From contig JAQSDB010000003.1 of NCBI GenBank assembly GCA_029945725.1, positions 251,842 through 315,841 on the forward strand: 64,000 bases of DNA, read 5' to 3'. Source of the stretch: a bacterium (GTDB taxonomy: Bacteria; Pseudomonadota; Gammaproteobacteria; Pseudomonadales; Moraxellaceae). Position 1 is the first letter of the stretch. Every line of letters starts with the position of its first letter. Of this stretch, positions 1 to 64,000 are shown piece after piece. The position numbers were made by a program, and so were the translations under genes. Below the pieces are notes generated by a model, which was not told the origin of the DNA, ran no database searches, and worked only from the letters and a program-made list of their open reading frames with translations.

Positions 1-282
1 GGGAATGCGCAGGATCAGCTGGGTGCCGAGAAGGACTCCGGGCCAGCCACAAGCCAGGATGAACAGAGCAAAGCGCCAGCGCATCCGCCCCTCGCGCAGG
101 TGCCGGATCGTGGCACCCACACCCAGCGCAACACTGGCAATCTTGTGCGTCGCCAATGCCGCAGGAAATCCCAGGCCAAGCATCAGCAGGGCCGGTAACT
201 GCAGGAGGCCTGCGCCGCCACCGGCCAGGGCGGAAAGGGTGTTTGCCAGCAGCGCCACAAAAAACAAAACCACGACATCCAT
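1..282 (-). CDS. TSUP (TauE/SafE) family permease, C-terminus cut by window edge
   Basis: The first 94 codons of a membrane protein read leftward out of the window from an ATG at 282. The N-terminus is hydrophobic and holds the glycine-rich stretch SALAGGGAGLLQLPALL, followed by a second segment with ATHKIASV; both are typical of the first half of the TSUP (sulfite exporter TauE/SafE) permease fold. The family moves sulfur compounds or other small organic anions, but the substrate cannot be told from this fragment. A second, complete TSUP gene lies at 40248-40991. Confidence 0.75.
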   Translation of the reverse strand, partial: MDVVVLFFVALLANTLSALAGGGAGLLQLPALLMLGLGFPAALATHKIASVALGVGATIRHLREGRMRWRFALFILACGWPGVLLGTQLILRIP

Positions 283-365
283 GACTGTCGGCCCTGAGCC
301 TGCTCCCCTAGAATAGGCCCGGATTATAACGGAGCTGCCGTCTGCACTCCCCGGAGAAAAAGCCC

Positions 366-1007
366 ATGAAACCTCTTTTTTCCCTTCTGCTCCTGACCTG
401 CATCCTTGGTGCGTCCATCACACAAGCGGCTGATGTCGAAGCGCGCTGGTACCGCTATTACGATGACAAGAAACAGCCGAACGTGACCGACAGTGTGACG
501 TCCGACCATATCGCGCACGGCTATGACGAGCTCACCGCAGGCATGCAGGTCATCAAGCATGTGCCCGCGCAACGAACACTGACCGCCGAAGAGGTCGCTG
601 CCGCCAAAGCCAAACGCGAGGCAGACGCGCAACGCGAACGTGACGACAAGCAACTCTTGCGCCTGTACTCATCCGTTGCCGATGCCGAGCATGCGCGCAA
701 CCGGCAGCTTGATGCCGTACAGCTGCGCGTTGATTTCAGCACCAACTCTCTTACCAGTCTGCGTCAGCGCCGTGCTGCCGAGGCGCAAAAAGCGGCAGTT
801 TTCGAACGCACCGGCAAGCCCGTACCAAAAGATACCAAGGACGGAATAGCTAACTACGACAAACAGATTCAAAGTGCGCAAACAGAAATAAGTGCACGAA
901 AAGCTGAACAAGACAAGATTCGCAGCGACTTCGCGCCTGCAATTAAACGCCTTCAGGAACTAACTGCCACGCGAACGGGAAGCTCTCCGGCAATCACCAA
1001 ACCCTGA
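366..1007 (+). CDS. Secreted DUF4124-like protein with coiled-coil tail
   Basis: A 213-residue protein with a clear Sec signal peptide (Lys at 2, hydrophobic core, cleavage after TQA near residue 21). The mature start, with WYRYYDDKKQPNVTDSV, resembles the DUF4124 beta-domain found at the N-terminus of many proteobacterial periplasmic proteins. Residues about 70-110 and 165-200 are rich in Ala, Arg, Lys, Glu and Gln and should form coiled coils. No catalytic motif is visible. It stands alone between a leftward TSUP gene and a shared terminator facing slmA. The DUF4124 assignment is from memory of the family; the function is unknown. Confidence 0.7.
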   Translation: MKPLFSLLLLTCILGASITQAADVEARWYRYYDDKKQPNVTDSVTSDHIAHGYDELTAGMQVIKHVPAQRTLTAEEVAAAKAKREADAQRERDDKQLLRLYSSVADAEHARNRQLDAVQLRVDFSTNSLTSLRQRRAAEAQKAAVFERTGKPVPKDTKDGIANYDKQIQSAQTEISARKAEQDKIRSDFAPAIKRLQELTATRTGSSPAITKP

Positions 1008-1022
1008 AATCAGAAAATAAAA

Positions 1023-1047
1023 AAGCCGGCAGTTGCCGGCTTTTTTA
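1023..1047. terminator. Bidirectional rho-independent terminator
   Basis: AAGCCGGC and GCCGGCTT form a stem around an AGTT loop and are followed by a T tract (A tract on the other side). It lies between the convergent gene ends at 1007 and 1076 and can serve both. Confidence 0.85.
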
Positions 1048-1075
1048 TACGAGCTCAAGAACAAGCAGAAGCCAG

Positions 1076-1681
1076 TCAGATCTTCAGCTCACGGAACAAC
1101 TGAACCGAAAGGAAGCTCCACTGCGCCGCCCATGATTCCGTAGGTTTTCGCCTGAAACCAGAACGCACGAACTGGCTGATATGCCCCTCAACCAGAGCCA
1201 GCATAAGATTGGCAGCGGCATTGCCTGTCATCACTGTACCCAATGACTGGCGCAGCTCGGCATCACGCAACACCTGCCGCAACTGGGTTTCCAGACGCTC
1301 AAAGAACTGGGCGATGCGTAACTGCAACCGCTCATGCTCACCCGTCAATGCATCCCCGTTAAGAATCCGTGTAATACCCGGATTTCGTTCCGTGAACACC
1401 AGTAGAAGGCCGAGGATTTTTTCACAGCGAACTCGTGCATCATCCTCTTCCTGAAGAATCAGGCTTACGCGCGAAAAAACCACATCCTCAACAAACTCAA
1501 TAAGGCCCTCAAACATTTTTGCCTTGCTGGGAAAATGCCGATACAGCGCCGCCTCGGTCACACCAACTTCTTTTGCCAGCGCCGCCGTGGTTATGCGTGC
1601 CCCGGGCTGACTTTCCAGCATGGAAGCCAGAGACTGCAGAATATGTTCACGCCGTGAAATCTTTGGTTCGGCAGCTGTCAT
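1076..1681 (-). CDS. slmA: Nucleoid occlusion factor SlmA (TetR family)
   Basis: A 201-residue TetR-fold protein. The helix-turn-helix lies at about residues 30-55 ([20 protein letters not shown], then [16 protein letters not shown]), and the C-terminal part has the SlmA-like [17 protein letters not shown] stretch. In E. coli SlmA binds sites over the chromosome and antagonises FtsZ polymerisation so that septa do not cut the nucleoid. It is the last gene of a minus-strand series, 33 nt after argB. E. coli slmA also lies next to dut, which supports the assignment. Length matches the family (about 198). Confidence 0.9.
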
Positions 1682-1714
1682 GCTTGCCTCCTTGCAGCGT
1701 CAGGTAGTTTGAAA

Positions 1715-2626
<912 letters not shown>

Positions 2627-2654
2627 TTATCAAGCTCACAGGATCATCAGTTTA

Positions 2655-5204
2655 TTAAAAAGGAATTTGCAGTGCGGGATCAGCGCTCAGCAACAAATCC
2701 TTGAATTTCCCCTGCACGGCAGCCAATGCCTCAGGAGTCTTTCCTTCAAATCGGGCAACCAGGCTCGGAGTCGTATTTGAGGCTCGCACCAAGCCCCAGG
2801 AGTCCGCAAACTCTACACGTATGCCATCAATCGTGATGATATTGGCATCAGGGAAGTTGGCACTGTACTTGAGGGCTTCCATCAAACCGAACTTGCTTTC
2901 ATCAGGCACTGGAATATTGATTTCCGCCGTTGAAGGGTTTTCAGGAAACTCTTCAAACATGACATCAGAGCTGCTGCTCTCCAGTGACAGAATTTCAAGC
3001 AGGCGAGCGGCCGAATAAATGGCGTCATCAAAGCCGAACCAGCGATCGTTAAAGAAGATGTGGCCACTCATCTCACCAGCCAAAGCAGCACCGGTTTCCT
3101 TGAGCTTGGCCTTGATGAAAGAATGCCCTGTCTTGCACATCACCGGACGACCACCAAGGCTCGTAATCAGGGTCGGCAGATCGCGCGTACACTTCACATC
3201 AAAAATAATATCTGCGCCCGGATTTGTCGTGAGCACGTGCTTGGCAAAAAGCATCATCAACCGGTCAGGAAAAATACTCTTTCCGCCGGCAGTCACCACA
3301 CCAATACGATCACCATCACCATCATAGGCAATCCCTATGTCGGCTTTGTTCACCACAACCGACGCCATCAAATCTTCCAGATTTTCAGGTTTGCTGGGAT
3401 CAGGGTGGTGATTGGGGAAGCTGCCATCAACCTCACAGAACAAGGGAATAACCGTACAGCCAAGCGCCTCAAGAGCGCGCGTCCCAATGGCACCGGCAAC
3501 GCCATTACCGGCATCGACCACGACCCGCACCGGACGCGCCAGCGCAATATCCGAACTCAAGCGATCAATATAATCCTCTGCAACATTCCGCTGGCCAAGT
3601 CCGCCACTACCCGTCGTGAAGTCAGACTTCTCGATACGCACACGCAGATCCTGAATCTCGTCACCGGCCAGCGTATCGCCTGCGAGCATCATCTTGAAAC
3701 CATTGTAATCGCCGGGATTATGGCTGCCCGTCACCATCACGCCAGAGCCCGTACCGATTGTCTTGGCCGCAAAATAAAGTACCGGCGTTGGCACCATACC
3801 AATATCAATCACATCACGGCCGCTGGCACGCAAACCCTCAATCAGGGCGGCACTTAATTCAGGACCTGACAGACGCCCATCGCGGCCCACCACTACGGTA
3901 TCTTCGCCGCGCTTGAACGCCTCACTGCCAATCGCCCGACCTAATGCTCTTGCCAACTCCTGACTAAGGCCATCACCAACCACACCACGAATATCATAAG
4001 CGCGGAAAATCTCGGGGCGCAGATCACTGATGGCGGCGGCTGGCTTCTTCTGTGGAGCCGCTTTTTGTACTGGCATGGCACCTTTGGGAGAAGGCGCATC
4101 GCCCAGCATGCCGGCCGTATCATTCTGGGAAATATTGAGCTCACCCAAATTATCCATGGATGGCGACTTCCCTGTTGAACGCCCGGCACGTAACTCCGAT
4201 CCATACTGATCAAGGTGCGCCATAAGCAAAGAGAACGCACTGAAATGCAACAACGGACGCTGCCGGTTGCCATAACGAAAATAATTTTCACTAAAACCAT
4301 CAACCGCATTGGCATCTTCTTTGATTGCACGCTGCAGTGAAAGTATCGTCCAGGCAAACAGCCCGGCCACCACCAGGCCTGCAAGCAAGCCAAGAGCGGC
4401 CATAATGCCAAATTCAGTAATGCTGGAGCCCAGAGTCGCTGCCGGTGAAAAATGCAATTCCCAACCGGGGTTCGATGTCGTGACATCTGCCCCGGGCAGG
4501 TCAATGCCCTCTCCTGCACTCACAATACTGGCGTGCTCCGCACCATTTCTCTGAATCAGCTCAACCCTCCCCGCATCCGGTGCAAAGTTCTTCAGGGCAT
4601 TAGCCATAGACTTGAAAGGAAAACTGATCAACAGGACAGCATTCATGTCGCCAGTTGCGCTCCTGAGCGGGCGCGCAAAAGTTACTACCTGTTCTTTTAG
4701 CAGGCCTTTTTCATAGAAGCTGATTTCCGGCGTTACCTTCTTTGCCGCCGCCACGCGCAAGACCATATCCTGATGCGAAAAGCTCAAACCATTCGGAGTC
4801 GCAGGATCAAGAGTGAAAGGAACCACGCGCGCGAAAACAGCACCGGGAAAGTGCTGGGTAAGGCGGTTATCACTGCCATCTGTTGTAGCCGGCAAATACG
4901 ACAACAACTCTGCATCAGGAAGGGCTTTTACAACCTCGTCATAGTTATGAATGTAATTGTCCAGCATCGACACATAATGCTGACGATACACTCTGGCCAA
5001 GGCTGCGTGTTGATCATCCAGAACCCTGTTGACGAAAAAAAGAATCCCGCCCTGCACCAGCAGAAGCAGTACTGTCACCAACACCAGACCGGGCAAGGCC
5101 GCCTTGAAAAGCGTAGTCTCATTGCGCTTTATAACTTTTTCTATCGAAGCGGCAGCCGGCTTTACTTCCTGCTCAAGCACTACCTGATCATTCTTCTTGG
5201 CCAT
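2655..5204 (-). CDS. algC: Phosphomannomutase/phosphoglucomutase with N-terminal membrane sensor-like domain
   Basis: 849 residues, nearly twice the classic 463-residue AlgC. Residues about 393-849 form the alpha-D-phosphohexomutase: phosphoserine loop TGSHNP (Ser494), metal loop DGDGDR (628-633), sugar loop GEMSGH (710-715) and phosphate loop RASNTTP (807-813). It interconverts mannose or glucose 6- and 1-phosphates for LPS and exopolysaccharide precursors. The first 390 residues hold two membrane helices (about 35-57 and 265-289) flanking an approximately 205-residue, probably periplasmic domain, then a low-complexity linker. Long AlgC forms of this type are annotated in Pseudomonas. The reading frame is unbroken. 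The gene lies between dut and argB. Confidence 0.93.
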   Translation of the reverse strand: MAKKNDQVVLEQEVKPAAASIEKVIKRNETTLFKAALPGLVLVTVLLLLVQGGILFFVNRVLDDQHAALARVYRQHYVSMLDNYIHNYDEVVKALPDAELLSYLPATTDGSDNRLTQHFPGAVFARVVPFTLDPATPNGLSFSHQDMVLRVAAAKKVTPEISFYEKGLLKEQVVTFARPLRSATGDMNAVLLISFPFKSMANALKNFAPDAGRVELIQRNGAEHASIVSAGEGIDLPGADVTTSNPGWELHFSPAATLGSSITEFGIMAALGLLAGLVVAGLFAWTILSLQRAIKEDANAVDGFSENYFRYGNRQRPLLHFSAFSLLMAHLDQYGSELRAGRSTGKSPSMDNLGELNISQNDTAGMLGDAPSPKGAMPVQKAAPQKKPAAAISDLRPEIFRAYDIRGVVGDGLSQELARALGRAIGSEAFKRGEDTVVVGRDGRLSGPELSAALIEGLRASGRDVIDIGMVPTPVLYFAAKTIGTGSGVMVTGSHNPGDYNGFKMMLAGDTLAGDEIQDLRVRIEKSDFTTGSGGLGQRNVAEDYIDRLSSDIALARPVRVVVDAGNGVAGAIGTRALEALGCTVIPLFCEVDGSFPNHHPDPSKPENLEDLMASVVVNKADIGIAYDGDGDRIGVVTAGGKSIFPDRLMMLFAKHVLTTNPGADIIFDVKCTRDLPTLITSLGGRPVMCKTGHSFIKAKLKETGAALAGEMSGHIFFNDRWFGFDDAIYSAARLLEILSLESSSSDVMFEEFPENPSTAEINIPVPDESKFGLMEALKYSANFPDANIITIDGIRVEFADSWGLVRASNTTPSLVARFEGKTPEALAAVQGKFKDLLLSADPALQIPF

Positions 5205-5247
5205 GACATCCTCTTAAAATATCCATGCGAAATTAATCGCCACCCAC

Positions 5248-5706
5248 TTAATGCCGTCCCGAGGAACCAAACCCGCCAACACCGCGATTACTTTCCGTAA
5301 AGGCGTCTACCAGACGAAACTCAGCCTGCACCACTGGCACCAGCACATACTGCGCGATGCGCTCACCCGGCTCGATGGTGAAAGGTGTCTGGCCACGATT
5401 CCAGCAAGAAACCATAAGCTCACCCTGATAATCAGAGTCAATCAGGCCAACCAGATTACCGAGAACAATACCGTGCTTGTGGCCAAGGCCCGATCGAGGC
5501 AAAACGAGGCCGGCAAAAGCAGGATCTGAAATATGAATGGCAAGACCAGTGCGAATCAAACTGGTCTCGCCCGGGGCCAGCGTAAGGGCGGCATCAAGGC
5601 ACGCGCGCAAATCAAGTCCCGCCGAGCCTTCTGTGGCATAAGCCGGAAGAGGAAAGGTCGTCCCTATACGATCGTCCAGCACCCTGATATCTACCGTTTT
5701 TTTCAT
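5248..5706 (-). CDS. dut: dUTP diphosphatase
   Basis: 152 residues, the usual length of trimeric dUTPase. It hydrolyses dUTP to dUMP and pyrophosphate, keeping uracil out of DNA and feeding thymidylate synthesis. All five motifs are visible: SAGLDLRA (1), [10 protein letters not shown] (2), [10 protein letters not shown] (3), ERIAQ (4) and the glycine-rich tail [10 protein letters not shown] (5). It lies 43 nt upstream of algC and 60 nt downstream of coaBC on the same strand, the common coaBC-dut-algC order of Pseudomonads. Confidence 0.96.
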
Positions 5707-5766
5707 TTTCTTCCTTTGGAAAAATCATGCATTTTCACTAAAGACAACAAAAGCAGACCCTGATGA

Positions 5767-6972
5767 TCAGTTATCCGCCTTGATGCGCTGCGCAATCATC
5801 GCCACAAGCTGACGGGCAATCACAGACTTGGATGCTTTCTCCAGAACCTGCGAACCCTCTTTCCAGATAACGGTCAAGGCATTGTCATCGCTCTGAAAAC
5901 CGATATCACTGCGCGCAACATCATTACAGGCAACCATATCGAGATGCTTTCGCAACAGCTTTTCGCGCGCATGTTCCAGTACCTTTTCGGTTTCTGCCGC
6001 GAATCCCACTACAAAAGGCTTGTTTTCGTGTGCCGCAATGGTGGCGACAATATCGGGGTTGCGCACCAGAGCCAGGGTCAGCATCTCCGAGGACTTTTTT
6101 ATTTTCTGCGCCGCCACCGCCTCCGGCCGGTAATCCGCCACTGCAGCCGTGGCAATAAAAATATCCGCCGACTGGCTCGCAGCAAGCGCAGCCGCCAGCA
6201 TATCCAGTGCGCTCACGACATCAACGCGGACCAAACGCTCAGGCGTGGGCAGGTTCACCGGGCCGGCAATCAGCGTCACCCGGGCACCCGCCTCAACGCA
6301 CGCCCGGGCAATGGAAAACCCCATCTTTCCCGAGCTGTGATTACTGAGATAACGCACTGGATCCAGCGCCTCCCGCGTCGGTCCTGCGGTAATCACCACA
6401 TGCTGCCCCGTGAGCACGCCTGTCTCAAAGCAGTCCGCGCAGCGGGAGGCCAGCTCAACAGCTTCCAGCATGCGCCCCTCACCCACGTCGCCGCAGGCCT
6501 GAGCCCCTGCAGCAGGGCCAAATACCGCGACGCGACGCTCACGCAAAACCGTCAGATTGGCCTGCAGCGCAGGAGCAGCCCACATCTGCTGGTTCATGGC
6601 GGGCGCAATAGCCAACTGCGCTTTTGTGGCCAGACAAAGGGTGGTCAGCAAATCATTGGCAATACCCTGGGCAAGACGGGCAATGCAGTCGGCGCTGGCG
6701 GGCGCAATCAGTATCAGATCGGCCCAGCGAGCCAGCTCAATATGGCCCATGGCGGCTTCTGCCGAAGGGTCGAGCAAGTCGGTATGCACGGGGTTGCCGG
6801 AGAGGGCCTGGAGCGTGAGCGGGGTAATGAACTGCTGCGCCGCCGCTGTCATCACCACCTGAACCTCTGCGCCGGCATCGCGCAGGCGCCGGATCAGCTC
6901 GGCACTTTTATAGGCCGCAATACCACCGGAAACACCGAGCACAATGCGTTTGTGGGTGAGACGCGCAAGCAT
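5767..6972 (-). CDS. coaBC: Bifunctional phosphopantothenoylcysteine decarboxylase/synthetase
   Basis: 401 residues; CoaB joins cysteine to 4'-phosphopantothenate using CTP, and CoaC decarboxylates the product to 4'-phosphopantetheine on the way to coenzyme A. The N-terminal flavoprotein half starts MLARLTHKRIVLGVSGGIAAYK and holds the PAMNQQMW substrate motif; the C-terminal synthetase half has ITAGPTREALDPVRYLSN and SSGKMG. The frame stays open to 7326, but the extension lies antisense to radC and has no family similarity, so the ATG at 6972 is chosen. First gene of the coaBC-dut-algC-argB-slmA series. Confidence 0.95.
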   Translation of the reverse strand: MLARLTHKRIVLGVSGGIAAYKSAELIRRLRDAGAEVQVVMTAAAQQFITPLTLQALSGNPVHTDLLDPSAEAAMGHIELARWADLILIAPASADCIARLAQGIANDLLTTLCLATKAQLAIAPAMNQQMWAAPALQANLTVLRERRVAVFGPAAGAQACGDVGEGRMLEAVELASRCADCFETGVLTGQHVVITAGPTREALDPVRYLSNHSSGKMGFSIARACVEAGARVTLIAGPVNLPTPERLVRVDVVSALDMLAAALAASQSADIFIATAAVADYRPEAVAAQKIKKSSEMLTLALVRNPDIVATIAAHENKPFVVGFAAETEKVLEHAREKLLRKHLDMVACNDVARSDIGFQSDDNALTVIWKEGSQVLEKASKSVIARQLVAMIAQRIKADN

Positions 6973-7093
6973 GGCAATATCCGATGATGTGAAAGGTGAC
7001 TGAAAGAGGGCGCAACGATAACATCCTCCTGTTTTATTGCGTAGCGCCGACACGGAAAAGTCAGCGCCAACTGACCAGCAAGGATGCACCATC

Positions 7094-7768
7094 ATGCCTA
7101 TCACCGATTGGCCCGAAGCGGAACGGCCAAGGGAAAAACTTATCGCCCGCGGCGCGGCCGCACTCTCGGACGCTGAAATCCTCGCCCTTTTTATTCGAAC
7201 CGGACTGCGCGGACGCACAGCGCTTGATCTGGCCCGCGAATGGATAGGCGCCTTTAATGGCTTGCGCGGCTTTCTCGAGGCAGGACCGGAGGCATTAACG
7301 GCCCTCCCCGGCCTCGGACCCGCCAAATATGCGGAAATCCAGGCGGCTCTTGAGCTGGGCCACCGTCATCTGACCTCCACACTTGAGCGCAACGACGTCA
7401 TGTCCAGCCCCGAGACTACGCGACGCTTTCTCAGCGCCCGCCTGCGCAGTCTTCGTCACGAGGTCTTTGCCGTACTGTTCCTGGACAGCCAGCATCGCCT
7501 TATTGCTTTTGAAGAGCTTTTTCAGGGCAGCATAGACTCCTGCTCCGTACATCCCCGGCAGGTTGTGGTAAGGGCCCTGACACTTAATGCCGCCGCCGTC
7601 ATTCTTGCCCACAATCATCCCTCAGGAGTGGCCGAGCCCTCGGGTGCTGATCGCCAGATTACCGAACGGCTGCGGCAGGCACTGGAACTGATTGATGTGC
7701 GCATACTGGATCATCTGGTGATTGGCGAAGGCCATCCAGCTTCATTTGCCGAGCGGGGATGGCTTTAA
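7094..7768 (+). CDS. radC: RadC-like JAB domain protein
   Basis: 224 residues. The N-terminal half has helix-hairpin-helix features ([18 protein letters not shown]). The C-terminal half is a JAMM/MPN-like metalloprotein domain with the motif AHNHPSG followed by an Asp (GADRQIT). RadC was once tied to DNA repair, but its role is unsettled. The frame opens at 7037, but [16 protein letters not shown] at 7094 is the usual N-terminus. Divergent from coaBC and upstream of rpmB, as in Pseudomonas and E. coli. Confidence 0.92.
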
Positions 7769-7835
7769 GATCGGGCCCGCCCGTGCCAGCCCGACAAAAA
7801 AGTACCCACAAGTGGCATCCGCCACCGGGTTTTCG

Positions 7836-7864
7836 TTGCGCCAGCGCAACTGCTCTGGTATAAA
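7836..7864 (+). promoter_or_regulatory. Probable sigma-70 promoter of rpmB-rpmG
   Basis: TTGCGC (7836-7841), 17 bases, then TATAAA (7859-7864). It lies about 80 nt upstream of the rpmB ATG, after the radC stop, in the expected place for an independent ribosomal-protein transcript. Confidence 0.55.
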
Positions 7865-7880
7865 TCGCACCCCTTGAAAA

Positions 7881-7906
7881 GCGCCGGCCCCTTTTTTGCC
7901 CGGCGC
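7881..7906 (+). other. Hairpin in rpmB 5' leader
   Basis: GCGCCGG (7881-7887) pairs with CCGGCGC (7900-7906) around a 12-nt T-rich loop. It sits between the predicted promoter and the rpmB start, so it would be in the leader RNA. It has no T tract after the stem, so it is not a standard terminator; a regulatory role is only a possibility. Confidence 0.35.
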
Positions 7907-7946
7907 CAGCGCTGTTTGCAAGGCGGAATGCCTCCCGGAGTACATA

Positions 7947-8183
7947 ATGTCCAAAGTCTGCCAAGTTACCGGGAAGCGTCCCATCGTCGGTAACAACGTG
8001 TCGCACTCGAACATCAAGACCAAGCGTCGTTTCGAGCCCAATCTGCACTACCATCGTTTCTGGCTGGAAAGCGAGAAACGTTTTGTGCGCCTGCGTGTGT
8101 CCGGCAAGGGCATGCGTATTATTGACAAACTGGGCGTAGAGGCCGTTGTTGGCACTCTGCGCACCCAGGGTCAGAAGATCTAA
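7947..8183 (+). CDS. rpmB: 50S ribosomal protein L28
   Basis: 78 residues, the standard size. The sequence starts [20 protein letters not shown], the L28 signature, and continues with [10 protein letters not shown]. It is part of the large ribosomal subunit. The open frame begins at 7896, but the ATG at 7947 gives the conserved N-terminus. rpmG follows 23 nt later, the normal rpmB-rpmG operon. Confidence 0.97.
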
Positions 8184-8206
8184 GCCAGTTTCAGGAGACT
8201 GCAGCC

Positions 8207-8362
8207 ATGCGTGACAAGATCCGTTTGGTGTCGAGTGCCGGTACCGGCTACTTCTACACTACGACAAAGAACAAGCGTACCAAGCCGGAAAAGCTTGAGA
8301 TCATGAAGTTTGATCCCAAGATTCGCCAGCACGTGCTGTTCAAGGAAGCCAAGATCAAGTAA
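8207..8362 (+). CDS. rpmG: 50S ribosomal protein L33
   Basis: 51 residues: [20 protein letters not shown], then [18 protein letters not shown] and [12 protein letters not shown], a typical L33. It has no cysteines, so it is the zinc-independent form; the family also has a CxxC zinc-binding form. It is preceded by CAGGAGACTG as ribosome binding site and followed by a strong terminator. Confidence 0.97.
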
Positions 8363-8380
8363 TTGATCCCTTCACAAAAA

Positions 8381-8404
8381 AGCCCGACTTGTTCGGGCTT
8401 TTTT
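8381..8404 (+). terminator. Terminator of rpmB-rpmG
   Basis: AGCCCGA (8381-8387), loop CTTGT, TCGGGCT (8393-8399), then a T tract; an A tract precedes the stem. Confidence 0.9.
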
Positions 8405-8499
8405 GTGCCTGCAATTCCTGTAGCCTGCCAAGGAGACGGTTAACCTCATGACTCACCAAGACTTTCGGCCCAGGCCTCGACCACACCACCAGAAATACC

Positions 8500-9312
8500 A
8501 TGCCCGAACTTCCTGAAGTTGAGACCACACGCCTTGGCATCATGCCCGCCGTGGTCAATCACAAGATCAAAACCCTGACAGTGCACGAGCCACGACTGCG
8601 CTGGCCGGTTCCCGCCGAGCTGTCGGCACTGGCAGGGCAGCGCGTGACCAGCCTCACGCGGCGCGGCAAATACCTTTTATTTCATACCAAAACCGGCACG
8701 GCTCTGGTTCACCTCGGCATGTCCGGCAGCCTTCGCCTTGCCCGACCAGACGAACAGCGCCGCAAGCATGATCACATCGAGCTGCTTCTGGACTCCGGTT
8801 ACATGCTGCGTTTTCATGACCCACGCCGCTTCGGCTGCTTCCTCTGGCTGACCGGGCCGCCAGAACAACACCCCCTACTGGTGGATCTTGGACCCGAGCC
8901 GCTTGAAGAGGGCTTTGATGGCCATCATCTTTTCCAGCATTCACGCGGCCGCAGCGCTCCCATCAAAAGCTTTTTGATGGACAGTCATGTCGTGGTCGGC
9001 GTCGGGAATATCTACGCCAACGAAGCGCTCTTCAAAGCCGGGATACACCCTTTGCGCGCTGCCGGGCGTATCAGTGCCCGGCGCTTTGACCGGCTGGCAG
9101 AGGAGGTACGCCAAATTCTTGCTTTTGCCATCCGGCGCGGGGGCACAACCCTGCGTGACTTTGTGAATGGTCATGGTGAGCCCGGGTATTTTCAGCAAGA
9201 GCTGGATGCGTACGGACGAGGAGGCAAACCGTGCAAAACCTGCGGTCACCCCCTGAAAGAAACCAGACTGGGCGGCCGCAGCACCGTCTATTGTCCGCAA
9301 TGCCAGCATTAA
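8500..9312 (+). CDS. mutM: Formamidopyrimidine-DNA glycosylase (Fpg)
   Basis: 270 residues; excises oxidised purines such as 8-oxoguanine and cuts the abasic site by beta,delta-elimination. The N-terminus MPELPEVETTRLG supplies the catalytic Pro2 and Glu3. The helix-two-turn-helix region has VGVGNIYANEALF. The C-terminal zinc finger has four cysteines (CKTCG...YCPQCQ). Length is the family norm. It stands alone after the rpmG terminator and is followed by an unrelated membrane protein gene. Confidence 0.97.
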   Translation: MPELPEVETTRLGIMPAVVNHKIKTLTVHEPRLRWPVPAELSALAGQRVTSLTRRGKYLLFHTKTGTALVHLGMSGSLRLARPDEQRRKHDHIELLLDSGYMLRFHDPRRFGCFLWLTGPPEQHPLLVDLGPEPLEEGFDGHHLFQHSRGRSAPIKSFLMDSHVVVGVGNIYANEALFKAGIHPLRAAGRISARRFDRLAEEVRQILAFAIRRGGTTLRDFVNGHGEPGYFQQELDAYGRGGKPCKTCGHPLKETRLGGRSTVYCPQCQH

Positions 9313-9475
9313 AGCCTTGTGACGAATTTCAACAAAGCCGGCTTGCATCCACCGAATGGAGGCATTAGAGTCAATAAAGTCCAGAAGTTTCAGACTGTTG
9401 TGGCAACTTCCTAACATCAGTTATAAGATGCCGCCAGACCAAAAAACAGAACCGCTCCTTTTGAGGGAAATCGTG

Positions 9476-9835
9476 ATGGAACTCATTCAACGCCGCCTCA
9501 TCGCCCTGATGATGATGTTCATGGTGGGCATGGCATCTTTGCCGGCCGCTGCCGATGAAATGCTGGACGACCAGATCAACCAGCGGCCCAGTGCGGGCGC
9601 CATGGCTCTTGATGCCCTTATTGCACGCCCCTTGCTGCTTGCACTCACGACTGCCGGCGTGGGCCTTTTTGTCGTGACACTGCCTTTTTCCGCACTCGGC
9701 GGCACCATGGCAGAATCTGCCAAAACCCTCGTCTCCGGACCCGCTCATTCAACCTTTCTGCGCTGCCTGGGCTGCACAAAGATCCAGGACGAGTGGAAAA
9801 ACAAACAGGTCGCTACCAGCGTCACGAACGACTGA
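9476..9835 (+). CDS. Small exported/membrane protein of unknown function
   Basis: A 119-residue protein from the ATG at 9476, which has GAGGGAAATC upstream. Residues 1-24 look like a signal peptide (Lys/Arg-poor MELIQRR, hydrophobic MMMFMVGMASL, AAA cleavage site). After a polar stretch (DEMLDDQINQRPSAG) there is one strong membrane segment (about residues 48-72, LLLALTTAGVGLFVVTLPFSAL). The C-terminal part ends GPAHSTFLRCLGC plus a charged tail. Similar short proteins in Pseudomonas and Acinetobacter are sometimes labelled multidrug transporter without evidence. I do not recognise a function. Confidence 0.65.
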   Translation: MELIQRRLIALMMMFMVGMASLPAAADEMLDDQINQRPSAGAMALDALIARPLLLALTTAGVGLFVVTLPFSALGGTMAESAKTLVSGPAHSTFLRCLGCTKIQDEWKNKQVATSVTND

Positions 9836-9850
9836 CGCTTTGCCATAAAA

Positions 9851-9877
9851 AAGGCCGCTCTTAAGCGGCCTTTTTTG
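9851..9877. terminator. Bidirectional terminator between small membrane protein and fdx
   Basis: AAGGCCGCT (9851-9859), loop CTTA, AGCGGCCTT (9864-9872), with T and A tracts on the two sides. Confidence 0.9.
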
Positions 9878-9905
9878 TTTTTGCAGTGAGGCTCTCGCAG
9901 AGCCC

Positions 9906-10674
<769 letters not shown>

Positions 10675-10734
10675 TCAAGGCAGAAAATCAGGGCAACGAC
10701 AGTTAAAGCAACAACGATCGCAGGATAACGGAAT

Positions 10735-10769
10735 CACTGCCCGGTCTCCACGTCAGAGACCGGGCAGTG
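10735..10769. other. Strong 14-bp stem-loop between coaD and the GMC oxidoreductase gene
   Basis: CACTGCCCGGTCTC (10735-10748) and GAGACCGGGCAGTG (10756-10769) are perfect inverted repeats with a 7-nt loop. It lies 4 nt beyond the stop of the oxidoreductase gene. There is no T tract on either strand, so it may stabilise the mRNA 3' end or be a weak terminator. Confidence 0.6.
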
Positions 10770-10773
10770 GAGT

Positions 10774-12399
10774 TTACACTTTTTGCGGCTCCGGCCTCGG
10801 CTTCAAGCGTTCTGCCAGCAAGGTCGCCAGCCGCGAGGTCACGCCATAAATGGAAAGCTGGGGATTGGCGCCAATACTGGTGGGGAAAATTGAACCATCC
10901 AGCACCGACAAGCCCTCCAGATGATGGAAGCGGCCATGGCTGTCAACCACAGACGCTTTCACATCCTCCCCCATGGCACAGCCCCCCATGACATGCGCAG
11001 ACCCCAGACCCGTCTGAAACTTCTCGATGGGAAAGCTATTGATGGCCGTCTGGCACTCGCTCCATTTCGTGTAGTACGGAACATTGAGCTGTTTGGGGCG
11101 CACGGCCCTGGCGCCTGCCGCAAACTGTATCTCCGCCATCGCCAGGAAGGAGCGCCGCAAGCCATCACGCAAGGCATCCGTCAGCGGATAATCCACCGTT
11201 GGCATATTGTCATCACGCAGACTGACCGTGCCACCCGGACTGTCCTCCACAAAACCGTCCCGTAAAAGAGCAATAAGTCCGTTGGTATTTTCAAGCAGAC
11301 TCATGTCGTTAGCATGAGCCTGGCCATGACCACCGATAAGACCTGACGCGAGCCCCGGATGCAGTGGAATGGCTTCGATCTTGAAGCCGAGCGGACCTGT
11401 CGCACCGTCTTTCCACTGGAAATAATCCGAATAGGTCGACTGTGGCGCACCCGCCCATGGCTTGATGGTTTCATCAAAGTGCGCAAACACCGCACTCACT
11501 GGATGCAGGAAAGTACGCTTGCCAATCGTGCGGTGCGGATCCGGTACGTCAGAACGCAGCAGCAAGCCGGGATTATTAATGCCGCCACCCGACATCACAA
11601 CGTGGCGCGCCCTTACTGTCAGCGTGACGCCCGCTGGAAAAACTCCATCCTCTTTCATGCCGACGCAATAAACACCGGTAACCCGCTTACCCTCCACCAG
11701 CAGCTTCTCTGCACGGGCACGGTAATAAAGGCGCGCGCCACGCCTCAGGGCTTCCGGAATGGTCGTCACCAGCATCGATTGCTTGGCGTTGGTGGGACAG
11801 CCCATGCCGCAATAGCCAAGGTTCCAGCAACCCGTCACATTGCGGGGAATTGATTCCCACTTCCAGCCGAGTTTCTCGCAGCCGGTTTTGATCACATTAT
11901 TATTAGCGTTGGGCGCCACTTTCCATGGCGCAATATTGAGGCGCTTTTCCATACGCTCGAACCATGGCGCCATTTCCTCCACGCTCATGCCCTGGACGCC
12001 GTGAACATCAGCCCAGTGCCTGAGCGTCAGTGGTGGTGTGCGAAAGCTGGAAGTCCAGTTGACCGCTGTTGACCCCCCCACGGCACGTCCCTGCAAAATG
12101 GTCATGCTGCCATCCTTGCTGGTTCGGCCGGCACCCTCCTGATAAAGATCGCGATAGGCCGCACGTTCATCAAGCTTGAAGTCCTGGCTGGTGCGCAACG
12201 GGCCCTCTTCAATCAGCACCACATCCAGACCCGCCTGCGTCAGGATTTCTGCCGTGGTTCCGCCCCCCGCACCGGTGCCAATAATGACAACATCGCACTC
12301 GATAGCCTGATTGCTTTTTAACTGACCGGCATTGTGTGCCTTCCAGCCCCCCTGCACACCCTCGGCGAAAAAGTCATGAATCCCGCGCACTTCAATCAT
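10774..12399 (-). CDS. GMC-family FAD oxidoreductase (alcohol oxidase/dehydrogenase type)
   Basis: 541 residues. The FAD-binding Rossmann motif IIGTGAGGGTTAEILTQAG lies near residue 40, with the glycine-rich GRAVGGSTAVNW and the cysteine-bearing CWNLGYCGMGCPTNAKQSM, a feature of the long-chain alcohol oxidase/cholesterol oxidase-like branch. The C-terminal SAHVMGGCAMG and the final NPQLSIYGVTSRLA match the GMC C-terminal domain. The ATG at 12399 has GAGGAGATTTTC before it. It follows the Tat-exported small protein by 10 nt, and they probably work together. The alcohol substrate is not determined. P. aeruginosa has a similar gene near its coaD, from memory. Confidence 0.87.
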   Translation of the reverse strand: MIEVRGIHDFFAEGVQGGWKAHNAGQLKSNQAIECDVVIIGTGAGGGTTAEILTQAGLDVVLIEEGPLRTSQDFKLDERAAYRDLYQEGAGRTSKDGSMTILQGRAVGGSTAVNWTSSFRTPPLTLRHWADVHGVQGMSVEEMAPWFERMEKRLNIAPWKVAPNANNNVIKTGCEKLGWKWESIPRNVTGCWNLGYCGMGCPTNAKQSMLVTTIPEALRRGARLYYRARAEKLLVEGKRVTGVYCVGMKEDGVFPAGVTLTVRARHVVMSGGGINNPGLLLRSDVPDPHRTIGKRTFLHPVSAVFAHFDETIKPWAGAPQSTYSDYFQWKDGATGPLGFKIEAIPLHPGLASGLIGGHGQAHANDMSLLENTNGLIALLRDGFVEDSPGGTVSLRDDNMPTVDYPLTDALRDGLRRSFLAMAEIQFAAGARAVRPKQLNVPYYTKWSECQTAINSFPIEKFQTGLGSAHVMGGCAMGEDVKASVVDSHGRFHHLEGLSVLDGSIFPTSIGANPQLSIYGVTSRLATLLAERLKPRPEPQKV

Positions 12400-12409
12400 G
12401 AAAATCTCC

Positions 12410-12979
12410 TCAGGCCACAACGCGCGGCGGAATGTAGTTAATGGCTGCCCAGGAGCGGGGCTGCAAATACCAGCCCATATTGATCATCTGCGTCAGCCCC
12501 ATGTAGCCGGCGCGCAGCATCTGGAACCGGCTTGTCTGCCACCGACCCAGAAACGCACTGATCTCGGCAGCAGAGGACTTGTCCCAGTCATTCGAAAGAC
12601 CAACGATGGTATAGCGCGTGGCCGGCATACTCAGCAGATCAAAAAGCTGACCAATCTGTTTGTGACTGGCGAGGCTGGTCCCGAAAATAAAATCATCGAG
12701 AGAGTGAATGGCTTCTTCGATGGCCGATCCATCTCCCGCCGGCAAGGCGCCGGCAAGCACAACCGGAACCAGCGCACGCAAGACCTTCAAATCACTTTCG
12801 CGAAACAAATGGAATCCCTTTGCGGAAGGGGGCGAACTACAGCCACTCAGTACGGCTGTCGCTGATACCGTAGTAAGCGCCAAAGCACCAAGAAATCCGA
12901 CACGCAGGAATTGCCGACGAGACTCATTGTCCGGCCGGCCGATTGCAGGGGCATTCACGGCATTTATCTCCCGTACCAT
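12410..12979 (-). CDS. Tat-signal small subunit (gluconate 2-dehydrogenase subunit 3-like)
   Basis: 189 residues. Residues about 20-47 read SRRQFLRVGFLGALALTT then VLSGCSS: a twin-arginine signal (RRQFL) that ends in a possible lipobox (LSGC). The mature part, with FRESDLKVLRALVPVVLAG and a long alpha-helical region, resembles the gamma subunits (subunit 3) of membrane-bound GMC dehydrogenases such as gluconate and fructose dehydrogenase. Such subunits help export or maturation of the large flavoprotein. Here the large subunit itself carries no signal, consistent with hitch-hiking through Tat. Placement in the small-subunit family is moderate confidence. Confidence 0.7.
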   Translation of the reverse strand: MVREINAVNAPAIGRPDNESRRQFLRVGFLGALALTTVSATAVLSGCSSPPSAKGFHLFRESDLKVLRALVPVVLAGALPAGDGSAIEEAIHSLDDFIFGTSLASHKQIGQLFDLLSMPATRYTIVGLSNDWDKSSAAEISAFLGRWQTSRFQMLRAGYMGLTQMINMGWYLQPRSWAAINYIPPRVVA

Positions 12980-13040
12980 TTTTGTTTTCAGGAAAGATTC
13001 CTGCAGAAAAAACCAGATCTCCGTGAAAATCCGCGCAAAG

Positions 13041-13066
13041 AAAAGGGCGGGGTATCCCGCCCTTTT
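13041..13066. terminator. Terminator of the aldehyde dehydrogenase gene
   Basis: AAAAGGGCGGG (13041-13051), loop GTAT, CCCGCCCTTTT (13056-13066), directly after the minus-strand stop at 13070. Confidence 0.8.
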
Positions 13067-13069
13067 CGA

Positions 13070-14512
13070 TCACTTCAGCAGGTAGTTCTTGATGAACTTG
13101 TGGATGCCCTTGTTGAAGGGCGGCAGGATGTACTTGATGGCGTAGAACTTCGGTTTCTCAAGAATGCCCTTCGCATTGGACATGGCGAGAAAACCTTCAT
13201 GACCGTGATACTTGCCCATTCCAGAGGCACCGACACCACCAAAGGGAAGGTCATCAGCGCCGACATGGCTCATCACGTCATTCACGCACATTCCACCGGA
13301 GTGCGTATTGTTCGCCACATACTCGGAACGACTGGCATTCCAGTCAAAATAATAAAGCGCCAGCGGGCGCGCACGACCATTGACGAAACCCAGCGCATCA
13401 TCCAGCGTTGAGTACTCCATCACGGCCAGTACCGGGCCGAAAATTTCATTCTGCATGATCTGCATGGCCGGAGTAACGCCGATCACCAGGGTCAGCGGCA
13501 TTTTCCGGGTATTGGCAAAGGACTCATTGGCGGGATTGATCTCGACGATTTTCGCACCCTGCGCCCGCGCATCCTCCAGATAGCCCTGCACACGCTTGTA
13601 CTGTTTGTCATTGATAACGCTGGTGTAGTCAGGGTTGTTCAGCATCGTGGGATACATCTTGCTCACCTGCGCCGTGAAAGCATCCACGAAAGCCTGCGTT
13701 TTGCCCTGGGGCAGCATCAGGTAATCAGGTGCCACACAGGTCTGGCCGGCATTCCAGCATTTACCAAAGGAAATACGCTCGGCAGCATCAACCAGCGGAT
13801 AGGATTCGTGCACGATCGCCGGCGATTTTCCACCCAGCTCAAGAATCACGGGAATCAGGTTCTTGGCGGCTTCCGCCATGATAGTGCGACCAACATTGGT
13901 CGATCCGGTAAAGGTGATTTGATCAAATACCAGTTTCGAAAACTCTTCGGATATTTCACCACGACCCGTGAAAACCGCCACCTGATCTTCACTGAATGCT
14001 TCCGCCAGCATTTTCTTGACAGTGTCGCCCACGCGCGGAGTAAAGCCGGACATCTTGATCATGACGCGGTTGCCGGCAGCAAGCGCACACATCAGCGGGC
14101 CCACCGCCAGGAAAATGGGATAGTTCCAGGGCACAATCACGCCCACCACGCCCAGTGGCTGGTAAACCACCCTGGCGGTTGCCGGCATCTGCATGGCACT
14201 GACATGGCGCTTTTCCGGACGCATCCACTTGCGTACGTTCTTGATGTAGTACTTTGCCCCCTCCAGCGAAGTCATGATTTCCGCAAACTTGGTTTCATCA
14301 TGCGAGCGGTGACCGAAATCATCCGAAGCCGCCTGCGCCAGCTCGTCCTGATATTTGGCCAGCACGCGCTTGAGGCTGGTCAGCTGCGCAATACGCTCAT
14401 CCGCACTTGGCATCGGGTGCTGGCGAAAGGCCTGCTTCTGGACCTTGAACACGCGATGCAGATCAACAATCTGCGCATCACTTGTGGCGAGTTCTACGAC
14501 ATTGGCAACCAT
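13070..14512 (-). CDS. Aldehyde dehydrogenase, coniferyl aldehyde dehydrogenase type
   Basis: 480 residues; oxidises an aldehyde to the acid with NAD(P)+. Catalytic residues are seen: Glu in ILELGGKSPAIV, Cys in GKCWNAGQTCVAPDY, and Asn in VIVPWNYPIF. The C-terminus (KFYAIKYILPPFN, then KGIHKFIKNYLLK) is like the class-3/coniferyl aldehyde dehydrogenase group, which often has a hydrophobic tail for membrane association. It is divergent from a TetR gene and just upstream of the Tat/GMC pair, suggesting successive alcohol and aldehyde oxidation. Substrate range is unknown; long-chain or aromatic aldehydes are candidates. Confidence 0.88.
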   Translation of the reverse strand: MVANVVELATSDAQIVDLHRVFKVQKQAFRQHPMPSADERIAQLTSLKRVLAKYQDELAQAASDDFGHRSHDETKFAEIMTSLEGAKYYIKNVRKWMRPEKRHVSAMQMPATARVVYQPLGVVGVIVPWNYPIFLAVGPLMCALAAGNRVMIKMSGFTPRVGDTVKKMLAEAFSEDQVAVFTGRGEISEEFSKLVFDQITFTGSTNVGRTIMAEAAKNLIPVILELGGKSPAIVHESYPLVDAAERISFGKCWNAGQTCVAPDYLMLPQGKTQAFVDAFTAQVSKMYPTMLNNPDYTSVINDKQYKRVQGYLEDARAQGAKIVEINPANESFANTRKMPLTLVIGVTPAMQIMQNEIFGPVLAVMEYSTLDDALGFVNGRARPLALYYFDWNASRSEYVANNTHSGGMCVNDVMSHVGADDLPFGGVGASGMGKYHGHEGFLAMSNAKGILEKPKFYAIKYILPPFNKGIHKFIKNYLLK

Positions 14513-14594
14513 GGTGATTTCCTCGCTGACAGTCGCTCATACCGGAAGGGTGAGCGATCAAATAATGGGAGTATCTGTTATAGGATGTCTTTTT

Positions 14595-14610
14595 TAGAGT
14601 ATTTACTCTA
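14595..14610. promoter_or_regulatory. Perfect palindrome, candidate TetR operator
   Basis: TAGAGTA-TT-TACTCTA is a perfect inverted repeat of 7-bp arms in the 146-bp divergent region between the aldehyde dehydrogenase and the TetR gene. Its size and position suit a TetR-family dimer; that the neighbouring regulator binds it is inference. Confidence 0.6.
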
Positions 14611-14658
14611 GAGTGTCAACTTGAGCCGCCGACAGGCACCACCCCTCAGGACCCCAGC

Positions 14659-15306
14659 GTGAAAACCCGCGACAAAATCCTCAAGAAAAGCCTGACACTG
14701 TTCAATGAGCAGGGTGAGCGCAAGGTCAGCACCAACCATATAGCTGCCGCGCTCAGCATGAGTCCGGGCAACCTTTATTATCACTTCCGCAACAAGGACG
14801 AGATCATCTTCGAGCTGTTCAGCCGCTATGAAGCCGAAACCCTGAACATGCTGATGGCGCCCGAGGACAGGCACCTGACCTACGCCGACAAGCTCGGGTA
14901 TTTTGAAGGCATTCTGGACAATATGTGGGAATACCGCTTCCTGCACCGCGATCTTGAACACCTGCTCGGCGACAATCCCTCCCTGCAGGAGCGCTATCAG
15001 CATTTTGGCCGGCAGGTGATGGCGCAAGGACAACGGATTTACCAGCGACTGGCCGAATCAGGACTGGTGGACGCTGATGCCGAGACCGTCGAAGCCCTGA
15101 TCCTGAATATCTGGGTCATCACCACCAGCTGGATATCCTTTCTGCATACCTCCGGTATTTTTGGCCACAGCGGCACCATCAGTCGCGACCTGCTCAAGCG
15201 CGGCATCTACCAGATCATCCAGCTGGAGGCTCCCTATCTGCGCGGTGAAGCCCGGGAAAAGCTTCCGGAAATGAAGGCCCGCTATCATGACCTGGCGAAG
15301 CACTGA
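14659..15306 (+). CDS. TetR family transcriptional regulator
   Basis: 215 residues from a GTG codon. The helix-turn-helix covers about residues 24-46 (STNHIAAALSMSPGNLYYHF, then RNKDEIIFELF). The rest is an alpha-helical ligand-binding domain with no family-specific signature I can name. A similar TetR gene stands divergent to the homologous aldehyde dehydrogenase in Pseudomonas. A local repressor of the oxidation module (10774-14512) is the likely role, acting through the palindrome at 14595-14610. Confidence 0.85.
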   Translation: MKTRDKILKKSLTLFNEQGERKVSTNHIAAALSMSPGNLYYHFRNKDEIIFELFSRYEAETLNMLMAPEDRHLTYADKLGYFEGILDNMWEYRFLHRDLEHLLGDNPSLQERYQHFGRQVMAQGQRIYQRLAESGLVDADAETVEALILNIWVITTSWISFLHTSGIFGHSGTISRDLLKRGIYQIIQLEAPYLRGEAREKLPEMKARYHDLAKH

Positions 15307-15435
15307 GCGATCGACACGGCAAAGCTTCCTGGCCTGATGACAGCCAGCCGAAAGAGCCCGGAGGCGCTGCCATGGAGGCAATAGTTTGAACCCTGTCACA
15401 TCTTAATGCTCTTCCGAGCTTTGCATCTTAACTTA

Positions 15436-15464
15436 TTGATGTTTGTATTTTTATCCAGTATAAG
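15436..15464 (+). promoter_or_regulatory. Near-consensus sigma-70 promoter of the Ig-repeat lipoprotein gene
   Basis: TTGATG (15436-15441), exactly 17 bases, then TATAAG (15459-15464), in an AT-rich patch that stands out from the local base composition. The 5' untranslated region would be about 75 nt. Confidence 0.7.
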
Positions 15465-15546
15465 ATTTGTTGGACTAAAATGACGCCGATGCGGCACTGC
15501 GCGCGCACCAGCAGGGCGTGACAATAAATATCTGGAGAACCAAAAC

Positions 15547-17721
15547 ATGAACAAGCAGGAGCATGCTTTCAGCCACTGGCTGTTCACGATCCTTGCCGCT
15601 CTTTTTCTGACGGCGTGTGGCGGCGGCGGTAGCGGCGGCCTGCTCGACCTGCAAGGGGTTTCCACTTACAAGCTCGGCGTTACCAGCAGCTCCACCACCC
15701 TCGGGCCGTCCGGCAGCGTGCTGATTTCCGCCACCCTGACCGACAGCGCCAGCGTGGCGGCCGCCGGCCAGACCATCCACTTTTCTTCAACCGGTGAGGG
15801 CGCACTCAGCGCCATCAGCGCGGTTACCAATGCTTCCGGCGTCGCTACCGTCACCCTTAACGGCAACGGCGGCGCAGGCGCCGGTGCGGTGAAGGCCTCG
15901 TATACCGACAGCGGCAACAATATTGTCAAAAGCGGCATCAGCTACACCATTGTCAATGGCGATAACGTCTCGCTGAGCCTCAGCAAAAACACCGTCAAAA
16001 GCGGCAGCGGCGACAGCGTCACCCTGACCGCCTTTGTCACCGACTCCTCCGGTGTTTCCCAGGCCGGCAAGCTTGTGATCTTCGGCGGCGCTGGCGCGCC
16101 AAACGGCTCCATCACCATTGCCAATGGCGGCATTACGGACACCAATGGTCTGGTCACGGCCACCTACTTCCCCGACACCACTGACCGCAGCAACAAGGCC
16201 GTTGTCGTCACCGCCTCGGCTGGCACTGCCGTCGCCAGCGGCACCATCAACATCACCGGCACCACGATCAAGCTCACCCCTTCGGTGACATCGACAACCA
16301 TCAACAGCAGCATCAACCTTGATGCCACAGTCACCGACGGCAATGGTGTCGCCATAGGCGGACAAGCCATTACCCTGACATCGCCCAATTTTGCCGGTGG
16401 CCAGCTGACCACTCTCCCAACCGACCCCAACGGAAAAATCCCCACCCAAACGGTATTGATCACCAGCGCACCGGGCGGCATTGCCGCCTTCACGGCCAGC
16501 GGCCTCGGGGCCACCGCCAGCACAAGCGTGGCGGTTTCCGGCACCAGCTTCAGCTTCACCACACCCAACACGCTTGATGATCCGATAACCGTATCAACAG
16601 GCAAGGTGGTCAGCGTCACCCACCTGAACAACACCGTTCCTGTGGCCGGAGAGACCATTTATTTCAGCACCAGCCTTGGCACCATGACGCCGTCATCGGC
16701 TGTCACCAACGGTGCCGGGGTAGCAACCTCCACCCTGTCTTCCGCCTCGGCGGGCCAGGCCGTGATCAGCGCCAATACGGCCGGAGCTGCATTGCAGGTC
16801 TCGCACAATGTGCTCTTTGTCGGCGGCACACCAACACAGATCTCCCTGCAGGCCGGGCAAAAGGTCCTCGCAGAGCTTGCCCAGACACAGATCACGGCGA
16901 CGGTGCTTGATGCCGCCAATAATCCCGTCAAGGACAAGGTGGTCCTGTTCACTGCTGTCGCCAACCCCTCCGGAGGTACCGGCCTGTCTGCCGCGCTGGC
17001 CACCACGGATGCTGGTGGGCGAGCCAGTGTCACGTACACGGCTGGCACATCGACCCCCACCAATGGCGTTCAGATCAGGGCGAGCGTGCAGGGCTTTCCA
17101 GCCGTAACCACGCACCCCAATACAGGCTCAACAGGCCCTTTTGATGCCGAATTGACGGTGGGGGGTACGGCCGTCTTCATCAGCATCGCCAGCGGCAACA
17201 CGATAAACGTGCTGGATCCGACCACTTATGCGGATCCTCATAGCGTATTGGTTACTGACTCGTCCGGGGGGCCCATGAAGAATCAGCTGGTGACGCTCTC
17301 TGTCATTCCCATCGATTATTATAAAGGAACCTATGTCAAAACAGGCTCCGGATGGGCTGCCTCACACAGCGCTGCCTGCGCCAATGAAGACCTTGACTCC
17401 GACGGCATTCTTGATCCGGGCGAAGACACCAATGTCAATGGCAGGCTGGATCCGGGCAACCCGGTTACCCTGTCCAGTGCAACGGTAACCACAAACGACA
17501 GCGGCTTTGCCTCATTCTCGGTGCTTTACGGCAAGAATGTAGCGCGCTGGCTGTACGTCAATCTCCGCGTCACGGCTCAGGTTAACGGTACAGAATCAAA
17601 AGCCGAACTCAAGTATGTGCTTCCGGTTCTGGCATCCGATGTCAGCGACGAAACCGTATCGCCACCCGGTGGAGTACAAAGCCAGTTCGGAATAGCCGCA
17701 GTTTGCACCAACCCAAACTGA
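15547..17721 (+). CDS. Large surface lipoprotein with bacterial Ig-like repeats
   Basis: 724 residues. The N-terminus is a lipoprotein signal: a hydrophobic stretch then LTAC, followed by a Gly/Ser spacer. The body consists of about five or six Ig-like (Big_1/invasin type) repeats of roughly 90-100 residues, each with motifs such as ATLTDSASVAAAGQTIHF, DANGVATVTL-like turns and GVAT. Residues near 615 (DLDSDGILDPGEDTNVNGRL) look like a calcium-binding EF-hand/dockerin-type loop. It is probably an outer-membrane-anchored adhesin or structural protein. Two terminators lie between it and the next gene, and a near-consensus promoter precedes it. No transport partner is adjacent. Confidence 0.85.
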   Translation: MNKQEHAFSHWLFTILAALFLTACGGGGSGGLLDLQGVSTYKLGVTSSSTTLGPSGSVLISATLTDSASVAAAGQTIHFSSTGEGALSAISAVTNASGVATVTLNGNGGAGAGAVKASYTDSGNNIVKSGISYTIVNGDNVSLSLSKNTVKSGSGDSVTLTAFVTDSSGVSQAGKLVIFGGAGAPNGSITIANGGITDTNGLVTATYFPDTTDRSNKAVVVTASAGTAVASGTINITGTTIKLTPSVTSTTINSSINLDATVTDGNGVAIGGQAITLTSPNFAGGQLTTLPTDPNGKIPTQTVLITSAPGGIAAFTASGLGATASTSVAVSGTSFSFTTPNTLDDPITVSTGKVVSVTHLNNTVPVAGETIYFSTSLGTMTPSSAVTNGAGVATSTLSSASAGQAVISANTAGAALQVSHNVLFVGGTPTQISLQAGQKVLAELAQTQITATVLDAANNPVKDKVVLFTAVANPSGGTGLSAALATTDAGGRASVTYTAGTSTPTNGVQIRASVQGFPAVTTHPNTGSTGPFDAELTVGGTAVFISIASGNTINVLDPTTYADPHSVLVTDSSGGPMKNQLVTLSVIPIDYYKGTYVKTGSGWAASHSAACANEDLDSDGILDPGEDTNVNGRLDPGNPVTLSSATVTTNDSGFASFSVLYGKNVARWLYVNLRVTAQVNGTESKAELKYVLPVLASDVSDETVSPPGGVQSQFGIAAVCTNPN

Positions 17722-17734
17722 TGCAAGCCCCATA

Positions 17735-17760
17735 AAAAAGGCCGCGTTAGCGGCCTTTTT
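17735..17760 (+). terminator. Terminator of the Ig-repeat lipoprotein gene
   Basis: AAAAAGGCCGC (17735-17745), loop GTTA, GCGGCCTTTTT (17750-17760), 14 nt beyond the stop codon. Confidence 0.92.
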
Positions 17761-17890
17761 TATGGCTTCTGCAAAAGACCCAAACCTGCCCACCCGCCGA
17801 GCCAGCCGCAATGGCCAGTCGCGCCTTCATGCCATCCCGGCATCCGCATAAACCCGATATCAAACCAGAGCCGGATGTTTTTCCGGGCAA

Positions 17891-17920
17891 AAAAAGAGCC
17901 GGATTAATCCGGCTCTTTTT
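17891..17920. terminator. Perfect 30-bp palindromic terminator
   Basis: AAAAAGAGCCGGATT is followed immediately by its reverse complement. It lies 18 nt beyond the end of the minus-strand beta-barrel gene and works in either direction. Confidence 0.88.
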
Positions 17921-17937
17921 CATTCAGGCAATACCGC

Positions 17938-18471
17938 TTATTTGATGGGAATGCGTATACCGGCACTCACGGCGGTGTAGCCCTTCAGGTAATCCATATA
18001 ATCCACGCTGAGACGGATGCCGTCATATACGTCGACATCAACACCGCCGCCAAAGGATGTGCCGCTGTTCCAGTCTCGCTTTGTGGGCAGGGCGGCTGAA
18101 TCGGCCTGAACCTGCACGTAGGAGTAGCCCAGCAGGGCATAAACGCTGGCCTGACCTGCAAAACTGATCTGCGGACGCACATAAAGGCCATAAAGGCCAT
18201 TGAGCTTGATGGTGTAGTCCACGCCCGGCAGGCTCAGCGTGTCATCACCCACACCGATGGCACCCTGCGCTTCAACCGCAAAATACGGATTGAGCTCGGT
18301 GCCGGCACGCAGGCGAATGGCGGAGGGATTGGCACTGTCCCCGGAGTCCAGCTTGAAAGTGCCGCGCTGGTAATCAATGCCCAGGTAAGGATGTTCAGTA
18401 GTACTTTTATCGGCGGCGAAGGCGGCAGTAGAAAGCCCGGCCACAAACACAGCGAGTGCAAGACGTTTCAT
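17938..18471 (-). CDS. Small outer-membrane beta-barrel protein
   Basis: 177 residues with a Sec signal peptide (MKRLALAVFVAGLSTAAFA, cut before ADKS). The mature part shows alternating hydrophobic strands with aromatic girdle residues (YLGIDYQRGTFKL, AGTELNPYFAVEAQGAIG, VYALLGYSYVQVQ, GIRLSVDYMDYLKGY) and ends in the strand VSAGIRIPIK. This is the pattern of an eight-stranded OmpW/OmpA-like barrel or opacity-type porin. The function is not known. It is a single-gene unit bounded by its own terminator. Confidence 0.8.
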   Translation of the reverse strand: MKRLALAVFVAGLSTAAFAADKSTTEHPYLGIDYQRGTFKLDSGDSANPSAIRLRAGTELNPYFAVEAQGAIGVGDDTLSLPGVDYTIKLNGLYGLYVRPQISFAGQASVYALLGYSYVQVQADSAALPTKRDWNSGTSFGGGVDVDVYDGIRLSVDYMDYLKGYTAVSAGIRIPIK

Positions 18472-18532
18472 CGCTATTCCCGTTTGTTGTGAGAGTCGTT
18501 TTATCCATCTGCCCTGACGGACAAAGTGCGAC

Positions 18533-19606
18533 TTATCCTAGCAACTCACCCTGCCCTTGAATAGCCTGCCATTGCTGCATCAGGAAGCAGGGAATGCGCT
18601 CCTCCAGATAGTAGCGCGGCGCCCTTGGCGTGCCGCCCTCAATAAAGCCGACATGGCCGCCGCGATGGCATAACTCGAAATGCACACTGGAGGAAAGCTC
18701 GGCGGCGCCCGGCAAAACAGCCGGCACCATAAAGGGATCGTCACGGGACTGGATGACCAGCGTCGGGGTGGTGATGTGCGCGAGAAACTGGCGCGAACTG
18801 GCGCGCTGGTAATAGTCATGCACATCGTGGAAGCCATGCAGCGGCGCCATGATGTCGTTATCAAAGTGCCAGAAGGAGCGGAACGGCCCGCGCTTGAGCT
18901 GCTCACGCACACGGCTGGCTGCCGCGGCATGGCCTGAGGCTTCCAGATGCCGCATTTTTTCTTCCCAGTGCGCCGTCAGCGCGCCCATGAAGTGCTGGCG
19001 ATAAACACGGGAAAAGCCGCGATCCATTCGGTCCGAACACAGCGGCAACAGCAACGGCACCGATACCGCCACCCCGGCAAACGCCAGATCACTGCCCGGA
19101 TTTTCTCCCAGCAGCTTGAGGGTCATATTGCCACCCAGGGAATAACCGACGATGGCGCGCGGTGCCTGCGGATAGCGCTGCCGGACAAAGTCCAGCGCCA
19201 GCGCCAGATCATCGCTGGAGCCGGCATGATAGGCCCGGGGCAGATTATTCTGGCGGCCACTCGCGCCCCGGCAATTAAGCGCCACGCTCGCCCAGCCGCG
19301 CACCGACAGGGCGTGCTGCAGGCCCAGCACATAATGCGACTCACTCGATCCGGACAGCCCGTGCACGATCAGGACCAGCGGTTTTCCTTCATTCCAGTCC
19401 GGTGGTTTGTGCCAGTCGAGATCAATAAAGTCGCCATCATCCAGGGCCATGACCTCACGCTCGCGCAGAACCTGCGGCGGGCGCCGGAAGAAGTTGGAAA
19501 AGAGCGTCTGCGCATGGGCGTTGCGCAGCCACCATGCAGGCCGGAAAGGGCTGGGGAAAATGCCGGAAGGAAACGTGCCGGCAGCGGCATTACTGGACGA
19601 ACTCAT
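18533..19606 (-). CDS. yheT: YheT family alpha/beta hydrolase
   Basis: 357 residues. The start (SPFRPAWWLRNAHAQTLFSNF) is the typical YheT N-terminus. The hydrolase fold is seen in VLIVHGLSGSSESHYV (oxyanion region) and the nucleophile elbow GYSLGGN; the late GGHVGFIEGG gives the catalytic His. The family contains esterases of unknown natural substrate. Its ATG overlaps the rsmD stop by 4 nt, so translation is probably coupled. It is the last of four overlapping minus-strand genes. Confidence 0.9.
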   Translation of the reverse strand: MSSSSNAAAGTFPSGIFPSPFRPAWWLRNAHAQTLFSNFFRRPPQVLREREVMALDDGDFIDLDWHKPPDWNEGKPLVLIVHGLSGSSESHYVLGLQHALSVRGWASVALNCRGASGRQNNLPRAYHAGSSDDLALALDFVRQRYPQAPRAIVGYSLGGNMTLKLLGENPGSDLAFAGVAVSVPLLLPLCSDRMDRGFSRVYRQHFMGALTAHWEEKMRHLEASGHAAAASRVREQLKRGPFRSFWHFDNDIMAPLHGFHDVHDYYQRASSRQFLAHITTPTLVIQSRDDPFMVPAVLPGAAELSSSVHFELCHRGGHVGFIEGGTPRAPRYYLEERIPCFLMQQWQAIQGQGELLG

Positions 19607-20211
19607 GGCGCTCCTGCCGGGGAAACTGCATCAGGCTGATAACGCGCAAGGTAAGCATGTACCAGACCGGCGCGTGCCGTCTTCTGCACAACAAATACCG
19701 AAGGCAGTGCCAGCGCCGGCCACTCGCTTTCCGATTCAATATAAACGAAAGCATCGGGCTTCAATAACGACCGTGTCTGCAGGACGGTACAAATCTCCGG
19801 CAGCAGGGACTGGTGAAAAGGCGGATCAAGAAACACGCCATCAAAACCATCTGCCGGCTGCCATGCGGCCGGTATTTTCAAAAGAGACAATGCATCGCCC
19901 GCTATCAGTACGGCATCGGTCGCCTGCAGCTCTTGCGCCGCAGTCTGCAGCGCGAGGAATTGCGCGCGCTGCTTCTCCAGCATCACCACCTGTGCCGCGC
20001 CGCGTGACAGCGCCTCGAATCCCAGGGCGCCACTGCCGGCAAAGGCATCCAGACAGCGCGCGCCGTTGATTTCAAACTGCAGCCAGTTGAACAGGGTTTC
20101 ACGCACGCGATCCGGTGTCGGGCGCAGGCCTTCTGCATCCACAAAGCGGATACGCCGGCTGCGCCACTTGCCGCCGACGATCCTCAGTAAATTACTGGCT
20201 CCACGACTCAC
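19603..20211 (-). CDS. rsmD: 16S rRNA (guanine966-N2)-methyltransferase
   Basis: 202 residues. It methylates G966 of 16S rRNA in the assembled 30S subunit. Seen: the N-terminal LRIVGGKWRSRRIRF, the RPTPDRVRETLFNWL signature, the SAM-binding LDAFAGSGALGFEALSRGA and the catalytic FLDPPF motif. It overlaps both the upstream M16 gene and downstream yheT by 4 nt. In many gammaproteobacteria rsmD lies beside ftsY, as here once the M16 pair is passed. Confidence 0.95.
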   Translation of the reverse strand: MSRGASNLLRIVGGKWRSRRIRFVDAEGLRPTPDRVRETLFNWLQFEINGARCLDAFAGSGALGFEALSRGAAQVVMLEKQRAQFLALQTAAQELQATDAVLIAGDALSLLKIPAAWQPADGFDGVFLDPPFHQSLLPEICTVLQTRSLLKPDAFVYIESESEWPALALPSVFVVQKTARAGLVHAYLARYQPDAVSPAGAP

Positions 20212-21605
20212 GGCTTGCCCTTCCCCACCGTGACAACCACCATGCGATCCGGATTGATATGGCGCTGCATGGCGCTGCGAACTTCCTCCGGCGTAACCGC
20301 CTGAATGCGTGCTACATACTGATCCAGATAATCCAGTGGCAACTGATAAAATCCTATGGCGCCCAGATAACCGACAATGCTGGCGTTGCTGGAAGTCGAC
20401 AAGGGAAAGCCGCGAACAATATTGGCCTTGGCCTCACGCACGGCATCCGCATCAGGGCCTCGACGCACAAAATCACTCAACACCTGGCGCGTGATTTTCA
20501 GTGCCTCAGCCGTTTGATCCGAGCGCGTGGACAGCGTGATGGTAAAAGGTCCTTCGACACGCATGGGCGAAAATCCGGAATACACACCGTAGGTCAGCCC
20601 GCGCTTCTGACGAATCTCGGTCATCAGCTGTGAGGTAAAAGCGCCGCCACCGAGAATCTCGTTACCTACCGTCAGCGCATAATTATCCGGGTCGCCGTAA
20701 CGAATGCCGGGAACACCCAGCATGATGTGGGTTTGCTGGGAAGGAAATTCCTGATGCAGCTGTCTGGCTTTTGCCAGAGGGACAACCGCCGGCAAGGTCT
20801 CAGCCGGTGCGCCCGCCGGCAGCTCCCGGCTTACGCGCTCGGCAACCGCCTCGGCCTCTTCCCGCGACAAGGCACCGACCATGGCAATGGTCAGATTGCG
20901 CGCTACGTAAAAGCGCTGATGGAACGCCTGCAAATCCTCGCGCCGGATTTTTGCCAGCGTCTGCCGCGTTCCTGTTGGTGGCTGTGCATAGGGATGCGCA
21001 CCGTAAAGCGCCTTGTAGAAGTTCAGGCTGGCAAGGGCAGAAGGTGATTGCTCCTTTTGCTGCAGACCGATCTCGTTGTCCTGCCGGATGCGCGCAAAAG
21101 CGGCTTCCGGAAACTGCGGGTGCGCCAGCACGTCGGCAAAGACTTCGAGGGCGGGATCACGAAAAGCCGCATCACTCAACACGCGTAATTCAACCACCGC
21201 CATGTCGCGGTGCGAACTTGCAGAATAACTGGCACCCGCCATTTCAAAGGCATTGGCGATGGCTGAGGTGTCTCGCGTCAGCGTACCCTCGTCGAGCATG
21301 TGACTCACCGTGCTCGCCAAACCACCCAGCGCACCATCGCGTGCACCACCGGCATCAAATACCAGGCGCAAATCCACCATGGGCAATTCACGGGCGGCGA
21401 CAAAATAAACCCGCGCGCCATTTTTCGTGGCCCAGTGCTGAATCGGCACGGCTCGGCGCAACTCGGGATTGGCCGGTATTTGTTGCAAGCTCTCCAGCCG
21501 GCCCAGTGATGTCACAGGCCCGGGCGCCACCACGGCACCTTCATGACCGGCCCGCGCCACCCCCGACATGCCCAGCACCAGCACAACACCAAGAAAAACC
21601 TTCAT
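20208..21605 (-). CDS. M16 peptidase-like subunit lacking the zinc motif
   Basis: 465 residues from the ATG at 21605, which begins a signal peptide (MKVFLGVVLVLGMSGVARA). The family fold is clear, for example GGGAFTSQLMTEIRQKRGLTYGVYSGF in the C-terminal half. At the position of the HxxEH zinc site the sequence is TVSHMLDEGTLTRD, so the second metal-binding His and catalytic Glu arrangement is lost. Such proteins pair with an active partner, here the overlapping upstream gene, like the two subunits of mitochondrial processing peptidase. A periplasmic location is inferred. The open frame extends to 21719, but that part is antisense-like and overlaps its partner. Confidence 0.88.
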   Translation of the reverse strand: MKVFLGVVLVLGMSGVARAGHEGAVVAPGPVTSLGRLESLQQIPANPELRRAVPIQHWATKNGARVYFVAARELPMVDLRLVFDAGGARDGALGGLASTVSHMLDEGTLTRDTSAIANAFEMAGASYSASSHRDMAVVELRVLSDAAFRDPALEVFADVLAHPQFPEAAFARIRQDNEIGLQQKEQSPSALASLNFYKALYGAHPYAQPPTGTRQTLAKIRREDLQAFHQRFYVARNLTIAMVGALSREEAEAVAERVSRELPAGAPAETLPAVVPLAKARQLHQEFPSQQTHIMLGVPGIRYGDPDNYALTVGNEILGGGAFTSQLMTEIRQKRGLTYGVYSGFSPMRVEGPFTITLSTRSDQTAEALKITRQVLSDFVRRGPDADAVREAKANIVRGFPLSTSSNASIVGYLGAIGFYQLPLDYLDQYVARIQAVTPEEVRSAMQRHINPDRMVVVTVGKGKP

Positions 21606-22939
21606 GGCGTGATCTCCGTTGGCAGCAGTCGCAAAACCGTGCGCCGCACGGGCACGAGATATTTTATGGCCACCGCATGCACCGCATCCGGCGTCACTGC
21701 CTGCAGCGACGACGGCCACTCATCGGCGGTTTTCCAGGGCAGGCCCACGCTCTCGAGACGGCCAATGCTGTTGGCCTGTTCCTGCAGGGAGTCGCGCTCG
21801 AACACGTCACTGGAGAGAAAACCGGCATAAACCCGCTTGAGCTCATTTGCTTCGATTTTTTCCGTCTTCAGCTTTTCAACTTCTGCCAGCACCGCCGCCT
21901 CCAGCTCGGCCAGTGTGTGCCCCGGCGCCGGCACGGCCCGCACCATGAACAGGGAATCACCCCGGGAAAACGCGTCATAGCCGGACGCCACGGCCACCGC
22001 CACGCGCTGCTCGCGCACCAGCCGCGTTTCCAGCCGGGCGCTGATGCCCTCATCAAGAACCCCCATCAGCATGCGCAGGGCCTCTGCCTCGCCAGGCTGG
22101 CCGGTATTGCGTGAAGGCACGTTAAAGCCGACATAAAGGGCCGGCACCTTGCCGGGCAGATTCAGCGTCATGCTGCGCTCGCCAGGCTCCGGCAATTCGC
22201 GCGGCAACTGCACCAGAGGCAGGGGATGCGCCGGAATGGCGGCAAAATACTGGTCTGCCAGCTTCTTCACCTGCAGCGGATCAACGTCACCCGCGACCAC
22301 CAGCGTGGCATTGTTGGGGGCATACCAGGTTTCGTACCAGTGCCGCAGGTCTTCAACCTTCATGGTCTGCAAGTCCCGCATCCAGCCCACGGTAGGAATG
22401 CGACTGGGACTGGTCAGCCAGGCGAGCGTTGAAAAGCGTTCCATCGCCAGCGCCTGGGGATTGTCATCCGTGCGCAGACGCCGCTCTTCCATGATCACGC
22501 GAATTTCCTGGGCAAAGTCTTCCGGCTTGAGCACCAGCCCGTGCATGCGGTCCGCCTCCAGTTCCAGCGCCAGGGGCAGCTTGTCGGCGGTATAAACCTG
22601 GTAGTAGGCGGTGTAATCGTCCGTGGTAAAGGCGTTGTCCTCACCGCCGTAGAGCGCAACGATGCGCGAGAACTCACCCTCCGGCACCTTCTGCGTGCCC
22701 TTGAACATCATGTGCTCCAGCGCATGCGACATGCCGGTCAGCCCGTCAGGCTCGTAGCTGGAGCCAATCTTGTACCAGACCTGCACGACGACCGTTGGCG
22801 CCCGGTGATCCTCGCGCACCACCAGCTTGAGACCATTATCGAGATGAAACTCCGAGGTCAGGGAAGCCGGACTTGCCTGTACGGACAGGGCAAGCAGGCT
22901 CCCTATAAAAGCAAGCAGATACAAACAGCGATGGCGCAT
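21602..22939 (-). CDS. M16 zinc peptidase, active subunit
   Basis: 445 residues. A signal peptide (MRHRCLYLLAFIGSLLALSVQA) precedes the peptidase. The inverted zinc motif is intact: HALEHMMFKGT, with the distal Glu in ELEADRM, about 75 residues later. It probably degrades peptides in the periplasm together with the inactive partner encoded downstream, which overlaps it by 4 nt. A TTG codon at 22972 could add 11 residues, but the ATG at 22939 gives the better signal peptide. Divergent from ftsY, as in Pseudomonas. Confidence 0.9.
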   Translation of the reverse strand: MRHRCLYLLAFIGSLLALSVQASPASLTSEFHLDNGLKLVVREDHRAPTVVVQVWYKIGSSYEPDGLTGMSHALEHMMFKGTQKVPEGEFSRIVALYGGEDNAFTTDDYTAYYQVYTADKLPLALELEADRMHGLVLKPEDFAQEIRVIMEERRLRTDDNPQALAMERFSTLAWLTSPSRIPTVGWMRDLQTMKVEDLRHWYETWYAPNNATLVVAGDVDPLQVKKLADQYFAAIPAHPLPLVQLPRELPEPGERSMTLNLPGKVPALYVGFNVPSRNTGQPGEAEALRMLMGVLDEGISARLETRLVREQRVAVAVASGYDAFSRGDSLFMVRAVPAPGHTLAELEAAVLAEVEKLKTEKIEANELKRVYAGFLSSDVFERDSLQEQANSIGRLESVGLPWKTADEWPSSLQAVTPDAVHAVAIKYLVPVRRTVLRLLPTEITP

Positions 22940-23091
22940 GCCGGCTCCCGACAAGAATCTTGCAGACAGCAACGGCGTACAGGTTCTGGGCCGTCACAAA
23001 GAGGTGGTAGGATAGCCCATCGCGCCAGCCGGCTGCATGAGCCATGCCGGCCTCATTGTGTTGTATTCCTGTCTATTGTTTTTGATCACTC

Positions 23092-24204
23092 ATGTCCGAC
23101 TCAAACGCTCCCGATAATGCCACCCCGCCGGAAAAAGGCCTGGGCCAGTCCATGAAAAGCTGGTTCGCGCGCAAGCCTGCCGACGCCGCGACTACCGGCA
23201 ATGCCGGGACAGAACCTGTCGCTTCCGGCGTGGCGGTTCCAGCGCCAGCCCCCGCCGCAGTGCCCTCTGGTGGTGAAGAAGGCGGCAGTTTCCTGCAGCG
23301 CATGAAAACCGGGCTGTCGCGCACGCGCAGCTCCTTCAGCAACGGCATGGCGACCCTGCTGATTGGCGCCAAGGAAATTGATGACGAGCTGCTCGAGGAT
23401 ATCGAGACGCAAATGCTGGTCGCGGACATCGGCATCGATGCCACCCGCCGCATCATTGACGCCCTCACCGAACGCGTCGCCCGCCATGAGCTCACGCACT
23501 CCAACGCCCTCTACAAGGCGCTGCAGCATGAGCTCGCCGAACTGCTGGCACCGCAAGTCGCACCGCTGGTGATTGATACGACGAAAAAGCCCTTTGTCAT
23601 CCTCATGGTCGGCGTGAACGGGGTGGGAAAAACCACCACCATCGGCAAGATGGCCAAGCGCTTCCAGAAAGAAGGCCGCAGCGTCATGCTGGCGGCAGGT
23701 GATACCTTTCGTGCCGCGGCCGTTGAGCAGCTCACGGTATGGGGCGAGCGCAACAATGTTCCGGTGATTGCCCAGGCGGCGAACGCCGATTCGGCCTCCG
23801 TCATTTTTGATGCCCTCTCCAGCGCAAAGGCCAGGAACATTGATGTACTGATTGCCGATACGGCCGGTCGCCTGCACACCAAAACCCATCTCATGGAAGA
23901 GCTGAAGAAGGTCCTGCGCGTGATGCAGAAGATTGATCCGACGGCGCCGCATGAAATCATGCTGGTGGTCGATGCCGGCACCGGCCAGAACGCCCTGTCG
24001 CAGGTTCAGGAGTTTGACCAGGCCGTAGGCCTGACCGGCCTGACGATCACCAAGCTCGATGGCACGGCCAAGGGCGGCGTGCTCTTCAATATTGCCAGTC
24101 GCAGCAAGGTTCCCATCCGCTTTATTGGCGTTGGTGAAAAGATTGATGACCTCCGTCCCTTTGAGGCCCATGAATTTGTCGCCGCCCTTTTCGATCAGGA
24201 ATAG
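23092..24204 (+). CDS. ftsY: Signal recognition particle receptor FtsY
   Basis: 370 residues; the GTPase that docks SRP-ribosome complexes at the membrane. The first 75 residues are a variable Ala/Pro-rich acidic domain with an amphipathic MKSWFARK patch. The NG domain follows: G1 GVNGVGKTTTIGKMA, then GDTFRAAAVEQL, G3 DTAGRLHTK, and G4 TKLDGTAKGG, ending in GEKIDDLRPFEAHEFV. It heads the ftsY-ftsE-ftsX-rpoH cluster found in many gammaproteobacteria. Confidence 0.97.
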   Translation: MSDSNAPDNATPPEKGLGQSMKSWFARKPADAATTGNAGTEPVASGVAVPAPAPAAVPSGGEEGGSFLQRMKTGLSRTRSSFSNGMATLLIGAKEIDDELLEDIETQMLVADIGIDATRRIIDALTERVARHELTHSNALYKALQHELAELLAPQVAPLVIDTTKKPFVILMVGVNGVGKTTTIGKMAKRFQKEGRSVMLAAGDTFRAAAVEQLTVWGERNNVPVIAQAANADSASVIFDALSSAKARNIDVLIADTAGRLHTKTHLMEELKKVLRVMQKIDPTAPHEIMLVVDAGTGQNALSQVQEFDQAVGLTGLTITKLDGTAKGGVLFNIASRSKVPIRFIGVGEKIDDLRPFEAHEFVAALFDQE

Positions 24205-24328
24205 CCTCACCGCCACGGCAGGGCATTGCCCTGTCGCCGGTGACAGCTCATCCTGACCATGGAAGCGCGCTTTACGGTTTTATGTGTGCGGGTACCCGCA
24301 GCAACATGACATTCAAAGACAAGAAACG

Positions 24329-24991
24329 ATGATTGTTTTCAGCAACGTAAGCAAAACCTACCCCTCCGGTTTCGAGGCGCTGAAGCAGGTCAGCTTCACG
24401 CTCAGGACCGGTGAAATGGCTTTTCTCACCGGGCACTCGGGCGCCGGCAAATCCACCCTGCTGAAACTGCTCCTGCTGACCGAGCGCGCCAGCCAGGGCC
24501 GTGTCGACGTCAATGACCTGGATTACAGCAAGCTCAAAGGCCGCGCCATCGCCCATGCCCGCCGCCACATCGGCATGGTGTACCAGGACCACAACCTGCT
24601 CAATGACCGCAGCGTTTACGACAACGTCGCCCTGCCCCTCATCATCAACGGCCTGGATGCACGCGACATTCCCCGCCGTGTGCATGCTGCACTGGACATG
24701 GTCGGCCTCAGCCACCGCGCCAAAGCCTCTCCGGTGACCCTGTCGGGCGGCGAACAGCAGCGTGTCGGCATTGCCCGCGCCGTGGTCAGCAAGCCGTCTC
24801 TGCTGCTGGCCGACGAACCCACCGGCAATCTCGATCCCGATCTTGCGGCCAGTGTGATGAATATTTTTGAAGAACTGTCTTCGGTAGGCGTCAGCATTCT
24901 CATCGCCACCCATGATCTGCCGCTGATTGCCCGCTATCACCACCGCGTGCTGACCTTGCGCGACGGGCGCCTGACGGGAGACCAGCCATGA
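24329..24991 (+). CDS. ftsE: Cell division ATP-binding protein FtsE
   Basis: 220 residues; ABC ATPase that with FtsX regulates septal peptidoglycan hydrolysis. The ATG at 24329 gives the conserved start MIVFSNVSKTYPSGFEAL. Motifs: Walker A GHSGAGKST, Q-loop VYQDHNLL, signature LSGGEQQR, Walker B LLLADEPTGNLD, and the switch His in ATHD. It overlaps ftsX by 4 nt. The 124-nt gap after ftsY contains an imperfect hairpin (24206-24243). Confidence 0.96.
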   Translation: MIVFSNVSKTYPSGFEALKQVSFTLRTGEMAFLTGHSGAGKSTLLKLLLLTERASQGRVDVNDLDYSKLKGRAIAHARRHIGMVYQDHNLLNDRSVYDNVALPLIINGLDARDIPRRVHAALDMVGLSHRAKASPVTLSGGEQQRVGIARAVVSKPSLLLADEPTGNLDPDLAASVMNIFEELSSVGVSILIATHDLPLIARYHHRVLTLRDGRLTGDQP

Positions 24992-25935
24992 GCGGTGCGC
25001 GCAAGTCACGCCCCACCACGGCCAGCATTCTGGCGCACTGGCGCGCCCATCATGGTCGCGAAGCCCGCGACAGCCTGCGCCGCTTTGCCAGCACTCCCGT
25101 TTCCGCCACCCTGACCGTGCTCGTTGTGGCCCTGGCACTGTCGCTGCCCGTCTCGCTTCTTTTGCTGCTGGGCAATGCCGGACGCCTGACCACCAGCTGG
25201 GACGGGCAGGCACAGGTTTCACTGTATTTGCGCAGTGACGTGAGCACGGAAAAACAGAATGCCCTGCAAAAAGAGCTGGGAGCCCGCAAGGAGGTTTCGC
25301 GGGCCAGACTGATTACCCCGGCACTGGCACTCGACGAGTTTCGCCAGCTTTCCGGTTACGGCGAAGCCCTCAACCTGCTGGACAGCAACCCGTTGCCTGC
25401 CGTGATTGTCATCCAGCCCGCCGATATCCGTCCGGACAGTGTCAAGCAGCTGCGTGATGCGCTCGCAGGCTTGCCTGAAGTGGAAGCGGCCGATATCGAC
25501 CTGGCCTGGGTGCAGCGCCTGGCGGCCATCCTCAAGGTGGGTCAACGCCTGCTGCTGGCCCTGGCAGGCGCCCTTGCGGCTACCGTGCTGCTGGTGATCG
25601 GCAATACCATCCGTCTTGATTTCGAATCGCGCAAGGAAGAAGTGCAGGTACTCAAGCTGCTGGGGGCTACCGACGCTTTTGTCCGCCGCCCCTTCCTTTA
25701 CAGCGGCTTGTGGACAGGCCTGGCCGGCGGGCTGCTGGCCTGCCTGATGGTGGCAGCCTTCTTCCTCTGGCTGGACGGCCCCGTCAGCGAGCTGGCAAAG
25801 CTCTATAGCAGCACCTTCCGGCTCAACGGCCTGAATGCCCTCGACGTTCTTGTCCTGCTGGCGGCCAGCACCCTGCTGGGTATCAGCGGGGCCTGGCTGG
25901 CCGTCAACCGTCACCTCAAGGCCATGGAACCCTGA
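24988..25935 (+). CDS. ftsX: Cell division protein FtsX
   Basis: 315 residues; four membrane helices (about 45-70, 190-213, 240-262 and 285-308) with a large periplasmic loop after the first helix that in E. coli contacts the amidase activator EnvC. The conserved cytoplasmic-side stretch FESRKEEVQVLKLLGATDAFVRRPFL is the coupling region for FtsE. It overlaps ftsE by 4 nt, so the pair is translationally coupled. Confidence 0.95.
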   Translation: MSGARKSRPTTASILAHWRAHHGREARDSLRRFASTPVSATLTVLVVALALSLPVSLLLLLGNAGRLTTSWDGQAQVSLYLRSDVSTEKQNALQKELGARKEVSRARLITPALALDEFRQLSGYGEALNLLDSNPLPAVIVIQPADIRPDSVKQLRDALAGLPEVEAADIDLAWVQRLAAILKVGQRLLLALAGALAATVLLVIGNTIRLDFESRKEEVQVLKLLGATDAFVRRPFLYSGLWTGLAGGLLACLMVAAFFLWLDGPVSELAKLYSSTFRLNGLNALDVLVLLAASTLLGISGAWLAVNRHLKAMEP

Positions 25936-26034
25936 GCTGAAGCCCTGATTCCGGCACGGCGCAACGGGTCTGCCGCCTGATCGCCCGTGCCGGCCTCGTT
26001 ACAAAACCCAAGCAAAAGCCCCGGATACCCCCCT

Positions 26035-26061
26035 TTAGCACTCTCCCCCTGCGGGTGCTAA
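26035..26061. promoter_or_regulatory. CIRCE-type operator (HrcA site) upstream of rpoH
   Basis: TTAGCACTC (26035-26043), nine bases, then GGGTGCTAA (26053-26061). The CIRCE consensus is TTAGCACTC-N9-GAGTGCTAA, so 17 of 18 positions match and the spacer is exact. It lies 39 nt upstream of the chosen rpoH ATG. HrcA binds such sites and represses transcription until heat shock titrates its GroEL-dependent folding. The hrcA gene is not in this window. Confidence 0.82.
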
Positions 26062-26100
26062 TATCCGTGCATGCCCAATCCCCCTTGTAACGGAGTCTCC

Positions 26101-26958
26101 ATGATGAACAGCCCGCTCGTGCCGGTTGCCTTGTCGGTCCCCGGGATCAATCTGGGTGCCTATATCACCAATGTGAACAGCATTCCCGTGCTGTCGCCCG
26201 AGAACGAACGCGCTCTCGCCACCCGCTACTTTGAAGAAGAAGACGTTGATGCCGCACGCCAGCTGGTGCTCGCCCACCTGCGCTTTGTCGTGCATATCGC
26301 CAAGAGCTACGGCGGCTACGGCCTGCCGCAGGCGGATCTGATCCAGGAAGGCAATGTCGGCCTGATGAAGGCCGTGAAGCGCTTTGACCCGCGCATGGGC
26401 GTGCGTCTGGTGTCGTTTGCCGTGCACTGGATCAAGGCCGAGATTCACGAATACGTGATCAAGAACTGGCGCATCGTGAAAGTCGCCACCACCAAGGCCC
26501 AGCGCAAGCTGTTCTTCAACCTGCGCAGCAAGAAGAAAGGCAGCGGCCGCCTGACGGTTGCAGAAGCCCAGAGCATTGCCAGCGATCTCAACGTCACGCC
26601 TGACCAGGTGATCGAGATGGAAGGCCGCCTCTACTCCTACGACGCCTCTTTTGATGCATCTCCGGATGATGACGAAGAACGCGCGGGTACGGCACCGGCC
26701 TACTATCTGGAAGACAATCGCTACGACCCCGCCGTGCAACTGGAAGAAGCCGACTGGGAAGCCGACTCGACCGAGCGCCTGATGGATGCCATGGGCCAGC
26801 TCGATGCACGCAGCAAGAACATTCTTGCCCGTCGCTGGCTGGCAGAAGACAAGGCCACGCTGCATGAGCTGGCGGCTGAATACGGCGTCTCTGCAGAACG
26901 TATCCGCCAGCTGGAAAAAAACGCCATGGAGAAGATCAAGGCCTCGCTCACTGCCTGA
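26101..26958 (+). CDS. rpoH: RNA polymerase heat-shock sigma factor RpoH (sigma-32)
   Basis: 285 residues from the ATG at 26101 (GGAGT upstream). It directs RNA polymerase to heat-shock promoters. Region 2 is seen in LAHLRFVVHIAKSYGGYGLP and LIQEGNVGLMKAVKRFDP, the RpoH box is QRKLFFNLR (residues 134-142), and region 4.2 is TLHELAAEYGVSAERIRQLE. A second ATG follows directly at 26104. It ends the ftsYEX-rpoH block and is preceded by a CIRCE-like operator, so HrcA control of sigma-32 is likely here. Confidence 0.97.
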   Translation: MMNSPLVPVALSVPGINLGAYITNVNSIPVLSPENERALATRYFEEEDVDAARQLVLAHLRFVVHIAKSYGGYGLPQADLIQEGNVGLMKAVKRFDPRMGVRLVSFAVHWIKAEIHEYVIKNWRIVKVATTKAQRKLFFNLRSKKKGSGRLTVAEAQSIASDLNVTPDQVIEMEGRLYSYDASFDASPDDDEERAGTAPAYYLEDNRYDPAVQLEEADWEADSTERLMDAMGQLDARSKNILARRWLAEDKATLHELAAEYGVSAERIRQLEKNAMEKIKASLTA

Positions 26959-27055
26959 CTTCAACCGCGCAGATCGCTACACTGACGCCGCGCCCTGCGC
27001 GGCGTTTTCTTTGCTGCTCTCCGGTCACCTCCGGCAGGAGAGAAGGAATCATCCC

Positions 27056-27430
27056 ATGCCCAATTTCATGTTTCTTGGCAGCCTCAACATGATGCTTGCC
27101 GTCATTCTCGGCGCTTTCGGTGCCCACGGCCTCAAGTCGCGTGTCACGCCCGAGCAGCTGGCCTGGTGGCATACCGGCGTTGAATATCACGTCTGGCACG
27201 CGCTCGGGCTCTTTGGCATCGGCGTGCTTCTGCTGAGCCAGCCTGCCCTCAATACGGCAAAACCGGCCGGCTGGTTGCTGCAGGCCGGCATCGTGATATT
27301 TTCCGGCTCCCTCTATGCGATGACGCTGGGCGCGCCGCGCTGGTTCGGCGCCATCACACCCGTCGGCGGCCTCGCCTTTATCGCCGGCTGGGCCATGCTC
27401 GCCTTCGCCAGCCTCAAGCTCGGGCACTGA
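27056..27430 (+). CDS. DUF423 membrane protein (YgdD family)
   Basis: 124 residues, four predicted membrane segments. The conserved N-terminus is seen (LNMMLAVILGAFGAHGLK), followed by WHTGVEYHVWHALGLFGIG and the final GGLAFIAGWAMLAFASL. The family is widespread and its function is unknown. The ATG at 27056 has AGGAGAGAAGG upstream. It ends 2 nt before thiS, probably in the same transcript. Confidence 0.9.
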   Translation: MPNFMFLGSLNMMLAVILGAFGAHGLKSRVTPEQLAWWHTGVEYHVWHALGLFGIGVLLLSQPALNTAKPAGWLLQAGIVIFSGSLYAMTLGAPRWFGAITPVGGLAFIAGWAMLAFASLKLGH

Positions 27431-27432
27431 CC

Positions 27433-27633
27433 ATGAAAATCCGCCTTAACGGGGAAGAGCGCGACGTACAGGCGGCCGGCACGCTGGCCGAACTGATTGC
27501 CGAGCTTGAGCTCGGCGGCAAGCGCATTGCGGTCGAGCTCAATGGCGAAATTGCGCCACGCAGCCGGCACGCCGCCATTACCCTGAGTGCCAATGATCAT
27601 GTCGAGATCGTTCAGGCCATCGGCGGCGGCTGA
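27433..27633 (+). CDS. thiS: Sulfur carrier protein ThiS
   Basis: 66 residues of beta-grasp fold ([20 protein letters not shown]) ending in the Gly-Gly tail IGGG that is adenylated and thiocarboxylated to deliver sulfur for the thiazole ring of thiamine. It lies 68 nt upstream of thiG, its partner. No TPP riboswitch is visible upstream. Confidence 0.94.
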
Positions 27634-27701
27634 AACCGCCGTCAAACAACAGCACGCATAAACCGCTTTTATCCTGCCCTCACATTTTCGCGACATTCAT
27701 C

Positions 27702-28481
27702 ATGACAGACACGCTCAGCATTGCCGGCAAGACCTACTCCTCACGCCTTCTCGTGGGCACGGGCAAATACCGTGACATGGCAGAAACGAAAGCCGCCATC
27801 GAAACCAGTGGTGCGGAAATCGTCACCGTGGCGGTGCGTCGTACCAATATCGGCCAGAACAGGGGCGAGCCGAACCTGCTGGATGTGATCTCGCCGGACC
27901 GCTTCACCATTCTCCCCAACACGGCCGGCTGCTACACCGCCGACGATGCCGTGCGTACCTGCCGTCTCGCCCGTGAATTACTGGACGACCACCGGCTGGT
28001 AAAGCTGGAGGTGCTGGGCGATGAAAAAACCCTGTACCCGAACATCACGGAAACACTGAAGGCGGCAGAGATTCTCGTGGCTGAGGGTTTTGACGTCATG
28101 GTCTACACCTCGGACGACCCCATCGTAGCCAAACGTCTTGAAGACATGGGCTGTGTCGCGGTGATGCCGCTGGGCTCACTGATCGGCTCCGGGCTTGGCA
28201 TCGTCAATCCGTACAACCTGCGCATCATTCTTGAACAGGCGAACGTGCCGATCATTGTCGATGCCGGCGTCGGCACCGCTTCCGATGCCGCGGTGGCCAT
28301 GGAGCTTGGCTGTGCCGGCGTGCTGATGAATACCGCCATCGCCAGGGCCGGCAATCCGGTACTGATGGCCTCCGCCATGAAAAAAGCCGTGGAAGCCGGG
28401 CGTGAAGCCTTTCTCGCCGGCCGCATGGAAAAGAAACTCTATGCCACCGCCTCCAGCCCGCTGGAAGGCAAATTCTTCTGA
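27702..28481 (+). CDS. thiG: Thiazole synthase ThiG
   Basis: 259 residues; builds the thiazole phosphate of thiamine from deoxyxylulose phosphate, dehydroglycine and ThiS thiocarboxylate. It is a TIM barrel with [13 protein letters not shown] near the start, [23 protein letters not shown] (Schiff-base Lys in the LEV/KLE region) and the phosphate site [18 protein letters not shown]. Length is normal. Downstream is a long inverted repeat of REP type before trmB. Confidence 0.96.
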
Positions 28482-28492
28482 TTTATTTTTTC

Positions 28493-28559
28493 ACAGGAAC
28501 GGCTTCCGCCGCGAACAGGTTCATCGCAGCAATCTGTTCGCGGCGGAAGCTGCTCCTGC
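28493..28559. repeat. REP-like paired inverted repeat between thiG and trmB
   Basis: GCTTCCGCCGCGAACAG (28502-28518) and its exact reverse complement (28534-28550) flank a 15-nt loop. Both arms extend outward imperfectly as CAGGAACG and AGCTGCTCCTG. The core is related to the sequences at 54636 and 59325. It may end thiG transcription, though no T tract follows. Confidence 0.65.
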
Positions 28560-28580
28560 AACACCGCTCTGGAATCTGAC

Positions 28581-29276
28581 GTGACTGAAAACGAAAACAC
28601 TCCCTTCATGCGCCGCATCCAGACCTTCATGCGCCGCTCCTCACCGTTCACCACCTCGCAAAAACAGGGCATGGCGGATTTCTCCGCACAGTTCCTGCTG
28701 CCGCGTACGCGCGAGCCGCTTGATGCAAAAGCCCTCTTCGGCCGCGATGCCCCCCTCACCGTGGAAATCGGTTTCGGCATGGGATACACCCTGGCAGAGA
28801 TGGCACTGGCCGCACCGGAGCGGGATTTTATCGGCATTGAAATTCATGAACCCGGCGTAGCCCAGCTCTGCTTTGAACTCGGCACCCGCCATATTCCGAA
28901 TGTACGCATTCTCGATGAAGATGCGGTTGAGTTGCTGGAGCGGCGCTTTGCCGATGCCAGCATCGATACCGTGCAGCTTTTCTTTCCGGATCCCTGGCAA
29001 AAGGCACGGCATCACAAACGCCGGTTTGTGCAGGCAGAGAACGCGGCGCTGGTCCGGCAGAAACTGAGAACCGGCGGCACCTTTCACATGGCTACAGACT
29101 GGGAAAACTACTCAACCTGGATGCTGGAACACATGGACGCGGCACCCGGCTATGAAAACACCGCCGGTGCCGGCAATTTCACGCCGCGTCCTGATTTTCG
29201 CCCCCTCACAAAATTTGAAAAACGCGGCCACAATCTTGGCCATGGCGTCTGGGACCTGATTTACCGCGCGGTGTAA
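28581..29276 (+). CDS. trmB: tRNA (guanine46-N7)-methyltransferase
   Basis: 231 residues from a GTG codon. It makes m7G46 in the variable loop of tRNA with SAM. Seen: LTVEIGFGMGYTLAEMA (SAM-binding; the usual text is EIGFGxG), GIEIHEPGVAQLC, the FFPDPWQKARHHKRR signature and the C-terminal TKFEKRGHNLGH. It is convergent with hemW, with 3 nt between the stop codons. Confidence 0.95.
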   Translation: MTENENTPFMRRIQTFMRRSSPFTTSQKQGMADFSAQFLLPRTREPLDAKALFGRDAPLTVEIGFGMGYTLAEMALAAPERDFIGIEIHEPGVAQLCFELGTRHIPNVRILDEDAVELLERRFADASIDTVQLFFPDPWQKARHHKRRFVQAENAALVRQKLRTGGTFHMATDWENYSTWMLEHMDAAPGYENTAGAGNFTPRPDFRPLTKFEKRGHNLGHGVWDLIYRAV

Positions 29277-29279
29277 GGC

Positions 29280-30422
29280 TCAGGGTAAAAAAACGTTCAG
29301 CACCTGATTCAGGTAATTGAAGCCGGCGGGCGTACACTGCAGCCGGCTTTCATCTTTTTGCAGAAGATCTCGCCGGCGCAAACTGGCCAGCGCTGCCGAA
29401 ATCACATCAAGAGACAGCCCCGTACGTTGCTCAAACAGCACGGCGGGTACGCCTTCGCGCAAACGCAGCGCATTCAGCATGAATTCAAACACCAGATCCC
29501 CGGGCGCGATCAGCCCGGAGGTCGCCGTGAAACGGCCATGCCTGCGCGCCGCCAGATAATCGCGCGGCAACCGTGTTTTTGCATAACGTAAAACCCCATC
29601 GGCCCGCGTGATCTTGCCGTGCGCCCCGGCACCTATCGCCAGATAATCACCGAACTCCCAGTAATTCCGGTTGTGCCGGCATTCACGTCCGGCCTGGGCA
29701 TAGGCCGATACTTCGTACTGCTGATAGCCGTGCTCCGCCAGCAGCGCCTGACCGGCCTCCTGGATTGACCACAACGCATCGTCTTCCGGCAGCACCGGAG
29801 CATCGCGGTAGAAAACCGTATTGGGTTCAATGGTGAGCTGGTACCAGGAAAGATGCGTGGGCCGCAAGGCAATTGCCTGCTGCAAATCAGCCACTGCTTC
29901 CACCACCGTTTGGCCCGGCAGGCCATGCATCAGGTCAAGATTGAAATTATCAAAACCGGCACGCTGCGCCGCTTCGGCGGCCTGCAGGGCTTCCTCGCGG
30001 CCATGGATGCGGCCCAGCGTCTTCAGCTTGACCGGATCAAAACTCTGCACGCCGATGGACAGGCGATTGATGCCAAGATCGCGGTAGCCACTGAACTTCT
30101 CCTGCTCAACCGTACCGGGATTGGCCTCCAGCGTAATCTCGACATCATCGGAAAAATCAAGCTGCTGGCGCAGGCCGGAGAAAAGTTCGCGATAGGCCTG
30201 CGCTGAAAACATCGACGGCGTACCGCCCCCGATGAATACCGAGCTGATGCGGCGCCCCTGCACCAGGCCGGCATCCTGCTGCATATCCGCCAGCAGCGCC
30301 TGCACATAGTCGGCCTCCGGCAGCGTAGCCGCCGCCTCGTGCGAATTGAAATCGCAATAAGGGCATTTGCGCACGCACCAGGGCACATGAATGTAGAGCG
30401 AAAGCGGTGGCAGTGCGATCAT
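29280..30422 (-). CDS. hemW: HemW-like radical SAM heme chaperone
   Basis: 380 residues. The radical SAM cluster motif CVRKCPYC gives Cys16, Cys20 and Cys23, followed by Phe-Asn as in HemW rather than oxygen-independent coproporphyrinogen oxidase HemN. The glycine-rich SVFIGGGTPSMF and GVQSFDPVKLKTLGRIHGREEA are present, and a C-terminal HemN_C domain follows. HemW is proposed to deliver heme to respiratory enzymes. In Pseudomonas rdgB directly precedes it; here an opposite-strand EVE gene intervenes. Confidence 0.93.
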   Translation of the reverse strand: MIALPPLSLYIHVPWCVRKCPYCDFNSHEAAATLPEADYVQALLADMQQDAGLVQGRRISSVFIGGGTPSMFSAQAYRELFSGLRQQLDFSDDVEITLEANPGTVEQEKFSGYRDLGINRLSIGVQSFDPVKLKTLGRIHGREEALQAAEAAQRAGFDNFNLDLMHGLPGQTVVEAVADLQQAIALRPTHLSWYQLTIEPNTVFYRDAPVLPEDDALWSIQEAGQALLAEHGYQQYEVSAYAQAGRECRHNRNYWEFGDYLAIGAGAHGKITRADGVLRYAKTRLPRDYLAARRHGRFTATSGLIAPGDLVFEFMLNALRLREGVPAVLFEQRTGLSLDVISAALASLRRRDLLQKDESRLQCTPAGFNYLNQVLNVFLP

Positions 30423-30448
30423 GGCAAGGTCTGCAAGGAGGACGCGTG

Positions 30449-30913
30449 ATGGCGTACTGGTTATTGAAATCCGAACCGTCGGTGTTTTCCATCGACGACC
30501 TGCAAGCGCGCCAGACGTCGCTCTGGGATGGTGTACGCAACTATCAGGCGCGAAATTTCCTGCGCGCCATGCAGGCAGGTGACAAGGCCTTCTTTTATCA
30601 CTCCAGCTGCGCCGGGCCCGGCATCGCCGGCATCATGACCATTGCCAAACCCGCCTATCCGGACCCCGCACAGTTCGACCCGGAAAGCCCTTACTTCGAC
30701 CCCAAATCACCGCATGAAACCCCGCGCTGGGACAGCGTCGATGTCCGCTTCAGCGAGAAGTTCGATGCCGTCATCAGCCTTGCGGCGCTCAAGGCCCATC
30801 AGGAACTGACGGATTTTGTACTGACACAAAAAGGCTCGCGCCTGTCGGTGATGCCGGTGAGAACGGCTGAATGGAAAACCATTCTGGGCATGCAACAAAA
30901 AAGAAAAACCTAG
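30449..30913 (+). CDS. EVE-domain protein (YTH-related, modified-base binding)
   Basis: 154 residues. The N-terminus [18 protein letters not shown] and the [34 protein letters not shown] series define an EVE domain. EVE domains bind modified nucleobases in DNA or RNA and occur in restriction and RNA-related proteins; many stand-alone copies like this are conserved in proteobacteria with an unproven role. The ATG at 30449 is preceded by AAGGAGGACG. It lies opposite to and between hemW and rdgB and overlaps the rdgB 3' end by 4 nt. Confidence 0.88.
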
Positions 30914-31509
30914 AGGTATTCCTGAATACGGGCTTTTAATGCCTGCAGCGCCTGCGCACGATGACTGATCTCGTTCTTGCGCTCGCGCGGCAGCTCGGCA
31001 CTGCTCACGCCTTCGCCGGGCACCAGGAACAGGGGATCGTAACCAAAGCCCTGTTCGCCGCGCACAGCCTCGAGAATTTCTCCTGCCCACTCAGCCTGGC
31101 AAATCAACGGCAGCGGATCGTCAGCATGACGCACCAGCACCAGCACGCAGACAAAACGAGCGGTCAGCGGTTCGCCACCGCGATGCGGCAGCAGCGACTG
31201 CAACAGCATGGCATTGTTCGTGGCATCGGTCGCGCCTTCACCGGAATAACGGGCGGAATAAATGCCGGGCGCCCCGCCCAGGATATCGACACACAGGCCG
31301 GAATCATCGGCCAGCGCAGGCAGCCCTGTGGCCGCCGATGCATGGCGCGCCTTGAGGATCGCATTCTCGACAAAGCTCAGCCCGGTTTCATCGGCATCGG
31401 AAACCCCCAGCGTCTTCTGCGAGATGATGTCAAAAGAAGCCTCTGCCAGCAGCGCCTGCAGCTCGTTCAGCTTGCCGGCATTGCCGGTGGCAATCACCAG
31501 TTTTTTCAT
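30910..31509 (-). CDS. rdgB: XTP/dITP diphosphatase
   Basis: 199 residues; hydrolyses dITP, ITP and XTP to keep deaminated purines out of nucleic acids. The start [21 protein letters not shown] has the nucleotide-binding SxNxxK-like segment, then [25 protein letters not shown] and, later, [14 protein letters not shown] and SHRAQAL. Start lies 27 nt from the metW stop, the usual metXW-rdgB arrangement. Confidence 0.96.
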
Positions 31510-31536
31510 GAAGGTTTCCCGGGAGCGGCGGAGGGC

Positions 31537-32154
31537 TCAGACAGCGGCGTGAAAAAGCGGCTGCTTGCGCGTAACGCGGTAAATAGCAATCTGGCCAAAC
31601 AGGTTCGGAAACAGTCGCGCCAGAATACTGCCTTGCTGGCCGCCATCCACCGCCAGGCGGTCGAGCACGACAATATTCTTTGCCGCGCACAGCGCATCAA
31701 AATCGTGGAAGGTACAAAGGTGGATATTCGGCGTGTTGTACCAGGTGTACGGCAGGGCCTCTGATACCGGCATCATGCCCTTCACACCCAGATAAAAGCG
31801 GGTGGTCCAGTGTGCGAAATTCGGAAAGGTGATAATGGCTTCACGTCCGACACGCAGCATGTCGTCGAGCAAGACATCCGGCTTCTCCACGGCTTGCAGC
31901 GCCTGCGTCATGATGACGGTATCGAAGCTGGCATCCCGGAAATTACCCAGGCCCAGATTCAGGTTTTGCTGAATCACATTCACCCCCCGGTGAATGGATG
32001 AGGTGATCTTGTCCGTATCAATTTCAAGGCCGTAGCCGCGCACGCCGAACTTGTCACGCAGATGCGCCAGCAACTCGCCATCACCGCAGCCCAGATCGAG
32101 CACACGGGTTCCGGGCTTCACCCATTGTTCCGCCAGCGCAAGATCAAGACGCAT
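31537..32154 (-). CDS. metW: MetW, methionine biosynthesis methyltransferase-like protein
   Basis: 205 residues. A class I SAM-binding fold is shown by [16 protein letters not shown], with [26 protein letters not shown] downstream. In Pseudomonas-type bacteria metW always accompanies metX and supports homoserine acylation; the chemistry of MetW itself is not settled. The start [11 protein letters not shown] at 32154 (a second ATG at 32157 is possible) overlaps the end of metX by 11 nt. Confidence 0.92.
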
Positions 32155-33313
32155 CATGGTCTCCCGCCAAAGCGCCTGCCGTCGGAATACCCTGCATATA
32201 GGCACCAAAAATATCGGTGTAGCGCGGAATGGCCATCAGGAAGGAATCGTGCCCCTGCGGGGCATCGACATCGGCAAACACCACATCCTTGCCTTCCTGC
32301 ATCAGCGCATCAACGATTTCGCGTGAACGTTCCGGCGGAAAGCGCCAGTCCGTCGTGAACGAAATCACCAGAAAGCGGCATTGCGCCTGCGCCATGGTCC
32401 TGGCCAGGTCGTTTTCGTATTCACGGGCCGGATCGAAATAATCCAGCGCCTTGGTCATCAGCAGATACGTATTCGCATCGAAGTTCCGCGAGAAAGTTTC
32501 ACCCTGATGGCGCAAGTACGACTCCACCTGAAACTCCACATCAAAGCCGTACATGAATTGTCCGGAACGCAGGTCGCGCCCGAACTTCTGTTTCATGGCT
32601 TCTTCGGACAGATAGGTGATATGGCCCACCATGCGCGCCAGAATCAGGCCGCGCTTGGGATAGGTGTCGTACTGGTAATAACGGCCGCCATGAAAATCCG
32701 GATCGGAAATAATCGATTGGCGCGCCACCTCGTTGAAGGCAATGTTTTGTGCCGACAGCTTGGGGGCGCTGGCAATGACAACGGCATGGCGAATGCGTGC
32801 GGGATAATCAATGGCCCATTGCAGCACCTGCATGCCACCGAGCGAGCCGCCCACCACCGCCGCCCATTGTTCAATCAGCAGGTGATCTGCCAGCAGTGCC
32901 TGCACACTCACCCAGTCCTTTACCGTCACCATGGGAAAATCCGGGCCGTAATTCTGCCCGGTTTCGGGATTCAGGGAGGACGGCCCGGTGGAGCCGTTAC
33001 AGCCGCCAAGATTATTCAGCGAGACCACAAAAAACTTGCGGGTATCGATCACCTTGCCAGGGCCGATGCACTCGTCCCACCAGCCCGGCTTGCTGTCGCT
33101 CATGCTGTGATAGCCCGCCGCATGGTGATGGCCGGAAAGGGCGTGACAAATCAGCACGGCGTTATCGCGCAATGCATTCAGCTCGCCATAGGTTTCATAG
33201 ACGATGTCGAAAGACGGCAGGGTGCGCGTGCACTCGAGCGTGAGCGGCTCGGCAAAGTGCACGGTTTGCGGGGCAACAATGCCGACAGAGTCGGCGGGGA
33301 TCACAGCTGGCAT
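32144..33313 (-). CDS. metX: Homoserine O-acyltransferase MetX
   Basis: 389 residues of alpha/beta-hydrolase fold. It acylates homoserine, the first step of methionine synthesis. The nucleophile elbow is [12 protein letters not shown]; catalytic Asp and His are expected in [12 protein letters not shown] and [28 protein letters not shown] is the family signature. From established work on Pseudomonas homologues, gammaproteobacterial MetX enzymes often use succinyl-CoA rather than acetyl-CoA; which is used here is not shown. It overlaps metW, and a 49-nt gap precedes the dynamin-like gene's downstream region. Confidence 0.94.
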
Positions 33314-33431
33314 GGCGAGGTATCGGGCTCCGGGGCAGCAAGTCTATAGAGCGTGCCCCTCCAGACTCAAGGCCGCCGCCAACAACCGGATCAAAGCGGT
33401 GATGGCGAAGCGGGAAAGTCAACAAACAGGG

Positions 33432-35363
33432 TCAGTGCAGGGCAGGATCCTTGAGCCGACCGAGAATATCCTCCAGCAGGGTCTGCTGCTCGCGCAGGGT
33501 TTCACGTTGCTCCTGCAGGGTTCCGGTGCGCTCAAAACGGTTTTCACCGAAACTGCGCAGGCGTTCCAGCTTGGCCATTTGCACCTCGAGGCGCCTCTTG
33601 TACTCCAGCGTCTGCTGCATCAGCGGCGCCAGCGCCTGCTTGCACCAGCGCTCGGCATCCGTGCGCGCACGGTCACTGACATTGCCGGCCTCGCGCGCCA
33701 GGGTGTCAAAAAACCGGTCAAAAACCTTGCTCTGGCTGGCCAGCAGGTTGCCAAAACGGTTCTTGTAGGGCGCCGCCTGCACCTCCAGATCATCCAGGTC
33801 ACGCAGATAGGTACTGGCATCCATGCGCGGCATGGGCGGAGCGGCAGCACCGGTTTCCAGCGTATAACGCTCATACAGCCTGGCGATCAGCTGTTGCGTC
33901 GTTTCCACTTCCTGGCGGTAAAGACTGAGGTCGTTTTTCAGGCCCTGGAAAAAGCCGCCCACGGCCGCCGGCATCCCCATGCCCAAGCGGTTGCTTTCGG
34001 CCTGCTCACGGGCACGACCGAAATGTGCCTCGAGCTTGACCGGTGCCACCGCCCCCAGCAGGCGCGGCAGCTGCTGTTCAATCAGCTTGCGGCTCTGCTG
34101 CAGAAAAATCAGGCGCTTGTTATAGGCCTGGTGCTCCTGCTGCGTGGTACGCGTAAGGGCGACCAGCTCGTGTTCCGTGTCACGGTGACCGCTGGCCTGC
34201 ACGCGTTCTTCGGCCTCCATGCGCACACGCTGCGCCAGCACGGACTGACGGCTGGCCTCCACCATGTCGGACAGCTCACGCACCAGGGTGGTCTTGAGCG
34301 CGGCTTCCTTGGCATTCACCACGGAGCGCGCCAGCGCCGTCTCCAGCAGCTCAAGGCCGCTGCGCTCCAGCAGTGCCGCATCATTATTCAAGCGCGCCTT
34401 GTAACCCTGCTTCGCCGACAGGGCCAGCACATGGTCCGGTGACAAATGCAGCTGCTTGGCGGTGAGGCGCGAGAGCCTGAGCACGGAGCTTTCGGCTTCT
34501 GCAGGATCTTCATCCTCGTCCCAGAGCAAATCTATTTTATTGAGCACCGCATAAAGGGCGGCGCCGCGACGCTGGGCGATGTCATGCACATGATTGTTCC
34601 AGATTGCAAAATCACTGGCGGTCACACCGGAATCTGCCGACAGCACAAACACCAGCGCCTGCGCATCCGGCAACAGGGACAGCGTCAGCTCGGGCTCCGC
34701 GCCCAGGGCATTGAGGCCCGGTGTATCAATAATCGAGAGGCCCTGACGCAACAGGGGATGATCGATATTGATCAGCGCATGGCGCCAGGCCGGAATATGC
34801 ACATGGCCGTTCTTGACCAGTGACGGCTCCAGATACTCGACCTGGAAACCCAGCTCCGCCGCAATTTCCGCACTCACCTCGCGCGTCTGCGCCACTTCGG
34901 TGAAGGCCTTTTTCATCGCGGCGGGATCATCGAGATTGATGGTGAGGTGCACCCAGTGCTCAAGCTGCTGCTTGTAGCGCGACAGCGGAATATTGTCGCC
35001 ACGCGTCTGTATGGGCAGCAGCTTGATATAGGCCCCCGTGGCAACGGGATCATAAAAAAGCTCGGTGGGGCACATGGTGGTACGGCCGATACGGGTCGGC
35101 AGCAGGCGTTGGCCGTAATGACGACCGAGAATGGCATTGATGAGTTCGGATTTGCCGCGCGAGAATTCGCCGACAAAAGCCAGCAGGATGCGGTCATAGC
35201 GGAGGGTTTTCAGGGCGGCGCCCAGGCGCTCGTCCACATCGCGATTATTCAGCCCCTTATTGTTCAGCCAGCTGCGATAGCGGGCGATTTCACGCGCAAT
35301 CGCCTGCTTCCACGCCGTAAAGGCCTCTACCTGATGCGAAAGCTGATCCGTATCTGTTGCCAT
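33432..35363 (-). CDS. Dynamin-like GTPase
   Basis: 643 residues. A GTPase domain opens with G1 GEFSRGKSELINAIL (near residue 66), G2 region RIGRTTMCPTELFY, G3 DTPGLNALG and G4 NKIDLLWDEDEDPAE. The remaining half is alpha-helical and coiled-coil rich (residues about 330-420 and 580-640), like bacterial dynamin-like proteins that remodel membranes. No transmembrane segment is evident, though SNRLGMGMPAAVGGFFQGLK may be a paddle. The ATG at 35363 has GAGGGACGG upstream; a GTG at 35405 would add 14 residues. It lies between yggT and metX, a position not usual in Pseudomonas. Confidence 0.85.
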   Translation of the reverse strand: MATDTDQLSHQVEAFTAWKQAIAREIARYRSWLNNKGLNNRDVDERLGAALKTLRYDRILLAFVGEFSRGKSELINAILGRHYGQRLLPTRIGRTTMCPTELFYDPVATGAYIKLLPIQTRGDNIPLSRYKQQLEHWVHLTINLDDPAAMKKAFTEVAQTREVSAEIAAELGFQVEYLEPSLVKNGHVHIPAWRHALINIDHPLLRQGLSIIDTPGLNALGAEPELTLSLLPDAQALVFVLSADSGVTASDFAIWNNHVHDIAQRRGAALYAVLNKIDLLWDEDEDPAEAESSVLRLSRLTAKQLHLSPDHVLALSAKQGYKARLNNDAALLERSGLELLETALARSVVNAKEAALKTTLVRELSDMVEASRQSVLAQRVRMEAEERVQASGHRDTEHELVALTRTTQQEHQAYNKRLIFLQQSRKLIEQQLPRLLGAVAPVKLEAHFGRAREQAESNRLGMGMPAAVGGFFQGLKNDLSLYRQEVETTQQLIARLYERYTLETGAAAPPMPRMDASTYLRDLDDLEVQAAPYKNRFGNLLASQSKVFDRFFDTLAREAGNVSDRARTDAERWCKQALAPLMQQTLEYKRRLEVQMAKLERLRSFGENRFERTGTLQEQRETLREQQTLLEDILGRLKDPALH

Positions 35364-35579
35364 TCCGTCCCTCGATGCGTGCCGTGGCACGCTGTATTCC
35401 GACACAAGAACGCCCGTTTGCTACGGCTTGGCCGGATCTGCCAGAACATTCATGCCGTCAAAAATCTTATATCACTCGCCATTCTTCAAGGGCAGCCGGC
35501 CACTGCTTCGGGCCCGGCATGAATGGGATGCAGGGAACAGATCCGCCCTGACGGCAACACGGGCTACCCGGGACAACCC

Positions 35580-36158
35580 TTAGAGGCCGCCCAGCAGCGG
35601 CATGACCTGAGCTGCTGCCGTGGCCACCAGAATCTGGAAAACCTTGATGCCGAGAAAAACAAAAATGGGGGAAAGATCCAGCCCACCCATGGCCGGCAGC
35701 AAACGCCGGCATGGCGCCAGCAATGGCTCGATGATCTGGTTGACCAGCACTGCCGCCGGGCTGTAATTGCCGGGAGCTACCCAGGACATGACCACACTGA
35801 TCATCAGCGTCCAGAAATAAAACTCGGCCGCCAGCTGCAGGAGGGACACCACGGTGTAGATCAGCAGCGGCAGCGGCGCGACGGTCGCGCCACCCACGAG
35901 CAGGCTGAGCAGCGTCATTTCCAGCATTTTCACCAGCAGGATGATGACCAGCACCGAGGGCTCCCAGCTACGGTTACCGGGGATGATGCGTTTCAGCGGA
36001 TTCACCAGAGGCGCCGTGGCCTGCACCACAAACTGGGCAATCGGGTTGTAATAGTCGGCATGCAAAAGCTGCAGCAGGAAGCGCAGCCAGAGCACGACGA
36101 TGTAGAGATCAAAAGCAGTGGTCAGAATCAGCTGTGAGACTTGGGACAAGGGATTCAT
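35580..36158 (-). CDS. yggT: YggT family membrane protein
   Basis: 192 residues with two YGGT repeats, each of two hydrophobic segments (for example LYIVVLWLRFLLQLLHADYY and VLVIILLVKMLEMTLLSLLV, then LLIYTVVSLLQLAAEFYF). The NPLKRIIP and PCRRLLPAMGGLDLSP motifs mark the repeats. The family has a poorly known role in osmotic shock tolerance or membrane integration. It is 28 nt downstream of proC, the normal yggS-proC-yggT order. Confidence 0.92.
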   Translation of the reverse strand: MNPLSQVSQLILTTAFDLYIVVLWLRFLLQLLHADYYNPIAQFVVQATAPLVNPLKRIIPGNRSWEPSVLVIILLVKMLEMTLLSLLVGGATVAPLPLLIYTVVSLLQLAAEFYFWTLMISVVMSWVAPGNYSPAAVLVNQIIEPLLAPCRRLLPAMGGLDLSPIFVFLGIKVFQILVATAAAQVMPLLGGL

Positions 36159-36186
36159 GCAGGGTTCCTGGGATCGTTATTCCGGT

Positions 36187-37011
36187 TCATTCCGCACTGC
36201 CGAGTTGTCCGGCCAGTTCGGTACCACGGGCGGCACACGCCTTCAGCGCCCGGGCAAAAACCGCTTTCAGGTCGGCATCATCAAACGCGGCAATGGCGCG
36301 TTCGGTGGTGCCACCGGGAGAGGTGACACGGCGACGCAATTCATCGGGCCCGACATCCGCGGTAATGGCCATCTGGGCAGAACCCAGCGCCGTTTGCAGC
36401 GTCAGTGCCCGCGCCGTTTTTTCATCAAGACCGAGCTCGCGACCGGCCGCCATCATGGCCTCCATCACATAAAAGAAATACGCCGGGCCGGAGCCGGAGA
36501 CTGCCGTCACGGCATCAATCAGGCTCTCGTCTTCCACCCAGAGCGTCAGGCCGACGGCGCCCAGAATGCTTTCGGCAACCGCCCGCTGCCCGGGACTGGT
36601 CGCAGCGTTGGCAAACAGGCCGGTAGCACCGCTTTGCACCAGTGCCGGCGTATTGGGCATGGCCCGCACGACGGGCAGGGTGCCGCCCAGCCAGCGCTCG
36701 ATACTGGCGACGGGAATCCCGGCGGCAATGCTGATCACCAGCGGCCGCTTTTCCTGCGCCAGCGCCGCCAGCGGCTTCAGCACGGCACTCATCACCTGGG
36801 GCTTGACTGCCAGCACCAGCACATCGGCATGCTCAAGCAACCGGAGGTTATCCGTCGTCGTGATCACCCCCGAAGCCTCGTGTGCCTCAAGCTGGGCAGG
36901 ACTGGCATCTGACAGGGCGATATCTGCCGGCCGCCAGCCGCGGGCCAGCAGACCGCCAGCGAGGGCGGAGGCCATGTTGCCGGCGCCGATAAATCCGATT
37001 TTTTTCGTCAT
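36187..37011 (-). CDS. proC: Pyrroline-5-carboxylate reductase
   Basis: 274 residues; reduces pyrroline-5-carboxylate to proline with NAD(P)H. The nucleotide-binding start KKIGFIGAGNMASALAGGL, VLAVKPQVM, the VRAMPNTPALVQSGATGLFAN signature and the C-terminal helix AVSGSGPAYFFYVMEAM with SPGGTTERAI are all present. It lies 57 nt downstream of yggS. Confidence 0.96.
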   Translation of the reverse strand: MTKKIGFIGAGNMASALAGGLLARGWRPADIALSDASPAQLEAHEASGVITTTDNLRLLEHADVLVLAVKPQVMSAVLKPLAALAQEKRPLVISIAAGIPVASIERWLGGTLPVVRAMPNTPALVQSGATGLFANAATSPGQRAVAESILGAVGLTLWVEDESLIDAVTAVSGSGPAYFFYVMEAMMAAGRELGLDEKTARALTLQTALGSAQMAITADVGPDELRRRVTSPGGTTERAIAAFDDADLKAVFARALKACAARGTELAGQLGSAE

Positions 37012-37068
37012 GAGCTCACATCAAAGAGTCTGCAACATTCATGTCCCGGCCCTGCCCCGGCAACGGGG

Positions 37069-37752
37069 CTAGCTGCGCCGGCCAAACAGGGCGGTGCCGA
37101 TGCGAACCATCGAACTGCCTGCGGCCACTGCCGCCTCCAGATCCTCTGACATGCCCATGGAAAGCGTGTCAAAGCGGGTCGCCGAAAGCCCGGGAATACT
37201 AACGAGTAAATCCTGCCGTGTCTTTGCAAGGTCGGTGAAGGCGGCGCTGTTGCCAGGCCGGGGAATGCACATCAAGCCGCGCAATTGCAGCTGTGGCAGC
37301 GCCAGTACCGCGCGCACCAGCGCCGGCAGTTCGCCAGGCAGGCAGCCCGACTTGCCGGCCTCGTCATCAATGTTCACCTGGATGCAGACCTGCAGTGGCG
37401 GCAAATACGACGGGCGCTGCTCGGCCAGACGGCGGGCGATCTTTTCACGCTCCAGCGAATGCACCCAGTGAAAGTGCGCCGCCACTTCCCGCGTCTTGTT
37501 GCTTTGCAGCGGACCGATGAAGTGCCACTCCAGATCAAGCTCCGGCAGTGCCGCTATCTTGGCCACGCCTTCCTGCACGTAATTTTCGCCGAAAGCCCGC
37601 TGGCCACAGGCATAAGCCTCGCGTACCACCTCGGCGGACCGGGTCTTGCTGACCGCCAAAAGACGGACGCTGCCCGCCGTCCGGCCAGCCGCCTGCTCCG
37701 CCCGGGCAATGCGGGCGCGCAGCTTCAGCCAGTTTTCTGCAATCTCGCTCAT
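37069..37752 (-). CDS. yggS: YggS family pyridoxal phosphate-binding protein
   Basis: 227 residues. The PLP Lys is in LLAVSKTRSA, and GENYVQEG and IGPLQSNKTREVA match the YggS/PLPBP fold, as does the phosphate site near SMGMSEDLEAAVAAGSSMVRIG. The family balances PLP and keto-acid pools. The ATG at 37752 is chosen because the 5-residue upstream extension has no similarity. Divergent from pilT by 139 nt. Confidence 0.95.
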   Translation of the reverse strand: MSEIAENWLKLRARIARAEQAAGRTAGSVRLLAVSKTRSAEVVREAYACGQRAFGENYVQEGVAKIAALPELDLEWHFIGPLQSNKTREVAAHFHWVHSLEREKIARRLAEQRPSYLPPLQVCIQVNIDDEAGKSGCLPGELPALVRAVLALPQLQLRGLMCIPRPGNSAAFTDLAKTRQDLLVSIPGLSATRFDTLSMGMSEDLEAAVAAGSSMVRIGTALFGRRS

Positions 37753-37891
37753 TGAATACCAAGGCATCTAGGCGTTAAGTTAGCCGGGCCGCCGCTTCAG
37801 TTGCGGGCCCGGCCTTTGCGCAATCCAAGAACAAACAAGATTCTGGCAGAGCGGCCCGTCCGCCGCGAGCCTTTGCTGCCCCGGAGATTCC

Positions 37892-38926
37892 ATGGACATT
37901 ACTGAACTGCTCGCCTTCTCCGCCAAGAACGGGGCTTCCGACTTGCACCTTTCGGCCGGGCTGCCGCCCATGATTCGCGTCGATGGCGACGTCCGCCGCA
38001 TCAATCTGCCGGCACTGGAGCACAAGGAAGTCCACCGCCTCGTTTACGACATCATGAACGACAAGCAGCGCAAGGATTACGAAGAGTTCCTGGAAACCGA
38101 CTTTTCCTTCGAAGTCCCCGGCGTGGCACGTTTTCGCGTCAATGCGTTTAACCAGAACCGCGGCTCCGGCGCCGTCTTCCGTACCATTCCCTCGAAAGTG
38201 CTCACCATGGAAGAGCTGGGCATGGGCAAGGTCTTCCAGAGCATCTCCGACATCTCGCGCGGCATTGTGCTGGTGACGGGCCCCACCGGCTCCGGCAAAT
38301 CCACCACGCTCGCCGCCATGATCGACTACATCAACAACACGCGTTACGAGCACATCCTCACCATCGAGGATCCCATCGAATTCGTGCACGAATCAAAAAA
38401 GTGCCTGGTCAACCAGCGTGAAGTACACCGCGATACGCTCGGCTTCTCCGAAGCCCTGCGCTCCGCACTGCGCGAAGATCCCGACATCATTCTCGTGGGC
38501 GAAATGCGCGATCTGGAAACCATTCGCCTGGCACTGACGGCTGCCGAAACCGGCCATCTCGTGTTCGGCACCCTGCACACCACCTCTGCCGCCAAAACCA
38601 TGGACCGCGTCATTGATGTGTTCCCCGCCGAAGAAAAGGAAATGGTGCGCGGCATGCTCTCCGAATCCTTGCAGGCGGTCATCTCGCAAACCCTGCTGAA
38701 GAAGAATGGCGGTGGTCGTATCGCTGCCCACGAAATCATGATCGGCACCCCGGCCATTCGAAACCTGATTCGTGAAAACAAGGTGGCGCAGATGTATTCC
38801 GCCATCCAGACCGGTGGCGGCCTCGGCATGCAGACCCTGGACCAGTGCCTGAAAGGTCTGGTGCAAAAGGGCCTCATCACCCCGCAGTCCGCACGCGACA
38901 AAGCCAAGGTTCCGGAAAACTTCTAG
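37892..38926 (+). CDS. pilT: Type IV pilus retraction ATPase PilT
   Basis: 344 residues; hexameric ATPase that depolymerises the pilus for twitching motility. Start MDITELLAFSAKNGASDLHLSAG, Walker A GPTGSGKS (130-137), Walker B region DPDIILVGEMRDLE, His box GHLVFGTLHT, and the retraction motif AIRNLIRE. Paired with pilU, 97 nt downstream, as in Pseudomonas. The organism therefore probably makes type IV pili. Confidence 0.97.
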   Translation: MDITELLAFSAKNGASDLHLSAGLPPMIRVDGDVRRINLPALEHKEVHRLVYDIMNDKQRKDYEEFLETDFSFEVPGVARFRVNAFNQNRGSGAVFRTIPSKVLTMEELGMGKVFQSISDISRGIVLVTGPTGSGKSTTLAAMIDYINNTRYEHILTIEDPIEFVHESKKCLVNQREVHRDTLGFSEALRSALREDPDIILVGEMRDLETIRLALTAAETGHLVFGTLHTTSAAKTMDRVIDVFPAEEKEMVRGMLSESLQAVISQTLLKKNGGGRIAAHEIMIGTPAIRNLIRENKVAQMYSAIQTGGGLGMQTLDQCLKGLVQKGLITPQSARDKAKVPENF

Positions 38927-39022
38927 CAAGACAGCTACCGGCAGCGGGTCGCAGAACCCGGGCTGGCCTACACTTCATGCAACAGGGAACACAGCGGCCG
39001 ATACCCGCCAGAGGAAAAGACC

Positions 39023-40141
39023 ATGGAATTCGAAGACCTGCTCAAGATCATGGTGCAAAAAGGCGGTTCCGACATGTTCATCACCGCCGGCGTGCCGCCA
39101 TCGGTGAAAATCAACGGCAAGGTCATGCCCATCACCAAAACACCCCTGTCGCCGGAAATGACCCGCGAAGTGGTGCTCGGCGTGATGACCGAACAGCAGC
39201 GCAAGGAATTCGCGCAGAGCAAGGAATGCAATTTTGCCATTTCCGCACGCGGCATCGGACGCTTCCGTGTCTCGGCCTATTACCAGCGCAATCTGGTGGG
39301 CATGGTACTGCGCCGCATTGAAACCACCATTCCCAAAGTGGATGACCTGAAGCTGCCGGAAATCGTCAAGGAACTGGCGATGACCAAACGCGGCATCATC
39401 ATTTTCGTGGGCGGCACCGGCACCGGCAAATCGACCTCGCTGGCCGCCATGATCGGGCATCGCAATGCCAATTCGCGCGGCCACATCATTACCGTCGAAG
39501 ATCCGATCGAATTCATTCACCAGCACAACGGCTGCATCGTGACGCAGCGTGAAGTCGGCATTGATACCGAAAGTTTTGAAATCGCCCTGAAGAACACCCT
39601 GCGCCAGGCACCCGATGTGATTCTTATCGGTGAAATCCGCACCCGGGAAGTGATGGACTACGCCATTGCCTTCGCCGAAACCGGCCATCTGGTGCTGGCC
39701 ACGCTGCACGCCAACAATGCCAACCAGGCCATCGACCGCATCATTCACTTTTTCCCGTCCGAACGTCATCACCAGCTGCACATGGATCTTTCCCTGAACA
39801 TGCGCGGCATCGTGGCACAGCAACTAATCCCGACACCGGACGGAAAATCCCGCCGCGCCTGTATTGAAGTGCTGCTGAATACGCCGCTGATCAGCGACAC
39901 CATCCGCAAGGGTGATGTGCATCTGCTCAAGGAAATAATGAAGAAATCGCGCGAAGTCGGCATGCAGACCTTCGACCAGGCACTTTATGATCTCTACACT
40001 GCCGGTGAAATCACCTACGAGGATGCACTCAAGCACGCTGACGCCGCCAATGACCTCCGCCTGATGATCAAGCTGGGCTCGGAAGACTCCCGTCATCTCG
40101 ATCAGGCCACGCGCGGCCTGACACTGCAGTCCTCGGATTAA
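39023..40141 (+). CDS. pilU: Type IV pilus retraction ATPase PilU
   Basis: 372 residues. A paralogue of PilT that aids retraction under load. Walker A GGTGTGKS (130-137), Walker B VILIGEIRTREVM, and His box GHLVLATLHANNANQAIDRI are present. The C-terminal tail is longer than in PilT. The unit ends in a strong terminator just downstream. Confidence 0.96.
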   Translation: MEFEDLLKIMVQKGGSDMFITAGVPPSVKINGKVMPITKTPLSPEMTREVVLGVMTEQQRKEFAQSKECNFAISARGIGRFRVSAYYQRNLVGMVLRRIETTIPKVDDLKLPEIVKELAMTKRGIIIFVGGTGTGKSTSLAAMIGHRNANSRGHIITVEDPIEFIHQHNGCIVTQREVGIDTESFEIALKNTLRQAPDVILIGEIRTREVMDYAIAFAETGHLVLATLHANNANQAIDRIIHFFPSERHHQLHMDLSLNMRGIVAQQLIPTPDGKSRRACIEVLLNTPLISDTIRKGDVHLLKEIMKKSREVGMQTFDQALYDLYTAGEITYEDALKHADAANDLRLMIKLGSEDSRHLDQATRGLTLQSSD

Positions 40142-40159
40142 AGCGGGAACCTGACATAA

Positions 40160-40187
40160 AAAACGCCGGCTTGTGCCGGCGTTTTTT
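40160..40187 (+). terminator. Terminator of pilT-pilU
   Basis: An A tract, ACGCCGGC stem, loop TTGT, GCCGGCGT and a T tract. It may also serve the convergent permease gene ending at 40248, but 60 nt away. Confidence 0.9.
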
Positions 40188-40247
40188 ATGCAAAAAATAC
40201 TCGTCAAAACACTGCCATGCTCTCCCTGACAGCAACAGGATCCCTGA

Positions 40248-40991
40248 TCACATCCACGCACTGCTGATCATTTTCACTCCGGCAATCACCAGTACCAGGG
40301 CCAGCACTTTTTGCATTTTCTCACCGGCCAGACGCCGGCTTCCCAGCTCGGCACCGATGAAGCCACCAAGCACTGCCGCCACGGCCCAGTATGGCAGGGC
40401 AGCCGGCAAGGTGATGCCTTTGGTCATCGCCCCGAACAACCCAGCGGCTGAGTTCACCAGAATGAAAAGGGCAGCCACCCCGGATACTTCGCGTATTTTC
40501 CCCCAGCCGCAAAAGAGAAAAAGCGGACTGAGAAAGATGCCGCCACCGACGCCGGTCAGTCCGGAAAGAAAGCCCATGCCCGCCCCTGCCAGCATGGCCA
40601 GCGCATAGGGCGGTGGCGCGGTGTCGCGTGCCGAAAAATCAGGGCTCCGGAAAAACCGCCACGCCGCATACAGGAGCACACTACCCACCAGCGGCTTGTA
40701 TAAATGACCCGGCAAGGTGATCTGGCCGCCCAGATACGCCAGCGGCATGGACACCAGTGCCACCGGCCAGAACAGGCGCCAGGAAAAGGCCCCGGCCCGC
40801 CAGAACTTCCAGCTCGCAATCACCGCCACCAGAATATTCAGCACCAGCGCCGCCGGCTTCATCTCTGCCGGGGCCACGCCCAGCAGGGCCATGGCCGCGA
40901 GGTACCCCGACGCGCCGGCGTGGCCGACCGAGGCATAGAGCAGGGCCGCCACAAAAATAAACCCTGTCAGCATCACAGCCATCATGTCCAT
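40248..40991 (-). CDS. TSUP (TauE/SafE) family permease
   Basis: 247 residues from the ATG at 40991. Seven or eight membrane helices can be drawn. The GHAGASGYLAAMALLGVAP and the GFLSGLTGVGGGIFLSPL repeats are hallmarks of the TSUP family, which carries sulfite, sulfolactate and similar anions. The substrate here is not known. It is divergent from the radical SAM gene by 114 nt and convergent with pilU. Confidence 0.88.
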   Translation of the reverse strand: MDMMAVMLTGFIFVAALLYASVGHAGASGYLAAMALLGVAPAEMKPAALVLNILVAVIASWKFWRAGAFSWRLFWPVALVSMPLAYLGGQITLPGHLYKPLVGSVLLYAAWRFFRSPDFSARDTAPPPYALAMLAGAGMGFLSGLTGVGGGIFLSPLFLFCGWGKIREVSGVAALFILVNSAAGLFGAMTKGITLPAALPYWAVAAVLGGFIGAELGSRRLAGEKMQKVLALVLVIAGVKMISSAWM

Positions 40992-41105
40992 CGCGATACC
41001 CCGGAAAATGCCGGCCACTTTACCTGCTCTGACCGGCGCCTGGGAGCCGCACTGGAATACTGTCATTAAGAACAGTATTATCGGGTTTTACCGCAGGGCG
41101 ACCCC

Positions 41106-42197
41106 ATGGCTCTCAGCCCGGATGGCGCACGCAAAGGCCGTGGCGCCAGCTGCAATCCCGACAACCGCTTCTTCAGCACGCACAGCGAGGCCGAGCACGA
41201 CGGCTGGGCGCTCGCCCCCGATCCGCTCAAGCCCTTGCTGACCAGCGTCACCGTGCAGCAAAGCCGGACCATCATTTCGCGCAACCATTCGCCGGATGTC
41301 CCGTTCACGCAATCCATCAATCCCTACCAGGGCTGCGAGCACGGTTGCGTCTATTGCTATGCCCGGCCCTCGCATGCCTATTTCGATCTTTCACCGGGAC
41401 TGGATTTCGAAACCAAACTGTTTGCCAAACCCAATGCCGCGGAACTGCTGCGCAAGGAACTCAGTCATCCGCGCTATCAGGTCAGCGCCATCACCCTCGG
41501 TGCCAATACCGATGCCTATCAACCCATCGAACGTGACTGGAAAATCACGCGCGCGCTGCTGGAAGTGATGCTGGAAACCCGGCACCCGGTGTCCATCATC
41601 ACCAAGAATGCACTGGTCTTGCGCGATCTGGATATATTGACCGAGCTCGCCAAACTCAACCTGCTGCAGGTGTTTGTGTCGGTGACCAGTCTCGATCCGG
41701 CCCTCACACAAAAACTGGAACCGCGCGCCAGTGCCCCGCATCGCCGCCTGCTCACCATTGAAAAACTCGGCGCGGCGGGCATACCGGTTGGCTGCATGGT
41801 GGCGCCCCTGATTCCCTTCATCAACGATGCCGAGATGGAGGATATTCTGACCGCTGTTGCGCGTGCAGGAGCGGGTACGGCCGGCTATGTATTCATTCGT
41901 CTGGCCCATGAACTCAAAACGCTTTTCCGTACCTGGCTGGATGAACATGCGCCGCTGAAAGCCGAGCGCGTCATGGCCGTCATCAACGATGCCCGTGGCG
42001 GCCGCGACAATGACCCCCGCTTTGGCTCTCGCATGCGCGGTGAAGGTCAATTTGCAGAATTACTGCGGCAACGCTTTGCCGTTGCCGTAAAGAAAAACGG
42101 CCTGAATCGTGTGCGCACGGATTTGCGCACGGATTTATTCATCGCCCCTGAAGCGCCGGCACGCAAACAGAAAGACCGGCAAATCCCGCTTTTCTGA
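41106..42197 (+). CDS. PA0069 family radical SAM protein
   Basis: 363 residues. The radical SAM motif is CEHGCVYCYARP near residue 78, in the sequence QSINPYQGCEHGCVYCYA typical of the SPL/PA0069 (COG1533) group. FETKLFAKPNAAELLRKEL and PVSIITKNALVLRDLDIL follow. The group is related to spore photoproduct lyase-like enzymes, but its reaction in gammaproteobacteria is not known. No obvious partner gene is adjacent. Confidence 0.87.
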   Translation: MALSPDGARKGRGASCNPDNRFFSTHSEAEHDGWALAPDPLKPLLTSVTVQQSRTIISRNHSPDVPFTQSINPYQGCEHGCVYCYARPSHAYFDLSPGLDFETKLFAKPNAAELLRKELSHPRYQVSAITLGANTDAYQPIERDWKITRALLEVMLETRHPVSIITKNALVLRDLDILTELAKLNLLQVFVSVTSLDPALTQKLEPRASAPHRRLLTIEKLGAAGIPVGCMVAPLIPFINDAEMEDILTAVARAGAGTAGYVFIRLAHELKTLFRTWLDEHAPLKAERVMAVINDARGGRDNDPRFGSRMRGEGQFAELLRQRFAVAVKKNGLNRVRTDLRTDLFIAPEAPARKQKDRQIPLF

Positions 42198-42226
42198 CTG
42201 GCCGGCGCTGGTACCGGCGCTTTCAT

Positions 42227-44929
42227 TCAGGGCCCGGCATTATCCAGTGGCAAAGAGTCCTGACCCTGTTCACTTACCTTTTCCAGGATCCGGCGCAACT
42301 CCTCGCTGCGCAAGGGCTTTGGAATAAAGTCATCCATGCCTGCCGCCATGGCCCGGTCGCGGTATTCCTTGATGACATGCGCGCTGACGCCACAAATAAA
42401 CACCGGCGCCTTGTGCTCCGCCTGCTGCCACTGGCGCAGGCGCCGGGTGGCGGTATAACCATCCATATTCGGCATTTCGCAGTCCATGAACACCACATCA
42501 AAAACCTGACGCTCCGAGGTCAGCACATGCAGCGCCTCCACCCCGTCACTGGCAATGCGTGGAACCACGCCCAGCTTTTTCAGCAATCCGGCAATCACCA
42601 GCTGGTTGACCGTATTGTCTTCCACGACCAGCACACGCACATGGCCAAACAGCCGCGCAGCCGGCTCCGGTACATTAACCGCATTTTTTCTGGCATCGTC
42701 CCGCACACCTTCCGCCAGCGGCAAGGGCAGATAAAACCAGAACATGGAACCTTTTCCCGGCGCACTCAGGACGCCGATATCTCCGTTCATCAATGAAACC
42801 AGCAGCCGGCAAATTGACAGGCCAAGGCCCGTGCCTCCGTATTGTCGCGTGATGGAAGAGTCGGCCTGTGAAAATGACTCGAACAACCGAGCCCTTTGTA
42901 CATCGGCAATGCCGATGCCGGTGTCATGCACCTCAAAACGGATATCCTGCACGGCGGTTTTTTCTTGCTGCAAGCCGTTGTTAACGGCGTCCGGCTCAAA
43001 CAACACCCTCAGCGTAACGTGACCTTCGCGGGTGAACTTGTAGGCATTACCGAGCAGGTTGATGAGCACCTGACGAATGCGTACGGAGTCACCGACCACC
43101 TCCGTCGGCAAGCCCTCCGCCAGCACCAGCTCAAGCGGAATGCCGGCCTGGCGCGCATGCAGGGAAAACAGGGAAATGCATTCCTGCATCAGGGCGGGCA
43201 GGTCAAAGGGCTGGTGCTCGATCTCGAGCCGCCCCGCTTCTATTTTCGAATAGTCCAGAATGTCATTGATGATGCGCAGCAGGGCTTCACAGGACTGCCG
43301 GATGGTACTGACAAAATGCTTTTGCTCAGCGTCCAGCGGAGTCTCCGACAGCAGCTGCGTCATGCCGATCACGCCGTTCATGGGCGTGCGTATCTCGTGG
43401 CTCATGGTCGCCAGAAAACTGCTCTTCACCTGCGCCGCCTGCTCGGCCACCTCCCGCGCATGCTCGGCATCCAGCGCCTGCATGCCCAGCGCCTGCGAAC
43501 GCTTCATGGCAAACAGCAGTGCCTGCAGCAGGATCGCCAGCAACAAGGCGACAAACATCACCAGCGAAGGTTCAAGGGAACGGTGGGCGCTGCGGTATCC
43601 CTGCGGACTCAGGACGGTGACACGCCATTGCCGTTGCCCGAGCATCAGGGTTGTCTGCCACTGCAAGGGGATACTGTCGGCCTGTCCTGCACTTTGATAA
43701 ACAGGCGAACGGGGCGCAGAAGGACTGTCGATCCTCAGCAGCAGGTTGTTACCCGCCCGTGTCACCGGAATGGACCGGATCAGGCTGTCGACATCAAAGG
43801 CGGCCAGGGCAATACCGAGAAAGACACGCCGCCTTCCCTCTGCCGTCCGCGGCAGGGCTGCACTCGCATACAGCGGCATCAGCATCACGACACTGTTACC
43901 CAGGCCAGGCTGCCCCAGCCCGTGCAGGCCTGAGGTCGCCGTCATCTCGCCACTGTCGCGCGCCTGTATCAGGGCTTCGTGCAGGCCGGGATCCGCATCC
44001 ATGTCCAGGCCCAGCAACAAGCGCTGCATGCCGGGCTCGGCATAGGCCAGCTGCACATGGCCGTGATGCAGGGGCGCCCAGCCCAGCAGCTGGATATCCG
44101 GGCGTGCCTTCAGGAAATCGCTGACGAAATACTGGAACTCGGTAGCCGTCACCGCGTACGAGCTTCGCCACAGGCCGCGAATGGAGGTAAGCGTATCGGC
44201 ATGGCCATGCAGGCGCAGGTTGAGCCGCTCGGTCAGGTCACGCGCCTGATCGCGGAAGCCGCTTTCCAGGCGACGCTGTTCATTGCCGTTGACCAGGGAA
44301 AACATGCCCAGCAACACCACGAGGGCGAGAGACGGCCACAGCACTGCCTGCCAGGGATGCTGGCGCCGGCGCAAGGGCTGCTGCAGCGCCAGCAATGTCA
44401 GGGGTGCAAAAATGACCACACCGATGGTGTCGCCCACCCACCACGTCCAGACATTGAACGGGATCTCGCCGCGGGCCATGAAGCCGCCCAGAAACAGCAT
44501 GAGATTGCCCGCCAGCGGAGAAACCAGACAGGCCAGAGGCCCGCCCAGCAAGATCAGTTTCAGCTCATGCCAGTCATTGCCGGCGGCCCCTTCAATCCGT
44601 GCAAAGCGCCGGCACAATCCAGCCGCGACCAGTGCCTGCAAGCTGGCCCCGGAGGCAATACCCAGGGCCAGGGTGAAGTAGCCCCAGGGCAATGCGGGAG
44701 AAGCGTGAAGGAGGATATTGAGGATCAGGGAGCCGAGAAAAATCCCGCCGATCATGCGCCAGCCCCAGACCAGTACTGCCGCGAGTGCGATGCCCGCCGG
44801 CGGAAAAACGCCCGAGGCCAGCGAGGCCGGATCAGCGAAGTGATAGCCCAGCAGCGCCGTCGCGACATAAAGCGTCGTGATCAGCAGGCTGCGCCACAGC
44901 CAGCGCCAGTGGCTGCCAACGTTAGTCAT
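42227..44929 (-). CDS. Hybrid sensor histidine kinase (MASE1-CHASE-HisKA-HATPase-REC)
   Basis: 900 residues. The N-terminus is a MASE1-like set of about eight membrane helices (to about residue 220; [33 protein letters not shown]). A periplasmic CHASE-like domain follows (about 245-420; [21 protein letters not shown]), then another helix. The kinase core has the H-box [10 protein letters not shown] (His near 511), N-box [13 protein letters not shown]1 HDTGIGIA and G2 [10 protein letters not shown]. The receiver Asp is in [14 protein letters not shown] (near 816). No partner regulator is adjacent. The ATG at 44929 is chosen; an upstream start adds 10 residues. Confidence 0.9.
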
Positions 44930-45079
44930 GTGCCGGGACCTCCCTGAAGCCGTTGTCAAAATCCTGCCGGATGCTTTCCCGGCACCCTGACTATAGCGAA
45001 GAAGCCCCGCCTCAGGGTCACTGGCGCTTGCTCGCGCAATGGAACACGCCAGCAGTCGCCGGCGTGTTTTCAGAAGGGA

Positions 45080-45310
45080 TCAGGGCTTTTCTGCCGGCGG
45101 AAGCAGGGCAATGATTTTCTGCACGCGCGCTTCGTCCACCGGCAAAGGCAGCTGCTCCACGGTTCGTGTGGTGAGGCGCAAGGAGCGAATGAACTTGCGA
45201 CAATGCCCGCACATCAGCAGGTGTGCACGCAGGACGAATTTTTCCCGGCCGCTGCCGGCGCCATCCACATAAACGGAGCCCAGGGCGAGTACATCACGAC
45301 ACTTCAGCAT
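45080..45310 (-). CDS. Zinc-finger anti-sigma-like protein (zf-HC2)
   Basis: 76 residues, overlapping the preceding sigma gene by 7 nt. HLLMCGHCRKFIRSL gives the His-x3-Cys-x2-Cys zinc-binding motif of zf-HC2 anti-sigma factors. There is no membrane segment, so it would be a soluble zinc anti-sigma factor of the ZAS type. Pairing with the ECF sigma is strongly supported by coupling; the inducing signal (often redox or zinc) is not known. Confidence 0.85.
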   Translation of the reverse strand: MLKCRDVLALGSVYVDGAGSGREKFVLRAHLLMCGHCRKFIRSLRLTTRTVEQLPLPVDEARVQKIIALLPPAEKP

Positions 45311-45909
45311 TCGCCCTCCTCCTCATAACGGTTGATGACAGCCAGCAGTTTCAGACGGGCACGATGCAACAACACCCTCACATTGGCCTCGGTAGTGGCC
45401 AGCGCCTCGGCAATGTCGGCAAACTCCAGCCCCGACTGGTCGCGCAGCAGCAGTGCACTTTGCTGCGCCTGCGGCAACTCCCCGAGGTAATACTTCAGAC
45501 AGTCTGCCAGTTGCTCGCGCGACAGCATCTCTTCCGGCGAATCCGCCACCCAGCTCGCCAGCGCCGGCGCCCAGTGACCGCTGGCGTCGAATCGCTCGGA
45601 CAACGGCAGATGATCCTCCGTTTCCACATCCAGACTCACCGTGGGCAGGCGCTTCTGCACGCGCAGCCTGCCACGGGCAGCATTGATCACGATGGTCGTC
45701 AGCCAGGTTTTCAGTGCCGAGCGCCCCTCGAATGCCGGCAGCGCACGGAAAGCGGCAATCCAGGCCTCCTGCACGATTTCTTCAGCCTGACCGTCGCCGA
45801 CAATGCCGCGCGCCACCACCACCAGACGACCATGGTTTTCACGTACCCAGGCCGTGCAGGCCGCCGGCTCGCGCCGCAGCAAACGCCCAATCAATTCCGT
45901 TTCGCTCAT
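45304..45909 (-). CDS. ECF (sigma-70 family) RNA polymerase sigma factor
   Basis: 201 residues. Region 2 includes VVVARGIVGDGQAEEIVQEAWIAAF and FEGRSALKTWLTTIVINAARG. Region 4 is SALLLRDQSGLEFADIAEALATTEANVRVLLHRARLKLL. The linker (about residues 80-125) is long. It directs RNA polymerase to an unknown regulon and is coupled to the zinc-finger gene by a 7-nt overlap. It is divergent from the flavoprotein gene at 46156, with a 246-nt region between in which I see no clear ECF -35 element. Confidence 0.9.
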   Translation of the reverse strand: MSETELIGRLLRREPAACTAWVRENHGRLVVVARGIVGDGQAEEIVQEAWIAAFRALPAFEGRSALKTWLTTIVINAARGRLRVQKRLPTVSLDVETEDHLPLSERFDASGHWAPALASWVADSPEEMLSREQLADCLKYYLGELPQAQQSALLLRDQSGLEFADIAEALATTEANVRVLLHRARLKLLAVINRYEEEGEC

Positions 45910-46155
45910 ACACCCCCCGAATGTGGGGCGAGCATAGGCGGCCGGCGCCGGCGCCTCAATGGCGGCAGGGGGGCTTTTCCTCTTGCGTACAGATAAGACG
46001 CCAGAATGCCGGGATTGTTACAGCCATCATCGCCGGCGCGTGAACACGCACTTGCCACACTGTCGCCCGGCCGGATCAGGCCCCATAATCGCCGCCAGCC
46101 GCAAGGCGGCAAAAAACAGAACTGACGTAAAACACACGCCCCTCTGGATACCCCC

Positions 46156-47787
46156 ATGTTACGACTCACCGACATCAAGCTGCCGCTCGATCACGACGCC
46201 GCCGCCCTCAAGACCGCCATTCTCGGCAAGCTCGGCATCAGTGCCGGCGAGCTGCAGGGCTTCACGGTTTTCAAACGCAGCTACGATGCGCGCAAACGCA
46301 GCGCCATCCTGCTGATCTACAGCATTGATGCCGACGTCAGCGGCGAAGCACGGATTCTCCAGCGCCTGCAAAAAGATCCGCACGTGGGTGTGACACCGGA
46401 CATGAGCTACCGTTTTGTCGCACAGGCTCCCGAAGACCTGGCGCAACGTCCCGTCATCATCGGCTTCGGACCCTGCGGACTTTTTGTGGCACTCGTGCTC
46501 GCGCAAATGGGTTTCCGGCCGCTCGTTCTCGAACGCGGCAAGGCCGTGCGCGAGCGCACGCAGGACACCTGGGGCCTGTGGCGCAACCGCAAGCTGGATC
46601 CGGAATCCAATGTGCAGTTTGGTGAAGGCGGCGCCGGCACGTTCTCCGACGGCAAACTCTACAGCCAGATCAAGGACCCGCAGCATCACGGCAGAAAAGT
46701 GCTGACCGAGTTTGTCAAAGCCGGTGCGCCGGAAGAAATCCTCTACGTCAGCAAGCCGCATATCGGCACCTTCAAGCTGGTCACGATGATGGAAACCATG
46801 CGCCGCAACATTGAAGCGCTTGGTGGCGAAATCCGCTTCCAGCAACGCGTTGAAAACATCGAGATTGAAAACGGCCAGGTGCGCGGCGTGACGCTGGCCA
46901 GTGGCGAACAGCTTCGCAGCGATCACGTCGTGCTCGCCGTCGGCCACAGCGCACGTGACACTTTCGAGATGCTGCTTGAGCGCGGCGTTTACCTGGAAGC
47001 CAAACCGTTTTCGATCGGTTTCCGTGCCGAACATCCGCAGGCGCTGATTGACCAGTGCCGCTTCGGTCCCAGTGCCGGCAATGCCATTCTCGGCGCGGCC
47101 GATTACAAGCTGGTGCATCACTGCAGGAACGGTCGCTCGGTGTACAGCTTCTGCATGTGCCCCGGCGGCACCGTGGTCGCCGCCACCTCGGAGGCGGGTC
47201 GTGTCGTCACCAACGGCATGAGCCAGTATTCGCGCAACGAACGCAACGCCAACAGCGCGATTGTGGTCGGCATCAGCCCTGCGGATTTCCCTGCGGATTT
47301 CTCCCACCCGGTACTGGCCGGCATGGAATTGCAGCGGCGTCTGGAAAGCCGGGCCTTTGAACTCGGTGGCGGCAACTACAATGCACCGGCACAACTGGTC
47401 GGCGATTTCATTGCCGGACGCGCCTCGACAACGCTCGGCGCCGTGGAGCCGTCGTATAAACCCGGCGTCACGCTTGGCGACCTGAACTCCAGCCTGCCTG
47501 CCTATGCCATTGATGCGATTCGCGAAGCCCTGCCTGCCTTTGAAAAGCAGATCAGGGGCTATGCCATGCACGACGCCGTACTCACCGGCGTGGAAACACG
47601 CACTTCCGCACCCGTTCGCATCAAGCGCAATGAGGATGACTACCAGAGCATCAATACCCGCGGACTTTTCCCTGCCGGCGAAGGTGCCGGTTATGCCGGC
47701 GGCATTCTCTCCGCGGGTGTCGACGGCATAAAAGTGGCCGAAGCCGTTGCCCTCAGCATCCTGCAAAGCCGGAAAAAAACCGTCTGA
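46156..47787 (+). CDS. FAD-dependent oxidoreductase (COG2509-like) of unknown function
   Basis: 543 residues. The first 90 residues are a small domain (LRLTDIKLPLDHDAAALKTAI). A FAD-binding motif follows: VIIGFGPCGLFVALVLAQMGF, then VLERGKAVRERTQDTW and FGEGGAGTFSDGKLYSQIKD. A conserved C-terminal GLFPAGEGAGYAGGILSAGVDGIKVAEAVA binds FAD. These proteins are common but uncharacterised; some are labelled as dehydrogenases. It stands alone and ends in a strong terminator. Confidence 0.85.
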   Translation: MLRLTDIKLPLDHDAAALKTAILGKLGISAGELQGFTVFKRSYDARKRSAILLIYSIDADVSGEARILQRLQKDPHVGVTPDMSYRFVAQAPEDLAQRPVIIGFGPCGLFVALVLAQMGFRPLVLERGKAVRERTQDTWGLWRNRKLDPESNVQFGEGGAGTFSDGKLYSQIKDPQHHGRKVLTEFVKAGAPEEILYVSKPHIGTFKLVTMMETMRRNIEALGGEIRFQQRVENIEIENGQVRGVTLASGEQLRSDHVVLAVGHSARDTFEMLLERGVYLEAKPFSIGFRAEHPQALIDQCRFGPSAGNAILGAADYKLVHHCRNGRSVYSFCMCPGGTVVAATSEAGRVVTNGMSQYSRNERNANSAIVVGISPADFPADFSHPVLAGMELQRRLESRAFELGGGNYNAPAQLVGDFIAGRASTTLGAVEPSYKPGVTLGDLNSSLPAYAIDAIREALPAFEKQIRGYAMHDAVLTGVETRTSAPVRIKRNEDDYQSINTRGLFPAGEGAGYAGGILSAGVDGIKVAEAVALSILQSRKKTV

Positions 47788-47803
47788 TATTTTTCAGTGC
47801 GTC

Positions 47804-47835
47804 AAACAAAAGCCCGCGATTGCTGGCTTTTGTTT
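47804..47835 (+). terminator. Terminator of the flavoprotein gene
   Basis: AAACAAAAGCC (47804-47814), loop of 10, GGCTTTTGTTT (47825-47835), then ATTTG. It comes 16 nt after the stop codon. Confidence 0.8.
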
Positions 47836-47911
47836 ATTTGTTTTTTGCAGCGCTTTCAAAACCGCTGCCCGCCGTCAGCCGGAAAAAATGTCATGAACGG
47901 GCAGCCTCGTC

Positions 47912-48433
47912 CTACGAAGCCTGCAACGGCCACTCATGCAGCACGGAATACTCCGATCCTTCCGGCGTCAGGCGCGAACGTACCAGGGCAATCTCCGGCG
48001 CCTGCCACTCCACCACCGGCCACACCGGAATGGCCGGCTCAATGAGGGCGAGCTGTCGCGCCAGCGTCACATGCGGTTTGAAATTGCGGGCGTCCAGCGT
48101 GAACCCGGAAAGCTGTAAACCCGTATTGATATGCCCGACCAGACGCGTGAGTGCTGCCGGTGTTTGCGCCGGGCGCAGACAGGCCAGGCCGCCACTTTTC
48201 CAGCACTCGACATGATCAAAACGCAGGGCAATCGCATCGACCGGCAGATCATCACCCAGACGAATGATGTCGTTAGTGCGGTTGCCCGCCACCTCGCCAA
48301 GAAAGGCCAGCGTCAGATGCAGGTTGGCGGCAGGGATGGCGTGACCACCCAGAGGAGACAGGCAGGGAGCAAGACGGTGATGCCAGGACTTCTGTGTGGC
48401 CGTGGTGGGCCAGAGCGCAAAGAAAAGACGCAT
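47912..48433 (-). CDS. thpR: RNA 2',3'-cyclic phosphodiesterase (2H family)
   Basis: 173 residues. The two catalytic HxT motifs of the 2H phosphoesterase family are present: HLTLAFLGEV and HVTLARQ. ThpR, formerly called a 2'-5' RNA ligase, hydrolyses 2',3'-cyclic phosphates. It is the last gene of a minus-strand series beginning with the reductase at 52896, 66 nt after pyrC'. Confidence 0.9.
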   Translation of the reverse strand: MRLFFALWPTTATQKSWHHRLAPCLSPLGGHAIPAANLHLTLAFLGEVAGNRTNDIIRLGDDLPVDAIALRFDHVECWKSGGLACLRPAQTPAALTRLVGHINTGLQLSGFTLDARNFKPHVTLARQLALIEPAIPVWPVVEWQAPEIALVRSRLTPEGSEYSVLHEWPLQAS

Positions 48434-48499
48434 GATCAGTCCCCGTAGATTCGTCCCTGTTCACGCCGGCACTGCTTGCGCAACAGCGCCGGAAAAGCA

Positions 48500-49717
48500 T
48501 CAGCTGAAAACGCGGAGCACCCGGCCCTGCATTTCCCGGCCCAGCCACGGCGTGTTTTTGCCGGTGGAAACCAGTGCGTCTGCCGTCACCGTCCACTTCT
48601 GTTCCGGATCAATCAGCAGCCAGCCCGAGGGCTTCTGCTGACCCAGCAGCGCGGCCGGATTTTGCGCAAGGGCACGCAGCAATTCGGTTTCCGTGAGCAC
48701 GCCCTCGCGCACCAGCTGCAGACCCAGCGGCAACACGGTTTCCAGTGTGCTCATGCCGGGCTCGGTACCGGGAAACGGCGCGAGCTTGGCGCTGGCATCC
48801 AGCGGCTGGTGATCGGAACAGATCGCATCAATGATGCCGCTCTTCACACCGGCACGCAGCGCCTCGCGATCACTGGCACTGCGCAAGGGCGGACGCACAT
48901 GCGCCATGCTGTTGAAGCCGTCAATCGCGGCATCGGTCAGGTGCAGGTGATGCATGGCAACATCGGCCGTGATGTTCAGGCCCTTTTCCTTGGCGATACG
49001 GATCAGCTCCACCGAACTCTTGCAGGAGAGCTGGCCGAAATGCGCTTTCACGCCGGTCTGCTCGACCAGCAGCAATTGCGTGGCAAGAGCGATGGTTTCT
49101 GCCGTATCCGGAATGCCCGGCAAGCCGAGACGCGCCGCCATGAAACCGTCGTGGGCGCAGCCCCGGGCGAGACTGGGTTCTTCCGGCGAGAAAAATACGG
49201 TGAGGCCGAGCGTGGCAGCATACTCAAGGCAGTGCAGCGCCGTTTCTGCATTGGCAAACGGGGCACGGGCATTACCGATGCCGAAGCAGCCGGCCTTGAC
49301 CAGTCGCGCCATGTTCGAAAGCGCACGGCCTTCCAGGCCCCTGGTCATGGCGCCAATCGCATGCACGCGGGCATGGCCCGCTTCCTCGCCCCGCTCAAGC
49401 AGTTGCATGATGAGCGCACCGGAATCCAGTACCGGCTGCGTATCGGGCGGCACCAGCACATCCAGAAAGCCCCCCGCTCGCGCCGCCTGGCTTTCACTGG
49501 CAACGCCGCCATTCACTTTCGGACCGGGCTCACGCAAACGCGCGCACAAATCCACAAATGCCGGCGTCAGCAGAAGGCCGGTACCATCAATCACTTCAGC
49601 AGCGGTGAAACCGGCGCTGCCGGTCATCAGGCGACCGTTTTCCAGAATCACGCTGGTCACTGCATCATGGCCGGCGGCGGGATCAATCAGGCGGGCGTTA
49701 TCGATGCGAACAGCCAT
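48500..49717 (-). CDS. pyrC': Dihydroorotase-like non-catalytic subunit of aspartate carbamoyltransferase
   Basis: 405 residues of the amidohydrolase fold. The metal motif HxH is absent: the sequence is DLCARLREPG at residues 56-65, with Cys58 and Arg60 in place of the histidines, though the LREPG core remains. In Pseudomonas the equivalent pyrC' (pyrX) protein is catalytically dead and is needed to assemble an active PyrB dodecamer. It lies 44 nt after pyrB. A real dihydroorotase must be encoded elsewhere. Confidence 0.9.
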   Translation of the reverse strand: MAVRIDNARLIDPAAGHDAVTSVILENGRLMTGSAGFTAAEVIDGTGLLLTPAFVDLCARLREPGPKVNGGVASESQAARAGGFLDVLVPPDTQPVLDSGALIMQLLERGEEAGHARVHAIGAMTRGLEGRALSNMARLVKAGCFGIGNARAPFANAETALHCLEYAATLGLTVFFSPEEPSLARGCAHDGFMAARLGLPGIPDTAETIALATQLLLVEQTGVKAHFGQLSCKSSVELIRIAKEKGLNITADVAMHHLHLTDAAIDGFNSMAHVRPPLRSASDREALRAGVKSGIIDAICSDHQPLDASAKLAPFPGTEPGMSTLETVLPLGLQLVREGVLTETELLRALAQNPAALLGQQKPSGWLLIDPEQKWTVTADALVSTGKNTPWLGREMQGRVLRVFS

Positions 49718-49761
49718 GGAGGCTCCTGTTATTTTTCCGGTAGCCGCGAACGGATACGCGA

Positions 49762-50751
49762 CTACGAACGATTGGCCAGCTGGCCGCGCATGGACAGGCT
49801 GAGCACGGCCATGCGCACGGCGATGCCGTAGTTCACCTGTTTCAGGATCACGGACTGCGGACCGTCGGCGACTTCGGATTCAATTTCGACGCCGCGGTTG
49901 ATGGGCCCCGGATGCATGACGATGGCGGTCGGCTTCGCGTATTTCAGTTTCTCGCGCGTCAAACCGTAGAGTGCATAGAATTCTTCGGCGCCCGGCAGCA
50001 AGGCCGACTCCATGCGCTCGTTCTGGATGCGCAAGGCAATCGCCACATCAACATCCGCCAGGCCTTCTTCCATTTTCTCGAAAACTTTCACACCGAGCTG
50101 TTCAAAATCCTTTGGCAGCAGCGTGCGTGGCCCGATGACACGGACTTCTTTGGCGCCCAGCGTTTGCAGGGCATGGATTTCCGAGCGCGCCACGCGCGAG
50201 TGGCGGATGTCGCCGATGATGGCAACCACCAGATTCGCGAAAGCGCCGGCATGGCGACGGATCGTCAGCATGTCCAGCATCGCCTGCGTCGGGTGCGCAT
50301 GGCGGCCGTCACCGGCATTGATCACGGCAACTTTCGGCGTCACCTGGCTGGCGATGAAATGGGCGGCGCCGGAATCGCCGTGACGCACCACGAAAATATC
50401 CGCCGTCATCGCTTCCAGATTCCACAGCATGTCACGCAGGGTTTCGCCCTTGCTGGTGGACGATTTGGAGATATCGATATTGAGCACGTCGGCACCCAGA
50501 CGCTTGGCCGCCACTTCGAAGGTGGTGCGTGTGCGCGTACTGGGTTCGAAGAAAAGATTCATCACCGTGCGGCCCGCCAGCTGGGTGCCGTTACGGATGA
50601 TGCCGCTCACCGGATCGAGAAAGCCCTCGGCGGTATCAAGGATTTCCGTGAGCTGGTCGCGGGAAAGACCTTCGGTGGTGAGAAAATGCTGGAGACTGCC
50701 CTGACCGTTGAGCTGCAGGCGACTGGCTTCATGCGCGGAGGAGAAATGCAT
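49762..50751 (-). CDS. pyrB: Aspartate carbamoyltransferase catalytic subunit
   Basis: 329 residues; makes carbamoyl aspartate, the first committed step of pyrimidine synthesis. [18 protein letters not shown] (carbamoyl phosphate binding), [12 protein letters not shown] and [15 protein letters not shown] are seen. The ATG at 50751 gives the conserved N-terminus; the upstream open frame lacks similarity. Only a weak ribosome binding site (AGGAAAT) is visible. The 116-nt gap to ruvX contains no pyrR, unlike Pseudomonas. Confidence 0.96.
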
Positions 50752-50866
50752 TGGGGGATTTCCTGTCTGAGCCGCGGCGATTGTAATGGATGACGGAAAC
50801 AGCCGCCACGAAAACCCCGGCACTGCATCGCCACATGCGCGTCCTCGGCGCGGCCGGCACAAACCC

Positions 50867-51304
50867 TCAGGGCTTCACCGGGCGCGGATCGGCCAGCCAT
50901 GCCTCGGCAATGAAAACCGCCGCCGTCGAATCCAGCGAGGGCAGCTTGCCGCGGCGCTGCCCCTTCAGGTCCATGAGCAGGCCGCGGGCGGAATGGCTGG
51001 ACAGGCGCTCGTCACACATGAAAACCGGTAACTGGTAGCGCGCGAACATGCGGCGGGCAAACTTGCGCGCCAGATGCGAGAGCTCGGACTCGGTGTCGTC
51101 CATGTTCAGCGGCAGGCCCACCACCAGCGCTTCCGGCTTCCATTCCGCCAGCAGGGCATCAAGCCTGGCCCAGTCGGGAATGCCGTCGCGCGCGGGCACG
51201 GGCGCGAGCGGCGAGGCGGTACCGGTAATGGCCTGGGCACTGGCCACGCCGATGCGTTTGGTGCCGAAATCAAAACCGAGCAGGCGCTGGATCGTCGCAG
51301 TCAC
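50867..51304 (-). CDS. ruvX: RuvX/YqgF Holliday junction resolvase-like protein
   Basis: 145 residues, GTG start (51304-51302) directly abutting the yqgE stop. An RNase H-like fold is shown by [30 protein letters not shown] and DERLSSHSA near the end. In E. coli the YqgF protein is linked to 16S rRNA maturation. It is part of the yqgE-ruvX-pyrB-pyrC' series. Confidence 0.94.
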
Positions 51305-51874
51305 TCAGGCGTGTCCGGCGTCGTTGCTGAGAAAGGAAGGATCAATGCCCAGTCTTTTGATGCCGGCCTGCCATCGTTCATCCAGCGGCACATCAAACAG
51401 CAGCTGGCTGTCGGCCGGGCAGGTCAGCCAGGCATTCTCGGCAATCTCCTGCTCCAGCTGGCCGGCACTCCAGCCGGCATAGCCGAGCGCCACGATATAG
51501 TCGTCCGGCCCTTCGCCCTGGGCGATGGCATCAAGAATGTCGCGCGAACTGGTGACGCAAATGCCGTCGGCGACCGGCATGGTGGTATTCCAGTCACCGC
51601 GCTGGCGATGCAGGACAAAGCCCATTTGCGGACTGACCGGGCCGCCAAACAGCACCGGCTGTTGCGGGTGCCGCAAGGGCGCGGTGACCGGCGTGCTGAT
51701 TTCGGCCAGCAGTCGCGTCAGCGGCAACTCCATGGGCTTGTTGACGACAATGCCGACGGCGCCCTCTTCATCGTGCTTGATGATGTAGGTGAGGGTGTGG
51801 GCAAAGCGGGGGTCCGCCATCAGGGGCATGGCGATCAGGCACTGGTGGGTGAAATTCGCGTTTTCAAAAGTCAT
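51305..51874 (-). CDS. yqgE: YqgE/AlgH family protein
   Basis: 189 residues. The family signatures THQCLIAMPLMADPRFAHTL and HDEEGAVGIVVNKP are present, with PVLFGGPVSPQMGFVLH. AlgH affects alginate production in P. aeruginosa; the biochemical role is unsettled. Two nearby ATGs (51874 and an earlier one at about 51880) are possible. It abuts ruvX with no gap. Confidence 0.93.
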   Translation of the reverse strand: MTFENANFTHQCLIAMPLMADPRFAHTLTYIIKHDEEGAVGIVVNKPMELPLTRLLAEISTPVTAPLRHPQQPVLFGGPVSPQMGFVLHRQRGDWNTTMPVADGICVTSSRDILDAIAQGEGPDDYIVALGYAGWSAGQLEQEIAENAWLTCPADSQLLFDVPLDERWQAGIKRLGIDPSFLSNDAGHA

Positions 51875-51948
51875 CAGCATCAGCCCCCTCAATAATTCAG
51901 ACAGTGCCTGCAAAGAGTATTGGGGGCCCTGTGCAGCAACACAAGCGC

Positions 51949-52896
51949 TCAGCGCAGGCTGGCGCGCAATTCCTGCAGGCGCTCGACGGGAAGCGCCTGA
52001 CGCTGACCCATGGCGATATAGCTCTCCAGCATTTGCCGCGTCTGCACACCGACCTTGGAGAAGTGGTATTCGAGATAAGGCTCCAGTGCCAGTGGCAATA
52101 CCTTCGGCGCCATGAACAGCAGCACGCGGGTGGCAGGTCGTGACAGCAGCAGGCGCTGCGGACCGACACGGGCTCCCCGTGCTGCCGCCAGAATCGCCAG
52201 CGTCTCCAGTGCGGCAGCACGGGCAAGGGCAAATACCGGGCTGCGTGCAAAACCGGACAGCTTCCAGCCGTGCAGCTCCAGACCGGCAACCAGCGGAATC
52301 AGGAAGCCCTCCGAACCACCCGCCGCTTCATCCAGATCATTCACCGTGCGCGCTGCCATGCCCCCCTGCTTCAGCGCCTGCACCACGGTCTGCACGCGCG
52401 CCGCCTCGCCACTGAACAGTCCTGGCGCCAGCGCCGACAGGTAATAGGCCATGCCTTGCGGGCCTGCACGCCCCGGCAATGGAGACTGGTAGCTGATAAA
52501 CGTGATCAGGCCCTGCACCATCTGCGCAGGATCAGTGAGCTGCGCGCTGATGCGATCACCGTCTTCCGGCCCCGGCTGCAGGCACACCACCGTTGCCGTA
52601 CCGGCCAGTGCCAGCACGTCAGCCGCCAGTGGCGAGCGCAGGGCATCGGAAGCAATGCACAGCCAGATCTGGTCCCAGCGCCCTGCCGCTACCTCTTCAA
52701 GCGTGCTGATGATGCGGTAATCGCGCCAGACCTCAGAACGCACGCGGAAATGCGTCAGCCGGTGCAGGGGCATGCCTTTGGCGAAATCCCCTGCATACCG
52801 GGGCTTCACAAAAAAGGTGATGTCGTGACCGGCAGCAGCCAGATGACGGCCATAGACCTGACCGACGGCACCGGCGCCTATTATCAATACCTGCAT
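51949..52896 (-). CDS. Ketopantoate reductase-like (ApbA/PanE) NAD(P) oxidoreductase
   Basis: 315 residues. The start MQVLIIGAGAVGQVYGRHLAAAGH has a GxGxxG Rossmann motif, and FFVKPRYAGDF fits the ApbA N-terminal domain. The C-terminal half is divergent, so true ketopantoate reductase activity is uncertain. It is 74 nt upstream of yqgE on the same strand. A pantothenate role would connect with coaBC and coaD, but that is inference. Confidence 0.72.
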   Translation of the reverse strand: MQVLIIGAGAVGQVYGRHLAAAGHDITFFVKPRYAGDFAKGMPLHRLTHFRVRSEVWRDYRIISTLEEVAAGRWDQIWLCIASDALRSPLAADVLALAGTATVVCLQPGPEDGDRISAQLTDPAQMVQGLITFISYQSPLPGRAGPQGMAYYLSALAPGLFSGEAARVQTVVQALKQGGMAARTVNDLDEAAGGSEGFLIPLVAGLELHGWKLSGFARSPVFALARAAALETLAILAAARGARVGPQRLLLSRPATRVLLFMAPKVLPLALEPYLEYHFSKVGVQTRQMLESYIAMGQRQALPVERLQELRASLR

Positions 52897-52950
52897 GATG
52901 AACCCCTGTTTTCCCGACTTTCCCTGATGCTAGCAGAAGTTGCCAACACT

Positions 52951-52979
52951 TTGACAGATATCGAACTATCGAATAGTCT
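52951..52979 (+). promoter_or_regulatory. Consensus-like promoter with tandem repeat in the spacer
   Basis: TTGACA (52951-52956), 17 bases, then TAGTCT (52974-52979). The spacer holds TATCGAA twice (52959-52965 and 52967-52973) separated by one C, a possible regulator site. It lies upstream of the SDR gene. Confidence 0.6.
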
Positions 52980-53036
52980 GCCGTTCAGCTGATGTCATCC
53001 ATTCCATCGCCTGCACCGCCAACCCCCGAGGTCACC

Positions 53037-53858
53037 ATGTCACAGACGCTGCCCGCACAAACTTCTTCGGCAAAGATCCTCGCCACCGTTATTACCGGCG
53101 CCTCCAGCGGCATTGGTGAAGCCATTGCCCGCCAGCTGGCCGAGCAGGAAAAACAGGTACTGGTGCTGGTCGCGCGGCGCGGCGACAAACTTGCTGCCCT
53201 CGCCACGGAGCTGAAAACACAGCATGGCGTGACGGTGGAAGTCATTGCGCTGGATCTGGAAACGCCGGGCGCCGCGCAGCAACTGATGGCAGCAGTGCAG
53301 GCACGCGGTCTCAGCGTTGACACGCTGATCAACAACGCCGGCTTCGGCATCAACGATCTCTTTGCCGACATGCCGCTTGAGCGCATACAGGGAATGATGC
53401 AGCTCAATATCGTCGCACTGACTGAGCTCGCCCATGCGGTGCTGCCGGACATGCGTGCGCGCCGGCAGGGGCGCATCATGAACATTGCGTCCGTGGCGGC
53501 GTTTCAGGCCTGCCCGCGTTTTGCCGTGTACGGTGCCAGCAAGGCCTATGTGCTGATGTTCAGTGAGGCACTCGCTGCCGAAGAAAAAAGAAACGGCATT
53601 CATGTCACCGCCGTCTGCCCCGGCGCCACGCGGACCGCCTTCCACGACATTGCCGGCAATCACGGCACGTTTGCGGCAAAGCTCATGGACCCGGCCGACG
53701 CCGTCGCCAGCAGCGCCATCAACGCGCTCAATGCCGGGCGCTCCGTCATCGTCACCGGCCTGCTGAACAAGCCCCTGCCGTTCTTTATCCGCCTGCTGCC
53801 GCGCGCGCTCGCCACGTGGTCTGCCGGCATAATGGTGCAGCGCGAAAAACCGGTCTGA
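53037..53858 (+). CDS. Short-chain dehydrogenase/reductase
   Basis: 273 residues from the ATG at 53037, which has GAGGTCACC upstream; an ATG at 52992 would add 15 residues of low-complexity sequence. Classical SDR motifs: cofactor TGASSGIG, NNAG, catalytic Ser in NIASVAAF, and YGASK. PGATRTAF follows. The tail with ITGLLNKPLPFFIRLLPRA is of the type seen in fatty-acid or dehydrogenase-like SDRs. NADP(H) is likely, since an Arg pair (ARRGDK) follows the second strand. The substrate is not known. Confidence 0.87.
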   Translation: MSQTLPAQTSSAKILATVITGASSGIGEAIARQLAEQEKQVLVLVARRGDKLAALATELKTQHGVTVEVIALDLETPGAAQQLMAAVQARGLSVDTLINNAGFGINDLFADMPLERIQGMMQLNIVALTELAHAVLPDMRARRQGRIMNIASVAAFQACPRFAVYGASKAYVLMFSEALAAEEKRNGIHVTAVCPGATRTAFHDIAGNHGTFAAKLMDPADAVASSAINALNAGRSVIVTGLLNKPLPFFIRLLPRALATWSAGIMVQREKPV

Positions 53859-53879
53859 GCCATGCGCTTGTTGAAATAA

Positions 53880-53906
53880 AAAAGGCGGCCATTGGCCGCC
53901 TTTTTT
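53880..53906. terminator. Strong bidirectional terminator
   Basis: An A tract, GGCGGCCA (53884-53891), and TGGCCGCC (53893-53900), then a T tract. It separates the SDR gene from the convergent methyltransferase gene. Confidence 0.9.
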
Positions 53907-53949
53907 ATGCGAGTGAACAGGCAACTCCCCTTTTGGGGAATAACACTTA

Positions 53950-54564
53950 TCAACCCGGCTTGATCGCCTGCGCCACCGTGTAGGTCTTGCCCTGCTTGAT
54001 CTTGTCGTAATTGCCAAAGACTTCCTTGCAGGTGCGGGCGATGAATTCACGCAGGCCTGTGATGGTCACCACCACAAAGCGGCCACCCGGGCGCAGGCGG
54101 GCATAGGCATCGAACAGGTACAGGTAATGCTGTTCGTTGCCGACCTTGGCCGGAAGATTGGACACAATGAGATCAAAGCGGTAATCGGCCGGAATCTGGT
54201 TGAAACCGTTGCTGAGAATGACTTCGGTATTTTTCAGGCCGTTGCGCTCGCAGTTCCTGCGCGTGTAATCCACGGCGACAAAATCCTTGTCGACCATCAC
54301 CGAGCGCCCTTGCGGCGCCAGCTTTGCCAGCGTCATGCCAAGCACGCCATAGCCGCAGCCCACATCAAGGCAGTCATCGCCGGCATTCACCTCCAGATGA
54401 TCGAGCAGCAGGCGCGAGCCTTCATCAATCGCGCGCGGCGAGAAAAGTCCCCAGGTGGCATGGAAATCAAACTCGCAGCCGCGCACCGAGTCGCGGAAAA
54501 CAATGTCTTCACGCCAGCGCTTTACCGTGGCGGCATCGGGTGCCGTAAACTTCTTTTCGCTCAT
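53950..54564 (-). CDS. Class I SAM-dependent methyltransferase (MTS domain, RsmC-like)
   Basis: 204 residues. The SAM motif is CLDVGCGYGVLGMTLAKLAP, and the later strand reads FDLIVSNLPAKVG where RsmC-like rRNA methyltransferases have NPPFH; thus the usual NPPF/Y catalytic motif is replaced by NLPAK. The fold fits the small MTS domain. It may methylate RNA, but the altered motif leaves the substrate open. It follows the ExoIII-like gene on the same strand with a 119-nt gap. Confidence 0.78.
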   Translation of the reverse strand: MSEKKFTAPDAATVKRWREDIVFRDSVRGCEFDFHATWGLFSPRAIDEGSRLLLDHLEVNAGDDCLDVGCGYGVLGMTLAKLAPQGRSVMVDKDFVAVDYTRRNCERNGLKNTEVILSNGFNQIPADYRFDLIVSNLPAKVGNEQHYLYLFDAYARLRPGGRFVVVTITGLREFIARTCKEVFGNYDKIKQGKTYTVAQAIKPG

Positions 54565-54635
54565 CAATCTTTCTCCAGGCAGAGCCTGTAAATACCGGCA
54601 GCCGGCTTTTCTTCCCACAGGGATTTGTGTTGATT

Positions 54636-54662
54636 GCAGGAGCGGCTTCAGCCCGCTCCTGC
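54636..54662. repeat. REP-like inverted repeat
   Basis: GCAGGAGCGG (54636-54645), loop CTTCAGC, CCGCTCCTGC (54653-54662). The GGAGCGGCTTCAGC core matches the other two REP-like sites. It lies just beyond the 3' end of the ExoIII-like gene. Confidence 0.6.
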
Positions 54663-54683
54663 GAAGGGCTTGTCAGGGCCGCA

Positions 54684-55448
54684 TCAAATATCGTAATCAA
54701 GAATCAGCGGGGCATGATCCGAGAATTTTTCGGCCTTGTAGATACTGGTGCTTTTGATTTTGTCTTTCAGGTCCTGCGAGACAATGTGGTAATCAATGCG
54801 CCAGCCGACATTCTTGGTGTAAGCCTGGCCACGGTTTGACCACCAGGTGTATTGCTCGGCCTCCTGATTCACCACGCGAAAGGCATCGACATAACCAACG
54901 TCATCAAACAGCGTGGTCAGCCACGCGCGTTCGTGCGGCAGGAAGCCGGAATTCTTCAGGTTGCCCTTCCAGTTCCTGATGTCGATTTCCTTGTGCGCGA
55001 TGTTCCAGTCACCACAGATGATCATCTGGCGTTTTTCGGCCCGCCATTTTTTCATCAGCGGCATCAGCACCTCGAGAAAATGGTTTTTCCGGGCCTGGGC
55101 CTCGTCATTGGCCGAGCCGGAAGGCAGGTACAGCGAGGCAATGGTCAGCGCGCCGAACTGTGCTTCTATCCAGCGCCCCTGGCTGTCGCACAACTCGAAG
55201 CCGAGACCGATCTTCACGCTGTCCGGTTTCTGGCGGCTGAAAATCGCGGTGCCGCTGTAACCCGGCTTTTGCGCATCAAAAAAATAGCTGTGCCAGCCAT
55301 CCGGGCGATGCAGGATGTCGAGCTGGTGCTCCTGCGCCTTGGTTTCCTGGATGCAGACGACATCCGCACCACTGGTCTCCAGCCAGTCAAAGAAGCCCTT
55401 GCTGGCGGCCGAGCGAATGCCATTGAGGTTGGCCGAGATAATGCGCAT
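54684..55448 (-). CDS. Exodeoxyribonuclease III-family protein at the crc position
   Basis: 254 residues. Start MRIISANLNGIRSA at 55448. The exonuclease III catalytic set is intact: Asn7, Glu35 (QETKA), Tyr107, Asp147 and Asn149 (GDWN), Asp244 and His245 (SDHAPL). The gene is divergent from pyrE, as crc is in Pseudomonas, where the homologous Crc regulator has lost such residues. So this may be a true AP endonuclease (xthA), a Crc regulator that kept its active site, or both. I leave the symbol blank. Confidence 0.85.
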   Translation of the reverse strand: MRIISANLNGIRSAASKGFFDWLETSGADVVCIQETKAQEHQLDILHRPDGWHSYFFDAQKPGYSGTAIFSRQKPDSVKIGLGFELCDSQGRWIEAQFGALTIASLYLPSGSANDEAQARKNHFLEVLMPLMKKWRAEKRQMIICGDWNIAHKEIDIRNWKGNLKNSGFLPHERAWLTTLFDDVGYVDAFRVVNQEAEQYTWWSNRGQAYTKNVGWRIDYHIVSQDLKDKIKSTSIYKAEKFSDHAPLILDYDI

Positions 55449-55537
55449 AAAGGAGAACCTGCTGGGATTATTCATGGCGGGTCAAAAAACGAGCGGCTAT
55501 CATAGCGGCCTATTCCAACCCGACCAAATCCATAGCC

Positions 55538-56185
55538 ATGATGCGTGATTACCAACGCGAGTTCATCGGATTCGCCCTCCGCCACGGCGTACTGCGCTTT
55601 GGCGACTTCACCCTCAAGTCAGGACGACAGAGCCCCTATTTCTTCAACGCCGGTCTCTTCAACACCGGCAAGATGCTGGCCGAGCTCGGCCGCTTCTACG
55701 CCGAAGCTATCCGCACCTCCGGTGTCGAGTTCGATGTCCTGTTCGGGCCGGCCTACAAGGGCATTCCGCTGGCAGCGGCCACGGCCGTGCAGCTGGCCGA
55801 CGAGTTCAACATTGATACGCCCTGGTGCTTCAACCGCAAGGAGGCCAAGGACCATGGCGAGGGCGGCACGCTGGTGGGCGCACCGCTGAGCGGGCGCGTG
55901 CTCGTCATTGACGATGTCATCACGGCCGGCACCGCCATTCGCGAAGTCATGACCATCATCCGGAATGCAGCGGCCATTCCGGCCGCCGTCATCGTTGCCC
56001 TCGACCGCCAGGAACGCGGCAAGGGCGAGCTGTCGGCGATCCAGGAAGTCGAACGCGACTTCGGCATCCCCGTCATCGCCATCGTTACCCTTGAGCAGAT
56101 CATCAGCTATCTGGAAGAGGCCGGCGACCAGCTTGAACATCTTGAACAGATCCGTCGCTACCGTGCCGATTTCGGCATCCGCTAG
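55538..56185 (+). CDS. pyrE: Orotate phosphoribosyltransferase
   Basis: 215 residues; joins orotate to PRPP to make OMP. The PRPP motif is [18 protein letters not shown], and [20 protein letters not shown] is the N-terminal signature. Two consecutive ATGs (55538 and 55541) are possible starts. It is divergent from the ExoIII-like gene and followed 59 nt later by gshB. Confidence 0.96.
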
Positions 56186-56244
56186 TCAGGCCCGTCACGG
56201 GTAAAAAACAAAGGCGGCCCTGCCGGGTCGCGCGAGGATGTGTG

Positions 56245-57195
56245 ATGTCACTCAATATTGCTGTGCTCATGGACCCCATCGAACACATCAAGATCAAGAA
56301 AGACTCCAGCATCGCCATGCTCCGGGCGGCGCAGGCGCGCGGCCACAAGCTCTGGTATCTCGAGCAGCACGACCTTTTTGTGCGTGACGGTGTTGCCTGT
56401 GGCGACATGGCCGAGCTCTCGGTATTCGAGGACTCGGAAAAATGGTTTGAGCGCGGCGACAAGCAGACCCGTGCCTTGAGCACGGTGGACGTGATCCTGA
56501 TGCGCAAGGATCCGCCCTTCGACATGAACTTCGTCTACACCACCTATATCCTGGAAAAGGCCGAGCAGGCCGGCGTGCTCGTGGTGAACAAGCCGCAATC
56601 GCTGCGCGACTGCAACGAGAAATTCTTTGCCACCCACTTTGCGCACTGCATGGTGCCGACGCTGATCAGCGCCGACATGAGAAAGCTGCGAGCCTTTGTG
56701 CATGAGCAGCACGATGCCATCGTCAAGCCGCTCGACGGCATGGGTGGCACCGGCATTTTCCGTCTGGTGGCCGGCGGCCCCAACATCGGTGCGACGCTGG
56801 AAACCCTGACCCTGAACGGCACGCTGCCCATCATGGCACAACGCTATATTCCGGAAATAAAAGATGGCGACAAACGCATCCTCATGATTGACGGCGAGCC
56901 CGTGCCCTACGGGCTCTCGCGCATTCCGCAGGGCGATGAGGTGCGCGGCAACCTGGCCGCCGGCGGCATTGGCGAGCCGCGCGAGCTGACTGATCGCGAG
57001 CGCTGGATTGCCGCCGAAGTCGGCCCCGAACTGAAAAAGCGCGGCCTGATTTTTGTCGGCCTCGACGTGATTGGCGACTATCTCACCGAAGTGAATGTCA
57101 CCAGCCCGACCTGCATCCGTGAAATCGATGCACACTACCACTACGGCATTGCCGACAGACTCATCGCCTGCATCGAAGCCCGTCGCCGGGGCTGA
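56245..57195 (+). CDS. gshB: Glutathione synthetase
   Basis: 316 residues; adds glycine to gamma-glutamylcysteine with ATP. The N-terminal NIAVLMDPIEHIKIKKDSS is the family signature, followed by the ATP-grasp segments IVKPLDGMGGTGIFRL and NVTSPTCIREI. A GTG at 56242 is directly in front; the ATG at 56245 is preferred. It lies next to the TonB region, as in Pseudomonas, but after pyrE rather than beside yqgE. Confidence 0.96.
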   Translation: MSLNIAVLMDPIEHIKIKKDSSIAMLRAAQARGHKLWYLEQHDLFVRDGVACGDMAELSVFEDSEKWFERGDKQTRALSTVDVILMRKDPPFDMNFVYTTYILEKAEQAGVLVVNKPQSLRDCNEKFFATHFAHCMVPTLISADMRKLRAFVHEQHDAIVKPLDGMGGTGIFRLVAGGPNIGATLETLTLNGTLPIMAQRYIPEIKDGDKRILMIDGEPVPYGLSRIPQGDEVRGNLAAGGIGEPRELTDRERWIAAEVGPELKKRGLIFVGLDVIGDYLTEVNVTSPTCIREIDAHYHYGIADRLIACIEARRRG

Positions 57196-57215
57196 GACCA
57201 CGACGAAAACACTCC

Positions 57216-57866
57216 ATGCAGGCAACCCTCACCGCGGCAATCCGCAAGACCCTCTCTGCTGCCCGCATCGTACCGACCACGCTGCCGGACTGCGGCGGCC
57301 TGCAGCTTTACCTGCTGGCCGCTGACTTTCCGCAAACCGCACTGTCGCCGCAGGAAATGCATGCCGCCCTCAACGAGCCGGCCTACTGGATATTCTGCTG
57401 GGCCTCCGGCCTTGCCCTCGCGCGCAAAATCCTGCGTGAACCGGCGCTGGTGCGGGGCAGGAAGGTGCTGGATTTCGGTGCCGGCTCCGGCGTTGTGGCC
57501 TGTGCCGCCGCCCTGGCCGGCGCTGCCGAGGTCGTGGCCTGCGATATTGATACGGCATCGCTCGCTGCCTGTGCGGCCAATGCCGCACTGAACCGCGTCA
57601 GCCTGCGCCTGGCCGGGGATTTCTTTACCCTGCAGGAAGACTTCGACCTGATCCTTGCCGCCGATGTGCTGTATGACCGCAGCAACCATCATTTTCTCGA
57701 CGCCTTCCTGCAGCGCGCGCCACAGGTACTGGTGGCGGATTCACGGGTAAAAAACCTGCAGGTTCCGCCGTACCGGCTGATGAGTACGGAGGCGGCAGAA
57801 ACCCTGCCCGACCTCAACGAGTTTGACGAGTTCCGCCAGGTACGCTTTTACGAAGCCTCTCGTTGA
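57216..57866 (+). CDS. Class I SAM-dependent methyltransferase (ETFB lysine methyltransferase-like)
   Basis: 216 residues. SAM-binding VLDFGAGSGVVACAAALAGA, acidic strand CDIDTASL and DLILAADVLYDRS (the D/ExxY-type catalytic loop of lysine methyltransferases) are present. The N-terminal EPAYWIFCWASGLALAR is like the METTL20/ETFB group, which methylates the electron-transfer flavoprotein. That target is by analogy only. It follows gshB by 20 nt, so it probably shares its transcript. Confidence 0.8.
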   Translation: MQATLTAAIRKTLSAARIVPTTLPDCGGLQLYLLAADFPQTALSPQEMHAALNEPAYWIFCWASGLALARKILREPALVRGRKVLDFGAGSGVVACAAALAGAAEVVACDIDTASLAACAANAALNRVSLRLAGDFFTLQEDFDLILAADVLYDRSNHHFLDAFLQRAPQVLVADSRVKNLQVPPYRLMSTEAAETLPDLNEFDEFRQVRFYEASR

Positions 57867-58014
57867 GCCCGCCTTAAAAGCATCACTGGCAGAAGCTGAG
57901 TTGCGACGCAGCCGGCAGCGCCGGCATCAATCCGCATGGACAATTCCGCCCTCGGCAGGCAGACTTCAAGCCTTCCGGCCTGCACGCAATCCATAGCGAA
58001 CCCCATAAAAAAGC

Positions 58015-58887
58015 ATGTCTGCACCTGCCGCCGTTTCCACATCCGATCGCCTCAGCTTCACGGTTTTCGTGGCTGTCATGCTGCACGTGATTCTGGTGTT
58101 CGGTGTTGTCTTCTCGGCGCCGAAAGTGCATTTGCCGCAAGTCATGGAAGTCACCCTGGCCCAGCACCGCAGCCATGATGCCGACAAGAATGCCGACTAT
58201 CTGGGCGATGCCAACCAGCGCGGCAGCGGCAGTCTGGACAAGGCCGCGCTGATCACCAGCCCGCACCAGTCCCGCTTTCACGACAACACCATCAACGACA
58301 TCCAGCCGGAAGAAAGCCTGTCCGCCAGCCGCGCCTCCACGGCCGAGCACAAGCAGGTCATCACCACCACCGGCAAGTCCACCACGTACAGCGACACACG
58401 CAAGTCTGAAAAACTGCGCCAGGAACAGAATGAAGTGCGTCAGGCCCAGCTCGCCATGGCCTGGCAGTCGGATGAAATCTCCAGCCTGGAAGCGCGACTG
58501 GCGGCCAAAAAACAGGCGTATGCCAAACGTCCGCGCGTGCGTGCCGTTTCCAGCGTCTCCACCCGGTACGACAGGGACGCCGCGTACGTCGATGCCTTCC
58601 GCGCGCGCGTGGAAGAAATCGGCAACAAGAATTATCCCGCGAGTGCGCGGCAGAAAATGATTTTCGGCAATGTGCGCCTGATGGTGTGGATCGATGCCAC
58701 CGGCCATGTGAAGAAAATCGATGTCCTGAAATCATCAGGCCACCAGATCCTGGATGACGCGGCGCGCCAGAGCGTGCGCCTGGCCGAGCCCTTCCAGCCC
58801 TTCCCGGCCGCCATCCGCCAGGACACCGACATCCTGCAAATCATCCGCACCTGGAAATTCTCCGACCGCCTTTCCTCGGACAGCTGA
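58015..58887 (+). CDS. TonB family energy-transducing protein
   Basis: 290 residues. One N-terminal membrane helix (about 14-34, FTVFVAVMLHVILVFGVVFSA), a long polar, coiled-coil-like periplasmic region (QEQNEVRQAQLAMAWQSDEISSLEARLAAKKQ), and a C-terminal TonB domain (MIFGNVRLMVWIDATGHVKKIDVLKSSGHQ) ending in IIRTWKF. It resembles P. aeruginosa TonB3, which lies beside gshB and affects twitching motility. No exbB or exbD is adjacent. Confidence 0.88.
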   Translation: MSAPAAVSTSDRLSFTVFVAVMLHVILVFGVVFSAPKVHLPQVMEVTLAQHRSHDADKNADYLGDANQRGSGSLDKAALITSPHQSRFHDNTINDIQPEESLSASRASTAEHKQVITTTGKSTTYSDTRKSEKLRQEQNEVRQAQLAMAWQSDEISSLEARLAAKKQAYAKRPRVRAVSSVSTRYDRDAAYVDAFRARVEEIGNKNYPASARQKMIFGNVRLMVWIDATGHVKKIDVLKSSGHQILDDAARQSVRLAEPFQPFPAAIRQDTDILQIIRTWKFSDRLSSDS

Positions 58888-58911
58888 GCCGGGCCTTGCA
58901 GGGATGAAAAC

Positions 58912-59328
58912 GTGCTGACACTGGGCGCCGTTGAACTAAAAACCCTGCTGACGCACATTGCCCGCTGGCTGGCTAATCTCGGCCGCGCCAATGACGCGCG
59001 CAAAAAAGCCTCCGTGTCTGCGGTGCGCGAAGTGATTCTGGTCGCACGCCGTACGGCCACTTATCTGCGTCATGTCGAGCAAACCGGACAGCAGGATGTC
59101 GCACAGGAACAGGATCTTGCCGAACGCTGGACCCGGCTCGGCTTCAGCATGCAGGATCTGGGACTGGCTAAGCTGGCCAAGCGTTGCGACATCCGCGGAC
59201 GCGCCTGGGCCGACCCGTCGCAATTCACGCCCGGGTTTCTGGAAAAAGCCGATGTCAGTCTGGAATCGATAGAAAGACTGGCGGCGCAGGCGATCCGGGA
59301 TGTCAGCGGAAAAACCCCGCCCCCGTAG
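58912..59328 (+). CDS. Conserved-looking helical protein of unknown function
   Basis: 138 residues from a GTG codon. No signal peptide or catalytic motif is seen. Most of it should be alpha-helical (for example KTLLTHIARWLANLGRANDA and EQDLAERWTRLGFSMQDLG). I do not recognise the family. The gene begins 24 nt after the TonB stop and ends inside a REP-like sequence that supplies its TAG codon. Confidence 0.55.
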   Translation: MLTLGAVELKTLLTHIARWLANLGRANDARKKASVSAVREVILVARRTATYLRHVEQTGQQDVAQEQDLAERWTRLGFSMQDLGLAKLAKRCDIRGRAWADPSQFTPGFLEKADVSLESIERLAAQAIRDVSGKTPPP

Positions 59329-59348
59329 GAGCAGCTTCAGCCACGAAG
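59325..59348. repeat. REP-like sequence overlapping a stop codon
   Basis: The run starting GTAGGAGCAGCTTCAGCC (then ACGAAG) is related to the repeats at 28493 and 54636. Its second to fourth bases are the TAG stop of the gene at 58912. Confidence 0.55.
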
Positions 59349-59400
59349 CCCCTGACAGCCCCACCTGTTCTCGCCGGCAGCCACAGCAGCGCGGAAAAAA

Positions 59401-60117
59401 TTACCAGCCCAGCGCCTTCTGCTGCATCAGGATCAGGTCGGCAATGCCTTTTTCCGCCAGCACCAGCATCGAGTCGGTTTCCGTGCGCGTGAACGGCTTG
59501 CCTTCGGCAGTGCCCTGCACTTCGACAAAACCGCCCTGCTGCGTCATCACCACATTCATGTCGGTTTCGCAGGCAAAGTCTTCCGGATAATCCAGATCCA
59601 GCACCGGCACACCCTGATACATGCCCACGGAAACGGCCGCGACCAGACACTGCAGCGGATCGTTCTTGATGGTTTTTTTCTGCAGCATGAAAGACAGCGC
59701 ATCCACCAGCGCCACACAGGCGCCAGTGACACTGGCCGTGCGCGTACCACCATCGGCCTGGATCACATCGCAATCGAGCGTGATGGTGTTTTCACCGAGC
59801 TTTTTCAGATCCACCGCCGCGCGCAGGCTGCGGCCGATCAGACGCTGGATTTCCAGGGTACGGCCGCCCTGCTTGCCGCGGCTGGCCTCACGGTCACTGC
59901 GGGTATGCGTGGAACGCGGCAGCATGCCGTACTCGGCCGTGATCCAGCCACCACCCTTGCCCTTGAGGAAACGCGGAACGGAGTTCTCGACGCTGGCAGT
60001 ACACAGCACCTTGGTGTCGCCAAATTCCACCAGCACGGAACCTTCGGCATGACGGGTGTAATGGCGGGTGATAGTGACGGGACGCAGCTGATCGGGGGCA
60101 CGGCCGGAGGGGCGCAT
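59401..60117 (-). CDS. rph: Ribonuclease PH
   Basis: 238 residues; a phosphorolytic 3'-exoribonuclease in tRNA 3' end maturation. [38 protein letters not shown] is the family start, and [37 protein letters not shown] and [16 protein letters not shown] are conserved. The ATG at 60117 is used; the longer open frame is not similar. Divergent from yicC. Confidence 0.96.
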
Positions 60118-60224
60118 GGAAAACTCCGTTGATTCAAAAGGCCGGCAGTATAACAGCGTGCCGGCAATCACGGAGCCGTCTGGTCTGGGTTACAATCAGC
60201 GCCAGCCTTATGGAGCACACCCTG

Positions 60225-61091
60225 ATGATACGCAGCATGACCGCCTTTGCCCGTAGCGAAATCCGGGGTGATTCCGGCCTGATCGCCTGCGAGATCCGCT
60301 CCGTCAATCACCGTTTTCTCGAGCCCGGCTTCCGTCTGCCCGAGGCCTTGCGTGATATCGAGTTTCCCTTGCGCGAACGCCTGCGCCAGACCCTGACTCG
60401 AGGCAAGGTAGATGTGCAATGCCGTTATGAGGCGGCCGATGCCCTCGGCGGCACCATTGAACTGGACCGTGAACTGGCGGCACAGCTGGTGGCGGCCGCG
60501 GCCGAAATTGACCACATGACACGCCATGCCTCCCCGCTCAATGCCACCGACATCCTGCGTCTGCCTGGCGTCATCCGCAGCCGTGAAACCGATACCGTCG
60601 CCCTCCAGGCCACTGCCCTGCAAGCCTTTGAACAGGCACTGACGCAGTTTATTGCCATGCGCGAGCGCGAAGGCGCCGAGCTCGGCCGCCTGATCGAGGA
60701 GCGGCTGGAGCTGATGATGGCCGAGGTGGAAAAGGTGCGCGTGCGCATGCCCGGCATTCTTGCGCATTATCGCAAGCGCCTGCTGGAGCGGCTGGTGGAT
60801 ATAAAAAACGAACTCAATGGCGAGCGTCTTGAGCAGGAAATCATCCTGTTTGCGCATAAAATCGACGTTACCGAAGAGATGGACCGGCTCACCACCCACG
60901 TCGGCGAAATTCGCCGTGTGCTCGCCGAAGGCGGAGCCGTAGGCCGCCGCCTCGACTTCCTGATGCAGGAGCTGAATCGCGAGGCCAACACGCTGGGCTC
61001 GAAATCAGTGAGCGCCGACAGCTCGCTGTCTTCCGTCGAGCTTAAAGTCCTGATCGAGCAGATGCGCGAGCAGATCCAGAACATTGAATAA
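60225..61091 (+). CDS. yicC: YicC family endoribonuclease-like protein
   Basis: 288 residues. The start MIRSMTAFARSE at 60225 and the SVNHRFLEPGFRLPE and NREANTLGSKSV stretches define the family; E. coli YicC is reported to be a ribonuclease, affecting small RNA levels. It is followed by gmk at a 31-nt distance, the common rph/yicC-gmk-rpoZ-spoT order. Confidence 0.94.
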   Translation: MIRSMTAFARSEIRGDSGLIACEIRSVNHRFLEPGFRLPEALRDIEFPLRERLRQTLTRGKVDVQCRYEAADALGGTIELDRELAAQLVAAAAEIDHMTRHASPLNATDILRLPGVIRSRETDTVALQATALQAFEQALTQFIAMREREGAELGRLIEERLELMMAEVEKVRVRMPGILAHYRKRLLERLVDIKNELNGERLEQEIILFAHKIDVTEEMDRLTTHVGEIRRVLAEGGAVGRRLDFLMQELNREANTLGSKSVSADSSLSSVELKVLIEQMREQIQNIE

Positions 61092-61119
61092 CACCGAATA
61101 AAATATCCGCAGGGGATGA

Positions 61120-61752
<633 letters not shown>

Positions 61753-61841
61753 AGGGCTCCGGCGGACGCCGCCGGCTTGCGGCATCGCAGCGGCTTGCGT
61801 AGACTGCGCGACCTGCTTTCCCCGCTTAACCGAGGTTCACC

Positions 61842-62117
61842 ATGGCCCGTGTCACCGTTGAAGACTGTCTGGATCAACTGGATAACCGTTTCGAGCTCGT
61901 ACTGGTCGCTGCCAAGCGCGCCCGTCAGCTGGCAACCGGCGGCAAGGACCCTTTTCTGGCCTGGGAAAACGACAAGCCTACGGTAATGGCGCTGCGTGAA
62001 ATTGCGGCCGGTCATGTCACCCGTGACATCCTGACGGCAAAGCCGGAAGAAGAAGATGAAGATGCATTTGCCGACCTGATCCAGCTGGAACAGCCTCAGC
62101 CTGCCGCAGACCTCTGA
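61842..62117 (+). CDS. rpoZ: RNA polymerase omega subunit
   Basis: 91 residues beginning [20 protein letters not shown], the omega signature, with an acidic C-terminal region ([16 protein letters not shown]). Omega helps assemble RNA polymerase and takes part in ppGpp binding. It lies 70 nt before spoT. Confidence 0.97.
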
Positions 62118-62187
62118 TATCCCTCGCACGTCATCCGGCAGCATCCAGCCCTTGACGTCGCGCGCACCGACACCGGACACTCAAGCC

Positions 62188-64000
62188 ATGAGTTCCGGTA
62201 TCGACGTACTATGCACCAGACTAGAAAGCTACCTCACGCCTGATCAGATTGCTGATATACGGCGCGCTTATTATTTTTCTGAAATCGCCCATGCAGGACA
62301 GTTTCGCCGCAACGGCGCGCCCTACATCACACATCCCCTCGCTGTCGCCAATATCCTCTGTGACATGCATATGGATCACCAAAGCATCATGGCGGCCATG
62401 CTGCATGATGTGATTGAAGATACCGACATCAACAAGGCCGGTGTGGCCGCGGAATTCGGCGCCGATATCGCAGCGCTGGTCGATGGTGTAACCAAGCTCA
62501 CGCAGGTCCACTTCAGCTCAAAAGCCGAAGCCCAGGCCGAAAATTTCCGCAAGATGATGCTGGCCATGACGCAGGATACCCGCGTCATTATCGTCAAGCT
62601 GGCCGATCGTCTGCACAATATGCGCACGCTGGATGTCCTGACACCGGAAAAGCGCCGGCGCGTTGCCACTGAAACCCTGGAAATCTACGCGCCAATCGCC
62701 AATCGTCTTGGCATGAACGATATCCGTGTGGAATACGAAGAACTCGGCTTCTATGCACTCTTCCCCATGCGTGCGCCACTGATTAAAAAAGCCGTACGCG
62801 CAGCGCGTGGCAATCGCAAGGAAATGCTGAACACCATCAAGGAGAGCCTTGAAGCCCGTCTGGCCGAAGAAGGCCTGAGCGTGCGCGTGATGGGTCGTGA
62901 AAAGCATCTCTACAGCATCTACCAGAAGATGCGTGAAAAAAGAAAATCGTTTTCGGAAATCATGGATGTATATGGCTTCCGCCTGATTACAGAAAATGTT
63001 GACGCCTGCTACCGTGCCCTCGGCATCATGCATAACCTCTACAAACCGATCCCGGGCCAGTTCAAGGATTACATTGCCATCCCCAAGGCCAACGGCTATC
63101 AGTCACTGCACACGGTACTGAAGGGGCATAGTGGTGTACCGATTGAAATCCAGATTCGAACCGAAGCCATGGAAGCCATGGCCAATAACGGCATTGCGGC
63201 GCACTGGTTATACAAATCCGATTCCGATGTCTTCACCAACACCTCGCAAACACGTGCACGCGAATGGATGAAATCGCTGCTGGAAATCCAGAAAAATTCC
63301 GGCGACTCGATGGAGTTCATCGAAAGCGTGAAAATCGACCTGTTCCCGGACGAGGTGTATGTCTTCACCCCCAAAGGCAAGATTCTCACGCTGCCGGTCG
63401 GTGCCACTGCCGTTGATTTTGCCTACGCCGTGCACACGGATGTCGGCAATACCTGTGTTGCCGCGCGCGTGGACAACCGCCTGGCACCGCTGAGCCTGCC
63501 GCTCAGCACCGGGCAGACCGTGGATATTGTCAGCGCCCCGGGCGCGCGACCGAATCCGGCCTGGCTGAACTTTGTCATTACATCAAAAGCCCGCGCCAGC
63601 ATTCGCCACTTCCTCAAAGACCAGCAGCACTCGGAGGCCGAAGATCTGGGACGACGCCTGCTGGAAAAGGCATTGAGTGCGCAGGGGCTTTCACTCGCGA
63701 AAGTCGCTCCCGAGCCTTTGCAGGTGTTGCTGGCTGAAACCGGCCTGGCCAGCCTGACCGCCCTGCTGGAAGAAATCGGCATGGGTAACCGGGTGCCACA
63801 AATCATCGCAGCGCGGCTGCTGCCGGCAGGGCAGCAGATGCTGGCCGGCGAATCCAAAACCGGCGGGAAAAACCGTGGCATCGCCATCCGCGGCACCGAA
63901 GGCCTGGTCATCACCTATGCCCGCTGCTGTCGTCCCTTGCCTGGCGATGCGATCATCGGCCACCTTTCTGCCGGCCGCGGCATCGTCATTCACCGCGAAA
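62188..64000 (+). CDS. spoT: Bifunctional (p)ppGpp synthetase/hydrolase SpoT, C-terminus cut by window edge
   Basis: 604 complete codons are visible; the gene runs off the window. The N-terminal HD hydrolase domain has YITHPLAVANIL and LHDVIEDTD. The synthetase domain follows, with KQIKD-like GQFKDYIAIPKANGYQSLHT and the EIQIRTEAMEAMANNGIAAHW motif. A TGS domain (KIDLFPDEVYVFTPKGKIL) then begins near residue 385, and the last part before the edge has a conserved CCRPLPGDAIIGH. It hydrolyses and makes the stringent-response alarmone. The position after rpoZ marks it as SpoT rather than RelA. Confidence 0.96.
   Translation, partial: MSSGIDVLCTRLESYLTPDQIADIRRAYYFSEIAHAGQFRRNGAPYITHPLAVANILCDMHMDHQSIMAAMLHDVIEDTDINKAGVAAEFGADIAALVDGVTKLTQVHFSSKAEAQAENFRKMMLAMTQDTRVIIVKLADRLHNMRTLDVLTPEKRRRVATETLEIYAPIANRLGMNDIRVEYEELGFYALFPMRAPLIKKAVRAARGNRKEMLNTIKESLEARLAEEGLSVRVMGREKHLYSIYQKMREKRKSFSEIMDVYGFRLITENVDACYRALGIMHNLYKPIPGQFKDYIAIPKANGYQSLHTVLKGHSGVPIEIQIRTEAMEAMANNGIAAHWLYKSDSDVFTNTSQTRAREWMKSLLEIQKNSGDSMEFIESVKIDLFPDEVYVFTPKGKILTLPVGATAVDFAYAVHTDVGNTCVAARVDNRLAPLSLPLSTGQTVDIVSAPGARPNPAWLNFVITSKARASIRHFLKDQQHSEAEDLGRRLLEKALSAQGLSLAKVAPEPLQVLLAETGLASLTALLEEIGMGNRVPQIIAARLLPAGQQMLAGESKTGGKNRGIAIRGTEGLVITYARCCRPLPGDAIIGHLSAGRGIVIHRE

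Follow-up and report, generated by a model that had tools for sequence, protein, structure and literature searches.

Transcription of rpoH in Escherichia coli is driven by a sigma-E promoter, and post-transcriptional control of its product, the heat-shock sigma factor sigma-32, is the textbook rule, acting mainly at translation and protein stability. Within a stretch of 64,000 nucleotides from a member of the Moraxellaceae (contig JAQSDB010000003.1; hereafter, the window), a palindrome resembling CIRCE, the operator of the heat-shock repressor HrcA, lies in front of rpoH. The locus raises the question of whether one heat-shock regulator controls the gene of the other and, if so, how widely.

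The Palindrome and Its Gene

A scan of either strand of the window, with up to three mismatches permitted, returned a single CIRCE match, at positions 26035–26061. Its arms, TTAGCACTC-N9-GGGTGCTAA, agree with the test pattern TTAGCACTC-N9-GAGTGCTAA at 17 of 18 positions; the single difference is a G for A in the right arm. The spacer has exactly 9 nt. None of 100 shuffles of the window contained a CIRCE match. By simple counting, the expected number of matches as good is 0.0027 for the 3.34-Mb genome and 1.3e-7 for the 165 bp between the stop of ftsX and the start of rpoH. The features concerned, in the gene order ftsY-ftsE-ftsX followed by rpoH, are:

23092..24204, + strand, ftsY (TIGR00064, 362 bits)
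24284..24991, + strand, ftsE (TIGR02673, 289 bits)
24988..25935, + strand, ftsX, the upstream neighbor of rpoH (TIGR00439, 335 bits)
26035..26061, + strand, CIRCE operator TTAGCACTC-TCCCCCTGC-GGGTGCTAA (17/18; absent from shuffles; arms nearly invariant in seven genus members)
26035..26043, 26044..26052 and 26053..26061, + strand, left arm, spacer and right arm of the operator
26101..26958, + strand, rpoH, heat-shock sigma factor sigma-32 (TIGR02392, 399.1 bits; NF005143, 426.1 bits; both above cut-off)

The rpoH product belongs to the RpoH family by the equivalog model TIGR02392 (cut-off, 323.1 bits), and its ATG at 26101 lies 39 nt past the end of the palindrome. The scan and the model match together bear out the original prediction of a CIRCE palindrome with 17 of 18 arm positions and an exact spacer directly before rpoH; its further statement that no sigma-32 promoter lies nearby also held, none being found upstream of rpoH with three or fewer mismatches. 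As expected of a CIRCE operator, the palindrome occupies a heat-shock gene's regulatory region and has been conserved among relatives. Upstream of the operator, at approximately 25999–26008, the sequence GTTACAAAAC is kept in five of the seven genus members.

HrcA and Its Predicted Regulon

The genome from which the window derives (3.34 Mb, 99% complete) carries the hrcA gene that the proposal presupposes, in one copy (TIGR00331, 303.6 bits against a cut-off of 197; PF01628, 199.8 bits). It adjoins grpE and dnaK and is divergent from a recN-like gene, these three neighbors being named from their translations. The sole other CIRCE site in the genome with three or fewer mismatches, CTGGCACTC-N9-GAGTGCTAA, precedes groES-groEL, and the regions upstream of hrcA-grpE and dnaK lack a site (best match, at least six mismatches); the search for further sites suggested with the original prediction was hence positive for groESL and negative for dnaK. 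Because groESL has the only further good site, the HrcA regulon of this organism is predicted to be small, comprising rpoH and groESL. At groES, every copy of the genus operator seen (locus L003, 1501–1527, and loci L376–L378) has CTGGCACTC as a variant left arm, unlike the rpoH operator. A sigma-32 promoter on hrcA, through which feedback could act, was also considered; a match to CTTTATA-N14-CCCCAT is present in this genome, but it is conserved in neither the genus nor the order, and the idea was rejected.

Distribution of the Site and of hrcA

The family was taken as Moraxellaceae on the grounds that one member, G072, has an rpoH product with 97% identity to that of Acinetobacter higginsii. 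Among the 99 Moraxellaceae genomes sampled, CIRCE with no or one mismatch precedes rpoH in all seven genus members with an rpoH match (eight copies), 39–57 nt ahead of the aligned rpoH start, and alignment reveals operator arms that are near-invariant between a spacer and flanks that vary. No site was found near rpoH in the 89 rpoH-bearing genomes of the other 15 genera, coordinates being compared by eye. The distribution of hrcA is the same: eight of nine genus members possess it (the ninth is 82% complete) vs. none of 90 other family members. Genome G059 has two rpoH matches, one at C58:15641–16129 (locus L088), with CIRCE upstream of each; since this assembly is 6% contaminated, the second rpoH copy may be foreign.

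Beyond the family, 79 of the 294 order genomes and 226 of the 304 sampled from the class carried hrcA. Within the order, and at two or fewer mismatches, the site was found at rpoH in 48 of 52 hrcA-bearing genomes with rpoH vs. 1 of 26 lacking hrcA, and the class sample gave 55 of 64 rpoH loci of hrcA-bearing genomes vs. 0 of 13 genomes without the gene. With three mismatches permitted in a set of 165 genomes, the corresponding values were 112/119 and 1/46, counts that ignore kinship. In supported independent pairs, site and hrcA agreed in approximately 4.8 of 5 with none opposed, the value of p = 0.06 reflecting that only five supported pairs exist. Several of the 7 hrcA-bearing genomes (of 119) without the site have a divergent rpoH. 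Conversely, hrcA was not detected in G113 (locus L246), a genome of the order whose rpoH is preceded by a one-mismatch CIRCE joined to a sigma-E promoter; recent loss of hrcA or an assembly gap would account for this. Named rpoH loci with the site include those of Ketobacter, Halieaceae, Haliea, and Alcanivorax jadensis; the Acinetobacter, Pseudomonas, and Halomonas rpoH loci examined are without it.

The palindrome upstream of rpoH is thus conserved in relatives of the window's genome, namely all genus members with an rpoH match and most class members with hrcA, and a novelty specific to the genus was rejected given that the site recurs across the class. The proposal that the two heat-shock regulators are arranged in series gains from the presence of hrcA and the conservation of the site; what did not survive is its framing as a trait particular to this organism. 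Much of the class probably has one heat-shock regulator acting on the gene of the other. Among hrcA-bearing members this arrangement is probably the ancestral state; most Moraxellaceae, and further lineages including Pseudomonas, probably lost it along with hrcA.

An improbable alternative to such retention is joint acquisition of hrcA and CIRCE by horizontal transfer into the genus, followed by a recruitment to rpoH separate from that in other lineages. The restriction of hrcA to 1 of 16 genera of the family and the long stem branch (1.17) of the genus HrcA in the tree would be explained by such an event, but the genus HrcA falls inside the HrcA clade of the order (support 95), hrcA resides between recN and grpE-dnaK, the site is equally placed across the class, and some genomes without hrcA keep degenerate arms in register. 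Retention is consequently favored over distant transfer by the position within the order's clade, the exact place being weak and the stem long.

A Predicted Sigma-E Promoter Fused to the Operator in Relatives

The operator coincides with promoter elements, of the sigma-E type in relatives, a feature overlooked in the earlier reading of the locus. In these relatives, the motif (G/T/C)GAAC occurs 15–17 nt upstream of the operator at 47 of 51 rpoH sites in the order and 41 of 59 in the class, and since the spacer often starts with TAA, TCTAA is formed where the left arm meets it. Most relatives thereby have GGAACTT separated by 16 nt from a -10 element, TCTAA, that consists of the left arm end and the spacer start; GGAACTT-N16-TCTAA matches the known sigma-E promoter consensus. 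Sigma-E-like promoters were found at 40 of 54 loci in the order and 43 of 64 in the class (expected, 0.2 and 0.5, respectively), vs. groES sites, none of which has GAAC at the equivalent place (0/15) and where TAA is likewise absent. RpoE above cut-off was present in 30 of the 33 hrcA-bearing genomes of the order tested; two of the three exceptions, G267 and G136, are also without GGAACTT, and the third, G198, is without the CIRCE site. With the promoter fused to CIRCE and RpoE present, rpoH in these relatives has the predicted hallmarks of sigma-E-type transcription.

This overlap allows that the rpoH palindrome is mainly promoter, comprising a sigma-E -10 and a sigma-70 extended -10 that resemble CIRCE by chance, with no control by HrcA. 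Both arms do partly coincide with -10 elements, the T three bases past the right arm is conserved, and the sigma-E promoter survives in genomes without hrcA. However, those genomes retain the promoter and mostly lose the arms, the full 18 bases of exactly spaced arms occur almost only alongside hrcA, and a genus without the sigma-E elements keeps its arms near-invariant; chance resemblance is accordingly considered very improbable. In genomes lacking hrcA, where the sigma-E promoter often persists with degraded arms, a few keep arms of five to seven mismatches in register, which look like a decayed operator.

The Promoter in the Window and Its Genus

The region from the operator to rpoH in the window contains the following:

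26035..26040, + strand, weak -35-like TTAGCA within the left arm, with 18 nt to the -10-like hexamer (assigned from sequence)
26056..26064, + strand, extended -10-like TGC-TAATAT (TGCTAATAT), formed by the right arm and three further bases (TAT invariant in 7/7 genus members)
26071..26073, + strand, predicted transcription start and conserved in-frame ATG (alignment of seven genomes; ORF 26071–26958)
26092..26095, + strand, Shine-Dalgarno-like GGAG, conserved in the genus, preceding the second ATG of rpoH

Sigma-E promoter elements are missing here, GGAACTT being absent and TCTAA replaced by TCTCC, and RpoE above cut-off was not found in the genome. The same applies to the genus, where GGAACTT and TCTAA are missing and, among the members tested, only G027 has RpoE above cut-off. 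RpoE and the sigma-E elements have been largely lost from the genus, with TGCTAATAT kept invariant. The right arm and the three bases that follow read TGCTAAnnT, the last T of which is present in 98% of rpoH sites in the order and 91% in the class vs. 2 of 15 at groES; this pattern fits the extended -10 element of a sigma-70 promoter. By consensus the sigma-70 elements are weak, TTAGCA matching that of the -35 at four of six positions, and a sigma-70 scan of the ftsX-rpoH gap gave no promoter at the scan threshold, so that the promoter is inferred from conservation; it is most likely of the sigma-70 type. A search of the same gap for an intrinsic terminator found none. Elsewhere in the window, 45304–45909 on the minus strand encodes an ECF sigma factor of 201 amino acids that scores 83.6 bits with the RpoE model, far below cut-off; the genome encodes several paralogs of it and no RpoE.

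An in-frame ATG lies 6–7 nt past TAATAT in 7/7 genus members, at the predicted transcription start. Translation of rpoH may accordingly occur from a leaderless mRNA, giving an extension of 10–11 residues (26071–26100 in the window).

Proposed Control of rpoH

We consider it probable, at roughly 85%, that the palindrome functions as a CIRCE operator for repression of rpoH by HrcA, the bound repressor covering the rpoH promoter. Binding and repression are proposed on the strength of site conservation. Under normal temperatures, GroE would keep HrcA active and the repressor would occlude the promoter, which here would be the sigma-70-type extended -10 and, in most relatives, also the sigma-E promoter with its -10 inside the operator. 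Upon heat shock, HrcA would be inactivated, either by direct unfolding or by titration of GroE, and rpoH transcription would rise. Sigma-32 would then turn on the chaperone genes, and the additional GroE would restore HrcA and thereby shut off rpoH again. For Campylobacter jejuni HrcA, both heat inactivation and stimulation by GroE have been shown (PMC8533110).

HrcA might instead bind as a minor modulator, with rpoH governed chiefly post-transcriptionally through an mRNA thermometer and DnaK/FtsH-dependent stability. We regard this as unlikely despite the precedent of sigma-32 in E. coli: that the site disappears so closely with hrcA suggests that it matters, and no thermometer is evident, since the first 260 nt of the predicted rpoH mRNA show no better folding than shuffled versions (z 0.78). 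An RNA thermometer in these 260 nt was consequently rejected for want of excess structure.

Relation to Known Systems

The HrcA/CIRCE system at groESL and dnaK of the Bacillus subtilis type shares its repressor family, palindrome and spacer with that described here, and groESL has a site in both; the differences are that the target here is a sigma factor gene and that hrcA-grpE and dnaK lack a site in this genome. A further likeness is to Geobacter sulfurreducens, for which a perfect CIRCE was predicted 51 bp before rpoH (Rodionov, 2004; PMC545781); there, too, groESL has a site. That case concerns a single deltaproteobacterial genome, with a further site at hrcA-grpE-dnaKJ and fusion to a sigma-E promoter unreported (PMC545781). 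In Agrobacterium, as cited in PMC11764788, groE is under dual HrcA/RpoH control; going by that citation, the two regulators of one organism meet in parallel on groE, whereas here the gene for one carries the operator of the other. The E. coli rpoH promoter region is alike in having a sigma-E promoter, matching elements (GGAACTT and TCTAA) being conserved in relatives of the window's genome, but hrcA was not found in the E. coli control genomes and CIRCE control is hence lacking. Full-text literature searches returned no report of CIRCE at a gammaproteobacterial rpoH, although priority is uncertain. What appears new is that site and hrcA are linked across the class and that the site is fused to a sigma-E promoter; CIRCE before rpoH itself had been predicted previously, in G. 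sulfurreducens.

On balance, the composite of HrcA operator and sigma-E -10 seems the likelier ancestral form of sigma-32 control in the Gammaproteobacteria, joining cytoplasmic (HrcA/GroE) and envelope (sigma-E) stress at a single gene, with the mode of E. coli and Pseudomonas derived after loss of hrcA. The data suggest that, in much of the class, rpoH is repressed by a regulator responsive to GroE capacity, in place of or in addition to control of the E. coli kind; if so, repressor-type and sigma-type heat-shock control would constitute one circuit. The composite sigma-E/CIRCE promoter is a prediction directly testable in culturable bacteria such as Alcanivorax, and the rpoH operator provides a clear case of operator decay following the loss of its regulator. 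Across the phylum, 20 genomes of 397 show the composite pattern; most of them belong to this class, and the usual location is rpoH.
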